Under the pieces are notes generated by a model. That model was not told where the DNA came from. It saw only the letters and a list, made by a program, of their open reading frames with translations, and did no database searches. A program made the position numbers and the translations under genes. A stretch of DNA of 64,000 nt from Candidatus Hydrogenedentota bacterium (lineage in GTDB: Bacteria > Hydrogenedentota > Hydrogenedentia > Hydrogenedentales > JAEUWI01). The stretch's first letter is position 1; every line of letters starts with the position of its first letter. The DNA is taken from contig JAHBVV010000016.1 in assembly GCA_019637335.1 (NCBI GenBank), forward strand, positions 62,001-126,000. The letters run 5' to 3'. Positions 1 to 64,000 of the stretch are shown here, one piece after another.

Positions 1-10
1 TTCGCGTGAA

Positions 11-40
11 TTGGCGGCCACCGCCGCCATGTGCTATTCT
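11..40 (+). promoter_or_regulatory. possible promoter of def-recR
   Basis: TTGGCG at 11-16 and an extended minus-10 (TGC followed by TATTCT at 35-40) are separated by 18 bases. A start near 46-47 would leave only about 14 untranslated bases before the def ATG and would begin in the GAGGAG ribosome site. The match is plausible but could be chance. Confidence 0.3.
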
Positions 41-59
41 AGACCGAGGAGAATAAAGC

Positions 60-584
60 ATGGCTGTGCTGAATGTTGTTCTTTACCCGGATGATCCGCT
101 CACCCGTAAATCCACCCCGATCGAGACCTTCGGTCCGGAGTTGCTTGGCCTCGCCAGCGATATGCTCGAGACGATGCATGCCTACGATGGCGTGGGCCTG
201 GCCGGTCCCCAAATCGGGCTTGCGAAGCGAATTTTCGTCTATCAGGAGCCCGGCGGCGAGCCTGGGTGCCTGATCAATCCCGAATTCGTCGCGATGGAAG
301 GCCGCGAAGAGGGAGAAGAAGGTTGTCTGAGCCTGCCCCGCGTATATTCAAGCCGCGTGCCCCGCGCCACCTATGTGCAGGTGCGCGGTTTTGATGAGAC
401 CGGTTCCCCGATTCAGTTTGAGGCCCGCGATTTCCTCGCCCGCATTTTGCAGCACGAGTACGATCACCTCGAAGGCGTCTTGTTCCCCGACCGGCTGGAT
501 ATCCTCTCCCGCGAGGCCGTGCTCCAGGAATGGCAGGCGGTTCGCGAAGAGATCCGCGCCGGCGTCGCCAACCGTCTGGAATAG
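60..584 (+). CDS. def: peptide deformylase
   Basis: This cytoplasmic metalloenzyme removes the N-formyl group from new polypeptides. All three family motifs are present: GVGLAGPQ at residues 44-51, EGCLS around Cys89, and HEYDH at 132-136. Cys89, His132 and His136 should bind the metal, and Glu133 is the catalytic base. The length of 174 aa is normal. The ATG at 60 is preceded by GAGGAG with good spacing. recR begins 7 bases after the stop, so the two genes are probably cotranscribed. In many genomes def lies beside fmt; here it does not. Identification is secure. Confidence 0.96.
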   Translation: MAVLNVVLYPDDPLTRKSTPIETFGPELLGLASDMLETMHAYDGVGLAGPQIGLAKRIFVYQEPGGEPGCLINPEFVAMEGREEGEEGCLSLPRVYSSRVPRATYVQVRGFDETGSPIQFEARDFLARILQHEYDHLEGVLFPDRLDILSREAVLQEWQAVREEIRAGVANRLE

Positions 585-591
585 CCCTTCC

Positions 592-1194
592 ATGCTGCTG
601 AATTCACCCGCGGTCGAGCGGTTGGTGGAGGCCTTTCGGCGTCTGCCCGGTGTCGGCAAGCGATCCGCCGAGCGCATGGCGCTCCACCTTCTGAGCGCGC
701 CCCACGAAGACGCCATGCGCCTCAGCGAGGCCATTCGTGAGGCTCGCGAGCGCATTACCACCTGCTCCGTCTGCCGGAACCTCACGGAAAGCGACCCCTG
801 TTCCATCTGCGCCGATGATCGCCGCGACGCGGGCCTGGTTTGCGTTGTGGAGCAGCCCGCGGGCGCCATGGCCATCGAAAAAGGCGGCGGCTATCGGGGG
901 CGGTACCACGTGCTGCACGGCGTGCTGAATCCCCTCGAAGGCATCGGCCCGGCGGAATTGTGTCTCGACCGCTTGTTCGCCCGGCTCAAATCCGGCGAGG
1001 TGCGCGAAGTCATCGTCGCGACCAACGCCACGGCCGAAGGCGAGGCCACCGCGCTTTACCTGTCCCGCCAACTGCGGCAACTCGGGATCGCCGCCAGCCG
1101 CATCGCCCACGGGGTGCCCATGGGGGGCGGGCTGGAATTCGCCGACGACGCCACGCTTTCGCATGCCATGCAGGGGAGAACACCGCTGGCGTAG
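592..1194 (+). CDS. recR: recombination mediator protein RecR
   Basis: RecR acts with RecO (and RecF) to load RecA on gapped DNA in recombinational repair. The 200-residue protein has the expected order: a helix-hairpin-helix (LPGVGKRSAERMA, about residues 18-30), a four-cysteine zinc finger (Cys58, Cys61, Cys70, Cys73), a Toprim domain (about 80-175) and a C-terminal Walker-B-like tail. The frame is open further upstream inside def, but the ATG at 592 gives the standard RecR N-terminus (MLLNSPAVERLVEAFRRLPG) and starts 7 bases after def. The usual dnaX neighbour is absent from the window. Confidence 0.95.
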   Translation: MLLNSPAVERLVEAFRRLPGVGKRSAERMALHLLSAPHEDAMRLSEAIREARERITTCSVCRNLTESDPCSICADDRRDAGLVCVVEQPAGAMAIEKGGGYRGRYHVLHGVLNPLEGIGPAELCLDRLFARLKSGEVREVIVATNATAEGEATALYLSRQLRQLGIAASRIAHGVPMGGGLEFADDATLSHAMQGRTPLA

Positions 1195-1206
1195 GCGCAG
1201 CCGCGA

Positions 1207-2214
1207 TTACTCGGCGGCTTGGGGCGCGGCGGCGGGCGTTGCGGGGAACATGCGCTGGAAGTAATCTTTCAGCTTGGCTTCGACCCCGGCCACAGTCGCG
1301 TCGACGACGTACGTTTCCTCTTCAGGCCGCCAGGCTTTCTCCGTCGTTAACACCAGGCCGTAACGAACCTGGAGATCCCGCGTCAACATCGTCAGGCCCA
1401 TGCCCGCAATGAATTCCAGTTGCCTGCCCTCATCGGGGTCGGCGTGAATTCGCACCTGGATCACCAGGGTGTCCTGATCCTTAAAGTCCACGGCGAAGCG
1501 TACATCACGAACGCCTGGCAGCAGCGGGAACAGCAGCTGGCCCTGTTGGGTCTGTCGCATCAGGTCGAGGTTGGTGTTCCATATCGGGGCCAGCGCGCCC
1601 AGGATCGCCAGGATGTCCCCGTTCCGGTTATCGATGACTCCTTCCGCCATATGTCCCCCGGAGAGCGCCAGGAGTTCCGCGGGCGGGTCCGCTTGCCACG
1701 TCGCGCGGACTTCTTCCTCGAGCGCCGGCGGTAGTTCCAGGTGGCCCCGGGCCGTTAAGACGCCCCGCTGGCTGAGGCTGAAGCCCGGATCGTCCCACGC
1801 GATCGCCTCGATCGCTTGCCGGAACCGCGTCCGCGTGTTCAGGTAATACGGAAGCGCCGGCCCCCCGCGTTGTTCATTGACAAACAGCGTCAAATTGAAT
1901 CGGCCCTCCCGGAAATCGGAGCCGCCCAGCACGGCGACCTCACGCGGCGCCACACGCGGAAGCAGGGCGGGGAGATCCCAGGGAAGCCACGCCGGCTTCG
2001 GAAGATCCGCCGGGAAGTAACGTGTCAGATCCTCGCCCAGCCGGAGGGTATTGGCATACAGGCGAAAGCGCGTGTCCGCCGTCGCCAGGGTCGCATGGCT
2101 CACGGGTTCGGCCGGAAGCCAGCCGTATTGCTGGTTCAGGCGGAAGCCCGCCACCAGGGCGGCGGCGCCAAGGACACCGACAAGTACAAGTACAACGATA
2201 AGCCACTTTTTCAC
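1207..2214 (-). CDS. secreted or membrane-anchored protein of unknown function
   Basis: I do not recognise a family. The 335-residue protein begins with MKKW and a hydrophobic stretch to about residue 24, which could be a signal peptide or a single anchor. The rest is soluble, with alternating beta-type segments and Trp/Pro-rich patches (about residues 60-90) and a Pro/Ala-rich tail. It is convergent with recR (12-base gap) and divergent from the efflux operon across a 436-base gap. Clean coding pattern and a sensible N-terminus make the gene itself likely. An envelope location is inferred from the N-terminus only. Confidence 0.8.
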   Translation of the reverse strand: MKKWLIVVLVLVGVLGAAALVAGFRLNQQYGWLPAEPVSHATLATADTRFRLYANTLRLGEDLTRYFPADLPKPAWLPWDLPALLPRVAPREVAVLGGSDFREGRFNLTLFVNEQRGGPALPYYLNTRTRFRQAIEAIAWDDPGFSLSQRGVLTARGHLELPPALEEEVRATWQADPPAELLALSGGHMAEGVIDNRNGDILAILGALAPIWNTNLDLMRQTQQGQLLFPLLPGVRDVRFAVDFKDQDTLVIQVRIHADPDEGRQLEFIAGMGLTMLTRDLQVRYGLVLTTEKAWRPEEETYVVDATVAGVEAKLKDYFQRMFPATPAAAPQAAE

Positions 2215-2650
2215 GAACGATTGAACTCCGGAGGGTGTCGGCGGCGCCCGACGAGGAGCCGCCGGTGAAAAAATACCTGTCGGGCTGGTGGCGGTTCAAG
2301 TTGGGGCGGCGCTTCGCCCGATCAACGCCCATCTCGCCGGGTAGTGTCCAACCTCCATGGTGTTTGATTCCAAAAACGGCCAATGACTACAATGGCGTGG
2401 TCCAACGGGCTCCATCAAGCTGGTTTCCGTCGCCATCCGTGTGTTCGCGAGCCTGCCGCCGTCAATGCCGGGATGCGATGTCACGGCCTCGGAGGCTTGG
2501 GTGGAAGTTGGGCGGCGGTGATCGTGCACACCGAGGGATCTGAATGCGCGGGCTGGGTCCGGTATGTCCTCCGGAACTTGCGGGTGTCAGGCGATTGCAG
2601 TTCGAGCCTATCTCGGCGCCAGGCCATGGGGCAACAAGGAATGTGGTGGG
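2215..2650. other. divergent intergenic region upstream of the efflux operon
   Basis: These 436 bases separate the minus-strand secreted protein from the plus-strand efflux operon and should hold both promoters. One candidate plus-strand promoter is TTGATT at 2364-2369 with TACAAT at 2388-2393 (18-base spacer). No convincing operator palindrome, RNA gene or additional coding frame was found. Confidence 0.4.
2364..2393 (+). promoter_or_regulatory. candidate promoter of the RND efflux operon
   Basis: TTGATT at 2364-2369 and TACAAT at 2388-2393 are 18 bases apart, about 260 bases before the adaptor gene. The boxes fit a sigma-70 consensus moderately well. Such a long leader is unusual, so the true start may be closer to the gene. 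Confidence 0.3.
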
Positions 2651-4051
2651 ATGACGGTGGAACACAGCGCGGAGAAGGATAAGAGCCGAAGCCCGCAATC
2701 GGATTCGGAGGGCGCGCCGCTCGCCATCAATGGCAAAGAAGGTTCGCTCTGGCTCCGCATTACCCTCACACTCGCCATTCTGGCCGCCGGCGTCCTGGGG
2801 ATGGCCGGCCTGTCCAATCTCAAAAAAGCGCCCGCCGAGGCTACCGCCGCCGAGCCCGTGCTCCCCGTCGAAGTGCTCGCCGCCGTACCGGAAGATGTCC
2901 CCGTCATCGTGTCGGGCTTGGGCGAGGCACGGGCGCTAAATGTTGTGCCTGTCTCCCCCGAAATTCCAGGAGTTGTCGTCGAAATTCACCCCCGCCTTGA
3001 AGTGGGCGAACGAATTCCCGCCGGCGAGCTCCTTTTCCGTATCGACCAGCGGAACTACCAGGCCGCGCGCGATCAGGCCCTGGCGCAGGTCGCGCAGACC
3101 GAGAAAACCATCGAGCGCCTCGAACGGCAGTACCGCATTGACCAGGATCGTCTCGCCACCCTCGAACGAAACCAGAACCTCATGGCGCAGGAATTCGAGC
3201 GCGTGAAAGCCCTCTATGAGGAGGACGAAGTCGGGACGCAATCTGCCGTCAACCAGGCGGAAATGACCTTGAATCAGACCGCCGACGCCCGCGATCAGCT
3301 CGCGCAGGCGGTCGCCCTGTACCCGGTGCGGATTCAGGAAGCACGAAGCGGCCTGGAAGCCGCCCGCGCCCAACTCGCGCTCGCGGACGTCAATCTGGAG
3401 CGCACCGAGTTTCGGGCGGACTTCGACGCTCGCGTCAAATCCGTCGCCCTGGAGGCGGGCCAGTATGTCACCCCCGGCGCGCCCGTGCTGACCCTGGCCG
3501 ACGACAGAATCCTCGAAATCTCGGTGTCCCTCGATAGCCGTGATGTGCGCGATTGGCTGATTTTCGACGCGGATAACAGCGAAACGCCCGGAGCCTGGTT
3601 CGGGAGCCTGAAACCCGTCACGTGCGCCGTTCGCTGGACGGAATCGCCGGGCGCCCAGCATTGGGAGGGCGTGGTGCACCGCGTGGAGACCTTCGACCCC
3701 GCCACCCGCACCGTGAACGTCGCGGTTCGCGTGTCGCAAGAGGCCGCGCGCGGCGGAGAGGGCGGGCTGCCGCTGGTGGAGGGGATGTTCTGCCGGGTCG
3801 ACATCCCGGGCAGGACGATGCATCAGGTGTACCGCCTGCCGCGCTGGGCCGTGAGCTTCGAGGGGAACGTCTTCGTCTCGCGGGACAATCGGCTCGCGAT
3901 CCTGCCCGTCGAAGTGATCCGGAGCCAGGGCGAGGAGACCTTCGTTCGCGGCGGCCTGGAGCCGGGCGCCGAAGTTATCACAACCCGCCTCGTGAACCCG
4001 CTGCCCAATCACCTCCTGGCGGTGGACCGGAACCCGGATGCGGCATCATGA
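2651..4051 (+). CDS. RND efflux periplasmic adaptor subunit (HlyD/MFP family)
   Basis: This membrane-fusion protein should link the inner-membrane RND permease to the outer-membrane channel. After a short charged cytoplasmic tail there is one hydrophobic anchor (about residues 32-50). A barrel-sandwich half follows (about 95-125), then a long alpha-helical hairpin rich in Gln/Glu/Arg (about 130-250), the second barrel half (around VALEAGQYVTPGAPVLTL) and beta-barrel and membrane-proximal domains. The ATG at 2651 was chosen because AGGA lies 10 bases upstream and it gives a normal N-terminus; the frame is open to 2564. The stop overlaps the permease start (ATGA, 4048-4051), implying coupled translation. 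Confidence 0.92.
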   Translation: MTVEHSAEKDKSRSPQSDSEGAPLAINGKEGSLWLRITLTLAILAAGVLGMAGLSNLKKAPAEATAAEPVLPVEVLAAVPEDVPVIVSGLGEARALNVVPVSPEIPGVVVEIHPRLEVGERIPAGELLFRIDQRNYQAARDQALAQVAQTEKTIERLERQYRIDQDRLATLERNQNLMAQEFERVKALYEEDEVGTQSAVNQAEMTLNQTADARDQLAQAVALYPVRIQEARSGLEAARAQLALADVNLERTEFRADFDARVKSVALEAGQYVTPGAPVLTLADDRILEISVSLDSRDVRDWLIFDADNSETPGAWFGSLKPVTCAVRWTESPGAQHWEGVVHRVETFDPATRTVNVAVRVSQEAARGGEGGLPLVEGMFCRVDIPGRTMHQVYRLPRWAVSFEGNVFVSRDNRLAILPVEVIRSQGEETFVRGGLEPGAEVITTRLVNPLPNHLLAVDRNPDAAS

Positions 4052-7000
4052 GAGCCCTGCTCGCCGCCTTCACCCGGAATACGGTGTTCGCGAATATCCT
4101 CCTGCTGTTTTTCTTTGTCGTCGGGTACATGTCGGCCAAAAACATGGTCCGGGAGACCTTCCCCGAGTTCAGTCTCGACTATATCGTGGTGACTGTCCCC
4201 TGGCCCGGCGCGGATCCGGAGGAGGTGGAGGAGGGGATATGCCGAAAAATCGAGGAAGCCATCGAGGGCATTGAGGGGATCAAGACGTATACGTCGACCT
4301 CCCGCGAGAACGGCGGATCGGTCCTGATCGAGGTGGACGAACGTTTCGACACAGCCGTCGTGAAGGAGAAGGTCCGCAACGACGTCGAGGCGATATCGAC
4401 ATTTCCACTCGAAGCGGAAAAGCCCGTCACCGAGGAAGTCCTCCTGCGCACCGAAGTGCTCATGATCTCCCTGGCCGGCGACAATCTGGACGAACGCCAG
4501 CTGAAAGAATGGGCGGAGCGCGTCAAGGAATCGGTACAGCTCCTGCCGCCGGTCAGCCAGGTGCAGATCATCGGCGCGCGCGATTACGAAATCGGCATCG
4601 AGGTCTCCGAGAAACGCCTTCGCGAGTATGGCCTGACCTTCGCCCAGGTTTCCCAGGCGGTGCGGCAGAGCAGCCTCAATCTGTCCGGCGGCGTCGTTCG
4701 CACCCAGGGCGAGGACATCCGGCTGCGCACCATTGGCCGCAAGTACACCGGCGAGGAGTTGGCCCGCATCGTCGTGCTGGCCGGCCCGCGCGGCGAAATC
4801 GTGACCCTCGACCGGATCGCCACCATTGACGATGGATTCGTTGACGAGAGCCTGGTTTCGCGCCTCAACGGGAAGCCCGCGATCACCGTCGCCGTGCTGA
4901 AGACCCAGGAGGAAGACGCGCTGGCCATTGCGGGCGCGGTCAAGGACTGGGTCGGAACCCAGAAGGCCGCGCTGCCCGCAGGGCTTGAAATGGCCATCTG
5001 GAACGATACGAGCATTATGCTCCAGGAGCGCATTTCATTGCTGCTGCGCAATGGCGCGATCGGATTGGTCATTGTGTTTGTCGCACTCTGGCTCTTTCTC
5101 GATCTCCGCCTGAGCTTCTGGGCCGGAATGGGCATGCCCATCAGCATCACCGGCGCCCTGGGGATTATGTGGGCGCTCGACGCCACCCTCAACATGATCT
5201 CCCTTTTTGCACTCATCATGGTGCTCGGCATCATCGTGGACGACGCCATCGTCGTGGGCGAATCGATCTATGTCGCCCGAAAGCGGGGCGCCTCCCGGAT
5301 GAACGCCGCCATCGACGGCGCGCGCGAGGTTGCGCTGCCCGTTATCGGCGCGGTAACCACAACCATCGTCGCCTTCATCCCGCTCGCCTTCGTCGGCGGC
5401 ATCATGGGAAAGTTCATCGCCATCGTGCCCGTCGTGGTGATCTCCTGTCTGCTCATTTCCCTCGTCGAATGCCTCGTGCTGTTGCCGGCGCACCTCAACA
5501 ATCTCCCGGATCCCGCCGACAAGACGCGCCGCGAGTCATTCCTCCACGTACACCGCCACACCAATGCGTGGCTCGAGTGGTTCATGGAGTACGTCTACGG
5601 CCCCTTTATTCGCGCATCGCTGCGCTGGCGCTACGTCTCCCTGGCCGCCGCCGTCACCATCATGCTTCTCGCCGTCGGTATCGTGAGTGGTGGCATCATC
5701 CAGTTCGAGGTCTTCCCAAGCATCGACTCGGATATCCTCACCGCGAGCGTCGAGTTTCCCGACGGCACGCCGATACGCGTCACGCAAGGCGCCGTCGTGC
5801 AACTGGAAGATGCGCTCAAACGCATCGCCGCGCGCGAACCCACACTCACCGGCGAGCCACTCATAAAAAACACCTTCTCCCTCGTGGGCTCTCTCATCGA
5901 AGAGGGGCCCCCGCGATACGGAAACAACCTCGGCGCGGTTCGCGTGGAACTGCTCGAATCCCAGAGCCGCGGCGTTTTCTTCGAGAAGCTTGCGGCGGAC
6001 TGGGAGGCCGAGGCCGGCGCCATCCCCGGAGTCATTTCGCTCTCCATCTCCGGCATGGAGACCGGCCCCCCCGGAGCCGCCATCGAAGTGTGGCTGCAGG
6101 GACACAATCTAGAGTTGCTCCGCGCCGCCGCCGGCGACCTGAAAAGCGAACTCGCAACCTACGATGGCGTCTACCAGATTCAGGACGACTACCGGCCCGG
6201 AAAGAACGAACTGAAATTCTCGCTCAAACCGGAGGCGCGCACCCTGGGAATTACCGTGGCCGACCTGGCGCGCCAGGTGTATGCCGGCTACTTCGGCGAA
6301 GAGGCCTTCCGGCTGCAGCGCGGCCGCGACGATATACGCGTGCGCGTCCGATACACGCGCGAGGAGCGCAGCCAGATTGCCGAGCTGGCGCAGCGCCGCA
6401 TCCGCACGCCCCAGGGATATGAAGTGCCCCTGCATTCCGTGGCGGACATCGAATACGGCGCCGGGCTGACCGATATCAAGCGTACCGACGGCATGCGCCG
6501 CATCGCCGTTACCGCCGAAGTCGACACTTCCAAAGCGAACACCGATAGCATCATCGCGGACATGGAATCCGGTTATTTTCCCGATCTGAAGTCCAAGTTT
6601 CCGGGGCTCGTCGTCGACTTCCAGGGAGAAAAGCGGAAATCCCAGGAGTCCCTGGGCAGCCTGGCCATATCGTTCCCCGTGGCCCTCATCGGCATCTATA
6701 TCATCATCGCCACCATCTTCCGCTCCTACATCCAACCCATGATCATCATGATCACCGTCCCCTTCGGCATCATCGGCGCCATTCTCGGCCACCTCCTTCT
6801 CGGATACAATCTCTCGATGATGAGCATGTTCGGGATGGTCGCCCTCTCCGGAGTCGTCGTGAACGACGCCATTGTGCTCATCGAGTGCATCAATAACTTC
6901 GTCGCCCGGGGCATGCCCATTCGCGAAGCCATCTGGCGGGGCGGGGTGCGGCGGTTCCGGGCCGTGTTCCTCACCACAATCAGTACCGTCGGCGGCCTGA

Positions 7001-7287
7001 CGCCGCTGATTATGGAGCGGGATATCCAGGCCCAGTTTCTGGTGCCCATGGCCGTCTCCCTTGCCGCCGGTGTCGCCTTCGCCACCTTGCTGACCCTCAT
7101 TCTGATCCCGTGCCTGCTGCTGGTGCTGAACGACCTTCGCCGTTTCCTGTACTGGACTCTCCGGCGCCGGTGGCCATCACGGGAGGAAGTGGAACCGGCC
7201 CGCACGCGCTACCTGGCGGATCACGAAGACGACGCCGCGGGAGATCCCGAGACGGGCGCCTTGCTCGGGGAGGCGACCCGTGCGTGA
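4048..7287 (+). CDS. RND efflux transporter permease (AcrB/HAE1-like)
   Basis: This is a proton-driven inner-membrane exporter of the AcrB/MexF type, 1079 aa, close to the family norm. It has the usual twofold plan: TM1, a large periplasmic loop, TM2-6, then TM7, a second loop and TM8-12. The two TM4 aspartates of the proton relay are present in GIIVDDAIVVGES. At the matching TM10 site the sequence is GVVVNDAIVLIE, so the relay lysine known from AcrB is Asn here, as in other RND branches. The start at 4048 overlaps the adaptor stop. The substrate cannot be read from sequence. Confidence 0.94.
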   Translation: MRALLAAFTRNTVFANILLLFFFVVGYMSAKNMVRETFPEFSLDYIVVTVPWPGADPEEVEEGICRKIEEAIEGIEGIKTYTSTSRENGGSVLIEVDERFDTAVVKEKVRNDVEAISTFPLEAEKPVTEEVLLRTEVLMISLAGDNLDERQLKEWAERVKESVQLLPPVSQVQIIGARDYEIGIEVSEKRLREYGLTFAQVSQAVRQSSLNLSGGVVRTQGEDIRLRTIGRKYTGEELARIVVLAGPRGEIVTLDRIATIDDGFVDESLVSRLNGKPAITVAVLKTQEEDALAIAGAVKDWVGTQKAALPAGLEMAIWNDTSIMLQERISLLLRNGAIGLVIVFVALWLFLDLRLSFWAGMGMPISITGALGIMWALDATLNMISLFALIMVLGIIVDDAIVVGESIYVARKRGASRMNAAIDGAREVALPVIGAVTTTIVAFIPLAFVGGIMGKFIAIVPVVVISCLLISLVECLVLLPAHLNNLPDPADKTRRESFLHVHRHTNAWLEWFMEYVYGPFIRASLRWRYVSLAAAVTIMLLAVGIVSGGIIQFEVFPSIDSDILTASVEFPDGTPIRVTQGAVVQLEDALKRIAAREPTLTGEPLIKNTFSLVGSLIEEGPPRYGNNLGAVRVELLESQSRGVFFEKLAADWEAEAGAIPGVISLSISGMETGPPGAAIEVWLQGHNLELLRAAAGDLKSELATYDGVYQIQDDYRPGKNELKFSLKPEARTLGITVADLARQVYAGYFGEEAFRLQRGRDDIRVRVRYTREERSQIAELAQRRIRTPQGYEVPLHSVADIEYGAGLTDIKRTDGMRRIAVTAEVDTSKANTDSIIADMESGYFPDLKSKFPGLVVDFQGEKRKSQESLGSLAISFPVALIGIYIIIATIFRSYIQPMIIMITVPFGIIGAILGHLLLGYNLSMMSMFGMVALSGVVVNDAIVLIECINNFVARGMPIREAIWRGGVRRFRAVFLTTISTVGGLTPLIMERDIQAQFLVPMAVSLAAGVAFATLLTLILIPCLLLVLNDLRRFLYWTLRRRWPSREEVEPARTRYLADHEDDAAGDPETGALLGEATRA

Positions 7288-7300
7288 GGAGGTAGCCCGA

Positions 7301-8977
7301 ATGACGTCAAACGACGTAGGAATGCGCTGGATTCGGCGCCTGATACCGGCCGTGACGCGTGTCGCCCTCGCCACCGCGCCGTTGCTTCTTGTGGCTGCCG
7401 CCGCCACGGAGACCGGCGACGTCGCACCCGAAGTCGCGGAGGCCGCCCCCGCCCCCGAGTTCCCCGCGGAAGGGGCGGAAGCCTGTAGGGAGGACGCCAC
7501 ACCGGACCGCGTGCCGGAAACCCACACGGAAGAGAGCGCGCCGCTCCCGCTCGTGCTCGATCTGGAAGCCGCGCAGCGGACCGCCCTCGAACGGAATCCC
7601 AGCCTCTTCGCAGCCGCCGCCCGCGTGGACCAGGCGCGATCCCGCGTTCGGCAGGCGCAGTCGCTCTACCTGCCTCGGCTCGACGCGGAGTACACGGCAT
7701 CGCGTACCCATCTCCCGGCAAGCACCGTCAATCCCGCGAAGGATCAGGCCCTGTTCGGCCCCATCTCATCGTCCGTGACCGGGGGGCTCTCCCAGCTCCT
7801 CTTCAATCCCAACCAGGGCGGCGGGCTGGCCGGGCTGGGCTTCTCCGCCGCCTCCGGCGTGTTCTCGGGAATCCAGGCCCGCGGCGCCTTTGATGAGGAT
7901 ATCGAGAATTACCGGGCGACCCTGACCGCCAGCTACATTCTGTTTGACGGCTTCTCCCGGCGCTATACAAACGCCATGGCCCGTTTTGGCCGCCAGGAGA
8001 GCGACGCCGCGCGCCGGGAAGTTACCCGCCTGGTGCTCGATGCGGTCGCCCAGAGCTATTATGGCGTCCAGCTCGCCCGGGAGAACGTGGCCATTGCACG
8101 CGCGGACGAAGCCTTCAACGAGCGCCTGCTTTCGGAGGCGCGCGCGAGGCGCGAGCGGGGGGCCGGCTCCAAGAGCGATGTACTCAACTTCGAAGTCGCC
8201 CTGCGCGCCGCCCAGTCCGCCCGAATTCAAGCCGAGGGCCAGGAGCGGGTGGCCCGCGTGGCGCTGGCGGCCTTGATGGGGCTGCCCGAGGCGACCCTGG
8301 GCGACTCCGTGGACATTGCCCCGCTTCCGGAGGAAACCGTCGAATACCTCGAGCTGGATCCCGTGGAAACCCTGCTCGCCAGCGCGGAGGCGCAACGGCC
8401 CGATGTCCAGCAGGGATTGTTCCAGGTCGCCCGGCTCCGCGCCCAGGTGGGGGAGCGGAAATCCGTGTACTACCCGAAAGTGAATGCCTTTGCGACCCAG
8501 GACGCCCAGCGCTCCGAAAACTCGCGTATCGATCGGGATGATTTCGCCGGAACCGTCGGCGTGAACGTTTCCTACAACCTCTTTGCCGGCGGGCGGAACC
8601 GGGCCAGCATTTCCGAGGCGCGCCACACGCTCGCCGAGGCGGAATTTCTCCTGGAGGAGACCCGCCTGGACGTCGCGCGCGAGGTGCGCCAGGGCGCCAT
8701 CGATCTCGAAACCGCCCGGGCGGCCCTCGTGCTCCAACGCACCACCGCCGAATACGTGGAAGAGAATCGCGCCCTCGTCGAGAAAGAGTTCCGCGCCGGG
8801 CAGGGCAGCCTCGTCCGGCTGAACCAGGCCCAGCGCGACCTGGTGGAGGCCCAGGCCCGGTTGGCGTTGGCCCGCGTGGCGCTGTATTCCGCCCGGCACG
8901 CCCTCGAGACCGCCACCGGAGAAACTATTTCGCGTTTCGCGGGATACATCACAGGTGGGGAGCAGGAATCCGAATAG
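7301..8977 (+). CDS. TolC-family outer membrane efflux protein
   Basis: This should be the outer-membrane exit channel of the pump. A signal peptide (about residues 8-33, Ala-rich) precedes an acidic Pro/Glu/Ala linker (about 35-75). Two outer-membrane-efflux repeats follow, with long heptad helices (LDLEAAQRTALERNPSL near 80-100; RLNQAQRDLVEAQARL near the end). The ATG at 7301 is preferred over an in-frame GTG at 7280 because AGGAGGT at 7287-7293 lies 7 bases before it. The 558-aa length is somewhat long because of the linker. It is the third gene of a complete adaptor-pump-channel operon. No regulator is adjacent. Confidence 0.92.
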   Translation: MTSNDVGMRWIRRLIPAVTRVALATAPLLLVAAAATETGDVAPEVAEAAPAPEFPAEGAEACREDATPDRVPETHTEESAPLPLVLDLEAAQRTALERNPSLFAAAARVDQARSRVRQAQSLYLPRLDAEYTASRTHLPASTVNPAKDQALFGPISSSVTGGLSQLLFNPNQGGGLAGLGFSAASGVFSGIQARGAFDEDIENYRATLTASYILFDGFSRRYTNAMARFGRQESDAARREVTRLVLDAVAQSYYGVQLARENVAIARADEAFNERLLSEARARRERGAGSKSDVLNFEVALRAAQSARIQAEGQERVARVALAALMGLPEATLGDSVDIAPLPEETVEYLELDPVETLLASAEAQRPDVQQGLFQVARLRAQVGERKSVYYPKVNAFATQDAQRSENSRIDRDDFAGTVGVNVSYNLFAGGRNRASISEARHTLAEAEFLLEETRLDVAREVRQGAIDLETARAALVLQRTTAEYVEENRALVEKEFRAGQGSLVRLNQAQRDLVEAQARLALARVALYSARHALETATGETISRFAGYITGGEQESE

Positions 8978-9072
8978 GGGATACCGTCCAGTTTAATTCC
9001 CGGTCCCCGCTGTGGTACGGTACTTTTCCGTTTTTACTCAGATTTTCCCGAAATTCCATACAGGGTAGTTCC

Positions 9073-10437
9073 ATGAATTTTGCCGAGACATTTTCCAACC
9101 CGTCCATGTTACACGCGGCCGCTGTTCATATGCCTATCGCCGGCGCGGGCCTGGGGCTATTGCTCATCATTCTGAGCGCGCTCTTTCACCGGAACAACAT
9201 CGTGCGGGCCATCGCCGCCCTGATATTCCTGGTCGTGGCCGGATCCGCCTGGGTCGCCATTGAAACCGGGGAGCGCGCCCGTGACCTGGTGCCCAATTCA
9301 ATGCCGGCCGCTATCTGGGATCAAGTGTCCGCCCATGCCAGCTATGCGGAAAATGTCGTCTATGGCGCCGTATTCACGCTGGCCGCTCTGCTGATCGCGC
9401 TCATTCGCATCGATTCCGTGCGAATCGCCGGACTCCTGCTTGCGGCCATCGGCGCCATCGTGACCAACGTCTTCGTCATTCAGACCGGCCACCTGGGCGG
9501 TACGCTGGTGTATACCCACGGCCTCGGCACCCCCATGATGCACGCGGCGTCCCAACCCGCCCCGGCGCCGACGCCCGAACCGGCCCCGGCGCCGACGCCC
9601 GAACCGGTGCCGACGCCCGAACCGGCGCCGATGCCCGAACCGGCCCCAGCGCCTGAACCAGCGCCCGAAACCGAAACCGCGCCGGAGCCCGCGCCCGAAA
9701 CCGAAACCGCGCCAGAGCCCGCGCCGGAGCCGGAGCCCGCGCCTGAACCCGCGCCCGAAACCGAAACCGCCCCCGAGCCTACCCCCGAAGTGCCGGCGGA
9801 TCCCGCCGCGGAAACGCCGGCGGATCCCGCTATGGAAACTCCCGACGAACCTGCGCCTGCCGAACCCGCCGCAGAAACATCCGACGAACCTGCGCCTGCC
9901 GAACCCGCCGCGGAAACTCCCGCCGATCCCGACACCGAAGCCCCGGCGCCGGAAACGGCTGTGGAGGCAAATGCTGCGCCGCAGCCCGCCGACAACCCCG
10001 ACTGGCTCCCGATTCGCCCCATCTCCCGGGAAGAGGCCGAGGCCATCAGCTTCCAGCGCGACGTATTTCCCATTCTGGACGACCAGTGCATTTACTGCCA
10101 CAAGGGCAGGAAACCCGATGGCGAGTTTCTGATGACCTCCGTAGCGGACATGCTGAAGGGCGGCAAGAAGGGCGGCCCCGGCGTTGTGCCCGGCCAGCCC
10201 GACGAAAGCTCCATCGTCAAGTATATTCGCGGTATCAATAACCCCCGCATGCCCGAAGACGAACCCCCGCTTACCGAAGACATGCTCCACACGATCCGAC
10301 TCTGGATCGCCGCCGGCGCCGTGGACGATAGCGACGATGCCGCGCCCGCGCCGGAAGCGGATCCGGCGCCCGTCCAAGCGGAAGCCCCCGACACGCCGGA
10401 AGAAGCGTCCGAAACAGACGCCGCTCCCGCCGCATAG
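9073..10437 (+). CDS. membrane protein with Pro/Glu linker and planctomycete-type cytochrome c domain
   Basis: The 454-aa protein has three parts. Residues 1-155 hold about four membrane helices resembling DUF2231-type modules. Residues about 158-320 are a low-complexity linker of EPAP, EPAPE and ETAPEPAPE units. Residues about 320-430 carry one haem-c motif, Cys339-x-x-Cys342-His343 (CIYCH). The surroundings (FPILDDQC; IVKYIRG; MPEDEPPL; IRLWIAAGA) match the cytochrome C domain common in Planctomycetes surface proteins. A long extracytoplasmic arm carrying a haem is implied, so a role in periplasmic electron transfer is likely. The partner is unknown. The gene stands alone between the efflux operon and a repeat region. 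Confidence 0.85.
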   Translation: MNFAETFSNPSMLHAAAVHMPIAGAGLGLLLIILSALFHRNNIVRAIAALIFLVVAGSAWVAIETGERARDLVPNSMPAAIWDQVSAHASYAENVVYGAVFTLAALLIALIRIDSVRIAGLLLAAIGAIVTNVFVIQTGHLGGTLVYTHGLGTPMMHAASQPAPAPTPEPAPAPTPEPVPTPEPAPMPEPAPAPEPAPETETAPEPAPETETAPEPAPEPEPAPEPAPETETAPEPTPEVPADPAAETPADPAMETPDEPAPAEPAAETSDEPAPAEPAAETPADPDTEAPAPETAVEANAAPQPADNPDWLPIRPISREEAEAISFQRDVFPILDDQCIYCHKGRKPDGEFLMTSVADMLKGGKKGGPGVVPGQPDESSIVKYIRGINNPRMPEDEPPLTEDMLHTIRLWIAAGAVDDSDDAAPAPEADPAPVQAEAPDTPEEASETDAAPAA

Positions 10438-10473
10438 CCTGCCCAGGCCCCTCAGGCCTATCCCAACAGCCCC

Positions 10474-10565
10474 GTGCCACACGATCGCGCTCCCGGCGTA
10501 ATCGTGTGCCCGGAGCAACGCCAGCTCACCACTGCCAACACCACCCCACACGAGCGGCTCCACAC
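10474..10565 (+). repeat. hairpin repeat R1, copy 1
   Basis: The unit runs from GTGCCAC through a stem-loop and GTGCCCGGAGCAAC to CCACACGAGCGGCTCCACAC. In this copy the outer stem is the perfect pair CACACGAT/ATCGTGTG. Further copies occur at 10637, 41824, 42114, 42315 and 42579, and inverted near 58736 and 59343. Confidence 0.85.
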
Positions 10566-10636
10566 GCTCCCCACACCCCATGCTCCAGCCCTTCACCCTC
10601 CCCGCGTGCCACGGACAAGCCCGCACATCAACCCAC

Positions 10637-10730
10637 GTGCCACGCGATCGCGCTCTTGCGCGTTCGTGTGCCAGGAGCAACGCAAACCCACCAGCGCCAA
10701 CACCACCTCACACGAGCGGCTCCACACACC
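10637..10730 (+). repeat. hairpin repeat R1, copy 2
   Basis: The outer stem is CACGCGA/TCGTGTG with one G-T wobble, and the inner stem is CGCG/CGCG around CTCTTG. The conserved 3' part (GAGCAAC, then CACACGAGCGGCTCCACAC) follows. The unit is preceded by the half-palindrome CACGGACAAGCCC, as in the array at 42 kb. Confidence 0.85.
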
Positions 10731-10767
10731 CCACACACCCCACACACCAGCTCTCCACCCGCACGGC

Positions 10768-10804
10768 GTGCCACGGACAAGCCCCCCAGGGCTTGCCCGT
10801 GCCA
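10768..10804 (+). repeat. long inverted repeat (CACGGACAAGCCC hairpin)
   Basis: The left arm CACGGACAAGCCC and right arm GGGCTTGCCCGTG form 12 of 13 pairs around a short loop. The same hairpin occurs at 41941-41970 and, in opposite orientation, at 58501-58530. No T-run follows, so it is not a standard terminator. Confidence 0.75.
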
Positions 10805-10896
10805 AGATTCGAGTAGCGCACAAACAGTCAGGGGCGGTATTTCACCCCCCTAACGGCTGACGCAACGCCCCACGACCGGCTTTTACCCCAAACCAC

Positions 10897-11010
10897 GGGA
10901 CAGACCCGGACGAAACGGCCACCCCACGTCGGCCCGGTGTTTCGCCCGACGACCGGCAGCGCCGCGAAGCCTCCGCGTCGGGTCCGTGTCTGTCGCTGCG
11001 GGGCGCCACC
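10897..11010 (+). repeat. repeat R2, copy 1
   Basis: A block of about 115 bases (GGGACAGACCCGGACGAAAC, then ACGGCCACCCCACG, ending CTGCGGGGCGCCACC) matches 44519-44634 base for base over much of its length. It contains no open frame consistent between copies. Confidence 0.7.
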
Positions 11011-11256
11011 TTGGAGACGGAGTCCATCGCCTATCCGCCTGCGGCGGACTTTCGGCGCGTTTTTTTCTGCCAAGGGACAGCGCGCGTGCACGGGGTACGT
11101 CCCTTTCCGGCGCGTGTAGGTGTGGAATTCCGTCGGGCTAGGCATGGTCGAAGGTGCGCCGTGGCGGGATGCCTATCTTCCGAGTTGACGGCGGGTTAGA
11201 CGGGGCGATGCGGCTGTATCAAGTTCATACGATCAGCTTGTAATACACGATGCGAC

Positions 11257-11296
11257 AAAAAAAGCGCCGCGAACCAGGCGTCTGGTCCACGGCGCG
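11257..11296 (-). terminator. rho-independent terminator of the CsgG/TPR gene
   Basis: Read on the minus strand, a GC-rich hairpin (GCGCCGTGGACCAG loop CTGGTTCGCGGCGC, 11264-11296) is followed by seven T. It lies about 22 bases past the stop of the gene ending at 11318. Confidence 0.9.
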
Positions 11297-11317
11297 AACT
11301 GCTTTCGATGTCGCGGG

Positions 11318-13234
11318 CTACTTCATTTCCTGAATCTTCATCTCTTTGGCAAGCGCGACGCCCTCGCGCAGGTTGGAAGCGCTGCCGATGGCGTAATCGT
11401 CCTCCACCACGGTCACCTTCAACTGGCCGACGGGGCGCTGGCGGTGGGCGATTACACGCCCGCCGACTTCAATGGGGTCGCCATCTTCGAGAATTTTGAA
11501 CACCGTGCCTTCCTTCACGCCGTGCTTCGCGCCGAGGTTGATGATGATGGCGTCGTTCTCCGAGGCGTCCGCGATCAGGCCCTTGAGCGGTTCGCTCGCC
11601 GCGAGCTTATCCGTCAGTGCGCTCACGACCGCCTCGACAGTCTCCCGCGGCTTCGAATCGTCAATGGTTACCGAAGTCTGGAAGAAGATGCCCGTCGTCT
11701 CGGAATCGATCAGCCGCAGGTAAAGCATCGTGTCGGCGCCGGCCCGCGCAAAATCGATGAAGCCCAGGTGGCCCGCCGAGAGCACCTGGCCCAGGCGGCG
11801 CTGCGTGTCGGCGCTGGCCAATTCCGAACTGCCCAGGTTCAGCTCTTGAAGCAGCTTGTCGAGCATGATGCGCTCGACCACCTGGATGCCATTCTTGCCC
11901 TGCACCTGCGATTCGATCTCGCGCTGCACGACCATATCGGTGCCCGCGCGGTCGAACACGAAGCGGCCCTTGGTCTCCCCAGGCAGAAACGCCAGTACAA
12001 CCGGGCGCGAACTCCAATCGTCCGCCGGCGACGCCTCGCCGCTGGCCTTCATTTCCTGATAGCGCTTGCTCAGATCCTCGATCATGTTCTTGATCAATTC
12101 GCCGCGCTTGAGGTCGTTGGCTTCCTGCAATTCCGCCTGCACCTGTTGCAGCATCAACGCGGTCATCTCGTCCGGGCGGATCGCCGACGCCTTCTCCAGC
12201 GTCGCCTTGGCGCGTTCCAGGTCTTCGGCGGAGCCCCGCTCGCGGTAGGCCGCGCCTTCGTTGCTCAGCGCCTCGACGTTATACTGATCCAGCGACTGCG
12301 CCTTCGTGTATTGCGCCACCGCCGCATCCAGATTCCCGCTCGCGTGCGCCAGGCGGCCCTGCGCGTTTACCGCTTCGGACTTCTGCCAGCCCGGCAGCGG
12401 GCTCGCGGCCGCGCGGTCAAGCGCCGCCGCCGCATCGTCGAGTTCGCCAGCCTTCATCAGCGCCTCGCCCTTCACCGCCTGCGCGTACCCGTTGTCGCCC
12501 GCCCGATCCGCCGCCGCGATGGCGCCGGTCAGATCGCCGCGTTCCAGGGCAACCTTTGCGATACCTGCATCCGAACCAATGGCGCCGAATTCCTTCTCGG
12601 CGTCGTCCAATTTGCCCTCGGCCACCAGGATATGCCCGTTCAATTCCTTCACCGCCGCCGCGTCTTCACCGCTTTCCAGTGCAGTCGTCGCCACGGCCGC
12701 CGCCTTATCCGTCTTCCGTTGCTGGAAGAGGTTCTCCGCCACCTCCTTCAGGATATTGGCCTGCTCCGAGCTCGTGCCGCGCAGTACCCGTTCGATCGTG
12801 CGCTGCGGCGTGTGCACGAACAGGGTAAGCGGGAGTTGGCTCACGTCCTTGTACCACGCCGCGCTCTTTACCGCTTCGTCCGCAAGGAGGAAATATTGGA
12901 TCTTGAGGCTGTCCGCGAATTGCTGGAGCGCGGCCTTGTCCGATTCCATGCCCAGGGCGATGATTGAGAGATCATCCCCGGAGTACAGCCGCTTCAGCGC
13001 CTGTAATTTGGCCGCGATGGGCTTGCCGTTTTCCGGCGTGAAGAAGAACAGGATCACCAGATCCGGATTCTGATCCAGAATCGCGTTCAGGTCCACCGGA
13101 TTGCCGAAAATGTCCTGCGCCTGAATCTCGGGCACGGCGTCCCCGGAAAAAAAGTCCGCTTTCGCGATGCCGGAGAACAACAACAGGCCTGCCATGAGGC
13201 CCAATACACCAAACAGTCGCAATCGTCGCATCAT
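11318..13234 (-). CDS. secreted thioredoxin-fold, TPR and CsgG-like protein
   Basis: The 638-aa protein has a signal peptide (about residues 1-26). A redoxin-like domain follows (about 30-165; FFSGDAVPEIQAQDIFGNPV and LVILFFFTPENGKP) in which the usual CxxC is replaced by PENG, so it should not be redox active. TPR-like helices span about 170-390. A CsgG-type fold (about 410-565; VVLAFLPGETKGRFVF, then GIQVVERIMLDKLLQEL) and a small C-terminal beta domain (GAKHGVKEGTVFKI, then IGQ-like turns) complete it. CsgG-like domains occur in outer-membrane and periplasmic assembly proteins. The role here is unknown. It lies 176 bases downstream of the kinase gene on the same strand and may be cotranscribed. 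A strong terminator follows. Confidence 0.82.
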   Translation of the reverse strand: MMRRLRLFGVLGLMAGLLLFSGIAKADFFSGDAVPEIQAQDIFGNPVDLNAILDQNPDLVILFFFTPENGKPIAAKLQALKRLYSGDDLSIIALGMESDKAALQQFADSLKIQYFLLADEAVKSAAWYKDVSQLPLTLFVHTPQRTIERVLRGTSSEQANILKEVAENLFQQRKTDKAAAVATTALESGEDAAAVKELNGHILVAEGKLDDAEKEFGAIGSDAGIAKVALERGDLTGAIAAADRAGDNGYAQAVKGEALMKAGELDDAAAALDRAAASPLPGWQKSEAVNAQGRLAHASGNLDAAVAQYTKAQSLDQYNVEALSNEGAAYRERGSAEDLERAKATLEKASAIRPDEMTALMLQQVQAELQEANDLKRGELIKNMIEDLSKRYQEMKASGEASPADDWSSRPVVLAFLPGETKGRFVFDRAGTDMVVQREIESQVQGKNGIQVVERIMLDKLLQELNLGSSELASADTQRRLGQVLSAGHLGFIDFARAGADTMLYLRLIDSETTGIFFQTSVTIDDSKPRETVEAVVSALTDKLAASEPLKGLIADASENDAIIINLGAKHGVKEGTVFKILEDGDPIEVGGRVIAHRQRPVGQLKVTVVEDDYAIGSASNLREGVALAKEMKIQEMK

Positions 13235-13410
13235 ACTCTCCCCAACCTCTGCAAGGTCAATGGTTTAGACTCGTTTACCGGTTCGGGGGCGGCTGGTGAT
13301 AGCAGTCCGCATTCCACCCGGATGGAACCGTCCCGGCAGGGTTTGGCCGGGATGCCCAATTTTACCACCTAACCGGGAATAATACGAACCGACCGGGCGC
13401 GGAACCCGGA

Positions 13411-15084
13411 TCAGACACCCGGTGGCGGCAGTACAATTTCGACCATGGCGGCGCTGTCGGGCGCGTGGGCCGGCGGGATGTTGGCGACGCGGATGCTGGA
13501 CTCCGCCGGATTGGTGGGGGAGGGGATGTGCGCGCGATACCGCAAGTTGTCGGCTTTACGCGCGGCGGGGATCTCGACGAAATCGCCCGAGCTCTGGTAC
13601 TCCATCTCCGTCACGGTGGCGCCATCCGCGTCCACCAGCTCGATCGGAAACGGCCCCAGCACGTCATCCAGCTTGCCGTCCAGATCGTCCAGAGTCACTT
13701 CGCCCGCATCAAACTTGCGGTAATCTTCCAGATTCTTTGCGCGCAGGATATTGAAGCTTACCATCGTGTAGAAATTCGCCGCCGCCGCCTCAGCCGAGGG
13801 GCTGGTCGTGGGCGTTGCCGCGGCGGGCGTCGCGGGCGTCTCGTCGCCGCCCCCACCCAACATCAACGCGCCCAGCCCCACCACCACAACCGCCGCCGCG
13901 ATGCCGCCGCCAACCAAAAGGCCCTTGCCCGGGGCCGCCGGGGAATCGGGCGCGCCGGACGGTGCGGGTGGCGCGCCGCCGGGGACCGTGGCGGAGACAT
14001 CCGCCGCGCGATTTCCCGGCTGCGTGTCTCCGGCGGGCGGACCGCCCGGCACCGTGGCGTCGGGCCCGCTCTCCGCAATGGTCGTCGCCTGGCTGGAGGG
14101 CCGCGCGCCCGGGACCGTGGCCACGAGGTCTTCGTTCGGCGGTCCGGCGCTTATGACCGTGGCGTCCTGTGCGGGGGCCGGAGTCCCGCCGGGAACGGTT
14201 GCCCCCAGGGCCGCCGCCTGGCTCGGATCCAGTATCGCCGGATCCGGATTCTCCTTCAGACTTTCGCGTAGCGCCGCCGCCATTTCCCGGCCAGTCCGGT
14301 AGCGGTTCGCGGGGCGCTTGCTCAGGGCCTTGAGGATGACCTGGGCGAGGGCATCCGGCACGTTGAAGTTCAGTTCTGCCGGGCTTACGGGATCGGTTTT
14401 GATCACGTGATGCATCACTGTACTCAGGGCCTCGCCGCCAAAGGGCTTTTCCCCGGTGGTCAACTCGTAGAGGATGTTGCCCACGGAAAACAGGTCCGAT
14501 CGCCCGTCCAGCTTCTGGCCCATGAACTGCTCCGGGCTCATATAGTGCGGCGTGCCGATCAGCGCGCCGTCCTGCGTCAGGTTCGAATCGCTGACGTGTG
14601 CAATCCCGAAATCCGCCACCTTCAGCGGCTGGCCGGTGGGCGTCAGGATATTCGCCGGCTTGATGTCGCGGTGCACCACGCCCCGGTCGTGCGCCACCGC
14701 GAGCGCCTCGCAGATGCTCGCGCCGATCTCCACGATTTCGTCCATACCCAGGCGCCTTTTCGATTCCATGACATCGCCGAGATCGCCGCCCTCCAGATAC
14801 TCCATGGCGATGTACGCGATGCCGTTTTCTTCGGCCGCATCGTAGATCGTGATGATATTCGGGTGGCTCAAAGCCCCCGCCGCCTGCGCCTCCCGAAGGA
14901 ACCGCTCCATCATCTCGTCCGCCATGCCCGAGGCCTCCACCACCTCGCGCCGCGTCGTCTTGATGGCCACCCGCCGCCCGATATTCGGATCCCGCCCCTC
15001 GTACACCACGCCCATGGCGCCTTTGCCGAGCTCCCGTATTACTTCATAACGCCCGAGTTTCTCTGGCATCTTCGCATCAGCCAC
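13411..15084 (-). CDS. membrane-anchored Ser/Thr protein kinase (PknB-like)
   Basis: Residues 12-275 form a complete Hanks-type kinase domain: glycine loop GKGAMG (20-25), VAIK with Lys42, HRDIKPANIL with catalytic Asp140, DFG at 158-160 and SPEQ in place of APE. A Pro/Ala/Gly-rich linker (about 285-390) repeats an ATVPGG-like motif at least five times. One membrane helix (about residues 393-415) leads to an extracytoplasmic domain of about 140 residues with no recognised fold. The GTG start at 15084 has AGGAAGGA 8 bases upstream. The kinase should sense an external signal and phosphorylate cytoplasmic proteins. The gene follows the TPR protease by 24 bases and probably shares its transcript. 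Confidence 0.92.
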   Translation of the reverse strand: MADAKMPEKLGRYEVIRELGKGAMGVVYEGRDPNIGRRVAIKTTRREVVEASGMADEMMERFLREAQAAGALSHPNIITIYDAAEENGIAYIAMEYLEGGDLGDVMESKRRLGMDEIVEIGASICEALAVAHDRGVVHRDIKPANILTPTGQPLKVADFGIAHVSDSNLTQDGALIGTPHYMSPEQFMGQKLDGRSDLFSVGNILYELTTGEKPFGGEALSTVMHHVIKTDPVSPAELNFNVPDALAQVILKALSKRPANRYRTGREMAAALRESLKENPDPAILDPSQAAALGATVPGGTPAPAQDATVISAGPPNEDLVATVPGARPSSQATTIAESGPDATVPGGPPAGDTQPGNRAADVSATVPGGAPPAPSGAPDSPAAPGKGLLVGGGIAAAVVVVGLGALMLGGGGDETPATPAAATPTTSPSAEAAAANFYTMVSFNILRAKNLEDYRKFDAGEVTLDDLDGKLDDVLGPFPIELVDADGATVTEMEYQSSGDFVEIPAARKADNLRYRAHIPSPTNPAESSIRVANIPPAHAPDSAAMVEIVLPPPGV

Positions 15085-15108
15085 GGTATTCGTCCTTCCT
15101 GATTTGGG

Positions 15109-16365
15109 TCACTGCTTGAGTTTCTCGATCCACGCCCGCACCTCCGCCGTGTCCTCCGCGCCGGGAGACAGGGCCAGATACGCCTCGAAATGCCGGATGG
15201 CCTGCGCAGCCTCGCCCTGGGCCGAAAGGCTCAGCGCGAGATTGTAATGCACGCCCGGCGCGCTGTCGTTCAGCCGCAGGGCATCCCGGAAATGGCGAAT
15301 GGCCTCCGCGTGCTTTCCCGCACGGCGGTGCGCCTCGCCCAGATCATTGTGGCTGCGCGCGTCCTCCGGCGCAAGCCGGAGCGCCTCCGCAAAAACCGCC
15401 GCCGCGTCCTCGTACTGCCGCGCGCGAAGGTAGAGCCGCCCAAGGTTCCGCTTGACCGCGACGGAGTCCGGGCGCAACGCGTCGGCGCGCAGGTAGGCTT
15501 TCGCCGCCGCCTCCAGATCCCCCGCCGACGATTCGGCCAGGGCCAGGTTGAAGTGCGCCTCGAAAAAAGCTGGCAATAGCGTCGTGGCGAGCCCGTACGC
15601 GGCGATTTTTTCCTCCACGCCATCCGCCGACACGCCCCGGTTGTACGCATCAATCGCCCGCAGCTCCGCCTCGGACGCGCCCGGCGCCGGAACCAGCCTG
15701 CCCGCCTCCGCGAAGTCGTCGCCCAGCAAACGCGCGCCGATCGATTTCAGAAGCGGGTAGGCGTTGTTAATCTTGTTCACAATGGTGAAATCCACCTCGG
15801 TCAGCCCGCCGCTGATCAGCCCGATCAGGCGGCCCTCCCGATCAAAGACCGGCCCCCCGCTCGACCCGTGGGTCGCCGTCAGCGAGACCAGCAGCACCGG
15901 ATAGCCGTTGTACTCTTTCGACGGATTCGACACCGTTCCGCTCACCGTTGCGAATTCCAGGTTCCTGGGCGAGGCGATGGAAACGATCGGCGCCCCGCTG
16001 CGAACCGTGAGCGCGTCGCCGATGGGCGCGTGCGCCGGAAGCGGGCGGTCCGTCTTGAACAGCGCGTACTCGATCGCGGGTTCAGAGCGGACCAGCGAAA
16101 GCGGCACGCGCGTTCCATCCGCGAACTGGCCCTCGAAATCCCGAACCCCTTCCGCCTGGTGCGCCGTCGCGAGAACGTAACCGTCGGGATGCACCACGCA
16201 GCCGCTGCCCTGTACCCGCGCGCCGGTGTCCGCGCGCGTCCCGTGTATGAGGATCACGGCGGGGAGCGCTCTCGCGGCGATGGCCTCCACATCGGCCTCC
16301 GCGATGGCCCGCCACGCAAGCAGCGCCAGCGCGGCGCACGCAATTCGCAATACACGCCCGTTCAT
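15109..16365 (-). CDS. secreted trypsin-like serine protease with C-terminal TPRs
   Basis: The 418-aa protein has a signal peptide (about 1-23) and an HtrA/trypsin-like domain (about 25-215). His69 lies in VLATAHQ and Ser169 in GSSGGPVFD. The acidic member of the triad sits in IEYALFKTD, where the usual DxAL reads ExAL, so Glu99 may replace Asp. Five or so TPR units (about 250-415) follow, with no PDZ domain. The ATG at 16365 is preferred over an in-frame start 24 bases earlier because GAGGAAG lies just before it and it gives a clean signal peptide. It heads a probable operon with the kinase. A chaperone or envelope quality-control role is inference. Confidence 0.85.
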   Translation of the reverse strand: MNGRVLRIACAALALLAWRAIAEADVEAIAARALPAVILIHGTRADTGARVQGSGCVVHPDGYVLATAHQAEGVRDFEGQFADGTRVPLSLVRSEPAIEYALFKTDRPLPAHAPIGDALTVRSGAPIVSIASPRNLEFATVSGTVSNPSKEYNGYPVLLVSLTATHGSSGGPVFDREGRLIGLISGGLTEVDFTIVNKINNAYPLLKSIGARLLGDDFAEAGRLVPAPGASEAELRAIDAYNRGVSADGVEEKIAAYGLATTLLPAFFEAHFNLALAESSAGDLEAAAKAYLRADALRPDSVAVKRNLGRLYLRARQYEDAAAVFAEALRLAPEDARSHNDLGEAHRRAGKHAEAIRHFRDALRLNDSAPGVHYNLALSLSAQGEAAQAIRHFEAYLALSPGAEDTAEVRAWIEKLKQ

Positions 16366-16526
16366 AGGTCTTCCTCGGCCTTTCGTCACAACGCGTAATC
16401 ATAGGCGGACGCCCCCGCGCAGTCAATTCGCAAGGGCGCCGCCCAGCCTCGATCCGCTGGGGATGCTACGGCGCGCGGGGCTGTGGTACGATGCTCCCGC
16501 GACGTGAACCGGCAGGAGATAGCATC

Positions 16527-17261
16527 GTGTTGATTCGACTGGCATGCGGCCTGGCGTTGCTGGGCCTCTGCGGCGGCGTTCCGGCCCAGGGCATGATGTC
16601 CGATGTGATGTCGGGCAAACTGGTCAATCCGGAGGTCGGCGTTTTCGCCTGGTACAATCTCAAGGACGCGGCCACGGGCCAGGAGTTTTTTCTGCGGCAG
16701 GCCATCACGGGAAAGGAACGGGTCAAACGCAAGGACGCCTACTGGCTGGAGACCGAGCTCCAGCCCCGGTTGGGTTATCCCTCCGTTTACAAAATGCTGC
16801 TGACCGGCCCCGCGAGCAATCCGAAGAATGTCCACCGCTTACTCATTCGCGAGGGCAATGGCGCGGTGCGGGAGGTGGCGCTGGAGCAGGGCGAGCACGG
16901 CGGTGTGGATTCCGATTCGCCCCGCGCGTCCGTGGGTGCGGAGGAAGTGGCGCTTCCGAACGAAACCATTCTTGCGGAGCGCTTCGTGATCGGTGAGGGC
17001 AACGAGACCACGGATATCTGGGTGAGCGACCAGGTTCCGCCCATGGGAATTGTGAAGATGCGATCATCCCTGGGAGAACTGGTGCTCCAGCGATATGGTA
17101 AGGGCGGGAAGGACGGAGAAAGCGCCATCCCCGTGCCGTCTGAATCCCGCGAGTCCGAAAATGCCGGCGAGCCCGGGGAACCGGCGGAGGAGGAAGTAAC
17201 CGCGGGCGATGATCGGGAAGTGCGCCGCAATTTTGGCGCCGGAAGGCGGGGCCGCCGATGA
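16527..17261 (+). CDS. secreted protein of unknown function
   Basis: The 244-aa protein starts at GTG 16527, preceded by AGGAGA 7 bases away, and begins with a signal peptide (LIRLACGLALLGLCGGVPAQG). An upstream in-frame ATG at 16491 would bury the signal. The middle is a compact soluble domain of about 160 residues (VGVFAWYNLKDAATGQEFFL; WLETELQP; PPMGIVKMRS) and the tail is Glu/Gly/Arg-rich. The stop overlaps the start of the next gene (ATGA, 17258-17261). I do not recognise the family. Coupled translation with a lipoprotein suggests an envelope role. Confidence 0.75.
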   Translation: MLIRLACGLALLGLCGGVPAQGMMSDVMSGKLVNPEVGVFAWYNLKDAATGQEFFLRQAITGKERVKRKDAYWLETELQPRLGYPSVYKMLLTGPASNPKNVHRLLIREGNGAVREVALEQGEHGGVDSDSPRASVGAEEVALPNETILAERFVIGEGNETTDIWVSDQVPPMGIVKMRSSLGELVLQRYGKGGKDGESAIPVPSESRESENAGEPGEPAEEEVTAGDDREVRRNFGAGRRGRR

Positions 17262-18076
17262 TGCGCATCGGATCATGGTCCGCGGGTATGCTCCTCGGCC
17301 TGCTGGCCCTCTGCGGCGCAAGCGGCTGCAAGACCGTCCCGCCCAACGAAGAGCCCTACCCGCGCGCGGCGTCGCGCATTCCGTTCGTGCCCCAGGTGCG
17401 CCAGGTCGCCATCCAGGCGGGCGGAGGCGTCTATCCCAATCTGTTTACGGGCGCCTCGCACGCGATCTGGAACCCTGCCGAATCCCACCCGGGCGCCCCG
17501 CTGGCCTCTCCGCCGGGAGCCTTCGATTCGCCGGCGGCGCCGGTGGCGGGTAAGACGGCCGATCCCGTCGCGCTGGCGGATCCGGTAGAGTCCGCCATGG
17601 AAGCGGATCGCGACGCCGTGCCCGCGCCGCCCCGGGGCGGCCCGCTCGTCATTCGGTGTCGCCTGGAGTCCGTTTTTCAGGATCGGAGCATCGCTTATGA
17701 TGCGGTGGGCCTGCGCGGCCTGGAAGTCTACCTGCGCCTCCCTGACGGACAGGAAGTCTTGCCCGCGCAGCGGGAGTTGGGCGCGGAATTGACCGAGGAG
17801 CAGGTGGGCGCGCTCCGGCGCTACGCGCGCGAGGTGACCCTCTACTTCCCGTCCGGCGATTTCCGCGTGGAGAACCCCGCGGCCAATCCCGCGGCCCCGG
17901 GCGTCCGGCTGGTGATCGAAGGGCACAACTCGGCCCACTACTTCGAGTGGCGCCCGCTGCCCAACGCCTCGGTCCACCTCGAACCCCGCGCGGACTATAA
18001 GGCCCGCGAGGCTATCAAAAAGGGGTACCGCGCGACGTCGGACCGCGCAAAACGCATCTCGCACACCTTCGACTGA
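17258..18076 (+). CDS. lipoprotein of unknown function
   Basis: The 272-aa protein has an N-terminal lipoprotein signal ending in CGASGCK (lipobox cysteine at about residue 24). A Pro/Ala-rich spacer follows (about 30-130), then a beta-rich domain (about 130-240; VIRCRLESVFQDRSIAYDAV, EVYLRLPDGQEVLP, HYFEWRPLPNASV). Its ATG overlaps the previous stop, and the next gene starts 30 bases after it, so it sits in a three-gene envelope operon. The family is not recognised. Confidence 0.78.
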   Translation: MMRIGSWSAGMLLGLLALCGASGCKTVPPNEEPYPRAASRIPFVPQVRQVAIQAGGGVYPNLFTGASHAIWNPAESHPGAPLASPPGAFDSPAAPVAGKTADPVALADPVESAMEADRDAVPAPPRGGPLVIRCRLESVFQDRSIAYDAVGLRGLEVYLRLPDGQEVLPAQRELGAELTEEQVGALRRYAREVTLYFPSGDFRVENPAANPAAPGVRLVIEGHNSAHYFEWRPLPNASVHLEPRADYKAREAIKKGYRATSDRAKRISHTFD

Positions 18077-18106
18077 CACCGGGCGCAAGGATAAAGGGCC
18101 GCCTTC

Positions 18107-18814
18107 TTGAAAGCCGCACTCAAGCTCATCATGACCGTTACCGGGCTGCTTCTGATCGCCGTGTCGGTTGGGCTCGTCCTGCTGATAACCCGGTTTGAGG
18201 GCGTGTTGCGGAGCGGACTGACCCACCAGGCGGGCCAGATCCTGCAAGCCGAAGTGCGCCTCGAAGCCGTACGGCTCGATTGGGCGGAGCAGGCGCTCCT
18301 GTTCAAAGGGGTCTCGGTCTACAACCCCGGCGGCTTTACCGATCGCGAGGCGCTCCGCATCGAGACGTTGCGCGTGCGCCCCAATCTGCTCACGGTATTC
18401 GCGCGGACCCCCGAAATCCACGATATCTCCCTGGGCGCCGCCTCACTCCACCTCCAGCATCAGCGTGGCTCGGGTACGAATCTCGGCGCCATGCTCGAAC
18501 ACGCGCGCGCCTGGACCGGGCAACAGGAAGACGGCGAGCGGCGCATCTGGGGGCGGCGAATGAAAGTCGCCGCATTGCGCGCGGGTCCCGCCTCCCTCAA
18601 CGTGCGCCCCGTGGATGGACCCGAGCAGAACCTCGCCCTGGACGCATTCGCGGAGCCCGAACCGGCGGGGGACGAAACGGTCACCGGCGCCCGCGTTATG
18701 CACCTCATACTGCACGCCCTGATCCGCAAGCTCGCCGCCGCCGAGACGCTACCCGCGTCCGTGCGCGAAGTGGTGATGGAGGAGGCGGCCCGGGACTTCG
18801 CCGGCGAAGCCTGA
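18107..18814 (+). CDS. membrane-anchored AsmA-like protein
   Basis: The 235-aa protein has one N-terminal membrane helix (about residues 7-27) followed by a periplasmic domain. The layout resembles the N-terminal part of AsmA/DUF748 proteins: a region close to the membrane, then VRLDWAEQALLFKGVSVYNP, IETLRVRPNLL and IHDISLGAASLHL. AsmA-like proteins bridge inner and outer membranes and move lipids, but this one is far shorter than the canonical members. The start is a TTG at 18107 with AAAGGG about 8 bases upstream; no better start lies nearby. It is the third gene of the 16.5-18.8 kb operon. The assignment to AsmA is tentative. Confidence 0.6.
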   Translation: MKAALKLIMTVTGLLLIAVSVGLVLLITRFEGVLRSGLTHQAGQILQAEVRLEAVRLDWAEQALLFKGVSVYNPGGFTDREALRIETLRVRPNLLTVFARTPEIHDISLGAASLHLQHQRGSGTNLGAMLEHARAWTGQQEDGERRIWGRRMKVAALRAGPASLNVRPVDGPEQNLALDAFAEPEPAGDETVTGARVMHLILHALIRKLAAAETLPASVREVVMEEAARDFAGEA

Positions 18815-18914
18815 GCCCGCCCGCCGTGTTTGCGCCCCCGATGAAGCCTCCGGTATCATCCACCAGCCTCCTCCGGGGGGCGCTGGCGCCACCTGAACGG
18901 AAGGATCGGACCCC

Positions 18915-20021
18915 TTGGCGAATGTGACCCTGCGCAACGTGCACAAGACCTACGCGGGCGGGGTGCACGCCGTCCGCGATGTGAATCTCGCCATCGCCGA
19001 CCGGGAATTTCTCGTGCTCGTCGGCCCGTCCGGCTGTGGCAAGTCCACCACCCTCCGCATGATTGCGGGCCTGGAGGAGATCTCCGCCGGCGAGATCGAA
19101 ATCGGCGAGCAGCTCGTCAATGACGTTCCCCCCAAAGACCGCGACATCGCGATGGTCTTCCAGAATTACGCGCTCTACCCCCACAAGAACGTCTACAAAA
19201 ACATGTCCTTCGGCCTGGAGATGCGGCGCTATCCGAAGGACGAAATTGACCGCCGCGTCCGCGAGGCCGCCGAGATCCTCGGCATAACCGACTTGCTCCA
19301 GCGCCGCCCCAAGGCCCTGTCCGGCGGCCAGCGCCAGCGGGTGGCCGTCGGGCGCGCCATTGTTCGGAAGCCGAAGGTCTTCCTTTTCGACGAGCCCCTG
19401 TCGAACCTGGACGCAAAGCTCCGCGTGTTGATGCGCGCCGAAATCTCCAAGTTGCACCAGCGGCTCCAGTCCACCATGATCTATGTCACCCACGATCAGG
19501 TGGAAGCCATGACCATGGGCGATCGCATCGTCGTCATGCTCGATGGCGTCATCCAGCAGGTCGACGCTCCGCTCGACCTCTACCACCGGCCCGCCAACCG
19601 CTTCGTCGCCACCTTTATCGGCAGCCCGCCGATGAATATCTTCGAGGGCGCGATACAGGCCGGCGCGCAGGGGCTTGTTTTCGAGGCGCGGGAGCAGGCC
19701 TTTCGCCTCCACCTGCCCGACGCCGCGCAGGCCGCCCTCGCGCCCTACGCCGGCCGCACCGTCCTGCTCGGGATCCGTCCCGAAGACTTCGCCGAACAGG
19801 CCGGCCAGGTCCACATTCCGGGCGAGACCATCGAAGCCCGGGTCGAGGTTATCGAGCCCATGGGCGCGGAAATCTACCTCTACCTCAGCATCGCCGGGCA
19901 GACCATTACCGCCCGCGTCGCACCCTCCGCCTCGCCCGCGGTTGGCGCCCCGTACATACTCGCCGTGAACCGGGATCACCTGCATTTTTTCGATCCCGCG
20001 ACCGAGGCCGCCATTCGCTGA
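18915..20021 (+). CDS. ugpC: ABC transporter ATP-binding protein, MalK/UgpC family
   Basis: The 368-aa protein is a sugar-type importer ATPase (CUT1 family). It has Walker A GPSGCGKST (37-45), the Q-loop in MVFQNYALYPH, the signature LSGGQRQRVA, Walker B VFLFDEPLSNLDA and the H-loop VTHDQVEAMT. A C-terminal TOBE-type regulatory domain (about 240-368) follows. The start is TTG 18915, which gives the family N-terminus MANVTLRNVHKTY. No permease or binding-protein gene is nearby, so it is an orphan ATPase that may serve several importers, as known for MsmX-like proteins. Substrate is not predictable. Confidence 0.93.
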   Translation: MANVTLRNVHKTYAGGVHAVRDVNLAIADREFLVLVGPSGCGKSTTLRMIAGLEEISAGEIEIGEQLVNDVPPKDRDIAMVFQNYALYPHKNVYKNMSFGLEMRRYPKDEIDRRVREAAEILGITDLLQRRPKALSGGQRQRVAVGRAIVRKPKVFLFDEPLSNLDAKLRVLMRAEISKLHQRLQSTMIYVTHDQVEAMTMGDRIVVMLDGVIQQVDAPLDLYHRPANRFVATFIGSPPMNIFEGAIQAGAQGLVFEAREQAFRLHLPDAAQAALAPYAGRTVLLGIRPEDFAEQAGQVHIPGETIEARVEVIEPMGAEIYLYLSIAGQTITARVAPSASPAVGAPYILAVNRDHLHFFDPATEAAIR

Positions 20022-20640
20022 GTCGCGATCGAATAGACGGATATTCATGCCCGCTATCCCACCACGCGCGCCCAAACCACGAGCGGCGCACAGGATCGCG
20101 GGCATTCCCGCGGCAACGGCCGCCCCCGACACCACAACACTGCACCCTCCTGAATGCACCCCGCCGCAACCGCCGTCCCACACTATGGCGTCCCAGCGCT
20201 TTCGTGTGCCCGGAGCAACAATACCCCAACCCCACCAGCACCGCCCCACACGAGCGACGCACAGGAGGTTGGGCATCCTGCCCGACACAACGAAAGCCCA
20301 GGACCCCGCAACACCGTCCTTCCTGCCAATCCACCTTCATATCGCACGCACAGGATCGCGCGCATTCCCGCAGCAACGGCCGCCCCCGACACCATAACAC
20401 CGCACACTCCTAAATGCATCCCGCCGCAACCGCCGTCCCACACTATGGCGTCCCAGCGCTTTCGTGTGCCCGGAGAAACGCGAACTCCGCGCCTGCAAGA
20501 ATTCCCCGCACGACCGGCGCAACACGACGTCGGGCATCAGCCCCACGTGTTCACGCCGCAGCCTCCCCGATGCATCTTCATTCGTACTACTATCCGTCAT
20601 TTTCTTGTTCTTGGGGGATAAGAATGAAAAATATAGGCCA
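20022..20640. repeat. direct repeats related to R1
   Basis: Two direct copies of a 129-base block (20091-20219 and 20351-20479) are about 90 percent identical. They begin CAGGATCGCG and end in CGTGTGCCCGGAG(C/A)AAC, so their 3' ends are R1-like. A related block lies near 42487. Between them a GTTGGGCATCCTGCCCGAC hairpin recurs at about 57264. No gene is supported here. Confidence 0.75.
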
Positions 20641-21267
20641 TAAGTAATTGAAATAAAAAGTGTTACGAATGGGTTCTGAGTCCGTAAAATATCCGATCGA
20701 TTCGTGTCAATTCGTGTGCATTCGTGGTTCAAAATCTTGGTTGCGGCCCAAGGCTGGGAGGCTGCGCCGGGTTCTCTGTGTACTTTGTGCTCTTTGTGGC
20801 TCCCAATCCGATCCGCCACCCGCATCGGTTTTAAGAGACTTCTTTCTTCGTGGACTTCGTGCCCTTCGTGGTGATCAATTCCTTGCTTACGGCCAGAGGC
20901 CGCCCTGTGTTCATACGTGGTTCAGGTTTCCAGCTTGGCGCCAGAGGCTGCGCTGCGTCCAGTCGTGCTTTCATTCTCATCGATCACACATCATTTCCCC
21001 GTTGCGGTGGCCTGATGGCGCCCTCCTTCTCGCGCTTACAGGTGGAGTATTTGATAGTACGAAGTAAGATAAATGCGAATATATCGTAGTCAAAACCCGC
21101 ATTCCGCGAACTTGTGAGAAAAAAATCGCGGGGCTTGCGAATAATTACACGGCATGGCATACTTCTTCCGGTGGCTTCGTGATCGTGTGTGCGATTTGAT
21201 TGATCAGGGGGCGCAACGTGCAGGGATGCGCCGTATTCAGGCCTCTCGCCTGACAGGGAGCGGAAGT
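20641..21267. other. AT-richer non-coding stretch with degenerate GTG-word repeats
   Basis: This 630-base stretch is clearly less GC-rich than its surroundings. It holds runs of similar short words: TTCGTGTCAATTCGTG with TTCGTGG (about 20700-20728), CTCTGTGTACTTTGTGC with TTTGTGG (about 20774-20802) and CTTCGTGGACTTCGTGCC with TTCGTGG (about 20847-20873). Two fragments contain GGCCAGAGGC or GCCAGAGGC. The last 150 bases should hold the promoter of the pseudopilin operon. No coding frame is convincing. Confidence 0.55.
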
Positions 21268-21732
21268 ATGCGTAAACGAACGGTCTTAAACGGTCAAGCC
21301 GGTCTAAGTCTTGTCGAGATTGTGCTGGCCGTCGCCATTTTCTCCGTCGTCATCGGAGCTACAGCGCAGTCCTTGATGTCGTTCTATGTGGGTATAGACG
21401 CACAAGAACAGCGCATTGAGGCCCTGTCCGCCGCCCGTGGCGTGCTCGACGGCTTGCGGGAAAAACGCTACGAGTTCAGGAACGACTTTCCCGATGGGCT
21501 CATCGCCTGGGTGGAGGAGAACAACGCCACGGGCTGGTCGGCGGTGGTTCCGCTCGACGGCTATTACGGCAGGCTTCCCGATCGTGCGATAGAAGCGCGC
21601 TGCTACGACACGGAGGGGAACCCGGCCAGTGACGGCGACAATCCCATCCTGGTGGAAGTGACCACGACGTGGACCGGCGGGCGCGGTCGCGCCATGTCCG
21701 CGACCGCGGTCAGCATGTTGACCAATGAGTAA
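21268..21732 (+). CDS. type IV pilin-like (pseudopilin) protein
   Basis: The 154-aa protein has a classic class III signal. A short charged leader ends in Gly, followed by LSLVEIVLAVAIFSVV with Glu at +5 after the cleavage site. The hydrophobic helix leads to a small globular domain. The ATG at 21268 was chosen because it gives the usual short leader; an upstream in-frame start at 21154 would place a long tail before the cleavage site. PilV/GspI-like minor pseudopilins have this size and layout. The stop overlaps the next start (ATGAGTAA, 21725-21732), so it heads a coupled three-gene operon. Confidence 0.88.
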   Translation: MRKRTVLNGQAGLSLVEIVLAVAIFSVVIGATAQSLMSFYVGIDAQEQRIEALSAARGVLDGLREKRYEFRNDFPDGLIAWVEENNATGWSAVVPLDGYYGRLPDRAIEARCYDTEGNPASDGDNPILVEVTTTWTGGRGRAMSATAVSMLTNE

Positions 21733-22375
21733 AGGGCGCTTGAATATGGGCAATCGCGGTTACAGCCTGCTTGAAATGATGGTTGCATCGGCCGTCCTCA
21801 CCACGGTCTCTCTACTCGGGTTTATCGCCGTGCAGTCATCCGCCTCTTCGGCGCAACTAAGCAACGCCAAGGTGGACGTGCAGAACAACCTTCGCGATAC
21901 GATGGCCGCGATAACCGTGGAGTTGCGGGAAGGCGTGACCGCCACGACCGCGCAGGCCACGGGGGCGCCGCCGGACTTGCATGGGGTCGTGGTGTCGGAG
22001 AACGGTCGGGAGCTCACGTTCCAGACCCCCATTCCCGCGGAGGGCGAGCGCATGTTCCGTTATTCGACCCCGATTACGTTCCGCCTCGAAAATGAGGATG
22101 CAAACGGGAATGGGCGCCTCGATCCCGGCGAGGACGCGGACGGGGATGGCGCCCTGACACGCCGGATCGTTCGCGTCCAGGACGGCGAGACCCGCTCCCT
22201 GGCGGGCGCCACAACCATCGACAATGTAGGATTCCAATTGGTGGAGCACCAGGCAGCGGGCAACTCCACGGCTACGACAGTCCGGATCAGGCTGGAGGGA
22301 AGCAAGCGTTACGGCCCGGGTGAAGGGAAACTCGTGCGCGCTTCGCTGGACTCCAGCATCCGGCTCGTAAACTAG
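21725..22375 (+). CDS. pseudopilin, PulJ/GspJ-like, with calcium-binding-type loop
   Basis: The 216-aa protein carries a prepilin cleavage site (NRG, then YSLLEMMVASAVLTTVSLLG, Glu at +5). The globular part contains an acidic loop DANGNGRLDPGEDADGDG (residues about 119-136), typical of EF-hand or dockerin-type calcium sites. Calcium sites are known in GspG/GspJ-type pseudopilins of type II secretion systems. Start at 21725 overlaps the previous stop; a second ATG seven codons later would also keep the signal. No GspD, GspE or GspF genes are in the window, so the assembly machinery must be elsewhere. Confidence 0.87.
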   Translation: MSKGRLNMGNRGYSLLEMMVASAVLTTVSLLGFIAVQSSASSAQLSNAKVDVQNNLRDTMAAITVELREGVTATTAQATGAPPDLHGVVVSENGRELTFQTPIPAEGERMFRYSTPITFRLENEDANGNGRLDPGEDADGDGALTRRIVRVQDGETRSLAGATTIDNVGFQLVEHQAAGNSTATTVRIRLEGSKRYGPGEGKLVRASLDSSIRLVN

Positions 22376-22388
22376 GAAAGGGCCCATT

Positions 22389-24695
22389 ATGAAACGGATC
22401 TGCCGTACGAAAAGGAAGCAGGCTGGCGTCGCGCTCATTTTTGCCATGCTCGCGATCATTGTTATTCTCGCCGCGCTCGGCGCGGTCATGAGCGGGCTCG
22501 TCCGCGCCAAAAGTGAAACCGACCACGCGTACCGGGCCATCCTGCTGGAGGAGGCGGCCCAGGCCGGCATCGACTGGGGTATCGAGCGCGTCTGGAACCA
22601 ATACCGCCAGGGCAGCGGCAACACCACCGGAAACGTCGCGTCGTATAAGTATTTTCTCGACAACGTGCTCGCTCTGCCCATTAATGAAGATCTGAACTTC
22701 AACGGCGTGCGCGATCCGGGCGAGGAGGGAAATGGCGACGGCACCTTCCACACGCTCCCCCAGGGCATGGACCCGCGCGGCGCGCAGTTGCTGCAGGAAC
22801 CGATGCCCCTCAAGAAACCAGGTGAGGATACGGTGTACGCCATACTGGAAAGCGTGCACGTGGCCCGATATGACACGGTCTACGACTCGCGCCTGACCAT
22901 TCGCGCCACCGCCACCCGGGACGGGGCATCCCGGACCGCCGTGCAGGTGCTGCGGATAGGCGGGTCCCCCTTTGATCACGGCCAGTTCGCCATCCTGGCC
23001 AACAACATCAGCTGCATCCTGTGCCACGCCGAGATCCGCTCGCTTGACCTCGAACAAAACGCCGACCCCGGCCTCTACGGCACATTCGACCGCATCAAAG
23101 TTGCCGCGCTGGAATCTCTGCTGGTGCGTACCGGCAGCGAGCCCAATTCCGCCGTGGCGGGAACGGTATATACCCGGGGCCGCGTCTACAAGCCCAACGG
23201 CAACGAGTATACCGCCGCCGAGTTGCAGTCGACCGCCTTCAACAGTTACCGGTTCAGTACCGACGATGGAAAGCTCGCCCAGGACGGGACCGGCAGGATG
23301 GCGCAAACCAATCTCGTAAACGCGTCGGCGAACGCCCAGGGGCAGCTCGACCCCTTCGCCAATCTCTACCTCGAATACCCCATGGATCCCGACCTGCAAA
23401 CCGACGGGCCGCTTCCGGGCTCGTTTCCCGCCCCGTATCCGGACGAAAACGGCGACCGCTATGTTGACGATTCCGAATTTGAAGTGATCGTCAATACATC
23501 TACGGGAAGCATCGGTTTTGAGGTCGGCGAAACGGACCCGAGCGGCCAGATCACCAATGGCGTCGCCTACGGCCTGCCCAAAGGAAGCGCCTTCACGGGA
23601 ACCGCGTTGCCGGCCTCCTCGAACAGCGCGCTCAGCGCCCTGGAGCAGGATGGCTACTACACCGGAAACCTCATTCTCATCGGCACCCCGGATGACCCTA
23701 TCCAGATTAAGAATACCGTCGCCGTGGACGGCGATCTGGTCATCAAGGGGGTCATCGAAGGCGAGGGCCGCCTCCTCGTGCGCGGCAACACCTATATCAT
23801 CGGCGATGTCACCTACAACGATGCGCCCGGCGAGTTCGGCAGGAACGAAGCCGGTGAAACCAACGCCTTTGCGCTGGTTTCGGGCGGAAGCGTGATGATG
23901 GGCGACTATACCACCATTCGCGGTGTGAACCACAGTTCGCGCAATAACGAAAAATATCCCGACTGGAAGCAATACAGCATCCACGCGCGGGACCGACACC
24001 GCAGTAACAACGTGTCCAGATACGGGCAAACCGAGACCCTGGAATGGGGGTATTTCGACCGCTGGTCCACCGATCCGAACGAGGTGGTTCCCGGAAAACC
24101 CGGCCAGCAATTCAGTTTCACGACCTCCGAGCTGCAAATCTTCAACAACCTGGAGTTGGACAAGGCCGTGGCGGACCCGAACTATGTCCCCCGCTTCTAC
24201 GGGCTGCGCGAGAGCCAGCCGGACAACATCTGGGTATACGACTCGACCGATGAGCACGCGGTGCGCTACTCCGAAAGCGCGGTCAAACTGCTCAGCGACT
24301 ATATCATCGAGATGGGGTATCCGCTGGAAATCCTCGACCGCGCCGCGATCCACTACCTGAACCCGGAGGGGAACTGGCTGTCCGAGGATCAGCTTCGGGA
24401 ATTCTGGTACGCGGACGAAATGACGCGCCCCAGCAGCGGCCGGCCCTACCAATTCGACGGCCTCCTCTACAGCAACAACTCGATTTTCAATATCGCGCGG
24501 AGCTACACGCGCCATTATTCGAACTCGAAAGGCAAGATGAATATCCGGGGCGGCGTCATCGCGGCGGACCTCGGTGTCTTCGTTCCCGAAGGGCTCAATG
24601 TGCTATACGACCCCCGCGTGGAGCGCTTCCTGAACGTGGCCGACACCGAACAAGTGGTGTTCGCCCGCGCCGCGTTCTACTTCGAGCGCGGTTGA
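22389..24695 (+). CDS. large PilX/GspK-like protein with a CxxCH haem motif
   Basis: The 768-aa protein starts with a charged leader and a single helix (AGVALIFAMLAIIVILAALG, about residues 12-31), as in PilX and GspK minor pilins. The exported part is long. It holds two acidic calcium-type loops (NEDLNFNGVRDPGEEGNGDG near 98-117; DENGDRYVDDSEF near 354-366). It also has a Cys209-Ile-Leu-Cys212-His213 motif in NISCILCHAEI. The middle and C-terminal parts (about 430-760) are beta-rich with repeated DGDLVIKG-like turns, suggesting a beta-helix. Fourteen bases separate it from the pseudopilin before it. A tip or surface role is likely; haem attachment is not proven. Confidence 0.8.
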   Translation: MKRICRTKRKQAGVALIFAMLAIIVILAALGAVMSGLVRAKSETDHAYRAILLEEAAQAGIDWGIERVWNQYRQGSGNTTGNVASYKYFLDNVLALPINEDLNFNGVRDPGEEGNGDGTFHTLPQGMDPRGAQLLQEPMPLKKPGEDTVYAILESVHVARYDTVYDSRLTIRATATRDGASRTAVQVLRIGGSPFDHGQFAILANNISCILCHAEIRSLDLEQNADPGLYGTFDRIKVAALESLLVRTGSEPNSAVAGTVYTRGRVYKPNGNEYTAAELQSTAFNSYRFSTDDGKLAQDGTGRMAQTNLVNASANAQGQLDPFANLYLEYPMDPDLQTDGPLPGSFPAPYPDENGDRYVDDSEFEVIVNTSTGSIGFEVGETDPSGQITNGVAYGLPKGSAFTGTALPASSNSALSALEQDGYYTGNLILIGTPDDPIQIKNTVAVDGDLVIKGVIEGEGRLLVRGNTYIIGDVTYNDAPGEFGRNEAGETNAFALVSGGSVMMGDYTTIRGVNHSSRNNEKYPDWKQYSIHARDRHRSNNVSRYGQTETLEWGYFDRWSTDPNEVVPGKPGQQFSFTTSELQIFNNLELDKAVADPNYVPRFYGLRESQPDNIWVYDSTDEHAVRYSESAVKLLSDYIIEMGYPLEILDRAAIHYLNPEGNWLSEDQLREFWYADEMTRPSSGRPYQFDGLLYSNNSIFNIARSYTRHYSNSKGKMNIRGGVIAADLGVFVPEGLNVLYDPRVERFLNVADTEQVVFARAAFYFERG

Positions 24696-24739
24696 GACCG
24701 CCCGTGAAATTCGCTCCAACGACAGGAAGGACCAACGTG

Positions 24740-25663
24740 ATGCGCATGGTGATCTGGGGCGGCGCGGTCGCGCTCATGGCGTGGGCCGCCGCCGCATATG
24801 CGGACACGATCCACTTGAAAAACGGCATCCGCTTCGATGGCGTCGTTACGCCCGTACCGGATCAGGAAGGCATGTACCGCGTGAAAGCGGGCCGGCGAAA
24901 TCTAATCTATCGCGCCGATGAAATTGAGCGCATCGAAAAGAACGACAAGACCGGCCACCTCGATCGGGACGCCTTGCGCGCGCGCTGGGAGGCCACGAAC
25001 AAGGCCCTCACCGAGGAAACCGGCCTTACCGCGGAGCAGCGACGTCTCGTTCGCGGGCTGATCTTCGAATTGAAATCGGAAAGCGACGCGAGGCGGCGGG
25101 CCATCCGCGAGCAGCTCGCCGCGCTTCAGGCCGAGTTCGACGCCTTCGGCTATATCGTATTCATGTATCCCGAGCTGTCCAGTCTGCTCGCGCCAGCCGT
25201 TCTGGAGACGCTGTTCGCGATCGACCCGCCTCGCAGCCTGGAAACGATCATGGCCGGCGCCGAAAGCGCCTATTTTGGCGTTCGCGCCATGGCCATCGAC
25301 CTTCTGGGCCGCGCCGCGCCGCCGGGCGCCGTGCCCCTCGTCGCCCGCGGCCTGGCGGATCACATGCCGGAAGTTCGGATCGCGGCCGCCTACGCGCTCG
25401 CGTCCCTCGGTGCGCGCGAAGCCACCCCGGCGCTGATAGGCCAGTTGTCCTACCTCGATCAGCGGGTATCGAACGCCGCGCGCGAGGCGCTTGCAAGCGT
25501 CTGGGGTGAGCGCCTCGGCGAGCAGAGGCCGGCAACGGTCGACGAATGGAATGCGTTCTGGTCCGCCCAATCCGTCTCCGGAGCAACGATCGCGCTCGAC
25601 AAGCTCAAACCCCTAATCGCCCCCGAGGACGAGCAGACGGTAAGCTACGACGCGAACCACTGA
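24740..25663 (+). CDS. secreted HEAT-repeat protein
   Basis: The 307-aa protein has a signal peptide (about 1-21), a small beta domain (DTIHLKNGIRFDGVVTPV to about residue 65), a charged helical segment (about 75-130) and HEAT/Armadillo-like repeats (about 165-260; AYFGVRAMAIDLLGRAA, MPEVRIAAAYALASLG). The beta part resembles the N-terminal module seen in many secreted proteins with ADTI(H/V)LKNG. The ATG at 24740 is preferred for its AGGAAGG ribosome site; the frame is open back to 24692. It follows the pilin-like operon by 44 bases and may be its last gene. A protein-interaction role is inferred from the repeats. Confidence 0.8.
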   Translation: MRMVIWGGAVALMAWAAAAYADTIHLKNGIRFDGVVTPVPDQEGMYRVKAGRRNLIYRADEIERIEKNDKTGHLDRDALRARWEATNKALTEETGLTAEQRRLVRGLIFELKSESDARRRAIREQLAALQAEFDAFGYIVFMYPELSSLLAPAVLETLFAIDPPRSLETIMAGAESAYFGVRAMAIDLLGRAAPPGAVPLVARGLADHMPEVRIAAAYALASLGAREATPALIGQLSYLDQRVSNAAREALASVWGERLGEQRPATVDEWNAFWSAQSVSGATIALDKLKPLIAPEDEQTVSYDANH

Positions 25664-25672
25664 AAACAATGA

Positions 25673-25707
25673 AGGGTTCTTCCGTCGCCCCGTGAAGGAA
25701 GAACCCT
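25673..25707 (+). terminator. probable terminator after the pseudopilin/HEAT genes
   Basis: A perfect 11-bp stem (AGGGTTCTTCC at 25673-25683 and GGAAGAACCCT at 25697-25707) closes a 13-base loop just after the stop codon. The T-run after it is weak (GATTCGTATT), so termination may be partial. Confidence 0.6.
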
Positions 25708-26058
25708 GATTCGTATTCCGCGCCACCAGGCGCAAAGGATCGCGGATTATTTCTGTCCGCAGTAACGCGAGCCCGACCTACCCCCAAGTCACACGTCTCT
25801 CTGCCCGCGCCCGCGACTTCCGATGCCATTGCCTCGGAGCAAGCTCCCGGGACTCTCGAAATCCAAACCGGCTTCAGTCCCGGTCATGCCTAGAACGGGC
25901 CTGTCAACCCTCCATCCAAAAACCATGAAAAGAATTCACACTGCCCAATTGCTCTCAAGGAAGATTTCGCGCCTGGCAAGCGCTTGATCTAAAATAACTC
26001 CGCCCCTCCACGGCGGGGGCGCGATGTGATGTCGACCCGATTCCAGGAGCCCGCGCCC
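25708..26058. other. intergenic region without a recognised element
   Basis: About 350 bases lie between the terminator and the dihaem cytochrome. I see no open frame, tRNA or repeat shared with other parts of the window. A promoter for the cytochrome is expected near 25980-26010, where the sequence becomes AT-richer (GATCTAAAATAAC), but no clear box pair stands out. Confidence 0.4.
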
Positions 26059-27162
26059 ATGAACCTGACCCGTACCTTCGTTTTCCTCGCCAGCGTCTGT
26101 GCGATTGGCGCTATGCCCTGCGCCGCGGCGGTTGGTTCGGTCAGCTTCGATCCCGAAGCCCCGCCCGCCCGGCACATCTCCGAATACAACCTGTTCAAGG
26201 ATCCCGCGCGTCAGATTCCAAACGACGGCGTGCTGCCCTACGACCTGAACACCCCGCTCTTCTCGGATTACGCCAGCAAGCACCGCTTCGTCTGGATGCC
26301 GCCGGGGACTGCGGCGCGCTACGATCGGCGCGGCCCCTTTGAATTCCCCGTCGGCGCCGTGCTCGTGAAAACATTCAGCTATCCCCATGACCTGCGTGCC
26401 CCGGAAAAGGGCGAGCGCCTCATCGAGACGCGCCTCCTCGTGCACAAGCCCGAGGGTTGGCTGGGCTTCTCGTACATCTGGAACGAGGATGCCACCGACG
26501 CGCGGCTCGCCGTGGCCGGCGGGCGCGTGGATGTCTCCTGGATACACTACGATGGCGGGCAGCGCGAGTTGAAGGGTTACATCATCCCCAACATGAACGA
26601 GTGCAAGCAGTGCCACGAGCTTGGCGGGCGCCTCCAGCCCATCGGCCCCCAGGCCCGCCACCTGAATAAGGATTATGACTACGGGGACGCCATCATGAAC
26701 CAACTCGCCCGCTGGACCGATGCGGGCTACCTCGAAGGCGCCCCGGCCCCCGACGAGGCGCCCCGCGTACCGGATGCGGATAATCCCGCAAGCGGCTCGC
26801 TCGCCGAACGCGCCCGCGCCTACCTGGACATCAACTGCGCCCACTGTCACAACCCCCGCGGACCAGCCCACATGTCCGGCCTGGACCTGTCCTACCGTCA
26901 GGACGACCCCGCCAGGTTCGGTGTCTTCAAGCCCCCCATCGCGGCGGGGCGCGGCTCCGGCGGACACCGCTTCGGCATCGAGCCCGGCAGCCCCGATACC
27001 TCCATCCTCATCCACCGCATCGAAAGCACCGAACCCGGCGTCATGATGCCCCCGCTGCCCCTCCGCACGAACCACGACGAGGGCATCGCCCTGCTCCGGC
27101 AGTGGGTCCTCGAAATGCAGGCGGAAGTCGGCGCCGACAACCGGGTGACCCTGGGGGAATAG
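26059..27162 (+). CDS. secreted dihaem cytochrome c, SO2930-like
   Basis: The 367-aa protein has a signal peptide (about 1-24) and two haem-c motifs, Cys182-x-x-Cys185-His186 (CKQCH) and Cys260-x-x-Cys263-His264 (CAHCH). The N-terminal domain (SEYNLFKDPARQIPNDGVLPYDLNTPLFSDYA, written here in parts: SEYNLFKD, VLPYDLNTPLFSDYA) and KTFSYPHDL are hallmarks of the SO2930 family. That family is known as periplasmic or outer-surface haem proteins of unsettled function. The ATG at 26059 is used because an AGGAG site precedes it and a signal peptide follows at once. The gene is monocistronic and convergent with the GmrSD-type gene. Confidence 0.9.
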   Translation: MNLTRTFVFLASVCAIGAMPCAAAVGSVSFDPEAPPARHISEYNLFKDPARQIPNDGVLPYDLNTPLFSDYASKHRFVWMPPGTAARYDRRGPFEFPVGAVLVKTFSYPHDLRAPEKGERLIETRLLVHKPEGWLGFSYIWNEDATDARLAVAGGRVDVSWIHYDGGQRELKGYIIPNMNECKQCHELGGRLQPIGPQARHLNKDYDYGDAIMNQLARWTDAGYLEGAPAPDEAPRVPDADNPASGSLAERARAYLDINCAHCHNPRGPAHMSGLDLSYRQDDPARFGVFKPPIAAGRGSGGHRFGIEPGSPDTSILIHRIESTEPGVMMPPLPLRTNHDEGIALLRQWVLEMQAEVGADNRVTLGE

Positions 27163-27185
27163 GGGAAGGCCGGAGCGGACAGCAC

Positions 27186-28901
27186 TCAGTCCGTCGCGAA
27201 ATCCGAGCGCCAGAGGTGCTCCGCGCGTTCAGCCAGTTTCCGCTGGCGCAACGCGATGCGCTCCGGTGTCCATTCCTCGGGGGCCATATCGGAAATGCGT
27301 TTTGTGAGTTGGTAGGCGCTGCCGGCGTAAGCGCCAACTTTGTCTGGGTACGGCGAATTTCCAGCCTGTCGGTTCATCCCCGACTCCAGTAGGGTGAGGT
27401 TGCCCAGCCGGTAGGTGTACCGGTCCCGCCGATCCTGCGGGAAGTCGCTGTCCCAGGTCTCGTCGGGATTCTCCGGGAGAATGTGCTCAATGGTAGCGGG
27501 GTCGGTTAGATAGTCGCAGGCGCGGCCCGACGCATCCTGCTCCAGCGCGCAAAGGACATACCGAACGAGTCTCTTTCTTGGACCTTTCGTGGATATTTCC
27601 ATGCTGGCAAACGCCTGGATGAATGGCTCCCGCTCGACATAGATCGGCTGGAGCCGGGCGAAAAGTTCGGCGGGGGATTTAACCAGGCCATCCAGCAGCG
27701 CCTTGGCGGCGTGGTGGCACACCGGCTCCAGTTCGTTGGTATTCAGACCGGCAACCACGGTGTACCGAAATGCGAATCGCGAGATCAATTTGAGCACACG
27801 CGCGAACTCGTTCTTGCGCAGCATCTCCCACGCCGCATATAGGACCGGCGTGAACTGGCGGACACCGAAGAGTTTCAATTCCTGGATATACGGACGGCAA
27901 GCGGGATCATCAATCCAGTATTCATGCCCCGGATCGCCCAGCGCGGAGAACAACTCCGACCGCTGCTCCAGTTCGTCCATCAGGCGCAACACGTCAGCCG
28001 GCGAACTAATGCGGTCTCTGACAATCTTGAACAGCCGCTGGGTGCGGACTTTGGGTAGTTCGCAAAGGAGGTGGTAGCGCAGGAACTCGGGAAAACGCTC
28101 CTGCCGGACCGTACTGACCAGCGATTTCCACCGCCGCTGGAGCGAGTCCAGGTCGCTCCTGGCCTTTACCAGGGAAAACAGATAATTCTTCAAGAGGTCG
28201 GTGGCGGAGAGTTCGAGCCCGCGCGCGTTGAGCGTTTCGAATACCGTGTACGCGTTGATCTCGTCGTCCACCGTGATAAGAATAAACAGCAACTGCCGAC
28301 CGATGCACTCATTCAATAACGTCGCCAGCCCCCTTCCGGAATCGGCGAGGTTCGATTCAGCACGAATGGACTTCTCATAGTATTGGAAGCACTTCCAGAG
28401 CTGTCCGTTCGAAGCGGAGAGCCCCCGCGCGTTGGCGGGGGTGCGGAGCTGGACCAGATAGTCCTGGTAAAAGCCGTTGTCATTCTCGTTCAGGAAGAGC
28501 TTGCTGCTCTCCACAAGAGACGCGGGGTCCCGCTCGCCGATGAAGCGCTTTCGGAGGTCGGTCGCGCGGGTTGTATTGTCTTCCGGTTCTACCCCTTCGG
28601 CGGCAAGCCCCCCCAGGCGGGCCAGGATTGCGAGCGCGATAATGCTCAGGGTCGCGAGGCGCTGCTGCCCGTCAATAATCTCGTATTCCCGGTCGCTCTT
28701 CCCCTCAACCACCAGCGCGCCCATGTAATGTCTGGCATCGGCGTCATTCCTCAACTCGAGGATGTCATTCCAGAGATCTTCCCACTGCTCCTTCTGCCAG
28801 GAGTAGTCTCGCTGGTACGGCGGGACGCGATACACGCGACCGTTGCCTATAAGGTCCAGAAAATTCCGGGTATCCGTGTTCAGAAGCACGCTCTTTGCCA
28901 T
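27186..28901 (-). CDS. GmrSD-type DUF262/DUF1524 protein (type IV restriction-like)
   Basis: The 571-aa single chain joins a DUF262 domain (about 8-250) to a DUF1524 HNH-type nuclease (about 430-560). DUF262 shows VPPYQRDYSW and the nucleotide-binding signature IIDGQQRLATLS. DUF1524 shows HILPENPDE with the catalytic His, followed by RLGNLTLLESGMNRQAGNSPYPDK. GmrSD enzymes of this plan degrade DNA with modified cytosines, and related proteins (BrxU) occur in phage defence. No other defence gene is adjacent. The gene is less GC-rich than its neighbours, which suggests horizontal acquisition. Substrate modification cannot be predicted. Confidence 0.9.
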   Translation of the reverse strand: MAKSVLLNTDTRNFLDLIGNGRVYRVPPYQRDYSWQKEQWEDLWNDILELRNDADARHYMGALVVEGKSDREYEIIDGQQRLATLSIIALAILARLGGLAAEGVEPEDNTTRATDLRKRFIGERDPASLVESSKLFLNENDNGFYQDYLVQLRTPANARGLSASNGQLWKCFQYYEKSIRAESNLADSGRGLATLLNECIGRQLLFILITVDDEINAYTVFETLNARGLELSATDLLKNYLFSLVKARSDLDSLQRRWKSLVSTVRQERFPEFLRYHLLCELPKVRTQRLFKIVRDRISSPADVLRLMDELEQRSELFSALGDPGHEYWIDDPACRPYIQELKLFGVRQFTPVLYAAWEMLRKNEFARVLKLISRFAFRYTVVAGLNTNELEPVCHHAAKALLDGLVKSPAELFARLQPIYVEREPFIQAFASMEISTKGPRKRLVRYVLCALEQDASGRACDYLTDPATIEHILPENPDETWDSDFPQDRRDRYTYRLGNLTLLESGMNRQAGNSPYPDKVGAYAGSAYQLTKRISDMAPEEWTPERIALRQRKLAERAEHLWRSDFATD

Positions 28902-29093
28902 TCACTGACCCCTGGTATCAAGAAGAAACTCGATGGTGTGCTGAAAAATGATACCTTATGGTACCAGTTTGACGGTTATGCAGCCACTATCAGGTTTCGG
29001 GCCCCGGCGAATCGCCTCGCGGATTCCGCGCCCGGTGTGCTATACTTGCTTCTTGAGCGCCACGAACCGCAGCCCGCCGAGTTGACAGCCCGC

Positions 29094-29588
29094 ATGATTG
29101 TACAGTTGAGTCTAGGGAGCAACCTGGGAGACCGTGCATCCGCGCTGCGGCGGGCCCTGAGAGCGCTGGCGGCGGAGCCGGAGGTGGAATTATTGGCGTG
29201 GTCCCATTGTTACGAAACGGAGCCGATCGGTATCGCAGATCAGCCCCCGTTCCTGAATTTGGCGGTTGAGATTGAGACGGCCCTCGCGCCGCTTGAACTC
29301 CTGAATGCCGTCAAGGCCATCGAAGCAGCCATCGGCCGCCGGAAGACCGGCCGGTGGGGCCCCCGAGAGATCGATATCGATATCATCCTCTGGGGCGACA
29401 CCCAGTTCCAGTCGGAACGCCTTACCCTGCCGCACCGGGAATTCCGCGAGCGCGCTTTCGTGCTCGTCCCCATGGCGGAAATCGCGCCGGACGCCGTCGA
29501 CCCCCTCACCGGGGAGACCGTCACGGCCCTGGCGGGGCGGCCCGGCGTACACGGGTGGATCGAAAAACGCGAGAAAATCTCGCCCTGA
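29094..29588 (+). CDS. folK: 2-amino-4-hydroxy-6-hydroxymethyldihydropteridine pyrophosphokinase
   Basis: FolK transfers pyrophosphate from ATP to 6-hydroxymethyl-dihydropterin in folate synthesis. The 164-aa protein has LSLGSNLGDR at the start, YETEPIG, the family signature RWGPREIDIDIILWGD with the Mg-binding Asp pair, and LPHREFRERAFVLVPMAEI. The ATG at 29094 gives the standard N-terminus (MIVQLSLGSNLG); the frame is open far upstream but without homology there. The gene precedes panB-panC-panD by 63 bases. A folK-panBCD order is common in bacteria, so cotranscription is likely. Confidence 0.94.
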   Translation: MIVQLSLGSNLGDRASALRRALRALAAEPEVELLAWSHCYETEPIGIADQPPFLNLAVEIETALAPLELLNAVKAIEAAIGRRKTGRWGPREIDIDIILWGDTQFQSERLTLPHREFRERAFVLVPMAEIAPDAVDPLTGETVTALAGRPGVHGWIEKREKISP

Positions 29589-29651
29589 ACCGCTCCGCTT
29601 GGAGCCCAACGGGACCGGGACGGATTCGTCTACGGTTCAGGAGAATGCCAC

Positions 29652-30446
29652 GTGACCCGCGTCACCACCCTTTCATTCGGGGAACGGAAGCAGCGCGGTG
29701 AAAAAATCACCGTGCTCACCGCCTACGACTATCCCACCGCCGAGCTGCTCGACGCCGCCGGCGTGGACGCCCTGCTGGTCGGCGATTCCGTCGCCATGGC
29801 CGTCATGGGCCTCGAAAACACCCTCGCCGTGACGGTGGACGACATCCTCCACCACACACGCATGGTGGCCCGCGCCGCAAAGCGCGCCATGGTTATCGCC
29901 GACATGCCCTTCCTGTCCTACCAGGTCACCCCGGAAGAGGCCGTGCGCAACGCCGGACGCCTCATCGCGGAGGGCGGGGCGCATGCCGTGAAGCTGGAGG
30001 GGCCGGTCTCGCGCATCGGAGCCGCACTCGATCGGATCCTGGCGGCGGGCATTCCCGTCATGGGCCACCTCGGCCTCACGCCGCAGTCGGTCCACCAGTT
30101 CGGCGGCTTTAAGGTGCAGGGCAAGGCCCCCGAAGCCGGGGCGCGCCTCCTGGAGGACGCGCGCGCGCTGGAGGCCGCCGGCTGCTACGCCATCGTGCTG
30201 GAGTGCATTCCCGCGCCGCTGGCGGGTGAAATCACCGCCGCCCTGCGCATCCCGACCATCGGAATCGGCGCGGGCCCCGCCTGTGACGGCCAGGTGCTCG
30301 TGCTCCACGACATCCTCGGCTGGGGCAAGGCGCGTTTCGCGCACGCCTTCGCCGACGTTCGGGGCCAGATCGGCCAGGCCGCCTCGGCGTACGTCGAAAG
30401 CGTGAAAAGCGGCGCCTATCCTGCCCCGGAGCACACGTACCCATGA
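29652..30446 (+). CDS. panB: 3-methyl-2-oxobutanoate hydroxymethyltransferase
   Basis: PanB adds a hydroxymethyl group from methylene-tetrahydrofolate to ketoisovalerate, the first step to pantothenate. The 264-aa protein shows ITVLTAYDYPTAELLDAAGVD, LLVGDSVAMAVMG, VIADMPFLSY, AVKLEGP, VMGHLGLTPQSVHQFGGFKVQG and PTIGIGAGPACDGQVLVLHD, all family landmarks. The GTG start at 29652 has AGGAG 8 bases upstream. Its stop overlaps the panC start (ATGA, 30443-30446), so the two are translationally coupled. Confidence 0.96.
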   Translation: MTRVTTLSFGERKQRGEKITVLTAYDYPTAELLDAAGVDALLVGDSVAMAVMGLENTLAVTVDDILHHTRMVARAAKRAMVIADMPFLSYQVTPEEAVRNAGRLIAEGGAHAVKLEGPVSRIGAALDRILAAGIPVMGHLGLTPQSVHQFGGFKVQGKAPEAGARLLEDARALEAAGCYAIVLECIPAPLAGEITAALRIPTIGIGAGPACDGQVLVLHDILGWGKARFAHAFADVRGQIGQAASAYVESVKSGAYPAPEHTYP

Positions 30447-31303
30447 AGATCATCCGTGAAAAGGCCGAAATGCGCGCCTGGTCGATTGCCGAGAAGGCCG
30501 CGGGACGCCCCGTGGGTTTTGTCCCCACCATGGGCGCCCTCCACGAGGGCCACGCCAGCCTCGTGCGGGCGTCTGTGGCGAATGGCGACCACGCGGTGGC
30601 CAGCATCTTCGTAAATCCGACCCAGTTTGCGCCGAACGAGGACCTGGACAAGTACCCGCGCACCTTCGACGAGGACTGCGCCCTGCTGGCGTCCCTCGGG
30701 ACGCAGGTGGTATACGCACCCGACGCGGCGTCCATGTACCCGGAAGGGTATTCGACCTACGTCACGGTGGAAGGCGTCAGCGAGGGCCTTTGCAGCCTGT
30801 CGCGCCCGCACTTCTTCCGGGGCGTCGCCACCGTCGTTACCAAACTCTTCGCCACCGTGTTGCCGGATCGCGCCTATTTCGGGCAGAAGGACGCGCAGCA
30901 GTGCGCCGTGATCAAGCGCATGGCCCGCGATCTCGATCTCGGTGTCGAAATCGTCGAAATGCCCATCGTTCGCGAACCGGATGGCCTCGCCATGAGTTCG
31001 CGCAACCGCTACCTGGCGCCGGAAGACCGGAAAGCGGCGCTCCGAATATCCGCCGCCCTGTTCCGCGCACGCGACCTGCTGGATGCCGGCGAGCGCGACG
31101 CCGCCGTGATTACGAGCGCGGTCCGCCACGCGATGGCGCCGCTCGAAATCGATTACGTGTCCCTCGTGGACGCGGACACCATGCGCCCGCTCGACCGCGT
31201 CGCCGGGGAGATTCTCCTGGCCGCCGCCGCGCAGGTCGGTCCCGCGCGCCTCATCGACAACATCAAGTTCACCGCGCCCGCGGACGACGAAAGGGGGGAG
31301 TAG
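30443..31303 (+). CDS. panC: pantothenate synthetase (pantoate-beta-alanine ligase)
   Basis: PanC joins pantoate and beta-alanine with ATP. The 286-aa protein has the ATP-binding motif TMGALHEGH (His34 and His37), [45 protein letters not shown] with the KMSKS-like MSSRN, and a C-terminal dimer domain. The start overlaps the panB stop by four bases, and panD begins four bases after the stop. The substrate beta-alanine would be made by that next gene. Confidence 0.96.
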
Positions 31304-31307
31304 ACCC

Positions 31308-31679
31308 ATGATGCTTTCCATGTTCAAGAGCAAGATCCACCGTGCGACCGTCACCCAGGCCGAATTGCACTACAAGGGCAGCCTCACGCTGGACCCCGTC
31401 TTGATGGAGGCCGCCGACATGCTGCCCAACGAGGAAGTCCATGTCCTCAACATCAATACCGGGGCGCGCTTCACCACCTATATCATCGAAGGCGAGCGGG
31501 GGAGTGGTGTGGTCTGCTTGAACGGCGCCGCCGCGCGCCTGGGGCAACCGGGCGACCTCATTATTGCGCTCACCTATTGCCAGATGGATCGCGAGGAGGC
31601 CCGGCGCCATGTGCCGGTTGTGGTTCATGTGGACGAGCGGAACCGCATTACCTCGGTCGAAGGTTCGGAGCGGAACTAG
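31308..31679 (+). CDS. panD: aspartate 1-decarboxylase
   Basis: PanD makes beta-alanine from aspartate and is produced as a proenzyme that cuts itself at Gly-Ser to form a pyruvoyl group. The cleavage site is visible as HYKGSLTLD (Gly24-Ser25), followed by [13 protein letters not shown] and [19 protein letters not shown]. The length of 123 aa is normal. Two adjacent ATG codons make the exact first residue uncertain by a few positions. It completes panBCD, so the whole pantothenate-specific branch is encoded in one run with folK. Confidence 0.96.
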
Positions 31680-31732
31680 CGGCCCGCCGGAGTGACGTGT
31701 ATCCCCGGCCCGCGATGCGTTAAGATCCGCCC

Positions 31733-32953
31733 ATGACCGCTCCCCGTCTCCACATTACCGAAGGTATGCGCCGTTTTCTGGAGTACCCCAAATTCCGCGG
31801 GCGCACGCGCATGCTCGTGCTCGATACCGGCTATTTCTTCGACCGGAGCTGGCTGCGCGCCGCCCGGGATCTCGGATGGCGAACGGCGTCGGTTCCCTCG
31901 GTCATCACAGGCAGCCTGACGCGGGACGACATCGCCGCGCTCTTCCAGACCATCGGCGAGTTCAAACCGGATTTCATCCTCACCAGCAACTACGCCGGGA
32001 TGGATCCCGGCGGCATGTTCGCGCATTTCTTCAACGACGCCAAATTGCCCTACGTCAGCTGGTTTACGGACACGCCCCGGATGATCCTGTTCCAGCGGAC
32101 CATGTACATCTCCGAATTTGCCGTCGCCGCCACCTGGGAGCGCGTCTACGAACCCCATCTCCGCGAGCGGGGCTTCCAGCACGTGCATTACATGCCGCTG
32201 GCCACCGATCCCGCCGTCTTTAACGCCCCGCCCGCCGATACCTTCGACCGGGAGCTCGCCTTTGTCGGTACATCCATGCTGGAGCAGCTCGGCGAGGCCC
32301 TCGAAAAGCACCGGGACCTGCCCGAGGTGGTCGCGGCGGTGGAATCGGCCATTCGCGGCGGCCGCGCAACCCGGGAAGCCTATATCGGCGGCGTCGGCGA
32401 CATTATCGGCGCGCCATTGTACGCCTCCCTCGATGAATCGCGGCAGCGCAACGCCGAATTGCTGCTCAACTACGAGTCCACGTCGCACCAGCGTATCGAA
32501 CTCGCCCGTTACCTCGAACCCGCGGGCCTCGAAGTGCGGGGCGATCCCGCGTGGTCGCGCATTGTGGGCCGGTGCGGGCCGGGATTGCACTACTTTGACG
32601 AGCTTGCGGCGTTTTACCGGAGCACCGCCATCAACCTGAATCAGACGAGCCTGCAAATGCGGGACGCCGTGAACCAGCGCGTCTTCGATTGCCCGGCGGC
32701 GGGCGGCTTCCTTATAACGGACGACCAGCCCGATCTTCACGAGCATTTTGACGCCGAAAGCGAGGTGGTGACGTACCGGAGCCTGCCGGAACTCGCCGAC
32801 AAGGTAACCTACTACCGGAAGCGTCCCGGAGAGCGGCGCGCCATCACCGAGCGTGCGCGGGCGCGTATCCTCGCACAACACACGCACGCGCATCGGCTGC
32901 GCGGCCTCGAAACCTTCCTCAAGGCGCGCTTCGCGGCGGGGGAAACGGCGTGA
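31733..32953 (+). CDS. CgeB-like glycosyltransferase
   Basis: The 406-aa protein resembles CgeB/spore-maturation-type GT-B glycosyltransferases. An N-terminal Rossmann-like half includes LVLDTGYFFDRSWLRAARDLG, FKPDFILTSNYAGMD and LPYVSWFTDTPRMI. A C-terminal half (about 260-400) includes LHYFDELAAFYRSTAINLNQ, RVFDCPAAGGFLITDDQPDLHEHF and a regular terminal helix. These C-terminal motifs are those of the Glyco_trans_1 domain in CgeB proteins. It overlaps the next membrane-protein gene, so the two probably work together in surface or protein glycosylation. Donor and acceptor are unknown. Confidence 0.82.
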   Translation: MTAPRLHITEGMRRFLEYPKFRGRTRMLVLDTGYFFDRSWLRAARDLGWRTASVPSVITGSLTRDDIAALFQTIGEFKPDFILTSNYAGMDPGGMFAHFFNDAKLPYVSWFTDTPRMILFQRTMYISEFAVAATWERVYEPHLRERGFQHVHYMPLATDPAVFNAPPADTFDRELAFVGTSMLEQLGEALEKHRDLPEVVAAVESAIRGGRATREAYIGGVGDIIGAPLYASLDESRQRNAELLLNYESTSHQRIELARYLEPAGLEVRGDPAWSRIVGRCGPGLHYFDELAAFYRSTAINLNQTSLQMRDAVNQRVFDCPAAGGFLITDDQPDLHEHFDAESEVVTYRSLPELADKVTYYRKRPGERRAITERARARILAQHTHAHRLRGLETFLKARFAAGETA

Positions 32954-34362
32954 TGCTGGAAAAACTGACCGTCCAGCGAGTGCTCTGCTTTGGCGGCATG
33001 CTCGTATCCATATTGTTCGTCGTGGCCATGTACAGCCGCTACACCCTTGACTTCCCCTACGCGGATCAGTGGGATTTCGTGCCGCTCCTGGAGAAGGCCT
33101 TCGCGGGGGAACTTTCCTGGCGCGATTTTCTCGCCCAGCACAACGAGCACCGGCTGGTCTTTCCCCGCCTGCTTATGTTTGTGCTGGCCCTCGTCAGCGA
33201 TTGGGACGTCCGCTGGGAGCTGGCGGCGAGTTTCCTCTTCGCTCTCTTCACCTGGGCGTTACTGTGCGTGCAGGCGAGCTTGTCCGGCAAAGATATCGAT
33301 GCCGGGAGCAATGAAGCCGTCTACCTGGTGTTCGCGCTTCTGATCTTCTCCATGTCGCAATGGGGCAATTGGTTCCTCGGCTGGCAGGTCCAGGAATTCA
33401 TGAACGTGTTTGCGACCGTGCTGGCGGTCATGGGGCTGACCTGGCGCCGCGCGCCGGGGCCGGGCGTGTATGTGGCGGTGGCCAGCGCCGTCGTGGCCAC
33501 GTTTTCCTTCGCGAACGGGCTGCTGCTGTGGCCCATCGGCCTTCTGTTGCTGTTCCTCCAGCGGGGACAGAAGGGTTACCGCGCGAAAGCCTTCAAGCGC
33601 TATCTCACGGTCTGGTGCGGCGTGGGGGGGGCGGTGGCCATCGTCTACTTCGCCGGATACGCGCGCCCGCCGCATCACGCGCCGCTTTCCTCCGCTCTCG
33701 CCCAACCGCGCGCCGTTTTCTTCTACGTCCTGGCCTACCTCGGCCAGCCCGTCGGGCGCCTGGAGGACGTCGCCGTTATCCTCGGCGAAGTAATCCGGGG
33801 AAATCCCTCCCGGACACCGCACCTGCTGTCGATTATGACCGGCGCGCTGGGCATGCTGATCTGGACTGTGACCAGCCTTCAGCTTCGTCTGTTCGGTGCG
33901 CGGCGCCACGCCCTGCTGCCGTGGCTCGGTCTCGCGCTCTACGCCGTCGGCACCGCGCTCCTGACCGGACTTGGCCGCGTCGATCAGGGGATCGAGCAGG
34001 CCCTCAGTTCGCGGTACGTCACCATGGCCAATCTGCTCTGGTTCCCGATCGCCGCGCAGATGCACTGGGCCGGCCAAACCGGCGTCAAGAGCTTTATTCA
34101 GTACCTGCTTCCCGTCAAGACCGGGCTGCTCTGCGCGGCCCTCCTGGGAGCCTCCCTCGCAGGGGCCTATCGCTGGAGCGAGCGCTACCACGCTTACGAC
34201 GCCCTGCGTGGGGAACTGGTGAGCGGAGACGACGCCGAGATCCTGCGCCCCCTCTACCCGCCGGATCCGCAAGTCATCCTCGAGCGCCGCCCGGTGCTCG
34301 AACAACACGGCCTGAGCGTTTTTCTGGCCATTGAACCTCCGGCCGAACCGGAAGGCGACTGA
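32953..34362 (+). CDS. polytopic membrane protein, GT-C glycosyltransferase-like
   Basis: The 469-aa protein has about ten membrane helices. After the first helix an acidic loop reads DFPYADQWDF, followed by WRDFLAQHNEHRLVFPR. An Asp-containing first loop with nearby His/Glu/Arg is typical of lipid-linked GT-C glycosyltransferases (PMT/ArnT-like), so that role is suspected but not shown. The C-terminal 60 residues are soluble. The ATG at 32953 shares one base with the CgeB-like stop; an in-frame GTG at 32950 is equally possible. The neighbour supports a glycosylation function. Confidence 0.72.
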   Translation: MLEKLTVQRVLCFGGMLVSILFVVAMYSRYTLDFPYADQWDFVPLLEKAFAGELSWRDFLAQHNEHRLVFPRLLMFVLALVSDWDVRWELAASFLFALFTWALLCVQASLSGKDIDAGSNEAVYLVFALLIFSMSQWGNWFLGWQVQEFMNVFATVLAVMGLTWRRAPGPGVYVAVASAVVATFSFANGLLLWPIGLLLLFLQRGQKGYRAKAFKRYLTVWCGVGGAVAIVYFAGYARPPHHAPLSSALAQPRAVFFYVLAYLGQPVGRLEDVAVILGEVIRGNPSRTPHLLSIMTGALGMLIWTVTSLQLRLFGARRHALLPWLGLALYAVGTALLTGLGRVDQGIEQALSSRYVTMANLLWFPIAAQMHWAGQTGVKSFIQYLLPVKTGLLCAALLGASLAGAYRWSERYHAYDALRGELVSGDDAEILRPLYPPDPQVILERRPVLEQHGLSVFLAIEPPAEPEGD

Positions 34363-34565
34363 TACAACCGCTCCGAAGCCCCTCGTCGCGCCAGAATATG
34401 GCGCCTCAGAATCCCCGTATGGGTCCCAATACAGAACGAGTTACCGCACGGATAAGAATGCTTCGGGTGCGAGCGTTTCGTGAAGCGCCAACATTCGCGG
34501 GCAGCATTTCAATCTGAACGGGTGGCGCAACGCGTCACGAACGTACCCCAACCAAAAACCACGTA

Positions 34566-36521
34566 TCACTCCCGTGCGGTGGCGGCTTCCACAGGAGCCG
34601 GGTCTGTGGCGGCGTTCGGATGTTTCTCGTTAAAGGCGTCGATGCTCTCGTTCATGTATTTGAGGTAGCCCGGCGGGATGTCCTGATAGATGCCGTCGCA
34701 GAGCCACTCGAACTTACCGTCCATGGCGTCGGCTGAGACGCGGTTGTAGAGGCTGTTGTGGTTCTTCCGGACTGCCTTGAGGTTGGCCTTCACGCGGGCC
34801 CGCGCTTCTCGGCAGAAGAGGTCGGCCACGCGCTGCAATTCTTCCTTGTGTTTCGATTTTTCCAGCAGCGCGTCGGTGTAGGAGAGCAGGGCGGCCATGA
34901 CGAAGAGGTCGGTTCCGATATCGACGAAGTTGGCCATGATGAGCTGTTCGCGCTCGAGTTTCTGCTGGTATCTTGCCATCGTGTGAAACATGGTTCGGGC
35001 CAGCTTGCGGGCGTGTCTTCCGATAAAGACGAGGTGGTCGCGGTTGTTGGTGTTGAGATAGCGCGCCTCATGCGAGCCGGACGCCGGGAGCCACTGCCTC
35101 GGGTACCATCTGGCGTAGAAGGGCAGAAAACTCTGGAGAAAGTGCTGGAGCTTGTTGCCGCCGGGCATCATCAGCGGCATGATCTGCCGCACGTGCACGT
35201 CCATCGCCTCGCGCGCGATGAAGAGGCGCATGATCTCGTCGGTCCCCTCCACGATGCGCGCGATCCGCATGTCGCGCACCATGCGCTCGGCGGGAATGGG
35301 CTCTTCTCCGCGCTTCGCCAGGGATTCCGCCGTTTCGTAGCCGCGCCCGCCGCGCAACTGGAGGAAGTCGTCGGCGATCTTGCAGCCGCGGACCGTGGTG
35401 AAGTATTTGGCCATGGCGGCTTCCAGACGGATATCGCTGCCGCCGCGGTCGGCCATGGCGCAGCCGAGCCAGGTGACGGCCTCCATGGCGAGGGTGTCGG
35501 CGGCGAAGGAGGCCAGCTTCTGGGCGGTGTTCTGGTGCTTGCCGATGGGGGCGCCCCACTGCTCGCGCTCGCGGGCCCATTTGGCGCCCGCGACGATGGC
35601 GGCCTTCCCGCCGGCCGCCGTGGTGGCGGGAATAGAGAGGCGACCGGCGTTGAGCGTGACCAGGGCGATTTTCAGCCCTTCGCCCGGCGCGCCGATGATG
35701 TTTTCCACGGGCACCTTGACGTTGTCGAAGTTCAGGAGGCCATTCTGGATGCCGCGGATACCCATGAAATCGCAGCGGTGCACCACGTCGAAGCCGGGGG
35801 TGTCGGTCTCGACGATAAACGCGGTTATCTGCTTCTTTTCCTTGCCGTTCACGGTGATGGACGGCGTGCGCGCCATCACCACCATCATCTCGGCGGCGGT
35901 TCCATTGGTGATCCAGAGTTTTCGCCCGTTGATGATGTAGTGCTGGCCGTCCTCGGTCGGCTCCGCGCGCGTCACCATCTTGGCGGGGTCCGATCCGACG
36001 CCGGGCTCGGTGAGCGCGAAGGCGGAGACGGCGCCTTTCGCAAGCCGGGGCAGGTATTTCTTCTTCTGCTCTTCCGTGCCGAAGAGCTTGAGCGGCTGCG
36101 GCACCCCGATGCTCTGGTGCGCGGTGATGCCGGCGGCGGTGGAGGCGCAGTAGCTGCTGATGAAGGCGCAGGCGCGGCTGTAGTTGGTCTGGCTGAGGCC
36201 GAGTCCACCGTATTCGGCGGGAATCTTCATGCCGTAGGCCCCTACTTCGGCGAGGGCCTTTAGACCTTCGGCGGGAATCAGGCCGGTGCGGTCAACATCG
36301 CTGGGATCGATGTGCTTTTCGAGCACGGCACGCAACGTTTCGATGTAGTCGTCGCCGATTTTCCGGTCCTCTTCGGATTGCAGCGGGAAGGGGTGGATGT
36401 GGTTCCATTCAAAGTTCCCCTTGAACAGTTCCGCCACGAAGCTGGGCGCCTGCCAGGTGGTCTCGCGCGAATCCTCGGCGACATCAAGGGACGCCTGCTT
36501 GGCCTTGTCATCCAACTGCAT
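34566..36521 (-). CDS. acyl-CoA dehydrogenase (long-chain type)
   Basis: This FAD enzyme oxidises acyl-CoA to enoyl-CoA in beta-oxidation. The 651-aa length and C-terminal extension match the VLCAD/ACAD9-like group rather than the 380-residue short-chain enzymes. Visible motifs are AYGMKIPAEYGGLGLSQTNYSR, FALTEPGVGSDPAKM, KLWITNGTAAEMMVVMAR, LQLRGGRGYETAESLAKRGE (in parts LRGGRGYE) and RIARIVEGTDEIMRLFIA, whose Glu is the expected catalytic base. The extension (about 450-650) is helical. It lies 165 bases downstream of the acyl-CoA ligase on the same strand, so both likely act in fatty-acid use. Confidence 0.92.
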   Translation of the reverse strand: MQLDDKAKQASLDVAEDSRETTWQAPSFVAELFKGNFEWNHIHPFPLQSEEDRKIGDDYIETLRAVLEKHIDPSDVDRTGLIPAEGLKALAEVGAYGMKIPAEYGGLGLSQTNYSRACAFISSYCASTAAGITAHQSIGVPQPLKLFGTEEQKKKYLPRLAKGAVSAFALTEPGVGSDPAKMVTRAEPTEDGQHYIINGRKLWITNGTAAEMMVVMARTPSITVNGKEKKQITAFIVETDTPGFDVVHRCDFMGIRGIQNGLLNFDNVKVPVENIIGAPGEGLKIALVTLNAGRLSIPATTAAGGKAAIVAGAKWAREREQWGAPIGKHQNTAQKLASFAADTLAMEAVTWLGCAMADRGGSDIRLEAAMAKYFTTVRGCKIADDFLQLRGGRGYETAESLAKRGEEPIPAERMVRDMRIARIVEGTDEIMRLFIAREAMDVHVRQIMPLMMPGGNKLQHFLQSFLPFYARWYPRQWLPASGSHEARYLNTNNRDHLVFIGRHARKLARTMFHTMARYQQKLEREQLIMANFVDIGTDLFVMAALLSYTDALLEKSKHKEELQRVADLFCREARARVKANLKAVRKNHNSLYNRVSADAMDGKFEWLCDGIYQDIPPGYLKYMNESIDAFNEKHPNAATDPAPVEAATARE

Positions 36522-36686
36522 GTGCTGCCTCCTGTGGGTGGGTTGCGGCGAAGCGGGCGCGCTCCGACCTACCGCTCAGTATATACCACGTATTCCCGCC
36601 GCTGTCGAACGGGTGCTCCGGGAAAACGACTCGGGCCGGCCTGATGGGACCGGCCCGGCGGTGATGCATCCGGTTGAGACGCCGCT

Positions 36687-38210
36687 TCAGGCGTGGCGCA
36701 ATTCGCGCTTGAGAATCTTGCCCGTGGGGCCTTTGGGGAGCTCCGGCAGGATTTCGACCTCCTTGGGCCATTTGAACTTGGCGGTGTTCGCCTGGAGAAA
36801 CTCGTGGATTTCCTCGGGGGTAATCACCTGGCCATCGCGCGCGGACACGAAGACCTTCACCTCTTCCCCGCGCATGGGGCAGGGCACGCCGATAACCGCG
36901 GCTTCGAGAACCTTGGGATGCGTGTAGAGCACTTCCTCGATCTCGCGCGGGTAGATATTCATACCGCCGCGGATGATCAGGTCCTTCTTGCGATCGACGA
37001 TGTAGAAGAAGCCTTCCTCGTCGACCTTGCCCATGTCGCCGGAGTGGAACCAGCCATTGACGATGGCCTCGCGCGTGGCTTCGGGGCGGTTGTAGTAGCC
37101 CTTCATAATGTTGTGGCCGCGGATGACGACTTCGCCCACCTCGTTGGCGTCGGCGAAGCTGCCGTCTTCCCGCTTGATGGCCACGTCCACGCCCCAGATC
37201 GGCTTGCCAATGGACCCCACCTTGAGCTTGTCGCCCGCCTGGCTGAAGGTGGCTACGGGGCTGGTCTCGGAGAGGCCATAGCCTTCGAGGATGGTGATGC
37301 CGAAGCGCTCCTGGAAACGCCGGTGGACGTCCTCGGGGAGCGCGGCGCCGCCGGATACCGCGTGGGTGATGGAGGAAAGATCGAAATCGGCTTTTTCGGC
37401 CTCGTTGAGCATAAAGAAATACATGGTGGGCACGAGTGCGATGAGCTTGACCTTATCCCGCTCGATGATGCGCAGGGCCTTCTCCGTCTCGAAGCGCGGC
37501 AGCAGGGTCATCGTGCCGCCGGAAAGAATCGAGGCGTTCATCAGGCAAGTCTGGCCGAAGGAGTGGAAAAGCGGCAGCGTCGTCAGGCAGACATCGCCCG
37601 GCTGCACCATGGTGATTTCGCGGGTGGAGTAATAGGCGTTGAAGAACAGGTTGAAATGCGTGAGCTCCGCCCCCTTCGGCGCGCCCGTGGTGCCGGAGGT
37701 GTAGAGGATGACCGCGGTGTCGTCGGGCATGGTCTGCACGGTGTCGAATTCCGGATCCGCGGCCATGACCAGGTGCATGAAATTCTCGCCGACGGGCGGG
37801 GCCTCCAGATCGTCCGGCGTGCTCACGGAAATGTAGTGCTTGCAGGTGTCGATCGCGTTGAATGCCTTGACGGCCTCACCCTCGAACATTTTAAAGGCGA
37901 AAAAGGCGATCGCTTCGGAGTCCTTGAGGTAGTGCTCGATTTCGTGCTGCGTATAGAGCACATTCACGGGAACGACCGTGGCGCCGGTGTGGAGGATGCC
38001 GTAGTAGATGATTGGGAAGTGCGGCGTGTTGGGGATCATCATGGCGACCTTGTCGCCCTGGCCGATTCCCCGGGCGTGCAGGGCGCTGGCCACGCGTTTC
38101 GCGGCGCCCGCCACCTCGGGATAGGACATCCGGAGATCGTCGAGTATGACCGCCGTGGTGTCGGGGTGGGCCGCCGCCGTAACGTCAAGAAAATGGGCCA
38201 GATTCAGCAT
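36687..38210 (-). CDS. long-chain fatty acid-CoA ligase (AMP-forming)
   Basis: The 507-aa enzyme belongs to the ANL superfamily and should activate fatty or related carboxylic acids to CoA thioesters. The AMP-binding motif reads ILYTSGTTGAPKGAEL. Later motifs are GYGLSETSP, WFHSGDMGKVDEEGFFYIVDRKKDLIIRGG (seen as SGDMGKVDEEG and DRKKDLIIRGGMNIYP) and PKGPTGKILKRELR with the catalytic C-terminal Lys. Its nearest gene is the acyl-CoA dehydrogenase downstream. The exact acid substrate is not predictable. Identification to family is secure. Confidence 0.93.
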   Translation of the reverse strand: MLNLAHFLDVTAAAHPDTTAVILDDLRMSYPEVAGAAKRVASALHARGIGQGDKVAMMIPNTPHFPIIYYGILHTGATVVPVNVLYTQHEIEHYLKDSEAIAFFAFKMFEGEAVKAFNAIDTCKHYISVSTPDDLEAPPVGENFMHLVMAADPEFDTVQTMPDDTAVILYTSGTTGAPKGAELTHFNLFFNAYYSTREITMVQPGDVCLTTLPLFHSFGQTCLMNASILSGGTMTLLPRFETEKALRIIERDKVKLIALVPTMYFFMLNEAEKADFDLSSITHAVSGGAALPEDVHRRFQERFGITILEGYGLSETSPVATFSQAGDKLKVGSIGKPIWGVDVAIKREDGSFADANEVGEVVIRGHNIMKGYYNRPEATREAIVNGWFHSGDMGKVDEEGFFYIVDRKKDLIIRGGMNIYPREIEEVLYTHPKVLEAAVIGVPCPMRGEEVKVFVSARDGQVITPEEIHEFLQANTAKFKWPKEVEILPELPKGPTGKILKRELRHA

Positions 38211-38324
38211 GGTTCACTGCTCTCCTTGGTCGATTGGTGGTCAGGGGGCCGGCACGATCAGCCCGCATGGCGCCCTAACTATACCGGGGAGCGCGCCCCG
38301 ATATCGACCCCGAGCCCCGGCGTC

Positions 38325-39728
38325 TCAATTGGCCTTGAATTCCGAGACCAGGGCCGTCACGGTGGCCTTGGCGTCTCCGAAGATCATGCGCGTGTTTTCC
38401 TTGAAGAAGAGCGGGTTCTGGATGCCGGCGAATCCGGAGGCCATGCTGCGCTTGAGCACGAAAACAGTGTGCGAGAAGTCGACATTGATGATGGGCATCC
38501 CGTAGATGGGGCTGGATTCGTCCTCGCGCGCCGCCGGGTTTACCACATCGTTGGCCCCGATGACGATGCAGACGTCCACACTTTCCATCTGGCGGTTGAC
38601 GTCGTCCATCTCCACGAGCTGCTCGTAGGGCACGTCGGCCTCGGCGAGGAGCACGTTCATGTGCCCGGGCATGCGGCCCGCGACCGGGTGAATTGCGAAC
38701 TTCACCTCGGCGCCGTTGGCCTCCAGGTGTTCGGCGAGCTCGCGCACGACGTGCTGCGCCTGGGCGACCGCCATGCCGTAGCCGGGCACGAACACGACCG
38801 AGTGCGCGGCTTCGAGGATGTAGTAGGCGTCCTGGGCGGTCAGCGCGCGCGCCTCGCCCTGATCCGCGCCGCTGCCGCCGCCGGCCTCCGCGCTGCCGAA
38901 GCCGCTGAAGAGCACGTTGGAGAGGGAGCGGTTCATCGCCTTGCACATGATGCTGGTGAGGATGATGCCGCTGGCGCCCACGAGCGACCCGGACACGATC
39001 AGCACGGTGTTGCCGATGACGAAGCCGGCCGCGCAGGCCGCCAGGCCGGAGTAGCTGTTCAGCAGCGAAATAACCACCGGCATGTCCGCGCCCCCGATCG
39101 GGATGGTCGCCAGCACGCCGAACACGAAGGCCAGGGCGATGGTGGCGTAGAACGCGTACTCCGCGGCGGGCGCGTCGGGGTTGATCACAAAGACGACGCC
39201 CGCGGCGAGCACCCCGAGCAGCACGAGGGCGTTCACGATCTGCTGCCCGGCAAACAGGACGGGTTTTCCGTCAATGCGCTCGGCGAGTTTGGCGTAGGCC
39301 AGCAGGCTGCCGGTGAAGGTGACGCCGCCAATAAGCACGGAAAGGAAAGTGGCGATGACGGGAACCGCGATGTCGCCCCACGGGACTTCGAGGTAGCGCC
39401 CGGCGCCGTTGTGGAAAGCCGCCCACCCGACCAGCAGGCTCGCAAGGCCGCCGGTGCCGTTGAAGAGGGCCACGAACTCCGGCATCGAGGTCATGGGCAC
39501 GCGCACGGCCGCGATCGCGCCGATCATGCCGCCCAGGAGTATACCCGCCGCAATCCAGCTGTAGGAAACAATCTGCTGGTCGAGCAGGGTCGCCACCACG
39601 GCCAGGAGCATGCCGGCCGCGGAAACCCTGTTGCCGCGGACAGCCGTGCCGGGGCGGCCCAGCATTTTCAAGCCGAGAATGAAAAGAACAGCGGAAACGA
39701 TATAACTCAGTGCGATGGCGGTGCTCAC
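38325..39728 (-). CDS. pntB: NAD(P) transhydrogenase subunit beta
   Basis: PntB carries the NADP-binding domain III and part of the proton channel of the proton-translocating transhydrogenase, which makes NADPH from NADH. The 467-aa protein has about eight N-terminal membrane helices and a C-terminal domain. That domain carries VFVPGYGMAVAQAQHVVRELAE, HPVAGRMPGHMNVLLAEADVPY, VIGANDVVNPAA and the terminal Lys/Arg turn after VFVLKRSMASGFAG. The GTG start overlaps the stop of the preceding subunit by four bases. All three subunit genes are present in order. Confidence 0.95.
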   Translation of the reverse strand: MSTAIALSYIVSAVLFILGLKMLGRPGTAVRGNRVSAAGMLLAVVATLLDQQIVSYSWIAAGILLGGMIGAIAAVRVPMTSMPEFVALFNGTGGLASLLVGWAAFHNGAGRYLEVPWGDIAVPVIATFLSVLIGGVTFTGSLLAYAKLAERIDGKPVLFAGQQIVNALVLLGVLAAGVVFVINPDAPAAEYAFYATIALAFVFGVLATIPIGGADMPVVISLLNSYSGLAACAAGFVIGNTVLIVSGSLVGASGIILTSIMCKAMNRSLSNVLFSGFGSAEAGGGSGADQGEARALTAQDAYYILEAAHSVVFVPGYGMAVAQAQHVVRELAEHLEANGAEVKFAIHPVAGRMPGHMNVLLAEADVPYEQLVEMDDVNRQMESVDVCIVIGANDVVNPAAREDESSPIYGMPIINVDFSHTVFVLKRSMASGFAGIQNPLFFKENTRMIFGDAKATVTALVSEFKAN

Positions 39729-40015
39729 TTGGGCGCATCCTTCGACTTGAACATGGCCAGCATGCGATGGGTCACCCAGTAGCCGCCCACCACGTTGATG
39801 CTCGCAAAAACCACCGCGAGAAAGCCGAGGGCGGTCGCCATGGTGTCATTGCCGGCCTGGCCAGCGGCGAGCAGCGCGCCCACGATGGTGATGCCGGAGA
39901 TCGCGTTCGCGCCCGACATCAGCGGCGTGTGGAGTTGCGACGGCACCTTGTTAATGAGTTCGAAACCGAGAAAAATGGAGAGGACAAAGGTAAAAAGCAG
40001 GAGTATCATGGACAT
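39725..40015 (-). CDS. pntAB: NAD(P) transhydrogenase subunit alpha, membrane part
   Basis: The 96-aa protein supplies the three membrane helices that in E. coli form the C-terminal end of PntA. The sequence FEL(I)NKVPSQLHTPLMSGANAISGITIVGAL, seen as NKVPSQLHTPLMSGANAISG, is the family signature. Its ATG follows directly on the TAA of pntAA, and its stop overlaps the pntB start. The split into a separate small subunit is common outside enterobacteria. Confidence 0.95.
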   Translation of the reverse strand: MSMILLLFTFVLSIFLGFELINKVPSQLHTPLMSGANAISGITIVGALLAAGQAGNDTMATALGFLAVVFASINVVGGYWVTHRMLAMFKSKDAPK

Positions 40016-41146
40016 TTAGCGGTTCTCCCGGTGTTTCCGAATCAAATCGCTGCACAGTTCGCCGTTGTGCGCCACGAGGCAGCCGCCCATGATCTCGTCG
40101 TCGTGATCGAGGCGAATCGCCCCGGCTTCCTTGTCCCAGAAATGCTCAATGAGGTTGGCGAGGTTGGCGGTGTACATTTCGCTCGCGTGGACCGGAACCT
40201 GACGCGACAGGTGCGGCAGGCCGACCAGCGTCACGCCGTGGCGCCGGGCGATCTGTCCCATTTCAATCCCTTCGACGTTGCCGCCGCTGTCCACGGCCCC
40301 ATCGACCACGACGCTGCCCGGGCGCATGCGCTGGAGCATGGCGTCGGTCACGATCACCGGCGCGCGGCGGCCGAAGACCTGCGCGGTCGTGATGACGAGA
40401 TCGGATTCGGCGATCACCGACGCAATCGCCTCAACTTCCCGCGCCCGCTGCTCCTCGGTCAATTCGACCGCGTAGCCGTCTTTCGTTTCACCGGTCTCGC
40501 CGAGATCGACCTTCACGAATTTCGCGCCGAGGGATTTGACTTGTTCCTCGACGGCCGGGCGCGTGTCGAAGGCGTCCACCCGCGCGCCGAGGCGCTTGGC
40601 CGTGGCGATCGCCTGAAGCCCAGCCACGCCGACGCCAATGACGAAGACCCGGGCGGGCTTCAGCGTGCCGGCGGGGGTCATCATCATCGGGAGAATCTGC
40701 GGCAAGTGGTTGGCGCCGAGCAGCACGGCCGCATAGCCCGCCAGGTTGGTCTGGCTGCTCAACGCGTCCATTTTCTGGGCCAGCGTCGTGCGCGGGATAA
40801 GCTCCATCGCGATGGCGTTGACGCCGCGGGCGACCATGCCATCGATGGCGCTCTCCGCCGAAAAAGGATCCAGATAACCGATATAGAGCGCCCCACGCGC
40901 TATCGACGCAACCTGATCCGGCGTCGGCCCCTCCAGCCCGATCACCACATCCGCGTCGCCCGGGCCATCCGCCGTTACCGTCGCCCCGGCCAACGAATAG
41001 TCCGCGTCGGTCCAGCCGCACGTCACCCCCAGATCGGGCGGGACGCACACCGCAATCCCCAGGTTGGACAGCCGTTTCGCCCCCGTCGGCGTGAGGGATA
41101 CCCGCGGTTCGTCCGCATGGATCCCTTTGAGTGCATAAAGCTTCAC
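40016..41146 (-). CDS. pntAA: NAD(P) transhydrogenase subunit alpha, NAD-binding part
   Basis: This 376-aa subunit is the soluble NAD(H)-binding domain I, related to alanine dehydrogenase. It begins MKLYALKGIHADEPRVSLTP and contains FVIGVGVAGLQAIATAKRLGARVDAFD with the Rossmann glycines. It also has QVKSLGAKFVKVDLGETGE, VITTAQVFGRRAPVIVTDAML and GSVVVDGAVDSGGNVEG. The GTG at 41146 is chosen over an upstream in-frame ATG because it gives the family N-terminus and a GGAGAG ribosome site precedes it. The gene heads pntAA-pntAB-pntB. Convergent or divergent neighbours do not suggest a regulator. Confidence 0.94.
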   Translation of the reverse strand: MKLYALKGIHADEPRVSLTPTGAKRLSNLGIAVCVPPDLGVTCGWTDADYSLAGATVTADGPGDADVVIGLEGPTPDQVASIARGALYIGYLDPFSAESAIDGMVARGVNAIAMELIPRTTLAQKMDALSSQTNLAGYAAVLLGANHLPQILPMMMTPAGTLKPARVFVIGVGVAGLQAIATAKRLGARVDAFDTRPAVEEQVKSLGAKFVKVDLGETGETKDGYAVELTEEQRAREVEAIASVIAESDLVITTAQVFGRRAPVIVTDAMLQRMRPGSVVVDGAVDSGGNVEGIEMGQIARRHGVTLVGLPHLSRQVPVHASEMYTANLANLIEHFWDKEAGAIRLDHDDEIMGGCLVAHNGELCSDLIRKHRENR

Positions 41147-41562
41147 GTGGGTGCTCTCCCTCCAGAAAAGGCGCCACAGCAACACTGCGGGCCACTATAC
41201 GCCAGCCCGCGCGCACCGCGCAAGCGAACTGGACTTTGAAAAGCGCCAGGTACCGAAGGAGCCGTAATACCACACGCGGCTGTCGGGAAAACGTCTGCTA
41301 TCTCGTCACCCGCGCGTCGAGGCCGCGGCATGGCGCCGATAACCCTCAACTGCGCATTCTGCGTTTGTCGACGGGCAATTATGGCGCCATTCCGGACCTG
41401 CCGATGGCAAACAGGCGCCACAATATATAGAAAATCGATCAAAAATGCCCTGAAACAGCCTTTTTACTGTCCAACTACCATATTTAGTGGGTAGTGACTC
41501 TTTGAGAAATCCAGCATCACAAAATTTAGTGGAAAAAAATTCAAAAAAGCGCTTCAAAGGGG
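41147..41562. other. AT-rich upstream region of the pnt operon and ncRNA gene
   Basis: The first 250 bases are ordinary GC-rich spacer that should contain the minus-strand pnt promoter. From about 41415 the sequence becomes AT-rich. It ends in two A-tracts (GGAAAAAAATTCAAAAAAGC, about 41531-41550) placed directly upstream of the ncRNA minus-35 box, where an UP element would sit. No coding frame is supported. Confidence 0.6.
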
Positions 41563-41591
41563 TTGACACGCCCTACATGTTGTGCTAAGAT
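41563..41591 (+). promoter_or_regulatory. near-consensus sigma-70 promoter of the ncRNA
   Basis: A perfect minus-35 TTGACA (41563-41568), a 17-base spacer and TAAGAT (41586-41591) form one of the best promoters in the window. Two A-tracts at 41531-41550 resemble an UP element, as found at stable RNA genes. Transcription should begin around 41598-41601. Confidence 0.85.
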
Positions 41592-41597
41592 GCGTTC

Positions 41598-41780
41598 GGT
41601 GTTTGGGACTAGAGACTGTTGACAAAACAGTCCACGCGTTGTCAGGGAATACCGCAGCCCAAGACCCCTGACCTAATTCGCAACCGTGACCCTCTTGCGC
41701 CTGGATACACGGAACTGTAGTCCCAGACATTCCCGCACATGGGCGGTGGATTCCCAAGGTCCACCGCCCCCTTCCTTTTC
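41598..41780 (+). ncRNA. structured small RNA gene of unknown class
   Basis: Between the promoter and a perfect terminator lies about 130 bases that fold into a four-way junction. P1 closes the ends: GTTTGGGACTA (41601-41611) with TAGTCCCAGAC (41718-41728), 11 pairs including one G-U. P2 is GACTGTT/AACAGTC (41614-41620/41626-41632). P3 is GTCAGGG/CCCTGAC (41641-41647/41666-41672). P4 is CCGTG/CACGG (41684-41688/41708-41712). The predicted start lies at the base of P1. No ribosome site or sizeable frame is present. It is not 5S, SRP RNA, tmRNA or RNase P by motif. A divergent 6S RNA is possible but not shown. Confidence 0.72.
41741..41780 (+). terminator. rho-independent terminator of the ncRNA
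   Basis: A perfect 10-bp stem, GGGCGGTGGA (41741-41750) and TCCACCGCCC (41760-41769), with a 9-base loop is followed by CCTTCCTTTTC. It ends the transcript about 180 bases after the promoter, before the repeat array. Confidence 0.9.
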
Positions 41781-41816
41781 AGGCGGCGTACGCATCCGGG
41801 CTCCCCAGCCCAGCGC

Positions 41817-42705
41817 GTCAACCCGTGCCACGCGATCGCGCCCCAGCGCGTTCGTGTGCCCGGAGCAACGCAAACCCACCACCGCCAACACCACCCCACA
41901 CGAGCGGCTCCACACACCCCACGCCACCCTCCCGGCGTGCCACGGACAAGCCCGCAAGGGCTTGCCCGTGCCAATCCCCCAGGGACTGACACGCCAAAAC
42001 CACACCAACCACCAAATCAGCCCACACGTCCAACAGAGCACAAACCCACACCACAAACACCCCAACCGGCGGGGCTGTCCCGTCGCCGTCCATCCCAGTC
42101 CCGGGCGTCAACCCGTGCCACGCGATCGCGCCCCAGCGCGTTCGTGTGCCCGGAGCAACACCAGCCCAACACCGCCATTACCACCCCACACGAGCGGCGA
42201 AACCGCCCCACACGAGCGGCAAGACAACCCCACACGAGCGGCTCCACACACCCCACACCCCACGCTCCAGCCCCCCCCTCCCGGCGCGCCACGGACAAGC
42301 CCGCAAGTCAACCCGTGCCACGCGATCGCGCCCCAGCGCGTTCGTGTGCCAGGAGCAACACACACCCACCGCCACCAACATCACCCCACACGAGCGGCTC
42401 CAAACACCCCACACACCAAGCGCCCCTCCCGGCGCGCCACGGACAAGCCCCGCGCGTCATCCCGTGCCACGCGATCGCGCCCCCAAAGGATCGCGGGCAT
42501 TCCTGCCTGCGGAAACGACCGCCCCCACCACCACAACGCCGCACCCTCCTCATTCCACCCCAGCCCCGCCCGTCAACCCGTGCCACGCGATCGCGCCCCA
42601 GCGCGTTCGTGTGCCAGGAGCAACGCACACCCACCACCGCCAACACCACCCCACACGAGCGGCAAAACCACCCCCTTGCCAAAACACCCATACCGGGCTA
42701 TACTG
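41817..42705 (+). repeat. array of hairpin repeat R1
   Basis: Four full R1 units begin near 41824, 42114, 42315 and 42579, with a truncated one at 42463. Each runs from CAACCCGTGCCACGCGATCG through a CGCG/CGCG stem-loop and GGAGCAAC to CCACACGAGCGGC. The units are joined by GCCACGGACAAGCCCGCA half-palindromes, one of which has its full partner arm (41941-41970). Unit 42114 carries three repeats of the CCACACGAGCGGC end. A block at 42487 resembles the 20.1 kb repeats. All long frames here are Pro/His/Arg-rich translations of the repeat and are not genes. Confidence 0.85.
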
Positions 42706-42954
42706 ACCCCGCAGTCGGGTCGGCCCCGGCGCATCCCTCTGGGCAGGAGGACATGGGAAACAATGGCGGCGGCAGCACACCAAATCAGCCACGCCCGCAC
42801 CACCGGGTACACCCACGCGCCGCGCGGCGCCAACCTCGAAGCGCCGCCGGGGGGACTGCCGCGCACCCGCAACCCCAATCCCCACACGCGCGCCCGCGTC
42901 CACCCGCACACACGGCCCCGGCCCCATCCAGGCAACGTGCGAGGCTGTACCCCA

Positions 42955-43445
42955 AAAAAGCCTGACCTACACCTACGACCAGTTCGGGCGGATGACCCGC
43001 AAGACCGGCGGCGACACCAAGAAATACCGCTACGGCGCGGGCTGGGATGTGCTCAACGAGGAGGACGGCTCCGGGAACTTGCAGGCGACCTACATCCACT
43101 CCTCCTGCGGCGGATCTGCGACACCCGGCAAGCAAATCGGGACCGTCCTGGCCACCTCCGAAGGAACCAGCGCGGCCACGGGCACCTGGGCCTATTACTT
43201 CCAGGACGCCATCGGATCCACGCGGGGATTGTGGGACCAGGACGGCGACCGCATCGGCAAATACGAATACACCCCCTTCGGCGGCAAATACGCCGACCAC
43301 GGCGAGGACATCACCGGTCGAAGATCCGCCGCAGGAGGAAAAATTCACCGGTCACGCCTGGGACAGCGAGGCCCGGCTGTACTATACTGCCTACCGATAC
43401 TACAGCCCCGACGCGAACCGCTGGCTGACCAGGATGTATAACAAC
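42955..43445 (+). pseudogene. Rhs/YD-repeat protein remnant, frameshifted
   Basis: Two frames together encode the end of an Rhs core. The first gives TYTYDQFGRMTRKTGGDTKKY, then FQDAIGSTRGLWDQDGDRIG and YEYTPFGGKYADHGEDITG. After a frameshift near 43315 the other frame gives FTGHAWDSEARLYYTAYRYYSPDANRW (seen as ARLYYTAYRYYSPDANRWLT). The expected RDPLG motif is cut to RMYNNGLG and followed by unrelated sequence. No N-terminal YD array lies upstream, only R1 repeats. It is therefore a decayed 3' fragment of a polymorphic-toxin-type gene. Confidence 0.85.
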
Positions 43446-43501
43446 GGGTTGGGGATCCGGTGTAAGGAGCGAGGAAGGAGGAGCGAGGAGGTTTGCAACT
43501 C

Positions 43502-44401
43502 GTGTATTTGGTTGTAGTCGGCATGATTCTGGACTCTAGAACACACCGAAGTGGAATTCTTTGCCCCGGGAGCTTACGGCTGTTGACATCTTGGGCCATC
43601 TGCGCGGTGGCCTGTATAAGTTTAGTGTCCTGCATAGGGGAGCCTGTAAGGGTATACTCAGTTACTCGGCTACAAGAATCTTTCCTGGGTTTGGATTCAG
43701 CGAGCGTTCAGGTTCAAAGTCTGCCGACCTCAGTCATCTCAATTGAAACCGGGTTGATGTTACCCTTTACTCCATCGAGGGGATCGATACAATCGGTCCG
43801 CGTTGACATCGGTGGACTCTCAATCCAGCCGTATTTGATGGGAAACCTCTATGGCGACCTCTTTTCAGCAGTTATATTGATTGCAAATCACGGGGACACG
43901 GTCTACAAGGTGCCTTTAGGAGCCATCACCTTGAAAGCCGATCCCAAGATGCCGCCAGGTGTCCATCCGCCACAAAGTCAGAAGACTAGTCAGAGGGCGC
44001 TGAGGGACGTTGTCACTGAAAAGTGCTCATTGAGTGACTGGGAAGCTGCTGTCAATGCAGAAACCGACAATGAAGCCCCGCCCGGCGGCGAAGTCGGACA
44101 ACTATCAAATTCACGTAGCCAAAAACTGCTGGTTGGGGGCCTTTTCCAGCATGCGGAGACCTTTGAGTTATCGTGGAAAGATTTTCAGTCGGAAAGCGAC
44201 AGCAATAGCAACGGGCAGTCGACAGCCTTCTACGTAGAAGCGGAAAAATGCGTTCGGGTAATCGCGTCGTTTCACGATTTCCTTCAGGATGGTGAAGGAG
44301 GGCTACTGGAAGTAGTGGTTGAGGATGTCGAGACCAAGAGACAACACAAGGTGGTGTTTGTAATAAACCAGACGATGTGGGCTCGGAGGATAATGTACTG
44401 A
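43502..44401 (+). CDS. putative lipoprotein of unknown function between Rhs remnants
   Basis: The 299-aa product has a long N-terminus followed by a lipobox-like LTSWAICAVACISLVSC (Cys about residue 44). The mature part is beta-rich with no recognised domain (SVRVDIGGLSIQPYLMGNLY; FELSWKDFQSE; LLEVVVEDVETKRQHKVVFVI). GTG 43502 is chosen because AGGAGGT lies 9 bases before it; ATG 43523 is an alternative with a more usual signal length. Base use is clearly AT-richer than in neighbours, which suggests transfer. It lies between Rhs fragments at 42955 and 44447, a place where toxin-immunity genes often sit, but an immunity role is only a guess. Confidence 0.65.
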   Translation: MYLVVVGMILDSRTHRSGILCPGSLRLLTSWAICAVACISLVSCIGEPVRVYSVTRLQESFLGLDSASVQVQSLPTSVISIETGLMLPFTPSRGSIQSVRVDIGGLSIQPYLMGNLYGDLFSAVILIANHGDTVYKVPLGAITLKADPKMPPGVHPPQSQKTSQRALRDVVTEKCSLSDWEAAVNAETDNEAPPGGEVGQLSNSRSQKLLVGGLFQHAETFELSWKDFQSESDSNSNGQSTAFYVEAEKCVRVIASFHDFLQDGEGGLLEVVVEDVETKRQHKVVFVINQTMWARRIMY

Positions 44402-44446
44402 GAAAATTAGGGGATAGGGAGAGACAGTCCATTATGGGGCTTCGTC

Positions 44447-44514
44447 CACGACCAGTTCGGCCGCATTACGCAGAGGACGCAGGGTAGCGAAACGGCCATC
44501 TATTATTACCGTTA
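44447..44514 (+). pseudogene. short YD-repeat remnant
   Basis: This frame reads HDQFGRITQRTQGSETAIYY and ends in YR-stop. It closely matches the YDQFGRMTRKTGGDTKKYRY segment at 42963. It is a second Rhs-derived fragment, placed just after the lipoprotein gene and five bases before repeat R2. Confidence 0.7.
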
Positions 44515-44518
44515 AGAC

Positions 44519-44634
44519 GGGACAGCCCCGGACGAGACGGCCACCCCACGACCGCCCGGTGATCCGCCCGGCGACCGGCCGTACTGCCAGGCCTCCGCTC
44601 CGGGGCCGTGTCGGTCCCTGCGAAGCGCCGACAA
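44519..44634 (+). repeat. repeat R2, copy 2
   Basis: About 115 bases match 10897-11010 (GGGACAG, CCCGGACGA, ACGGCCACCCCACG, then CCGGCC and GGCCTCCGC blocks). Here it directly follows an Rhs remnant and ends 15 bases before the oxidoreductase stop. It could have a role as a 3' end signal but has no T-run. Confidence 0.7.
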
Positions 44635-44649
44635 CCCGGGGGGCGTGAT

Positions 44650-46047
44650 TCAGGCCCAGTCGCGCCGCGGCCGCGCGATCATGGCGTTTGCTTCGTCGTC
44701 GTTGGTGAAGGTTTCTTTTGCCGGGTCCCACTCGAGGACCTTGCCCATGCGCTGGATGGCGATGTTCCAGAGGTGGCAGATGCTGGCGGTGCGGTGGCCG
44801 GTTTCGACGGGCTCCAGGGGGTCCTGGCGGGTCTTGACGCAATCGATGAAGTTGCGGACATGATCGCCGTAGTAGTCGCCCATTTCGGCGAAGGTGCGCT
44901 CGGGGTTGGAGACGGGAAGGCGGAGGTCGTTGGGGCCGAGCTCGACGCTTTCGATGGCCTTGCTGGAGGCCTCGACCTTGCCGAAGAGGCCGTACTTCAC
45001 CCAGCCCTCGGTCCCTTCAAAGCGGACGCCCATGTACTCGTCGTTGCTTTCGCCGAAAAGCTCCACGCCGTTGGCGTAGCGCGCGCGGAATTTGGCCTCG
45101 AAGGCGGTGGTGAAGAGGCTGCCCGGCTCCGGCCAGGTGGCGCCGAGGCCCTCGAATTCGACCGGGGCGGTGTGGTCGGATCCGTTGCCCCACTGGGCGA
45201 TGTCGATGCTGTGCGCGCCGAGGTTGGTGATCTGGCCGCCGGAATAGTCGAGCCCGAAGCGGAATTTATAGATGCAGCGCATCTCGTGGTAGAGGACCAT
45301 CGGCGCGGGCCCAAGCCAGAGGTCGTAGTCGAAGCCCTCGGGGATCGGCATGGGCTGCCAGCCGGGCCCGGGGCCGACTTTGTTGTTGTAGCCGATGTTG
45401 ATGTGCATGGACTTGAGCTCGCCGATGTAGCCATTGCGGACGAGCTCGCAGATGTGGCGCGCGCGGCAGTTGGAGCGGTACTGGCTCCCGGTCTGGAAGA
45501 CACGCCCGTGCCTGCGGACGGCGGCGATCATCTCGGGCCCCTCGGCGAGGGTGAGGGTCATGGGCTTCTGGCAGAAGATGTCCTTCCCGGCCTCCGCCGC
45601 CATCACGGTCATCGGCGCGTGCCAGTGATCGGGGGTGACGATCACGACAGCGTCGATGTCGTCGCGCTGGATGATCTCGCGGAAGTCGATGCAGGCGTCC
45701 ACGCCGTCGTACTCGGCGGCGCCGGTCTTCTTTGCGTAGTGGCCGTTCGCGATCTGGAGCGCCGGCTCGCGGCCCATGATCGCATCCTCGTTGCGGTAGC
45801 CCTTGCTCGCGGTGTTCACGTCGCAGATGGCGCGGATCTGGACGTCGTCGTGCTTCATGAACTGCTGCATGTCGGGCGTGCCGCGCGTGCCCAGGCCGAT
45901 CACGCCCACGTTGATGCGGTTGCTCGGGGCGTTGGCCCCACGGGCGGAAGCGGGGAGGATCATGGGGAAGCCCGCGGCCACGGCGGTCGCGGCGGTGGAC
46001 TTGAGGAAATCCCGGCGGGTGGAGATGCGTGTCTTGATGCGTTTCAC
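44650..46047 (-). CDS. Tat-exported Gfo/Idh/MocA-family oxidoreductase
   Basis: The 465-aa protein begins with a twin-arginine signal (STRRDFLKSTAATAVAAGFP), so it should be folded and exported to the periplasm. The Rossmann motif GVIGLGTRG follows, then EKP-like FCQKPMTLTLAEG and a C-terminal alpha/beta domain (YSGGQITNLGAHSIDIAQWG; MGVRFEGTEGWVKYG). Family members act on sugars or sugar derivatives with NAD(P), and Tat-exported paralogues are abundant in Planctomycetes-like bacteria. The GTG at 46047 starts the Tat signal directly; the frame stays open upstream without homology. Substrate is unknown. Confidence 0.9.
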   Translation of the reverse strand: MKRIKTRISTRRDFLKSTAATAVAAGFPMILPASARGANAPSNRINVGVIGLGTRGTPDMQQFMKHDDVQIRAICDVNTASKGYRNEDAIMGREPALQIANGHYAKKTGAAEYDGVDACIDFREIIQRDDIDAVVIVTPDHWHAPMTVMAAEAGKDIFCQKPMTLTLAEGPEMIAAVRRHGRVFQTGSQYRSNCRARHICELVRNGYIGELKSMHINIGYNNKVGPGPGWQPMPIPEGFDYDLWLGPAPMVLYHEMRCIYKFRFGLDYSGGQITNLGAHSIDIAQWGNGSDHTAPVEFEGLGATWPEPGSLFTTAFEAKFRARYANGVELFGESNDEYMGVRFEGTEGWVKYGLFGKVEASSKAIESVELGPNDLRLPVSNPERTFAEMGDYYGDHVRNFIDCVKTRQDPLEPVETGHRTASICHLWNIAIQRMGKVLEWDPAKETFTNDDEANAMIARPRRDWA

Positions 46048-46254
46048 GGTGTCTGCTGCTCCATGGGGGAGATGGGCGGTCGCGCCCACCGTGTCCCCGG
46101 TCTCGATGGCCAATCCAAGGCCTATTGAACCGCAACCAGGACCCGGATCGCAAGGCGGCGAACGAAAAATACGTAAATATTCGCTTGCGTTGCGGGATAT
46201 TCCGGGGTACAATTCCTCCAGATTGGCCGCAAACAAACCACGGAGGGTTTGCCC

Positions 46255-46434
46255 ATGACGGGAATTTCGGGCGTCGGCGAGACGCTCTCCACGCAACAGA
46301 TTGAATTGCAGCGGACCGTGCAAACGGCGCGCCTCCTCAAGGATGCGGCGGAGCTCCAGGGCGACCTGGCGCTGCAGTTGCTCGAATCGGCGACGGTCGA
46401 TGGGACCGGCCAGCGCCTCAATGTGCAGGTTTAG
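46255..46434 (+). CDS. YjfB-like putative motility protein
   Basis: The 59-aa protein (MTGISGVGETLSTQQIELQR, then QTARLLKDAAELQGDLALQL) resembles the small YjfB family: a Gln-rich helix, KxxxDxAExQG and a leucine helix, ending GQRLNVQV much like GQ(N/R)LD(I/V). GGAGGG at 46242-46247 is 7 bases before the ATG, and a terminator follows 6 bases after the stop, so this is a compact one-gene transcript. YjfB is annotated as motility-associated in other bacteria with little functional proof. No flagellar gene lies in the window. Confidence 0.68.
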   Translation: MTGISGVGETLSTQQIELQRTVQTARLLKDAAELQGDLALQLLESATVDGTGQRLNVQV

Positions 46435-46439
46435 CCTGT

Positions 46440-46464
46440 AAACCCATCGCGTTGGGTTTTTGTT
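46440..46464 (+). terminator. terminator of the yjfB-like gene
   Basis: The stem AAACCCA/TGGGTTT (46440-46446 and 46453-46459) with a 6-base loop is followed by TTGTT. It begins 6 bases after the stop codon. Confidence 0.75.
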
Positions 46465-46559
46465 GGGAATGACACGGCGGCGGAGCGGCGCATTCTTCAG
46501 GAGGAGCCCGCAGACGACTTTCGGCGCGGTCCGGTTATCCGGATCTCGCCGAACCGTTT

Positions 46560-47033
46560 TCAGTCGGCCCCATCGGCGATGGCTTTGAGCTGGCGCGCGA
46601 GCGGATCGAGCTCGCGGCGCCGGTCGCGGGCGCCGGCGGCCAGGCTGATCACCGGCACGAGGGCGAGTTCGGGCAGGAGAAAAAAGAGGATCCCGATCAC
46701 AGGGAGCATGAAGGCCCAGATCAGAAGCGGCGGAGCGCTTCGCCACCATTCGCGGACGCCCTCGCCGCGCCGGGGCCGGTAGCACACGCGGTACTGGATG
46801 GTCCGGTTGTCCATCCGCCACACATCGAGCTCGTTGAAGTGCAGCAGGCGGGACGCCCGCCGGTCGCGCACCTGCACGCGGCAATGATCGCGGCGGCAGC
46901 GGACGATCCGCGCGGGCGCGGCGGCCAGGCCGGGGAAGAGGTCGCCGCGGGCGGCATGGCAGGCGACTCGGTGCACGAAGTCTTCGGGAACGTAGAGGGT
47001 GTGAATGTCTTGCTCGAGGGGTGTGAATTGCAT
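46560..47033 (-). CDS. small membrane protein of unknown function
   Basis: The 157-aa protein has a soluble N-terminal half and a hydrophobic hairpin at about residues 99-133 (LLIWAFMLPVIGILFFLLPE, then LALVPVISLAAG). The N-terminal half is basic and Cys/His-containing (HRVACHAARGD; RCRRDHCRVQVRDRR), without a clear metal motif. The ATG at 47033 gives a sensible start; an in-frame GTG at 47069 is possible. It has no recognised family and stands alone between the yjfB-like gene and the peroxidases. Confidence 0.6.
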   Translation of the reverse strand: MQFTPLEQDIHTLYVPEDFVHRVACHAARGDLFPGLAAAPARIVRCRRDHCRVQVRDRRASRLLHFNELDVWRMDNRTIQYRVCYRPRRGEGVREWWRSAPPLLIWAFMLPVIGILFFLLPELALVPVISLAAGARDRRRELDPLARQLKAIADGAD

Positions 47034-47126
47034 GCGGCCTACCGGGGCTTTCGGCGCGCGCCGAACCAAAACGCTACCTGCCGTACCTTACCGCGCGGCT
47101 CCCGGGTTTATTCGATCCGTACATGC

Positions 47127-47161
47127 AAAACGGGCCGGGCGCCTTCCCCGCGCCCGGCCCG
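47127..47161 (-). terminator. rho-independent terminator of the first glutathione peroxidase gene
   Basis: A perfect 12-bp stem (47131-47142 with 47150-47161) and 7-base loop are followed, on the minus strand, by TTTT. It ends 22 bases after the stop of the gene at 47183. Confidence 0.8.
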
Positions 47162-47182
47162 CACATCGTTGGTGACGGGGTA

Positions 47183-47812
47183 TTAGAGAATGGCCTGGCC
47201 GCTCAGGTTGCCAACATCCAGATCGTCCCACTCATCACCGGCCTCCTCGGCCGCGAGGGCGTCTTCAATGGCCTGGATAACCTCCGGCGCGTCGGGTTTT
47301 GCATCGGGCTTGAAGCGGGCAATCACCTGGCCGTCCCGGCCGATCAGGAACTTGGTGAAGTTCCACTCGATTTCGCCGCCGAAGTCGCCGTTGGTTTCCT
47401 TGGACGTGAGATACGCGTAGAAGGGGGCCTTCTCCTCGCCCTTGACGGGAATCTTCGAGAACAGGTCAAACTTCACGCCGTAGGTCGACGTGCAGAATTC
47501 CTTGATCTCGGCGTCCGTGCCGGGCTCTTCGGCGTCGAAGTCGTTGGAGGGGAACGCGAGGATGGCGAAGCCCTTTTCCCGGTACTTCTCGTGGATCGCG
47601 GCAAGCTCCTTGTACTGGGGGGTGAGGCCGCATTTCGAGGCGACATTCACGACCAGGCACACCTTGCCTGCGTATTTCTCCGCGAGGTTGATCTCCTTGC
47701 CGTCGATATCCTTCACGGTGAAGTCAAGCGGGCCCTCGGGGGCCTTTGCGAAGGCCGGCGCAACGGTCAGGGCCAGCGCAAGCGCAAACAGAGCAGGGGC
47801 GTATCGGCGCAT
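47183..47812 (-). CDS. secreted glutathione peroxidase family protein (downstream copy)
   Basis: The 209-aa protein has a signal peptide (about 1-22) and a complete thioredoxin-fold peroxidase domain. The peroxidatic Cys61 lies in NVASKCG, and WNFTKFL carries the Trp and Asn of the catalytic tetrad. The usual FPCNQFG reads FPSNDF, so the tetrad Gln is Asp and the second Cys is Ser. The possible resolving Cys is kept in KEFCTSTYG. It should reduce peroxides in the periplasm, more likely with thioredoxin-type donors. The acidic tail ending [15 protein letters not shown] is shared with the next gene. A strong terminator follows. Confidence 0.92.
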   Translation of the reverse strand: MRRYAPALFALALALTVAPAFAKAPEGPLDFTVKDIDGKEINLAEKYAGKVCLVVNVASKCGLTPQYKELAAIHEKYREKGFAILAFPSNDFDAEEPGTDAEIKEFCTSTYGVKFDLFSKIPVKGEEKAPFYAYLTSKETNGDFGGEIEWNFTKFLIGRDGQVIARFKPDAKPDAPEVIQAIEDALAAEEAGDEWDDLDVGNLSGQAIL

Positions 47813-47902
47813 GATGGGGGTACTCCTTGGTTTCCAGGATGGATACACCACAGGCCGGAACGGGGTCCCGGCCTGTGCAAAACTACATGATTCGAAACTC
47901 GC

Positions 47903-48538
47903 TTACAGGATGGCCTGGCCGCTCAGGTTGCCAACGTCCAGATCGTCCCACTCGTCGCCGGCGTCTTCGGCCGCGAGGGCGTCTTCGATGGCCTTCACCA
48001 CTTCGGGGGCGTCCGGCTTAACCTTCGGCGCGAAGCGGGCGACAACCTTGCCGTCCTTGCCAACGAGGAACTTGGCGAAGTTCCACTCGATCTCGCCGCC
48101 GTGGTCGCCGTTGGTTTCCTCGGAGGTGAGGTACTTATAAATCGGGGCCTGATCATCGCCCTTAACGGAGACCTTGGAGTACATATCGAAGCTCACGCCA
48201 TAGGTCGACGTGCAGAATTCCTTGATTTCGTCGTTCGATCCGGGCTCCTGCCCGCCGAAATTGTTCGCCGGGAAGCCGATCACGGCCAGGCCCTGCTCCT
48301 GGTACTTCTTGTGGATCGCTTCAAGCTGCTCGTACTGCGGCGTGTTGCCGCACTTCGAGGCCACATTCACGATCAGGCAAACCTTGCCTTCGTACTTCTT
48401 GGCCAGCTCCACATCCTTGCCGTCGATGTCCTTCACGGTGAAGTCCAGCGGGCCGGACGGCGCCTTGTCTTCCGCGTGGACGAAGCCCGCAAGCACAAGG
48501 GCCACACAGGCGGTCAGTATGAGGGATACGCGTTTCAT
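47903..48538 (-). CDS. secreted glutathione peroxidase family protein (upstream copy)
   Basis: The 211-aa paralogue lies 90 bases upstream of the other copy on the same strand and is about 70 percent identical to it. It has a signal peptide (about 1-22), peroxidatic Cys63 in [19 protein letters not shown] (Asn for the tetrad Gln) and WNFAKFL. The last 16 residues, [16 protein letters not shown], are identical in both copies. The pair is a recent tandem duplication. A GC-rich hairpin without T-run lies between them (about 47850-47876) and may stabilise or attenuate the shared message. Confidence 0.92.
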
Positions 48539-48892
48539 GTTATTCTCCTGTCAGTAAAACGTTCTGCTGAAAACCCGAACGGGTATGCCAAACTGGTCTG
48601 CCGTGGCCCTATACGCTACTATATGCACGGTCCGGCAATCAAACCGGGCGCGGCATCGCGCGGGCGCACGGGCGGCGCGATGCGCCACTACGGATACAAC
48701 GATTCAACGGCAAATGTATTCAAAATTTCGCCCGGAGCGGGTCATTTCGCCCGCCCCTGTTCAAGAAAACACCGCAGCGGGAACGGCTTGTTCCCCGGGC
48801 GGGCAGAACGAACCACCGGTAATCCAAAATGGAACTGCTGCGATCCATACAGCGCTACGCCGAAACCTCCAACCACCCGGGATACACAAACA
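48539..48892. other. intergenic region upstream of the peroxidase pair
   Basis: About 350 bases separate the peroxidase promoter side from a possible small gene. The first 60 bases should contain the minus-strand peroxidase promoter and ribosome site (GGAGAATAAC, reverse orientation). I find no OxyR-like operator, repeat or RNA gene that I can defend. Confidence 0.4.
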
Positions 48893-49099
48893 ATGCCCTT
48901 GCGCCCGGAAGATGAGCTGAATCTGCCCGACGCGCCCGATTTCATCTCGCGCCCGCCGGTGTACACCGCCGGCGAGATGGCGCGGCTGTGCGAGCCGATG
49001 CTGCCCCACTGGAACCGCGCGCGCATCGCATCGCCGCCCCCGCCCTTCACCGGGCCGCGCTTCCGGCTCTATCCGGAAGATTGGGCGGACGGGGAGTAG
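48893..49099 (+). CDS. possible small protein of unknown function
   Basis: A 68-residue frame begins MPLRPEDELNLPDAPDFISR and ends FRLYPEDWADGE. Its composition (Pro, Asp, Glu, Trp) and the repeated RPEDE/YPEDW turns look protein-like, and the frame is open with GC-rich third positions. There is no clear ribosome site before the ATG, and the same frame is open for 800 bases upstream, which weakens the case. No family is recognised. Confidence 0.35.
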   Translation: MPLRPEDELNLPDAPDFISRPPVYTAGEMARLCEPMLPHWNRARIASPPPPFTGPRFRLYPEDWADGE

Positions 49100-49197
49100 C
49101 ACCGATTCCCGGGGGGAGGCAGGGCAATCGCAGTTGAACTCGATCTCGGTATATGGGCGTAAACCTGAGTCGATTTGGAACCTTCAATCAACGATAG

Positions 49198-49285
49198 TGA
49201 GCGTTTTGGAGCGCCGGCATCTGTGCCGGCAAGGTCAGGGATTCGCCGTAGGCGAAATGCCAGCGCTCCAACACGCGCCCTTTTT
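49198..49285. repeat. palindromic intergenic repeat (GGAGCGCCGGCA type)
   Basis: TTTTGGAGCGCCGGCATCTG and GCCAGCGCTCCAACACG form the ends of an imperfect inverted repeat. A GCCGGCATCTGTGCCGGC hairpin and an ATTCGCCGTAGGCGAAAT hairpin lie inside. It lies in a gene-free gap of about 350 bases (49100-49456). Repeats of this REP-like design are common in related genomes, but I see only one full copy here. Confidence 0.6.
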
Positions 49286-49456
49286 AACATTGAAGGTGGT
49301 TCATGTGGCGCTCGGCTCGAGTTGGAAGTTTAAATGCGATTGCCCTGCGGGGGGCCGCAACGCGCCCGGGCGGCCTGCGAAAAAGCTGGTATACTTACGT
49401 CGTTCCGGCGGGAGTTGACCCGCCACAACCCCCTGAAAGGAAGATACCCTCTCCCC

Positions 49457-50668
49457 ATGGCCGACCTGGTAGTACGAGGCGCCGCGAACGCCGACGATTG
49501 CGCCCTGGCGCTGGACCTCATGGCGAAAAGCTTCGGCCCGGATTATTTCTTCGTGGCGCGCCGCCTCGACGCGCTCATGGCGGGCTATCCCGGGTTTCAC
49601 CGGGAGCACACGCGCCTCGCGTTCCGGCAGGGGCAGATCGCGGGAGCCCTCCGCATCACCACCGACACCATCCGCATCGGTGAGGCGCGCCTGAAGATGG
49701 GGGGGCTCGGGTGGATCGCCGTGGCCGGGGAATTTCGCGGGCAGGGCATCGCCAGCGCCATGATCGAGGATGCGCTGGCCTACATGCGGCGCCACAGCTA
49801 CCACGTCTCGATGCTGTTTGGCATTGTGGACTTCTACCACCGATTCGGCTTCACCACCATGCTCTCCGACTACGTAACCGCCGTCGACGTGCTGGAGGCC
49901 GAGCACGCGGAACACGCGCCCTATAAGGTGCGGCTCGGCAAACCCGGCGACATCCCCGCGATCCAGAAGCTGCACAACGCCGGCGAAGCGGACGTGGCCT
50001 GCTCCATCGTGCGATCGAGCGCGCACCTCACCAACCAGTGGGAACGCTGGAAGGCCGTCCGCGTCATCACCGACGCGCGCGGCAAGGTGCAGGGCTATTT
50101 CCTCCCACGCGACGTCCCCGAAGGCCTCCTCGTCGAAGAAATCGGCCTGGCCTCCCGCGATACCTGCGGCGCCCTCCTCCACGCCTGCGCCCACCTCGCC
50201 CTGGACCGGCACGCCCCGAAAATCCGCTTCACCGCCCCCCCAAGCCACCTCTTCCTCAAATACCTCCTCCAGTACGAATCCAAATACGAAATGCAGGTCA
50301 AGCGCAACCGCGGCGGCATGATGGCCGTGGTGAACCTCGAGGAAACCCTCGAATCCATGATCCCCGAGTGGGAGAGCGGCCTCCAGCAAACCGCGCTCGC
50401 CCGCGAAAACGCCGAAGTCACCCTGCTCGTCGACCGCAAACCCTTCCGCGTCCGCGCCCACCGCGGCGCCCTCGACGTCACCCCCGTCTCCGGCGACAAC
50501 AAATTCTCCATCAGCCCCGCCGAATTCGTCCAGCTCCTCAGCGGCTACCGCTACCTCGACGAAGTCATCCCCGGCCAGCGGCGCATCCTCACCGCCACCG
50601 GCCGCGCGCTCCTGCACATTCTCTTCCCCAAGCGCCTGCCCTTCGTGTGGCCACTCGACCACTTCTAG
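49457..50668 (+). CDS. Eis-like GNAT acetyltransferase with SCP2 domain
   Basis: The 403-aa protein has an N-terminal GNAT domain with the acetyl-CoA loop VAGEFRGQGIASAMIEDAL (about residues 90-110) and FYHRFGF. A second GNAT-like half (about 155-290) and a C-terminal SCP2-type domain (about 295-400; VTLLVDRKPFRVRAHRGALD, FSISPAEFVQLLSGYR) follow. This three-part plan is that of Eis-type enzymes, which acetylate amines such as aminoglycosides or protein lysines. The natural substrate is not predictable. The ATG at 49457 begins the domain directly; the frame is open upstream to 49334. A tRNA gene follows by 52 bases. Confidence 0.83.
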   Translation: MADLVVRGAANADDCALALDLMAKSFGPDYFFVARRLDALMAGYPGFHREHTRLAFRQGQIAGALRITTDTIRIGEARLKMGGLGWIAVAGEFRGQGIASAMIEDALAYMRRHSYHVSMLFGIVDFYHRFGFTTMLSDYVTAVDVLEAEHAEHAPYKVRLGKPGDIPAIQKLHNAGEADVACSIVRSSAHLTNQWERWKAVRVITDARGKVQGYFLPRDVPEGLLVEEIGLASRDTCGALLHACAHLALDRHAPKIRFTAPPSHLFLKYLLQYESKYEMQVKRNRGGMMAVVNLEETLESMIPEWESGLQQTALARENAEVTLLVDRKPFRVRAHRGALDVTPVSGDNKFSISPAEFVQLLSGYRYLDEVIPGQRRILTATGRALLHILFPKRLPFVWPLDHF

Positions 50669-50679
50669 CCGCCAACAAA

Positions 50680-50709
50680 TTGCACCGGCCCGCCCCCGGG
50701 CGCTATACT
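50680..50709 (+). promoter_or_regulatory. promoter of tRNA-Leu
   Basis: TTGCAC (50680-50685) and TATACT (50704-50709) are separated by 18 bases and lie 11 bases before the tRNA. The minus-10 is near consensus. It sits directly after the acetyltransferase stop. Confidence 0.6.
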
Positions 50710-50720
50710 TCCCGTCCCGC

Positions 50721-50807
50721 GCCGGGGTGGCGAAATTGGCAGACGCAGCGGACTCAAAATCCGCCGGTAGCAATACCATAGGGGTTCGACCCCCCTCCCC
50801 GGTACCA
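50721..50807 (+). tRNA. tRNA-Leu (anticodon CAA)
   Basis: The 87-base gene folds as a class II tRNA. The acceptor arm is GCCGGGG with CCCCGGT (one G-U), the anticodon arm is GCGGA/TCCGC with loop CTCAAAA giving anticodon CAA, there is a long variable arm (GGTAGCAATACC), a TTCGA T-loop and an encoded CCA end. It reads UUG codons. A promoter precedes it and a strong terminator follows. Confidence 0.96.
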
Positions 50808-50821
50808 TATTGAATCGCACA

Positions 50822-50857
50822 GGGCCCGCGCCAAATACGCGCGGGCCCGTTTTCTTA
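50822..50857 (+). terminator. rho-independent terminator of tRNA-Leu
   Basis: A perfect 10-bp stem, GGGCCCGCGC (50822-50831) and GCGCGGGCCC (50839-50848), with a 7-base loop is followed by GTTTTCTT. Confidence 0.9.
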
Positions 50858-50879
50858 TTCAGAAGCGATATTGATAGTA

Positions 50880-51200
50880 CCGATGAATCGTTTGGGCTAT
50901 CGATAGTGCGGGCTCTCAGCCCTTCACAGGTTTTGACCCGCGATTCATGGGCGTTGCCCCACGCTCGCAAGGATCGGGCCTTCGGCACTAAAAAATCCGG
51001 GAACATCTTCAGCACCGAAGGTGCGCCCCATGCCAGCCTGGGCCAACGGCCCAGGTAAATGGTGGAAGTATCCGGCCAGGGCTGAAGGCCCGCATCATAA
51101 TGGGTTTCCAGCGCGGTGCAAATGCCGGGTATGCATAAAACCCCCATAGACAGGCCAACCCTCCGGTGCGGGCCTGCTCTAACCCGGACATCCAACAGAT
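50880..51200. repeat. intergenic palindrome-rich element
   Basis: The stretch is built from short inverted repeats: GGGCTCTCAGCCC, GGGCGTTGCCCCACGC, GCACCGAAGGTGC, CCTGGGCCAACGGCCCAGG and GGGCTGAAGGCCC, with plain spacers. It contains no gene. Composite elements of this type recur in intergenic DNA of several uncultured bacterial groups as far as I know. Only one copy is in the window. Confidence 0.55.
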
Positions 51201-51212
51201 AAGCAGCCCTTA

Positions 51213-51728
51213 TTGAACATCAGCGAAGACAACCACGACCGCCTCACCCAGGCGTCCGCAATCCAGGTCGGCGGCGCGCCCGCCGACAGCAAGGCGACCC
51301 TCTGCATCTACGCGGACGCCCTCGATCCCGATTTTGTCAGCGAGACCGTGGCGCGCCGGCCCACCAGCGCACGCCGGAAAGGGGAACGCGACGCGAGGCG
51401 TCCCTCCATTCCGCCCGCAACAGTGGGGCAGTGGTTCCTCGAAGCGCCGGACCCACTGCCGTTCGTGGAGAAGATACAATTCCTGCTGGACGCGACCACG
51501 GATCTCGAGGGCAATTGGCGCACCCTCGCGGAATCACACCGCCTGGAACTGCGCACCGCCATTTTCCTCCGCTCCTGGACCGAAGGCTTCGAGCTCTCCA
51601 GCGACGTGCTCGCCGAAATCGCCCGGCGCCACTGGCATTTCTCCCTCTCCATGTACAGCGCCGACGGCGACGAAATCGTCGAGTCGTTTCTCGGCCCGGC
51701 CATCCCCCGGGACCCCACGCGACACTGA
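51213..51728 (+). CDS. DUF4279 domain protein
   Basis: The 171-aa protein fits DUF4279: an N-terminal strand ATLCIYADALDPDFVSETVARRPT, seen as CIYADALDPDFVSE, a RRKGE turn, WFLE, a helix, and LELRTAIFLRSWTEGFELSSD (seen as GFELSSDVLAEIA) followed by FSLSMYSAD. The family is small, cytoplasmic and without known function, and often found near immunity or toxin genes. TTG 51213 is the most upstream plausible start; no better one with a ribosome site was found. It is convergent with the giant LRR gene. Confidence 0.75.
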   Translation: MNISEDNHDRLTQASAIQVGGAPADSKATLCIYADALDPDFVSETVARRPTSARRKGERDARRPSIPPATVGQWFLEAPDPLPFVEKIQFLLDATTDLEGNWRTLAESHRLELRTAIFLRSWTEGFELSSDVLAEIARRHWHFSLSMYSADGDEIVESFLGPAIPRDPTRH

Positions 51729-51754
51729 GATCATCGCGCGGGCCCCGGCGGGCA

Positions 51755-54700
51755 TCACATGGTTCGCGATGGATACCTCCAGCCGGCCAGTACAAACAAC
51801 GCGAGCCCAAGGAAAAAGAGATCTCCGGCGGCGCCCCGGATTGACTCGACGAAGCGTTTCCCACTCTGGGGGCAACCAACAGGCGCTTCACCCTCACCCT
51901 CACCCTCGCCCTCGCCTTCACCTTCACCTTCACCTTCACCTTCACCCTCGCCTTCACCTTCACCTTCACCCTCGCCTTCGCCTTCGCCCTCGCCCTCGCC
52001 CTCGCCTTCACCTTCGCCTTCGCCCTCGCCTTCACCTTCACCTTCACCTTCGCCTTCACCTTCACCTTCACCTTCACCTTCACCTTCGCCTTCACCCTCG
52101 CCTTCACCTTCGCCTTCACCTTCGCCTTCACCCTCGCCTTCACCTTCGCCTTCACCTTCGCCTTCACCCTCGCCGCCCCCGGTAGCCAGGCTCTTGAACG
52201 TGACGTGAACAGACGTATCGTGGTCCATTGTCAAGGAGAGACGATTGCCGAAAATGGGGTGCGAATTCGGCGCCCCATCAACATCGATACGTTCGATGTA
52301 CGACTGTCCCGCCACAGATTCAATGCGGACATCGACGTCGCTATCCACAAGGTAGCGCCCGCCTTCCGTCGCGCCATCCAGGGCGGGATCCAGGGCGGTG
52401 AGGACGCCGTTACCGACTTTGGTGAGCCGGAGTACATGAGTCTGCTGAAGTATCAGAGCGTCCTCCAACACAAATTCCCGCTCCAGGCCGCCCAACTCTG
52501 TGATGGCGACTTCGACGGCCCGGCTCTTTCCTTCTACCGGGAGCAACGTCAAAACGGGCGAAATGACGTGTAGCACGTGGCCATTCGCGGCGAAGTCCTC
52601 GTCCGAATCCGTCGCGGTGTCCAGCCGGAAGGCCGCCGGCTGGCCATCGAAAAAAACGGACATCTGGCTCTCCGCTTCCTCGACGGACAGCGGCTGGAGC
52701 AGGGGAAACAAGCCATGCAAAGTAAGCGGTGTGGCCATGCCCGCGGGCAGGACGCCCGGCGCGACCGAGTCCAGCGCCAGATAGGCGCCCGGGCCGCTCG
52801 AAGGATCGGCGGGATCAGTGCCACCGAATAGTTCGAACGCGTCGGGGAAACCGTCTCCGTCCGTGTCGGCGGACGCTGGGTCGGTACCGATGTGAAGCTC
52901 GTATTCGTCGGCCAGACCATCGCCATCGGTGTCACCGCCGCAGGAGCCCGTTGTCAGCACATTGGCGCCTCGCGCCTGGAGGGCGGGGACGTCCACGCAG
53001 AGGGATGATTGGGAAAGAGGATTCAGCGTCGCGTCAAGATAACTTTGTTCACCCAGGCCACCAACTTGCGTTAACGGCGAAAGATCACGGATGAGGTTTC
53101 CCGTAATATATAGATCCAGCAGCGCGTGCATTTCTTCGAGCGGCGCAATGTCCCGAATTTGGTTGTCCGACAGGTAAAGCGCCAGCATGCCGGTCATGCC
53201 GCGGAGTGGCTCTACATCCGAGATCCGGTTCTCGAAAATCCACAGCCCCTCAAGTTGCGTGAGATTCGCAAGCGGCTGGAGATCGGAAATCTCGTTTCCG
53301 GAAAGGTTCAGGTAAATCAGACTCCGCAAGTCCGCAAGGGCGGAAATGTCACGCAACTCGTTGCGGGGAAGCCAAAGCGCAATCAGGTTCGCCAGTTGCG
53401 AGAGGCTCTCCAGATCATTATCCCCGATGCCGATCTCACTCAGATCGAGGTATTCAAGCTGCCCAAGGCCGGCGAGCACGTCCAGTGTTTCGAGTGGATT
53501 GCCATTGAGCCAGAGGGTAGTCAGGTTGGCGCATTCCGACAGTGGACCCAGATCGGAAATGTTGTTCCAATCGAGGCCAAGGAGAGTCAGTTCGGAGAGC
53601 GCCGCGAGGGGAGCAAGGTCTTCGATTTCATTCTGACCAAGCCGAAGCTGTCGCAGATTAACCAGGCTCGCGAGCGGGGAGAGATCCTGAACGGCGTTTG
53701 AAGAAAGGTGCAAATACTCAAGCGCCACACAATGTTCCAGCCCCGCCAGGCTTGCCACGCCGGCTCTGTTCACCGTGAGAACCGCCAAGCCCGCAACATC
53801 GTGCGTATACAATTCCCCATCGGGCTTACCGATCGCCCGTCGCACGGCCGCATCCAGATTGGGGTCTTCGATACTAAAGGGGAACCCTGGCTCTCCTTCT
53901 CCTTCTCCTTCTCCCTCTCCTTCTCCTTCGCCTTCTCCTTCGCCACCCTCCGGCGTCAGCGGATCCGTTCCGTTGCGTACTTCGTCCGCGTCGCTTATGC
54001 CATCCCCGTCCGTGTCCGCATTGTTGGGGTCTGTACCGATGAATGACTCGTACGCATCCGCAAGCCCATCACCATCCGCGTCCGCGCCACAGGACCCGGT
54101 CCAGGTCACATAGACCCGGCGTGTCTTCAGCGCCGGCACATCGACGCAAATGGCGTGCTGGGTCAGTGGGTTCTTATCAAGGTACACCCTACTGGAATAA
54201 TCCAACGCAAGGTTCTCGACCAGCGGTGTTATATCAAAAATGAGATTCTTCTCGAGGCTGACGTGACTGAGGTTTGGCAGGGAACGCAAGGGGGAGAGGT
54301 CAGCGATCCTGTTGCCGTCAAGCAAGAGCGTCTGAGCCGAAAGAACCCTCGACAGCAACCCAATGTCCCGTATGCGGTTGTTCCGGCAATCCAGCCTCGA
54401 GAGCGACGGCATACCCTCAAGTTCTGGCAGAGATTCCAGAAGATTGCTGTCCAGGCGCAGATAGGTCAGCGCGCTCAGCGCGGACAGGGGAGACGCGTCC
54501 GTAATCTGGTTGTATGCAAGACTGAGCCATTTGAGCGAGGCGAGTCCAGACAGGGGCCCGCATTCCGCGATATCGTTAAAGGAAGCGGAGAGGTATTCCA
54601 GGTTGCCGAGGGCGGCGAGCGCGTCCAGGCGCTCGATGGCGTTCGAATCGATGTACAGTCGTTCGAGCCCGGTGAGGTTGGAAAGCGCATCAAGCACAAC

Positions 54701-56695
54701 GATCTCATTGCCGCTAAGGCTGAGCCGAGTCAGGTTGTGGAGCGCGGACAGTCCGGTGAGATCCATAATGTCGTTTCGAGCCAGACCGAGGTATTCGAGC
54801 AGCGCCAATGACGCCAGCGGCCTCACGTTCGTAATCCGGTTGTAGGATAGCTCCAGCAAATCAAGCTTACGCAAATTCGACAACGGGCTGAGATCGGTAA
54901 TGAAGTTCGTTGATAGGTCCAGAATTGCCAGTTCATTGAGACCGGACAGCGGGCCGATATCCTCGAGGCCGTGACCGGCCAGATACAGCAATGTCAGTTG
55001 CGTCAGGCTTTCCAGCACGGTGAGATCGTCCAGGTTTGAGGCCGCGGGCTCACCAAAATAGCCGCCGATGCTTAGATCAAGCTCCGTCAGGTTTGTCAAC
55101 GATGCGATCGGCGTATAGTCCACGATTGCGTTGCTCCGCAGAAACAGCCGTGTTAGATCCGTGCAAAATTCCAGCCCCGTCAGATTCACAATCCCGGCGT
55201 ACGGCGCCGCCAATTCCGTCAGTCCCGTTCCAACCAGGTGCGACGGCGTCAGATCGTCCCAGGGATTGCGCAATGCCGCGCGTACCGCGCCTTCCAGGTT
55301 GGGATCGGGAAACAGCGGTACAAACTCGCCTTCACCCTCGCCTTCACCCTCACCCTCGCCCTCGCCCTCGCCCGGGAGACAATGCTCCAGCCCCAAATCG
55401 ATTGAGGCGAGCAATGAATTCCTCCCGCCCAGATAGTAGTAATAGTCCACCGCTCGCATGACGACGACGGCGTGCTCGCCCAGGCGGTCCAGCGTGAAAT
55501 CCGTCGCCAGCGTCTCCAGCGGATGGCCATACAGATCGGTGAACGATGGAGCCAGGGCGCGGGCCGGGGTAAGCCGGCCCGTATCCAGATTTCGTGAGAA
55601 GGTTGTAATACTCCCATTACGATACGATGTGGCAACCGCCGCGCGCCCATCCGAGCTAACCGCGATATCATACGGATATTCATATTCCAGCGTCTGAACC
55701 GGCGCATGGCTCAGCTGGCCCGTTGCCTGATCGCGACTGAACATCTGGATGCGATTCGTGTCGTAACGGGCGAGATACAACGAAGACCCATCCGGGGAAA
55801 CGGTCATACGCGCCCCGCCATACTGGTAAGAAGGGCTGAAATCGTCTACGCGCACCGTCTGAGACCTGGCGTAGAGCCCAGTCTCCGTATTTCGCGAATA
55901 GGCCGCTATCTCGATCCCGCCGTAGCCCAGCGACTGCGAGGTGTAGAGGGTATTGCCGCCCGGGTCAAGCGCGGTGGTCAACTCCGGTTCCCAGATTGAA
56001 GTCTCCTCGTCGATCACCTGATCCAGAATCAGCGCGCCAGAATCCGGCGCCACAAGAAAAATCGAGAGAATGGACCGCCTTCCAAGGCTGGAAGCCACAA
56101 ACAAGCGGCTTCCGTCCGGCGCTACGGCGAGCGAGCCATACCGGCCGAGGGCGCCGCCATCGCCCGGCTCGTTGCCGTGCAACACGAACATGGGCGTGAG
56201 CACGCCCGATCGTTCGTTCCGCCCGAGCACGGCGAGGTTTCCATGATCCCCACCAGAGTAGTAATCGTAGTTCCGATAAAAAGCAAACAGAAAACGCCCG
56301 TCCGAAGAGGATTCGAGCGCACTTACGCTGAAGTCATAAGCGTAGTAATAGTAGCCGTACTCATCCTGCACGGCGGGAAACTGAAAAGCGTGCGCTGGCT
56401 CAAGGGAATGCGTATCCGGGTCCCGCCTGAAGCACTGAATTGGTGCATAAGGGCCTGAGGCGACATAGAGGAAACGTCCGTCCGGAGAAAGCACGGGTCT
56501 GCTGTAGTAATCCGCGTCCGAGGCGCCGCCAAGTTGCGGATAGGAATTGGCCAGCGTCGGCGTGACCGGGTCGGCGCAGGGCGTATCTTGCTCCGCCGCG
56601 TCCGCCGCGGCCCCGGACACGGGAAAGAACGCCCAAAAACAGAACACAACCGCCCCGAGCGCGACTGCGCGCGCCACCTCGCGAATTGACAGCAT
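51755..56695 (-). CDS. giant secreted beta-propeller and leucine-rich-repeat protein with Gly-Glu stalks
   Basis: The 1646-aa protein has a signal peptide (about 1-32) and a lactonase/YVTN-type beta-propeller (about 45-435). A Gly-Glu linker (about 441-457) leads to a first internalin-like LRR array (about 460-865). A calcium-binding TSP3-type segment follows (about 868-916; DADGDGLADAYESFIGTDP), then a Gly-Glu linker (917-931), a second LRR array (about 935-1245) and a second TSP3 segment (about 1251-1300). A beta domain and a Gly-Glu tract of about 95 residues (1508-1603) come next. The C-terminus has Cys-Pro, a membrane helix (DLFFLGLALFVLAG) and WRYPSR, like a cell-surface sorting signal. 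An adhesin or binding role is inferred. Confidence 0.88.
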   Translation of the reverse strand: MLSIREVARAVALGAVVFCFWAFFPVSGAAADAAEQDTPCADPVTPTLANSYPQLGGASDADYYSRPVLSPDGRFLYVASGPYAPIQCFRRDPDTHSLEPAHAFQFPAVQDEYGYYYYAYDFSVSALESSSDGRFLFAFYRNYDYYSGGDHGNLAVLGRNERSGVLTPMFVLHGNEPGDGGALGRYGSLAVAPDGSRLFVASSLGRRSILSIFLVAPDSGALILDQVIDEETSIWEPELTTALDPGGNTLYTSQSLGYGGIEIAAYSRNTETGLYARSQTVRVDDFSPSYQYGGARMTVSPDGSSLYLARYDTNRIQMFSRDQATGQLSHAPVQTLEYEYPYDIAVSSDGRAAVATSYRNGSITTFSRNLDTGRLTPARALAPSFTDLYGHPLETLATDFTLDRLGEHAVVVMRAVDYYYYLGGRNSLLASIDLGLEHCLPGEGEGEGEGEGEGEGEFVPLFPDPNLEGAVRAALRNPWDDLTPSHLVGTGLTELAAPYAGIVNLTGLEFCTDLTRLFLRSNAIVDYTPIASLTNLTELDLSIGGYFGEPAASNLDDLTVLESLTQLTLLYLAGHGLEDIGPLSGLNELAILDLSTNFITDLSPLSNLRKLDLLELSYNRITNVRPLASLALLEYLGLARNDIMDLTGLSALHNLTRLSLSGNEIVVLDALSNLTGLERLYIDSNAIERLDALAALGNLEYLSASFNDIAECGPLSGLASLKWLSLAYNQITDASPLSALSALTYLRLDSNLLESLPELEGMPSLSRLDCRNNRIRDIGLLSRVLSAQTLLLDGNRIADLSPLRSLPNLSHVSLEKNLIFDITPLVENLALDYSSRVYLDKNPLTQHAICVDVPALKTRRVYVTWTGSCGADADGDGLADAYESFIGTDPNNADTDGDGISDADEVRNGTDPLTPEGGEGEGEGEGEGEGEGEGEPGFPFSIEDPNLDAAVRRAIGKPDGELYTHDVAGLAVLTVNRAGVASLAGLEHCVALEYLHLSSNAVQDLSPLASLVNLRQLRLGQNEIEDLAPLAALSELTLLGLDWNNISDLGPLSECANLTTLWLNGNPLETLDVLAGLGQLEYLDLSEIGIGDNDLESLSQLANLIALWLPRNELRDISALADLRSLIYLNLSGNEISDLQPLANLTQLEGLWIFENRISDVEPLRGMTGMLALYLSDNQIRDIAPLEEMHALLDLYITGNLIRDLSPLTQVGGLGEQSYLDATLNPLSQSSLCVDVPALQARGANVLTTGSCGGDTDGDGLADEYELHIGTDPASADTDGDGFPDAFELFGGTDPADPSSGPGAYLALDSVAPGVLPAGMATPLTLHGLFPLLQPLSVEEAESQMSVFFDGQPAAFRLDTATDSDEDFAANGHVLHVISPVLTLLPVEGKSRAVEVAITELGGLEREFVLEDALILQQTHVLRLTKVGNGVLTALDPALDGATEGGRYLVDSDVDVRIESVAGQSYIERIDVDGAPNSHPIFGNRLSLTMDHDTSVHVTFKSLATGGGEGEGEGEGEGEGEGEGEGEGEGEGEGEGEGEGEGEGEGEGEGEGEGEGEGEGEGEGEGEGEGEGEGEGEGEGEGEGEGEGEGEGEGEGEGEGEGEAPVGCPQSGKRFVESIRGAAGDLFFLGLALFVLAGWRYPSRTM
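51884..52172 (-). repeat. hexanucleotide coding repeat (Gly-Glu tract)
   Basis: About 290 bases consist of GGCGAA/GGTGAA/GGCGAG-type hexamers encoding alternating Gly and Glu. Shorter tracts of the same kind lie at 53903-53945 and 55325-55372. Third-position variation shows the tract is old or corrected, yet hexamer units allow in-frame length change. Confidence 0.9.
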
Positions 56696-57424
56696 CTGCC
56701 GCCCTTCCCGAGACGGGACCAGAATACCACCACCGGCCCCGGCTCATTCTTTCGAGCACCCCGTAATCAGAAGTACTTGCCCAATGCGCCACACCCTCCC
56801 GCCATGAAAGACGCCCGGTCTCCCGCAGCTCAAGTGCTAGTACTCTACCGGAAACCCACGTTAGCGTCAAGCCCGCCGGCGCGCTCACGCTCCAATTTGC
56901 GGGCCACGCCACAAATTCGTCAATCCCATTTTGGGACAAACCGCCCATTATTGCGCAGGAAAATCCAGAAAAACCGGCTCGGAATCGCCCCGAAGCCTTT
57001 CGCATGCGCCGCACGAATTTTTTTCTTGACACCCCGGCCCATCCGGTGTACGGTCAAACCCACGCGGCAGTTCAGCGCGTAAAGAAACGACTCCGAAACA
57101 GCAACCCACCTGAAGGGGCTACTCCGATGGACCTGTTCCCGCGCCAAAGGCGGTCTGTGATGTCCCGGCGCCGGACGCGCAGCGGATCGGGGACATTTCC
57201 GCAAGCCGCGGGCATCCGGAACGCCACCAGGCGATTGGCCACACGAGCGGCGCAACAGGAGGTTGGGCATCCTGCCCGACGCAACATGCGCTCCCGATGC
57301 GGCAGTACCTGCAATTTCGTCGCATAACCGACCGTTTCCGCGTGGACACGCCAGGGGGACCTGACCTGAAAGCCAGCCACCTACGAAATCGAAGCGCGCG
57401 CTGCCGCAGACACGAATGTCCGCG
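56696..57424. other. gap before the second Rhs remnant
   Basis: The first 370 bases hold the promoter side of the giant LRR gene and ordinary spacer. From about 57120 there are repeat fragments: ATCGGGGACATTTCCGC, an R1-like ACACGAGCGGCGCAACAGG and GTTGGGCATCCTGCCCGAC (also at 20265). No gene or RNA is supported. Frames crossing it into the Rhs fragment lack homology here. Confidence 0.5.
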
Positions 57425-58112
57425 ATCCTACGACACCGGCAACCGGCTGACCATGGTGGACATCCCCAACGGCATGCACACGGAGTATGCGTATGACACC
57501 TCGGGGCGGCAGAACGCTATCCACCACAAAGATAGGACGACGATCCTCCAGGGCTTTGACGTGATCAGCACCGAGGACGACGCGGACGGCAGCACGGGCA
57601 CGCTGACGATGACCAACGTGGTCCTGGCGCCCACCGCCCAGGTCTCCGCCACCCTCGGCGGTCTGGCGGGAACCACGCCCTCCAGCGGCACGGCGCGCTA
57701 CTACGCCACCGACCACCTCGGCAGCACGCGAAGCGCGTGGGACGGCTCCAAGGCCAGCGTGGGCGCCTACGAATTCACCCCCTACGGCGGCGAATACAAC
57801 CACACCGGAGCCGCTCTCGACTCCCTCGCTGGCGCCTACACCGGAAAGCCATGGGACGGAACCGCGCAACTCTTCCACTTCCCCTACCGCCAATACAGTC
57901 CCGATATGGCCCGGTGGACTACCAGGGATCCGCTGGGGATGGTCGATGGATTGAATTTGTATGGGTATGTGGTAGGAAATCCGAATAAGTACGTAGATGA
58001 CACTGGGGGCGGTGCCATCTTGATCGGCGGATTGATTGGCGGAGGAGTACTCCTTGGAATTGGCGCGTACTGCGCGTGGACAGGAAACTGCGGAGACTGG
58101 GGACTGAAATAG
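57425..58112 (+). pseudogene. Rhs/YD-repeat protein C-terminal remnant
   Basis: The open frame gives YDTGNRLTMVDIPNGMHTEY, then ATDHLGSTRSAWDG, YEFTPYGGEYN, and the Rhs core end YSPDMARWTTRDPLGMVDGL followed by NLYGYVVGNPNKYVDDTGG. A short variable tail with a Gly-rich membrane-like helix (ILIGGLIGGGVLLGIGAYCA) ends CGDWGLK. There is no N-terminal part: homology starts abruptly near 57425 after repeat DNA. It is either a 3' remnant or a displaced C-terminal cassette of a polymorphic toxin. No immunity gene follows, only repeats. Confidence 0.82.
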
Positions 58113-58500
58113 GGGACAGCCACCTATTAATATTTCTATTCGGTCTGGATATCACCACCTGTTACGTCGATGATGATCTCGGTACGATGATCGAGATGAC
58201 CGACCTGCGCGCCCCAGCTCGACCCCGACCGGGACGTACCCCCGCGCTGGGGCGTGACGCGTTGACGCTCCGGGCGCCAGTGGACGCGAGGGCGCCTTCT
58301 GCAACGTCTGGCGCCGGTGCGCGGGTACGTCCCTTGGGTCCGCGCCGCCAAGGGACGGGTGCGCGCTGGAAACCTCGAACCCGCGCACATAGACCAGCGT
58401 CCCGCGCATGCGACCGCCGCCCTTCCCGGACACCGCCGGTGCGCGCGCCTGTCCCGGTCGGGGTAGCGGCGGGAGGCGTGATTGTGGTGGGGGGGATTGG

Positions 58501-58530
58501 CACGGGCAAGCCCTTGCGGGCTTGACCGTG
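58501..58530 (-). repeat. long inverted repeat (CACGGACAAGCCC hairpin)
   Basis: CACGGGCAAGCCC and GGGCTTGACCGTG pair around TTGC. It is the third copy of the hairpin seen at 10768 and 41941, here in opposite orientation and directly before the first heptamer array. Confidence 0.75.
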
Positions 58531-58540
58531 GCACACCCGG

Positions 58541-58680
58541 CAGTTGACAGTTGACAGTTGACAGTTGACAGTTGGCAGTTGGCAGGTGACAATTGACAGT
58601 TGACAGTTGACAGTTGACAGTTGACAGTTGACAGTTGACAGTTGACAGTTGACAGTTGGCAGTTGACAGTTGACAGTTGA
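58541..58680. repeat. heptanucleotide tandem array 1 (CAGTTGA)
   Basis: About 20 tandem units of CAGTTGA, with a few variants (CAGTTGG, CAGGTGA, CAATTGA), span 140 bases. Each junction reads TTGACAG, so every unit contains the minus-35 hexamer TTGACA. Confidence 0.95.
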
Positions 58681-58735
58681 CCGCGGGGACGTTGGATTAG
58701 ATTGAGGGGAGTCAAGTTTTCCGGCCTCCTGGGGG

Positions 58736-58830
58736 TTGAGCCGCTCGTGCGTGCGGGGTGGTTATAGCGGTGTTGGGTTGGCGTTGCTCCGGGCACACGA
58801 ATCCGCCGTGGGCGGAATCGCGTGGCACGG
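58736..58830 (-). repeat. hairpin repeat R1, inverted copy
   Basis: Read on the minus strand the unit is GTGCCACGCGATTCCGCCCA, then CGGCGGATTCGTGTGCCCGG and AGCAAC. The outer stem CACGCGA/TCGTGTG is kept while the inner stem is TCCGCC/GGCGGA in place of CGCG/CGCG. A second inverted copy lies at 59343-59435. Confidence 0.85.
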
Positions 58831-59179
58831 GGGGGCATGCGTTGAAAAAGCGAGGAGCGGACTGGATATTCGCCCCTTCAAGTCGTGCATGCCGCGCGCC
58901 CCAGCTCGACCCCGACCGGGACGTACCCCCGCGCTGGGGCGTGACGTTGACGCTCCGAGCGGTAGGACCGCGGGCGTAGCCTGCCACGGCGTCTGGGCGC
59001 CGGTGCGCGGGTACGTTCCAGCGGGTCCGCGCCGCCAAGGGACGGGTGCGCGCTGGAAACCTCGAACCCGCGCACATGAATGGCGTCCCGCGCATGCGAC
59101 CGCCGCCCTTCCCGGACACCGCCGGTGCGCTGCCTGTCCCGGTCAGGGTAGCGGCGGGAGGGCGTGATTGTGGTGGGGG

Positions 59180-59285
59180 GCAGTTGGCAGGTGACAATTG
59201 ACAGTTGACAGTTGACAGTTGACAGTTGACAGTTGACAGTTGACAGTTGACAGTTGACAGTTGGCAGTTGACAGTTGACAGTTGA
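59180..59285. repeat. heptanucleotide tandem array 2 (CAGTTGA)
   Basis: About 15 units of the same heptamer occupy 105 bases, with the same variant units in the same order at the left end as array 1. This supports block duplication, followed by loss or gain of units. Confidence 0.95.
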
Positions 59286-59342
59286 CCGCGGGGACGTTGG
59301 ATTAGATTGAGGGGAGTCAAGTTTTCCGGCCTCCTGGGGGTT

Positions 59343-59435
59343 GAGCCGCTCGTGTGTGCGGGGTGGTTATAGCGGTGTTGGGTTGGCGTTGCTCCGGGCA
59401 CACGAATCCGCCGTGGGCGGAATCGCGTGGCACGG
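59343..59435 (-). repeat. hairpin repeat R1, second inverted copy
   Basis: This copy is nearly identical to 58736-58830 and belongs to the duplicated 605-base block. The inner stem is again TCCGCC/GGCGGA. Confidence 0.85.
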
Positions 59436-59825
59436 GGGGGCATGCGTTGAAAAAGCGAGGAGCGGACTGGATATTCGCCCCTTCAAGTCGATGCATGCCG
59501 CGCGCCCCAGCTCGACCCCGACCGGGACGTACCCCCGCGCTGGGGCGTGACGCGTTGACGCTCCGGGCGCCAGTGGACGCGAGGGCGCCTTCTGCAACGT
59601 CTGGCTTCTGTGCGGCGGTACGTCCCTTGGCGCCGCCAAGGGACGGGTGCGCGCCGGAAACCTCGAACCCGCGCACATAGACCAGCGTCCCGCGCATGCG
59701 ACCGCCGCCCTTCCCGGACACCGCCGGTGCGCGCGCCTGTCCCGGTCGGAGGAAATCGGGGACAGCCTCCTATTTTTGTTAACCACATAGAATAAACGAC
59801 CTATAAGAGATGCGCATCGCCGTGT

Positions 59826-59990
59826 TTGCCCACCACCGGCCTGTATCCGCTGGATCTGGGGCGGTCGAAGCACCACGACTACTACACCGACGCGACGACC
59901 TGGGAGCACGTGTACAACGGCAGCAACATGCTGATCGAGATCATCGCGCCGGACGCCTCGACGTACTTGGAGGCGGCCTGTCCACCCGCG
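59826..59990 (+). pseudogene. Rhs-derived fragment
   Basis: The frame reads SKHHDYYTDATTWEHVYNGS, then NMLIEIIAPDASTYLEAACP. The pattern tyr-x-hydrophobic with WEHVYNGSNM(L/V)IE resembles the inter-repeat segment of Rhs cores (VYNGDNM-type). It then runs into unrelated sequence. It is a third Rhs remnant next to the block repeats. Confidence 0.5.
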
Positions 59991-60030
59991 GCGGTCGCTC
60001 CGGCCCGCGTTGGCCCCCGCCCGCAGGCCG

Positions 60031-61587
60031 CTACCGCCGCCAGGCGAGCAACGTCTCGAACAGCTTCTTAACGCGGGGCGTCAGCTTTTTTCGGTTGTAG
60101 GCGTCCGCGGCCTTCTTGATGATTTCCGCGCGGGTGGGGTAGGGGTGGATCGTGCGGGCGAGGGATCCAAGCCCCTTGCCGGCCGCCATCACGGCGGTGA
60201 TTTCCGAGATCATATCGCCGGCGTGCTTGGCGACGAGCGTGGCCCCGAGAATCCGGTCGCGGCCGGCCTCGTGCACGATCCGGAGGTAGCCCTCTTCCTC
60301 GCCGTCGACGATGGCGCGGTCCACGGTGTTCAGGGCGACGTGGATGCATTCCGTCCGGATGCCCCGGGCCGCCGCTTCCTCCTCGCTCAGGCCCACGTGC
60401 GCGACTTCCGGGTCCGTGTAGGTGCTCCAAGGCAGGATGAGCGCGCTGGCCTTGTCGCGCCCGAAGAAAAGGGCGTTGCGGAGCACGATGCGGGCCTGGG
60501 CGTCGGCGGCGTGGGTGAACTTGTAAGCGGATGTGACGTCGCCCGCCGCATAGATGTGGCGGTTGCTCGTGCGGAGAAAATCGTCCACGTGCACCCCCCG
60601 CTTCCGGTCGCAGGCGACGCCCGCCGCTTCGAGGTTGAGCGATTCCACGTTGGGCGCGCGCCCCACGCCAATCAGGATTTCGTCGGCGCGGATCTCGTGC
60701 GCTTCCCCGTGGCATTCCACCCGCAGGATCCGCTCCGCGCCTTCCCGTCGCACTTCGGCCGCCTTTCCGCCGCACACGATCATGACGCCATCGCGCACGA
60801 GGGCGCGGTGCACGATTTCCGCCGCCTCGGCCTCCTCGCGGGGCAGAATCCGCGAATCCGCCTCCAGCAGCGTCACCCGCGCCCCCAGCCGCGCGAAGGC
60901 CTGCGCCAGTTCACAGCCGATCGGCCCCGCGCCGACCACGGCGAGGCGGGGGGGAAGCTCGGTGAGCGAGAATATAGTCTCGTTGGTGCGGAATCCCGCC
61001 TCGGCGAGGCCCGGAATCGGCGGCGCCGACGCGCGGGCCCCGGTGGCGATCAATGCCTTCGAGAAATGCAGCCGCGCATCGCCCACCTGGATGGACCGGG
61101 GCCCGTCGAAGCGCGCCTCGCCAAGAAACACCTCCACGCCGAGCTCGGTGAAGCGCGCGGCGGAGTCGTGGTGGCTCATGCCGGCGCGCAGGCAGCGCAT
61201 GCGCTCCATGACCGCGCCAAAGTCGACGCGCGGCGGACCTTCGACGACAACGCCAAAGCGTGCGGCATCCCGCACATCGGCCGCGGCCTGCGCACAGCGG
61301 ATGAGCGCCTTGCTGGGCACACAGCCGACGTTCAGGCAGTCGCCGCCCAGGAGCGATCGCTCGATCAGCGCGACTTTCGCGCCCAGGCCCGCCGCGCCCG
61401 CCGCCGCGACAAGCCCCGCGGGACCGCCGCCAATCACCACGAGGTTGTAGCGCCCCGGGGGAACGGGGTTGGTCCAATTCTCCGGGTGGACATGGTCCCG
61501 CAGCGCGCGGTTGTGCTCGTCCAGCGGGTGCAGGATCGCGTCAAGTCCCGGCGCATGCGCGGTCGCGTCGTCCAGCGGCGTGTTCAC
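60031..61587 (-). CDS. FAD-dependent pyridine nucleotide-disulfide oxidoreductase (MerA/Lpd-like)
   Basis: The 518-aa flavoprotein has FAD-binding VVIGGGPAGLVAAAGAAGLGA, seen as VVIGGGPAGL, the redox pair GGDCLNVGCVPSK (Cys84 and Cys89), NAD-binding VVGAGPIGCELAQAF, IYAAGDVTS and the C-terminal HPYPTRAEII with the His-Glu pair. It lacks the N-terminal metal-binding domain of MerA, its C-terminal Cys pair and any mer genes, so mercury reduction is unlikely. No lipoyl enzyme is near. The GTG at 61587 has AGGAGA 8 bases upstream and overlaps the preceding stop by four bases. Such proteins often pair with TVP38 membrane proteins, as here. Confidence 0.9.
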   Translation of the reverse strand: MNTPLDDATAHAPGLDAILHPLDEHNRALRDHVHPENWTNPVPPGRYNLVVIGGGPAGLVAAAGAAGLGAKVALIERSLLGGDCLNVGCVPSKALIRCAQAAADVRDAARFGVVVEGPPRVDFGAVMERMRCLRAGMSHHDSAARFTELGVEVFLGEARFDGPRSIQVGDARLHFSKALIATGARASAPPIPGLAEAGFRTNETIFSLTELPPRLAVVGAGPIGCELAQAFARLGARVTLLEADSRILPREEAEAAEIVHRALVRDGVMIVCGGKAAEVRREGAERILRVECHGEAHEIRADEILIGVGRAPNVESLNLEAAGVACDRKRGVHVDDFLRTSNRHIYAAGDVTSAYKFTHAADAQARIVLRNALFFGRDKASALILPWSTYTDPEVAHVGLSEEEAAARGIRTECIHVALNTVDRAIVDGEEEGYLRIVHEAGRDRILGATLVAKHAGDMISEITAVMAAGKGLGSLARTIHPYPTRAEIIKKAADAYNRKKLTPRVKKLFETLLAWRR

Positions 61588-63224
61588 GGAAGGTTCTCCT
61601 GGCTGTTCAAGGACCAGTCGTAGTCCTTCCATTCGATCCCGGGGGGCCGGCCCGCTTCCAGCAGCTCCGCCAGTTCCGGCGCGTAGCGCGCCGCATAGGC
61701 CAGGACCCCGCCCGCCGCCTGCTCAAAATCGCCGCCGTACCAGTCATAAAGCGGCGTCAGCCGCAGCGTCCCGCCGCCGGGCGCCAGTTCGAACCAGCGC
61801 GACCCGTTGGTGTGGACAATGCGCGCCTGATCCTCCAGCTGCTCCCGCAGGCGCGCGCCGGTGTAGGCTTCCCGCCGCAGCGGCGGACAATCCCGGGCGG
61901 CGCAGACCAGCGCCCAGTGAATGTTGGGCTCGGCGAATTTGGGCCGGATTTGCTCGTGCTCCAGCTGGTTCAGGCTCCAGGTATGGCCGGCCACATTCCA
62001 CCGCGCGCCGTCCCAGCGTTGATTCCCCGGAATGTCGCGAATGGATCCGATATCCTTATCCAGCCACTCCACAATCAATTGCAGGGTGAAGGCGTTGTAC
62101 GCGTTGATGAGCAGGGCCAGCTTCTCGTCGCGTCCCAAATCCTCGAACGGCGCGGCGGCCAGCGAGCGGACATAAGCTTCCAGGGCCTCGGAATCCGCCC
62201 GCAGTCCCGCATAATCGACGCCGCCCGCGCGGTTTACATGTTTCTTGAGGAGCGCGTCGAAAGGCGCGTGGTCGAACTCCGCGCCGCCCGCGCCGCCGTC
62301 ATAGGCCTCGTCCATCGTGACGCCCGGCGGGCCGAACAGCCCCGCGATCCAACGCGGCTGGAAATGGGCGCAGCCGGCGGCGGAAACCACCAAAACCGCC
62401 AGCGCGCCGTGCGCCAGCGCGCCGCCCCAGGAATCGCCGGCGCCCCCGGGGGACGCCGGTTCCGAGGCCGCGCGGTCCACGGGCGCGCTTTCGAGGGGCT
62501 CCTGCGCCTGGATGGCGCGCCGGGCGAGCTTCGTGATGTACACCGTGGCGGTGATCGTCGCGGCGAGGCCCACGACCATCAACGCCCACTGGCCCGGACC
62601 GCGCCCCGAATCCGCGCCGCCCAGCGCCCCCAGGCCCGCCCGGCTGGCGTAGCCGAGGTAGACGAACGTAAACGTGCCGGGAAGGATGGTCACGGCGCTG
62701 GTGAGTATGCACGGCCAGAACCGGATTGCCGTGAGGCCGTAGAGGTAGTTCTGCAGGTTGAAGGGGACAGCGGGGGAGAGCCGAAGCAGCGCGACGATCC
62801 GCCAGCCGCCTTCGCCCACGGCCCGGTCGATCGCGGCGAAGCGGGGATTGCGCGCGAAGCGCCGCTCCACCGCCGGACGGGCCAGGTAGCGCCCGATCAG
62901 GAAGGTCGCCGCCATGCCCAGCGTAGCGCCGGCCACCACCACGAGCGTTCCCGTCCACAGCCCGAAGAGGGCGCCCGCCGCCAGCGAAAGCAACGAGGCC
63001 GGCATCATCAGCAACGTCACCGCCACGTAGGCCCCCACGAACGCCACGGGCGCCAGCGCGCCAAGATCTTCGACCCAGGCCGCCAGCGACGACACCGCCT
63101 CCGCCGCCGGCAGCAGCCGGAGCAAGGCCAGAACCCCCAGCACAATCAGGACCTGGGAAACCCGCTTCACGCGCCGGGGCGCCCGGGCGCCATCCATCGT
63201 TTCAGCCACAGCGGGATCCTCCAT
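61584..63224 (-). CDS. TVP38/TMEM64 (DedA-like) membrane protein fused to DUF547
   Basis: The 546-aa protein begins with a TVP38/VTT domain (about 20-240; FVGAYVAVTLLMMPASLLSL, AAGALFGLWTGTLVV, LLRLSPAVPFNLQNYLYGLT) with about six helices. After a linker and another hydrophobic stretch with a lipobox-like VSAAGCAHF (about residues 275-295) comes a DUF547 domain (about 310-545; LLKKHVNRAGGVDYAGL, KLALLINAYNAFTLQLIVEW, DIPGNQRW, NIHWALVCAARDCPPLR). It is one frame throughout. The ATG at 63224 is used; the frame is open 13 codons upstream. The stop overlaps the flavoprotein start (GTGA). A membrane-thiol redox function is plausible. Confidence 0.87.
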   Translation of the reverse strand: MEDPAVAETMDGARAPRRVKRVSQVLIVLGVLALLRLLPAAEAVSSLAAWVEDLGALAPVAFVGAYVAVTLLMMPASLLSLAAGALFGLWTGTLVVVAGATLGMAATFLIGRYLARPAVERRFARNPRFAAIDRAVGEGGWRIVALLRLSPAVPFNLQNYLYGLTAIRFWPCILTSAVTILPGTFTFVYLGYASRAGLGALGGADSGRGPGQWALMVVGLAATITATVYITKLARRAIQAQEPLESAPVDRAASEPASPGGAGDSWGGALAHGALAVLVVSAAGCAHFQPRWIAGLFGPPGVTMDEAYDGGAGGAEFDHAPFDALLKKHVNRAGGVDYAGLRADSEALEAYVRSLAAAPFEDLGRDEKLALLINAYNAFTLQLIVEWLDKDIGSIRDIPGNQRWDGARWNVAGHTWSLNQLEHEQIRPKFAEPNIHWALVCAARDCPPLRREAYTGARLREQLEDQARIVHTNGSRWFELAPGGGTLRLTPLYDWYGGDFEQAAGGVLAYAARYAPELAELLEAGRPPGIEWKDYDWSLNSQENLP

Positions 63225-63321
63225 CGCGAGTTTCAAAGTATGTAGCGCCCTGTGCGCGCACACTGGGGAGGCGATTGGCCGGTATGGATCGCGCCGGAAA
63301 CCACCCGCCTGAATTTTCCGC

Positions 63322-64000
63322 TCAGGCGAAGAGCTCCATCACGGGCTTGCCCAGGCCGTCCTTCGTGACGTAGAAGGGGCGGCCCTCGGTGACGTAGCCG
63401 TGGTTGGGCGGTATGCCGAGCGCGTGGTGGATGGTGGCGTGCAGATCCTCAATGATGATCGGCTTGTCGATGGTCTTGCAGGGGCGTTCGTCGGCGGTCT
63501 CGCCGTATTTGAAGCCTCTCTTGATGCCGCCGCCGAAGAGGAGCAGGCTGCCGGCGTCCGTGAAGTGCCGGTGCATTCCGTAGTGCTTCAGTTCGGTCAG
63601 TTCCTGGGGGACGGGCACCTGGTCCTTCACCAGCTTGCCGGGCTTGCCTTCCGTGACCATGTCGCGGCTGAATTCGCTGGCCAGGATGATGAGCGTGTTG
63701 TCCAGCAAGCCGCGCTCCTCGAGGTCGAGCACAAGCCGCGCGATGGGCGCGTCAATGAGCGCCTTGAGTTCCTTGATTCGGGTGTGGCCGTCCTCGTGGG
63801 TGTCCCACTGCTTGAAAGGCTCGTATTCGGTGGTCACTTCGATAAAGCGCGTGCCCGCTTCGCAGAGGCGCCGCGCAAGGAGACAGCCCAGCCCGAAGCG
63901 CCCGGTGTTGTAGGCGTCGTAGACCTCCTTCGGCTCCTCGGAAAGGTCGAAGGCCTTTGCGGCGGGCGACGTGAGGAGGCGGTGCGCGTTGTCCATCGAC
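63322..64000 (-). CDS. DUF1501 protein, C-terminal part (runs off the window)
   Basis: At least 226 C-terminal residues of a DUF1501 protein are present; the N-terminus lies beyond 64000. Landmarks are LSEEPKEVYDAYNTGRFGLG, CLLARRLCEAGTRFIEV, WDTHEDGHTRIKELKAL, DNTLIILASEFSRD, HRHFTDAGSLLLFGGGIKRG and IHHALGIPP. DUF1501 proteins are sulfatase-like, usually Tat-exported and very abundant in Planctomycetes and related phyla, where they are often paired with DUF1549/DUF1553 cytochrome-like proteins. Function is unknown. The stop is followed by ordinary spacer. Confidence 0.92.
   Translation of the reverse strand, partial: SMDNAHRLLTSPAAKAFDLSEEPKEVYDAYNTGRFGLGCLLARRLCEAGTRFIEVTTEYEPFKQWDTHEDGHTRIKELKALIDAPIARLVLDLEERGLLDNTLIILASEFSRDMVTEGKPGKLVKDQVPVPQELTELKHYGMHRHFTDAGSLLLFGGGIKRGFKYGETADERPCKTIDKPIIIEDLHATIHHALGIPPNHGYVTEGRPFYVTKDGLGKPVMELFA

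Follow-up and report, generated by a model that had tools for sequence, protein, structure and literature searches.

We identified, in a 64,000-nucleotide stretch of a 'Candidatus Hydrogenedentota' genome (hereafter the window), a gene whose product is very likely a tip pilin and which contains a single CxxCH motif, the signature of covalent haem c attachment. The most fitting description of its family is a widespread variant of ComZ-type tip pilins with one predicted haem c; we have not found such a variant reported before. Few bacterial machines have been studied as much as type IV pili, and the motif is conserved in at least four phyla but missing from the ComZ proteins that those genomes encode. 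If the prediction is true, the tip of the pilus would carry a new cofactor, which raises the prospect that the tip senses redox state or gases, or that its stability is under cofactor control.

The gene and its neighbourhood

The host genome comprises 7.16 Mb in 55 contigs. According to the open reading frame list of the window and its translation, the frame on the forward strand encodes 768 amino acids (Table 1), and its codon-position GC content (0.61/0.43/0.80), together with the existence of homologues, indicates that it is a real gene. The protein contains one CxxCH at residues 209-213 (C209, C212 and H213), as originally annotated, and its only other cysteine is C5 in the leader. By composition, about 0.0006 CxxCH motifs per protein would be expected by chance. 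Searches with the window protein returned no Pfam family at E <= 1 and a match at chance level in NCBIfam.

The first-pass annotation assigned the protein a PilX/GspK-type N-terminus. This is supported by the long helix and by the near-invariant G13 of the prepilin leader, present in 84 of the 86 full-length proteins that we refer to as clade A and in all ten of the more distant clade B, but not by profile searches, in which Pfam PilX_N matches 12 and NCBIfam GspK 10 of 42 relatives (E <= 0.01) and the window protein is matched by neither. The Glu5 that the leader lacks is also generally missing in GspK and PilX types.

Two prepilin genes precede the pilin gene on the same strand, with an 8-base overlap between them and a 13-base gap before position 22389, so co-transcription of all three, as the gene layout suggests, is likely. 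Their order (PilV/GspI-like, PilW/GspJ-like, PilX/GspK-like) would also suit the periplasmic pseudopilus of a type II secretion system (GspI-J-K), serving protein secretion with or without a haem, and the GspK matches among the relatives point in the same direction. We consider such a pseudopilus quite improbable, given that the predicted fold matches ComZ with its solenoid and that the Meiothermus genes sit near comZ. The 18 matches to PilB/PilT/GspE-type ATPases (PF00437) in the host genome, eight of them long, suggest several type IV filament systems and do not decide between pilus and pseudopilus. PilY1 (PF05567) had no match in the host genome, but it had none in any control genome either, so this search carries no weight in either direction.

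Table 1. Features of the pilin gene and its neighbours, in window positions
Feature	Position	Strand	Basis
Minor prepilin, PilV/GspI-like, likely true start 21268	21154..21732	+	PF07963 over cut-off; weak GspI/PilV matches
Minor prepilin, PilW/GspJ-like, with its own calcium-type loop	21725..22375	+	PF07963 over cut-off; weak GspJ match
Very likely ComZ-like/PilX-type tip minor pilin, single CxxCH	22389..24695	+	Relatives, models, fold matches
Class III (prepilin) leader, residues 1-13, ending at G13, without Glu5	22389..22427	+	G13 conservation
Predicted N-terminal helix and first part of pilin fold, residues 14-195	22428..22973	+	Model; VIA match to PilA minor pilin 7o5y, Z 8.3
Calcium-type loop 1, residues 101-112	22689..22724	+	Part of Hydrogenedentota only
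Predicted segment between first pilin part and last strand	22974..24623	+	VIA matches to 3vn3 (model residues 196-741, Z 12.2) and ComZ 6qvi
CxxCH (C209-I-L-C212-H213), predicted turn between strands 200-208 and 214-218 at solenoid start	23013..23027	+	Translation, model, 112/117 relatives
Calcium-type loop 2, EF-hand-like, D352-E363	23442..23477	+	Near-invariant in clade A
H709, candidate distal ligand	24513..24515	+	Conserved only in Hydrogenedentota
Predicted last pilin-fold strand, residues 751-765, after solenoid insertion	24639..24683	+	Model; ComZ topology (PMC6561018)
Secreted HEAT-repeat protein, likely start 24737	24692..25663	+	PF13646

Partner prepilins are common at these loci. 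For 71 CxxCH members, at least 1.4 kb of flanking sequence was available on either side. In 59 of these a same-strand prepilin motif lies no more than 1.6 kb away, and in 53 there are at least two such motifs, as against 4 of 126 control segments taken from further away; no adjacent prepilin was recognised for the remaining 12 members. The partners lie upstream in most Hydrogenedentota and Zixibacteria, and Deinococcota mostly have three downstream. At two Meiothermus loci a CxxCH member is found 1-6 kb from comZ (identified by phmmer at E 3.4e-98 and 6.4e-101). One of them (L182) has the order comZ, a histidine kinase, three prepilins with a DUF4900 protein, a LuxR-type response regulator, and the CxxCH pilin with its partners. 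Three minor-pilin sets, marked by comZ, the DUF4900 protein and the CxxCH pilin, thus stand in a row (L182:1593-13021), and the kinase and response regulator between them make a regulatory link possible. At the other locus, L176, the CxxCH member belongs to clade B, and about 1.3 kb separates it from comZ.

Downstream of the pilin gene, the window encodes a HEAT-repeat protein that is possibly a partner of the pilin. The start pattern of its mature part (ADTIHLKNG) recurs just downstream of the pilin at other Hydrogenedentota loci (10 of the 110 loci listed).

Three other CxxCH proteins or motifs had been counted in the vicinity. The three motifs are present, but they belong to only two proteins: a 454-amino-acid protein (9073-10437, forward strand) that has PF07635, the Planctomycete cytochrome C domain, close to its C-terminus, and a dihaem c-type cytochrome of the SO2930 family (26026-27162, forward strand; TIGR03806, E 3e-120). 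We considered a shared system of the pilin and its neighbouring cytochromes and rejected it: among the Hydrogenedentota loci mapped, an open reading frame with the same two motifs as the dihaem gene was seen near the pilin at one locus only (L033). These cytochromes look unrelated to the pilin.

Predicted structure

We predicted structures for the window protein (model 1) and for a Meiothermus relative (model 2) with AlphaFold2, each from 28 sequences; they reached pLDDT 82.5 and pTM 0.74, and pLDDT 85.2 and pTM 0.79, respectively. Model 1 has a helix over residues 3-75. In both models the pilin-type sheet is followed by two strands joined by a turn, which is formed by the CxxCH, and a beta-solenoid is inserted before the last pilin strand, in agreement with the topology given for ComZ (PMC6561018). 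The motif would thereby lie near the junction of the pilin and solenoid domains.

The best VIA-align (VIA) match of both models is ComZ (6qvi), with Z 12.6, 354 residues aligned and rmsd 11.9 for model 1 and Z 14.5, 347 residues and rmsd 11.2 for model 2, high rmsd values that would be expected from a domain shift but also from a partial match. Foldseek likewise placed ComZ first for model 1 (E 1.4e-4); for model 2, Foldseek alone returned nothing at 1e-3. The next VIA matches of model 1 are ice-binding solenoids (3vn3, Z 12.2, tied), followed by the minor pilin 7o5y. Sequence similarity to ComZ is marginal and limited to the pilin domain (profile E 0.032 with profile A3 and 0.13 with A2), and the best hit in sequence searches of the PDB had E 0.03. 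A match to cytochrome c 28pb (E 0.9-0.99), covering just the surroundings of the CxxCH, was taken as chance. The original description of a tip-like minor pilin is well supported by the fold match to ComZ and by the minor-pilin neighbours, and analogy with ComZ and GspK suggests the position at the tip.

Two calcium-type loops had also been described, and both were found (residues 101-112 and 352-363). The first is confined to some Hydrogenedentota (D101 in 25 of 38 sequences). The second is near-invariant in clade A, where D352 and E363 are each present in 92 of 93 sequences. The clade B alignment does not match this second loop; by eye, most of the 14 clade B sequences have in the same region a D-x-D-G-D-G-like stretch before an ending of the 'DFP' type.

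Conservation and loss of the CxxCH motif

The first-pass annotation had tied the haem to conservation of the motif among homologues, and this conservation is extensive. C209, C212 and H213 are invariant in all 28 close relatives aligned, and CxxCH is present in 112 of 117 non-redundant relatives that cover the site. The census started from 238 loci, comprising best matches and chosen ones rather than every genomic match. A search of these with the A2 profile (E <= 1e-4) yielded 261 open frames, of which 169 remained once redundancy was removed. Tightening the cut-off to E <= 1e-34 left 122 proteins, five of which were truncated by contig ends before the site and were dropped; the resulting proportion should be read in light of the profile, itself built from motif-bearing proteins. 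Between 1e-34 and 1e-15 there are 18 further proteins, and CxxCH is present in two (L227 and L228) and absent in 16.

Every one of the 112 proteins has exactly one CxxCH, and 22 of them have no further cysteine. The motif residues are the only Cys or His conserved in both clades (85/86 in clade A, 10/10 in clade B). In a comparison group of ten related solenoid pilins the motif is absent and the position of the first Cys is occupied by Trp. F346-P347 is kept in clades A and B and falls in a gap in all ten comparison proteins, seven of which have Asp at the position of D339, just before this pair.

Five census proteins lack the motif. In three of them, one from Deinococcota (L166) and two mutually close ones from Planctomycetota (L221 and L222), all three motif residues (both Cys and the His) are replaced, and no partial motif was found in these three or among the 112. 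These three keep the clade A calcium loop despite the loss of CxxCH, and their genomes still encode a motif-bearing clade B copy. Since the protein persists after motif loss in these cases, the pilin fold does not require CxxCH. The other two (L225 and L226) resemble the CxxCH-less solenoid type by profile match and are not on the tree, which was computed by a quick method from the 70 of 112 rows left after thinning. The tree has at least three label changes, and because its root is arbitrary, one gain followed by losses and two gains fit it equally.

Evidence bearing on a haem

Survival of the motif at 25-30% identity in four phyla, where it is kept or lost whole, strongly suggests the haem c site that had been proposed, and on these sequence grounds we regard a covalent haem on the window protein as likely. 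The motif is on an exported domain, and the prepilin topology would place it outside the membrane. The haem lyase PF01578 was found in the host genome, in 42 of 43 Hydrogenedentota carriers and in 16 of 17 chosen genomes, with the same genome (G012) as the sole miss both times. It is also present in 22 of 25 Hydrogenedentota without the pilin gene and in 109 of 111 Deinococcota, most of which have no full-length relative. Near-universal in carriers yet found in non-carriers too, the lyase is thus permissive for haem attachment rather than indicative of it. One genome in which a single copy has lost the motif (G149) still has the lyase, so loss of the machinery does not explain this motif loss.

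The distal Met or His ligand that might have been expected from the earlier description was not found: outside the motif, none is conserved across the family. We considered H709 (28/28 close relatives) and M717 (27/28) as family-wide ligands and rejected them, as M717 varies and H709, present in 37 of 38 Hydrogenedentota, occurs in 0 of 69 sequences elsewhere. A five-coordinate haem or a lineage-specific sixth ligand would fit this pattern, with H709 as the candidate in Hydrogenedentota. In ice-binding solenoids the turns are stacked, and one idea, by analogy, is that the H709 turn may stack near the CxxCH turn. When 42 members were compared with profile libraries, none matched a cytochrome family at E <= 0.01.

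The missing distal ligand and cytochrome match, and the persistence of the protein after motif loss, would also be accounted for if the motif were instead a CxxC disulfide, or a Zn or Fe site, that stiffens the junction of pilin and solenoid without any haem; in the models the motif occupies a tight turn between two strands, where a disulfide would fit too. The His argues against a disulfide, as it is as invariant as the two Cys and is lost together with them, with no partial motif among the 112 proteins or the three losses, and for a metal site there is no other invariant Cys or His to complete the coordination. We therefore regard this alternative as unlikely and favour a haem.

Relation to known systems and proposed role

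Multihaem filaments had been brought up for comparison. OmcS-type filaments are polymers of multihaem cytochromes with no pilin domain. They share with the window family a haem in an extracellular filament, predicted in our case, but the window family has a single motif, located in a capping subunit, and the comparison does not fit. With one motif per protein (112/112) and no CxxCH in either of the minor pilins encoded next to the window protein, there would be no haem chain to the cell. This also weighs against a tip cytochrome that passes electrons to or from minerals, cells or soluble shuttles. A haem on the tip of an extended filament would be well placed for such exchange, and two other CxxCH proteins are encoded in the window; the dihaem gene, however, recurs near the pilin only at L033 among the mapped Hydrogenedentota loci, and we rate electron transfer at the tip as very improbable.

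GspK, the tip pseudopilin of type II secretion, belongs to the same prepilin class as the window protein, and we know of no CxxCH in it. Its insert is described as helical in the ComZ study (PMC6561018), whereas the window family has a predicted solenoid. Closer in architecture is ComZ of Thermus thermophilus (6qvi), which, according to the same source, has a GspK-like pilin domain with a beta-solenoid before the last strand, is encoded with minor pilins as here, binds DNA and serves competence (PMC6561018). Unlike the window family, the ComZ-type proteins examined (558-634 amino acids) have no CxxCH.

Full-text searches of open-access literature turned up no haem-bearing pilin, and the nearest case was TfcP of Myxococcus xanthus. 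TfcP is a c-type cytochrome with a single CxxCH that is connected with calcium and with how the tip of the type IV pilus functions, and it promotes calcium binding by PilY1 for pilus formation (PMC8833165). It is not itself a pilus component: it is soluble and periplasmic, carries a type I signal peptide and a cytochrome c domain, and has a Cys as distal ligand (PMC8833165). The window protein, unlike TfcP, has a prepilin leader and a predicted pilin fold, and its motif is inside the pilin itself.

The explanation that we favour, and hold to be reasonably probable as a whole, is a ComZ-like tip pilin with one predicted covalent haem c that has a structural or redox/ligand-responsive role. The periplasmic part would receive one haem c while the protein is still anchored in the inner membrane, an attachment step to which the motif, its retention or loss as a whole and the presence of haem lyases all point. 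The haem would be bonded to C209 and C212 and axially ligated by H213, at the start of the solenoid beside the pilin domain. Its sixth position is probably either free, weakly occupied or filled differently between lineages (by H709 in Hydrogenedentota). Combined in one protein with a near-invariant calcium-type loop, the haem could form a structural or redox/ligand-responsive centre, and this predicted centre may set the conformation or stability of the tip.

Perhaps the haem serves the tip as such a centre rather than as an electron wire, which we propose tentatively. A narrower version, which we advance as speculation and think somewhat unlikely, is that type IV pilus tips with both a covalent haem c and a calcium loop form a widespread class, in which the redox state, or a small ligand such as O2, NO or peroxide at an open haem, alters tip conformation, adhesion or filament priming. 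If this were true, the haem/calcium partnership of TfcP and PilY1 would be contained within one tip pilin, and the pilus would respond to the chemistry of the surface that it touches.

Distribution of relatives

With the window protein as query, 39 of 60 relative genomes had a match. Profile searches detected the protein, whole or partial, in 43 of 68 Hydrogenedentota genomes, all of which belong to one order. A contig scan with two protein stretches outside the motif recovered 59 loci in Hydrogenedentota, Zixibacteria, Planctomycetota and Deinococcota, and further records labelled Nitrospiraceae (one) or 'uncultured bacterium' (several). Named isolates with a CxxCH pilin belong to Meiothermus and Calidithermus.

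The profile searches were extended to 111 Deinococcota, 118 sampled Zixibacteria and 246 sampled Planctomycetota. Ten of the Zixibacteria match at E 1e-104 or better, and 26 of the Planctomycetota match at 1e-20, motif-less types included. Tallies at 1e-3 in Deinococcota and Zixibacteria are inflated by other pilins that match in the N-terminal part only, and are not family counts. Related solenoid pilins without the motif were observed at L089, L129, L193-L198 and L200 (Planctomycetota and Zixibacteria), and genome G079 alone yielded 13 profile matches.

Follow-up and report, generated by a model that had tools for sequence, protein, structure and literature searches.

A Structured Non-Coding RNA Family of Candidatus Hydrogenedentota with an NrdR-Type Box in Its Promoter

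A complete stand-alone RNA gene was identified computationally at positions 41563-41780 of the window (the whole 64,000-nucleotide stretch of DNA that was analysed), consisting of a TTGACA-17-TAAGAT promoter, an RNA with a predicted four-way junction and a terminator. It belongs to an RNA family that spans the Hydrogenedentota, whose members are free-standing, about 180-250 nt long and absent from Rfam 15, and there is hardly any doubt that the gene and the family are real. The promoter carries an operator-like palindrome which, judged by its sequence, is an NrdR box, its identity with nrd operators having been established by computation. Control of the gene by NrdR is considered probable, although both the occupancy of the box and the direction of control are inferred. 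The explanation as a whole, an NrdR-controlled RNA that acts in trans as an antisense RNA, is only slightly favoured, and even this estimate is generous to the antisense step. The elements of the gene and its divergent neighbour are as follows.

41563-41568, plus strand: -35 element TTGACA; first five bases identical in the 44 tabulated homologous promoters, TTGACA in 40/44
41586-41591, plus strand: -10 element TAAGAT; TANNNT in nearly all of the 44 tabulated promoters
41599-41779, plus strand: predicted transcript, non-coding RNA; fold z = -5.65, covariance-model match of 119.8 bits, 5' end predicted only
41741-41779, plus strand: intrinsic terminator; stem-loop of 29 nt whose loop contains CCCAAG, followed by CCTTCCTTTT; 5/11 stem pairs doubly compensated
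40016-41185, minus strand: divergent neighbour pntA, NAD(P) transhydrogenase alpha subunit (Pfam PF05222/PF01262), outside the RNA gene

The promoter and the terminator with a U-rich tail described in the initial annotation were both borne out. The TTGACA-17 nt-TAAGAT promoter showed 10/12 consensus matches in a promoter scan, in which four sites of this grade were found in 4 kb versus 0.7 expected, and the terminator stem (41741-41769) has 12 pairs, with CCTTCCTTTT following directly.

The RNA at 41600-41782 was computed to fold at -70.5 kcal/mol (z = -5.65), none of 200 shuffled sequences being as stable, and a z of -4.89 was obtained without the terminator. In the predicted fold a closing helix, P1, encloses three arms, and the closing helix and the three inner arms hence form a four-way junction, as had been read from the sequence at the outset, the helix having 12-13 bp in this fold. 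The structural elements are:

41599-41611, plus strand: P1 closing helix, 5' strand; based on fold, covariation and strand swaps
41718-41730, plus strand: P1 closing helix, 3' strand; based on fold, with 5/10 P1 pairs changed on both sides
41614-41632, plus strand: P2 hairpin; its place taken in families f4 and f5 by a longer arm that bears a CCGCAGCCC loop of its own
41641-41672, plus strand: P3 hairpin; loop exposes CGCAGCCCAA (41653-41662), CAGCCC without variation across the 22 rows of the core alignment
41684-41712, plus strand: P4 hairpin CCGTG/CACGG; loop ACCCTCTTGCGCC (41689-41701), sequence nearly invariant except in divergent families
41732-41738, plus strand: unpaired conserved linker CCCGCAC between P1 and the terminator

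In an alignment of 24 sequences 97.5% of the cells pair, both-sided changes occur at 11 pairs, and the covariation score was 0.300, where shuffles gave 0.179 ± 0.011 and slid partners no more than 0.103. Since the structure scored was taken from the same alignment as was tested, the P1 strands were also swapped between sequences, and the own partners bound better than all 2000 permutations (50 members from eight families). The closing helix and the terminator are strongly covarying; P3 and P4 are backed by conservation more than by covariation.

Two further readings of the conserved sequence were not adopted. That the GTGACCC... frame, although conserved, is coding is contradicted by indels between close relatives (L001 versus L003, between GCGCC and CACGG), which shift the frame, so there is no conserved ORF. 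Loop-loop pairing of P3 with P4 (CGCAG with UUGCG) could form in most members, but on our reading L184 and L150 disrupt it, and no claim is made for it.

Covariance model R1, built from the RNA body alone with the promoter excluded, matched 56 of the 68 Hydrogenedentota genomes at E <= 0.0015, and a divergent member missed by R1 (L222, in G013) was recovered by a search for the promoter box; an earlier DNA search had found relatives in 27/100 genomes. The homologues sought at the outset in related genomes are therefore present, and the matches, together with helices that covary and a promoter and terminator shared by the members, support the stand-alone structured RNA gene that had been proposed. 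Members range in length from about 175 nt (f1, f3, f9, f10) to about 245 nt (f4 and f5, with the larger P2 arm); f7 and f11 retain P1, the terminator, the C-rich linker and the CAGCCC loops, with most of the remaining arm sequence replaced. Outside the phylum R1 matched only weakly (E 0.003 to 0.09) in 7 of about 319 genomes, and the promoter box was absent from all five of these seven matches that were examined, which were accordingly not accepted as members. A search with the core pattern of 84,980 bacterial and archaeal species gave 20 places, 18 of them in Candidatus Hydrogenedentota; the other two, single ones in actinobacteria, were taken as chance, and on this distribution the genome itself most probably belongs to the phylum. 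A phage or plasmid origin was likewise rejected, an exact pattern search having given no match in viral contigs and none in plasmids.

Two second R1 matches within the phylum, L171 (E = 2e-5) and L179 (E = 0.09), lack the box. The former (G019:C31:105437-105567) lies 5.4 kb from the main RNA gene and is possibly a decayed duplicate or a chance match to the terminator.

Upstream of the RNA gene lie pntA and pntB in divergent orientation (Pfam assignments), with pntA being the neighbour in 7/25 compared loci. Comparison of the neighbours at these 25 loci revealed no conserved downstream gene, and a cis-regulatory role of the RNA is therefore unlikely, in agreement with the original observation that no gene follows which the RNA could control in cis. 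A leader or attenuator acting in cis on a downstream gene would, as here, have a terminator at its end; the terminator is, however, followed by a cluster of 124-nt GC-rich repeats (41803-42681), the downstream genes are not conserved among relatives, and the terminator and P1 folds are not mutually exclusive, which leaves this explanation very unlikely. The cluster itself comprises four GC-rich repeats with CACGCGATCGCGCCCCAGCGCGTTCGTGTG which are 81-90% alike and start just past the RNA terminator.

No Rfam 15 match at the gathering threshold was found for the RNA, with only a tRNA detected elsewhere in the window, and searching at E up to 10 gave chance-level matches only, to a hairpin. This agrees with the failure, noted at first without a database search, to match the RNA to 5S, SRP RNA, tmRNA, RNase P or a known riboswitch. 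By contrast, divergent 6S RNA, then named as the best known alternative, could not be sustained. The size, the promoter and the near-universal presence in the phylum do resemble those of a housekeeping RNA, and 6S RNA (RF00013) is likewise stable, free-standing, some 180 nt in length and closed by a long helix. However, a true 6S RNA above the Rfam cut-off is located elsewhere in the same genome (G000:C9:21730-21918), as it is in 37 other relatives (38/67 genomes in all), and SRP RNA was found in 20/20 genomes, in G000 at C18:55883-55982. At the present locus neither RF00013 nor SRP RNA (RF00169) gave a match up to E = 10, and the rod with a central single-stranded bubble that characterises 6S is absent, the RNA being predicted to form a branched four-way junction with a covarying P1. 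As the genome's own 6S or SRP RNA the reading is already refuted; only a second, unrecognisable 6S copy remains, and identity with 6S or another housekeeping RNA such as SRP RNA is hardly conceivable.

The 16-bp palindrome CCACWATATNTTGTGG fills the -35/-10 spacer in 54/54 in-phylum main matches with upstream DNA. These loci were found by the RNA body alone and thus provide independent evidence for the box. The hexamers of the promoter had been recognised correctly by the initial annotation, which missed the palindrome between them and the boxes farther upstream at 41418, 41475 and 41517. The boxes of this promoter are:

41570-41585, plus strand: NrdR-type box GCCCTACATGTTGTGC in the -35/-10 spacer; PWM score 17.8, same position in all homologues examined
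41418-41433, plus strand: upstream NrdR-type box CCACAATATATAGAAA; score 10.8, 152 bp from the spacer box
41475-41490, plus strand: upstream NrdR-type box CTACCATATTTAGTGG; score 12.6, 95 bp from the spacer box
41517-41532, plus strand: upstream NrdR-type box TCACAAAATTTAGTGG; score 8.2, 53 bp from the spacer box

Forty-four promoters were tabulated automatically, the tabulation itself requiring a promoter-like match. Extra boxes within 230 bp upstream were present in 36/44 of them versus 0.022 expected per promoter, mostly at 53-56, 90-98, 142-143 and 150-164 bp from the spacer box, and about half of the promoters had one at 90-98 bp. Averaged over the 44 RNA promoters no partner was seen at offsets of 30-34 or 41-43 bp; a partner at canonical spacing does occur at a few RNA loci, e.g., L168 (42 bp). 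A single 10.5-bp helical phase of the upstream boxes was considered and dropped: their positions are conserved, but the phase is unsupported (p about 0.2; 11.0 bp fits better and was not interpreted).

A weight matrix trained only on the spacer boxes of the RNA promoters was applied to other genes. In E. coli K-12 its first-ranked sites in regions of 6-7 kb each lie upstream of nrdA, nrdD and nrdH, and we take these sites to be the known NrdR boxes; the partner sites 31 bp away rank 6 (nrdA), 2 (nrdD) and 3 (nrdH). Within the phylum, boxes scoring at least 16 were found upstream of many nrdD/nrdJ genes (L060, L061, L089, L091-L095), with a background of one site at this level in 92.6 kb around 6S genes. 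The nrdR gene is present in 39/40 genomes, and boxes scoring at least 10 were found in nrdR promoters of 18/29 genomes. Where box pairs were detected at nrdR they were mostly 33 bp (L059, L209) or 41-42 bp (f11: L201, L213) apart, which are both spacings that NrdR accepts in vitro (PMC12051234). The boxes at nrdR, nrdD and nrdJ and the E. coli ranking together are the ground for taking the box of the RNA promoter as an NrdR box. In G000 itself no box was detected closer than 690 bp to the reductase gene (L102), and those at nrdR reach scores of just 12.5 and 8.3. PF02867, the standard model for the large reductase chain, matched only 4/40 Hydrogenedentota genomes (G000 included in the set), and PF13597 was used as the reductase marker in its place. 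The phylum mostly has NRDD-type (PF13597) reductases, and in several genomes these are encoded directly 3' of nrdR.

NrdR is described as a repressor specific for ribonucleotide reductase genes, and in vitro it is reported to require a pair of boxes separated by 14-17 or 24-27 bp, a single box remaining unbound (PMC12051234); its boxes and regulon are known in E. coli, Streptomyces coelicolor, Listeria and Streptococcus (PMC12051234, PMC4409342). The RNA gene resembles this regulon in that its box, a 16-bp palindrome that overlaps the promoter, has the same consensus, and in that the phylum has nrdR together with the same boxes at nrdR and at its reductase genes (nrdD/nrdJ). It differs in that the controlled gene is a non-coding RNA, and in that the second box at one of the two required spacings is generally missing: one strong spacer box has partners 5, 9 or more turns off, in contrast to a pair 3 or 4 turns apart. 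No NrdR-controlled non-coding RNA was found in the literature searched, the coverage of which was incomplete.

The same type of box was observed at genes of other functions. In four genomes from three families the promoters of fliQ operons, i.e., flagellar export operons, read TTGACA/T - CACWATATNTTGTG - GTA in the geometry of the RNA promoter (L220, G000:C5:179992; L218, G004:C511:3851; L226, G020:C50:47172; L242, G048:C269:20070). In two genomes a box is found upstream of mraZ, with which the division and cell-wall cluster begins (L229, G010:C27:126345; L216, G023:C96:472).

The boxes at fliQ and mraZ make the set wider than the classical NrdR regulon and count against the NrdR reading: either the NrdR of this phylum uses longer-range arrays and has a wider regulon, or the sequence also serves a second regulator. 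Such a regulator, e.g., of the cell cycle or growth, with the same box sequence and with the RNA, fliQ and mraZ in its regulon, would account for the missing canonical second box at 3-4 turns and for the single strong boxes of identical geometry at fliQ, as well as the boxes at mraZ. Against it, the matrix trained on RNA promoters alone ranks the operator regions of E. coli nrdA, nrdD and nrdH first and also marks the nrdR and nrdD/nrdJ promoters of the phylum, some with boxes at the canonical 30-34 and 41-42 bp; control by another regulator is judged unlikely, and NrdR is retained as the preferred regulator.

If NrdR is the regulator, its dATP-loaded form would occupy the spacer box, aided by the upstream boxes, and the gene would be off, while at low dATP the RNA would be made along with NrdR and ribonucleotide reductase, provided that NrdR represses here as elsewhere. 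This promoter switch suggests that the RNA is tied to DNA-precursor supply. The RNA would then most likely act in trans, its C-rich loops pairing with G-rich stretches of mRNAs, and Hfq would not be needed for this antisense action.

The proposal rests on the unpaired C-rich motifs, namely CGCAGCCCAA in P3 (and in P2 of the long forms), ACCCUCUUGCGCC / ACCCUC in P4, CCCCGCA in the linker and CCCAAG in the terminator loop, and on the absence of Hfq (PF17209) from 20/20 Hydrogenedentota genomes. The conserved unpaired parts are C-rich and repeated, and an Hfq-independent trans-acting antisense RNA is therefore favoured. In this redundancy of unpaired C-rich motifs, which are spread over the loops, the linker and the loop of the terminator, as in being a stand-alone gene with an intrinsic terminator, the RNA is like the LhrC and RsaE-type C-rich sRNAs of Listeria and Staphylococcus (PMC4132741). 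It is unrelated to them in sequence, has a four-way junction with a long conserved closing helix, carries (G)CAGCCCA in place of UCCC, with a minority of terminator loops lacking the motif, and appears to answer to a dNTP sensor in contrast to an envelope-stress system. Given the rest of the explanation, antisense action, which is inferred with no mRNA target identified, stands at an even balance; the lack of a target and of expression data and a phylum without Hfq all weigh against the explanation as a whole.

Binding of a protein is almost as plausible a role as the antisense one. The RNA would still be NrdR-controlled, but the (G)CAGCCCA loops of P2, P3 and the terminator would titrate an RNA-binding protein, in the manner of CsrB, or provide a scaffold. 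Copies of the motif occur in separate hairpin loops and persist despite the divergence of f7 and f11, the structure is conserved more strongly than simple antisense RNAs require, and the phylum has no Hfq, all of which would suit such a role. No candidate protein was identified, however, the motif copies are few (1-4) as compared with CsrB-type sponges, and the loops differ between the arms, and this version of an NrdR-controlled RNA is regarded as possible but rather unlikely.

It is conceivable, at slightly less than even confidence, that a whole phylum couples the dNTP sensor NrdR to a structured non-coding RNA which relays the signal to further genes, via a long-range multi-box operator undescribed for NrdR. 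In that case an RNA would convey the cell's dNTP status to other genes, and the operator would be a natural test of the maximal separation of NrdR boxes. Flagellar export and cell division genes share the box of the RNA promoter. To our knowledge the Hydrogenedentota have no cultured representative. The phylum-wide RNA family is new to Rfam 15, and model R1 and the alignments are ready for curation.

NrdR-type boxes were noted at two other places, where the dnaB and thyX likenesses were judged by eye. One (L247, G033:C115:8916) precedes a gene for an Xre regulator followed by a dnaB-like gene, and the other (L228, G013:C198:50649) lies several hundred bases upstream of a thyX-like gene.
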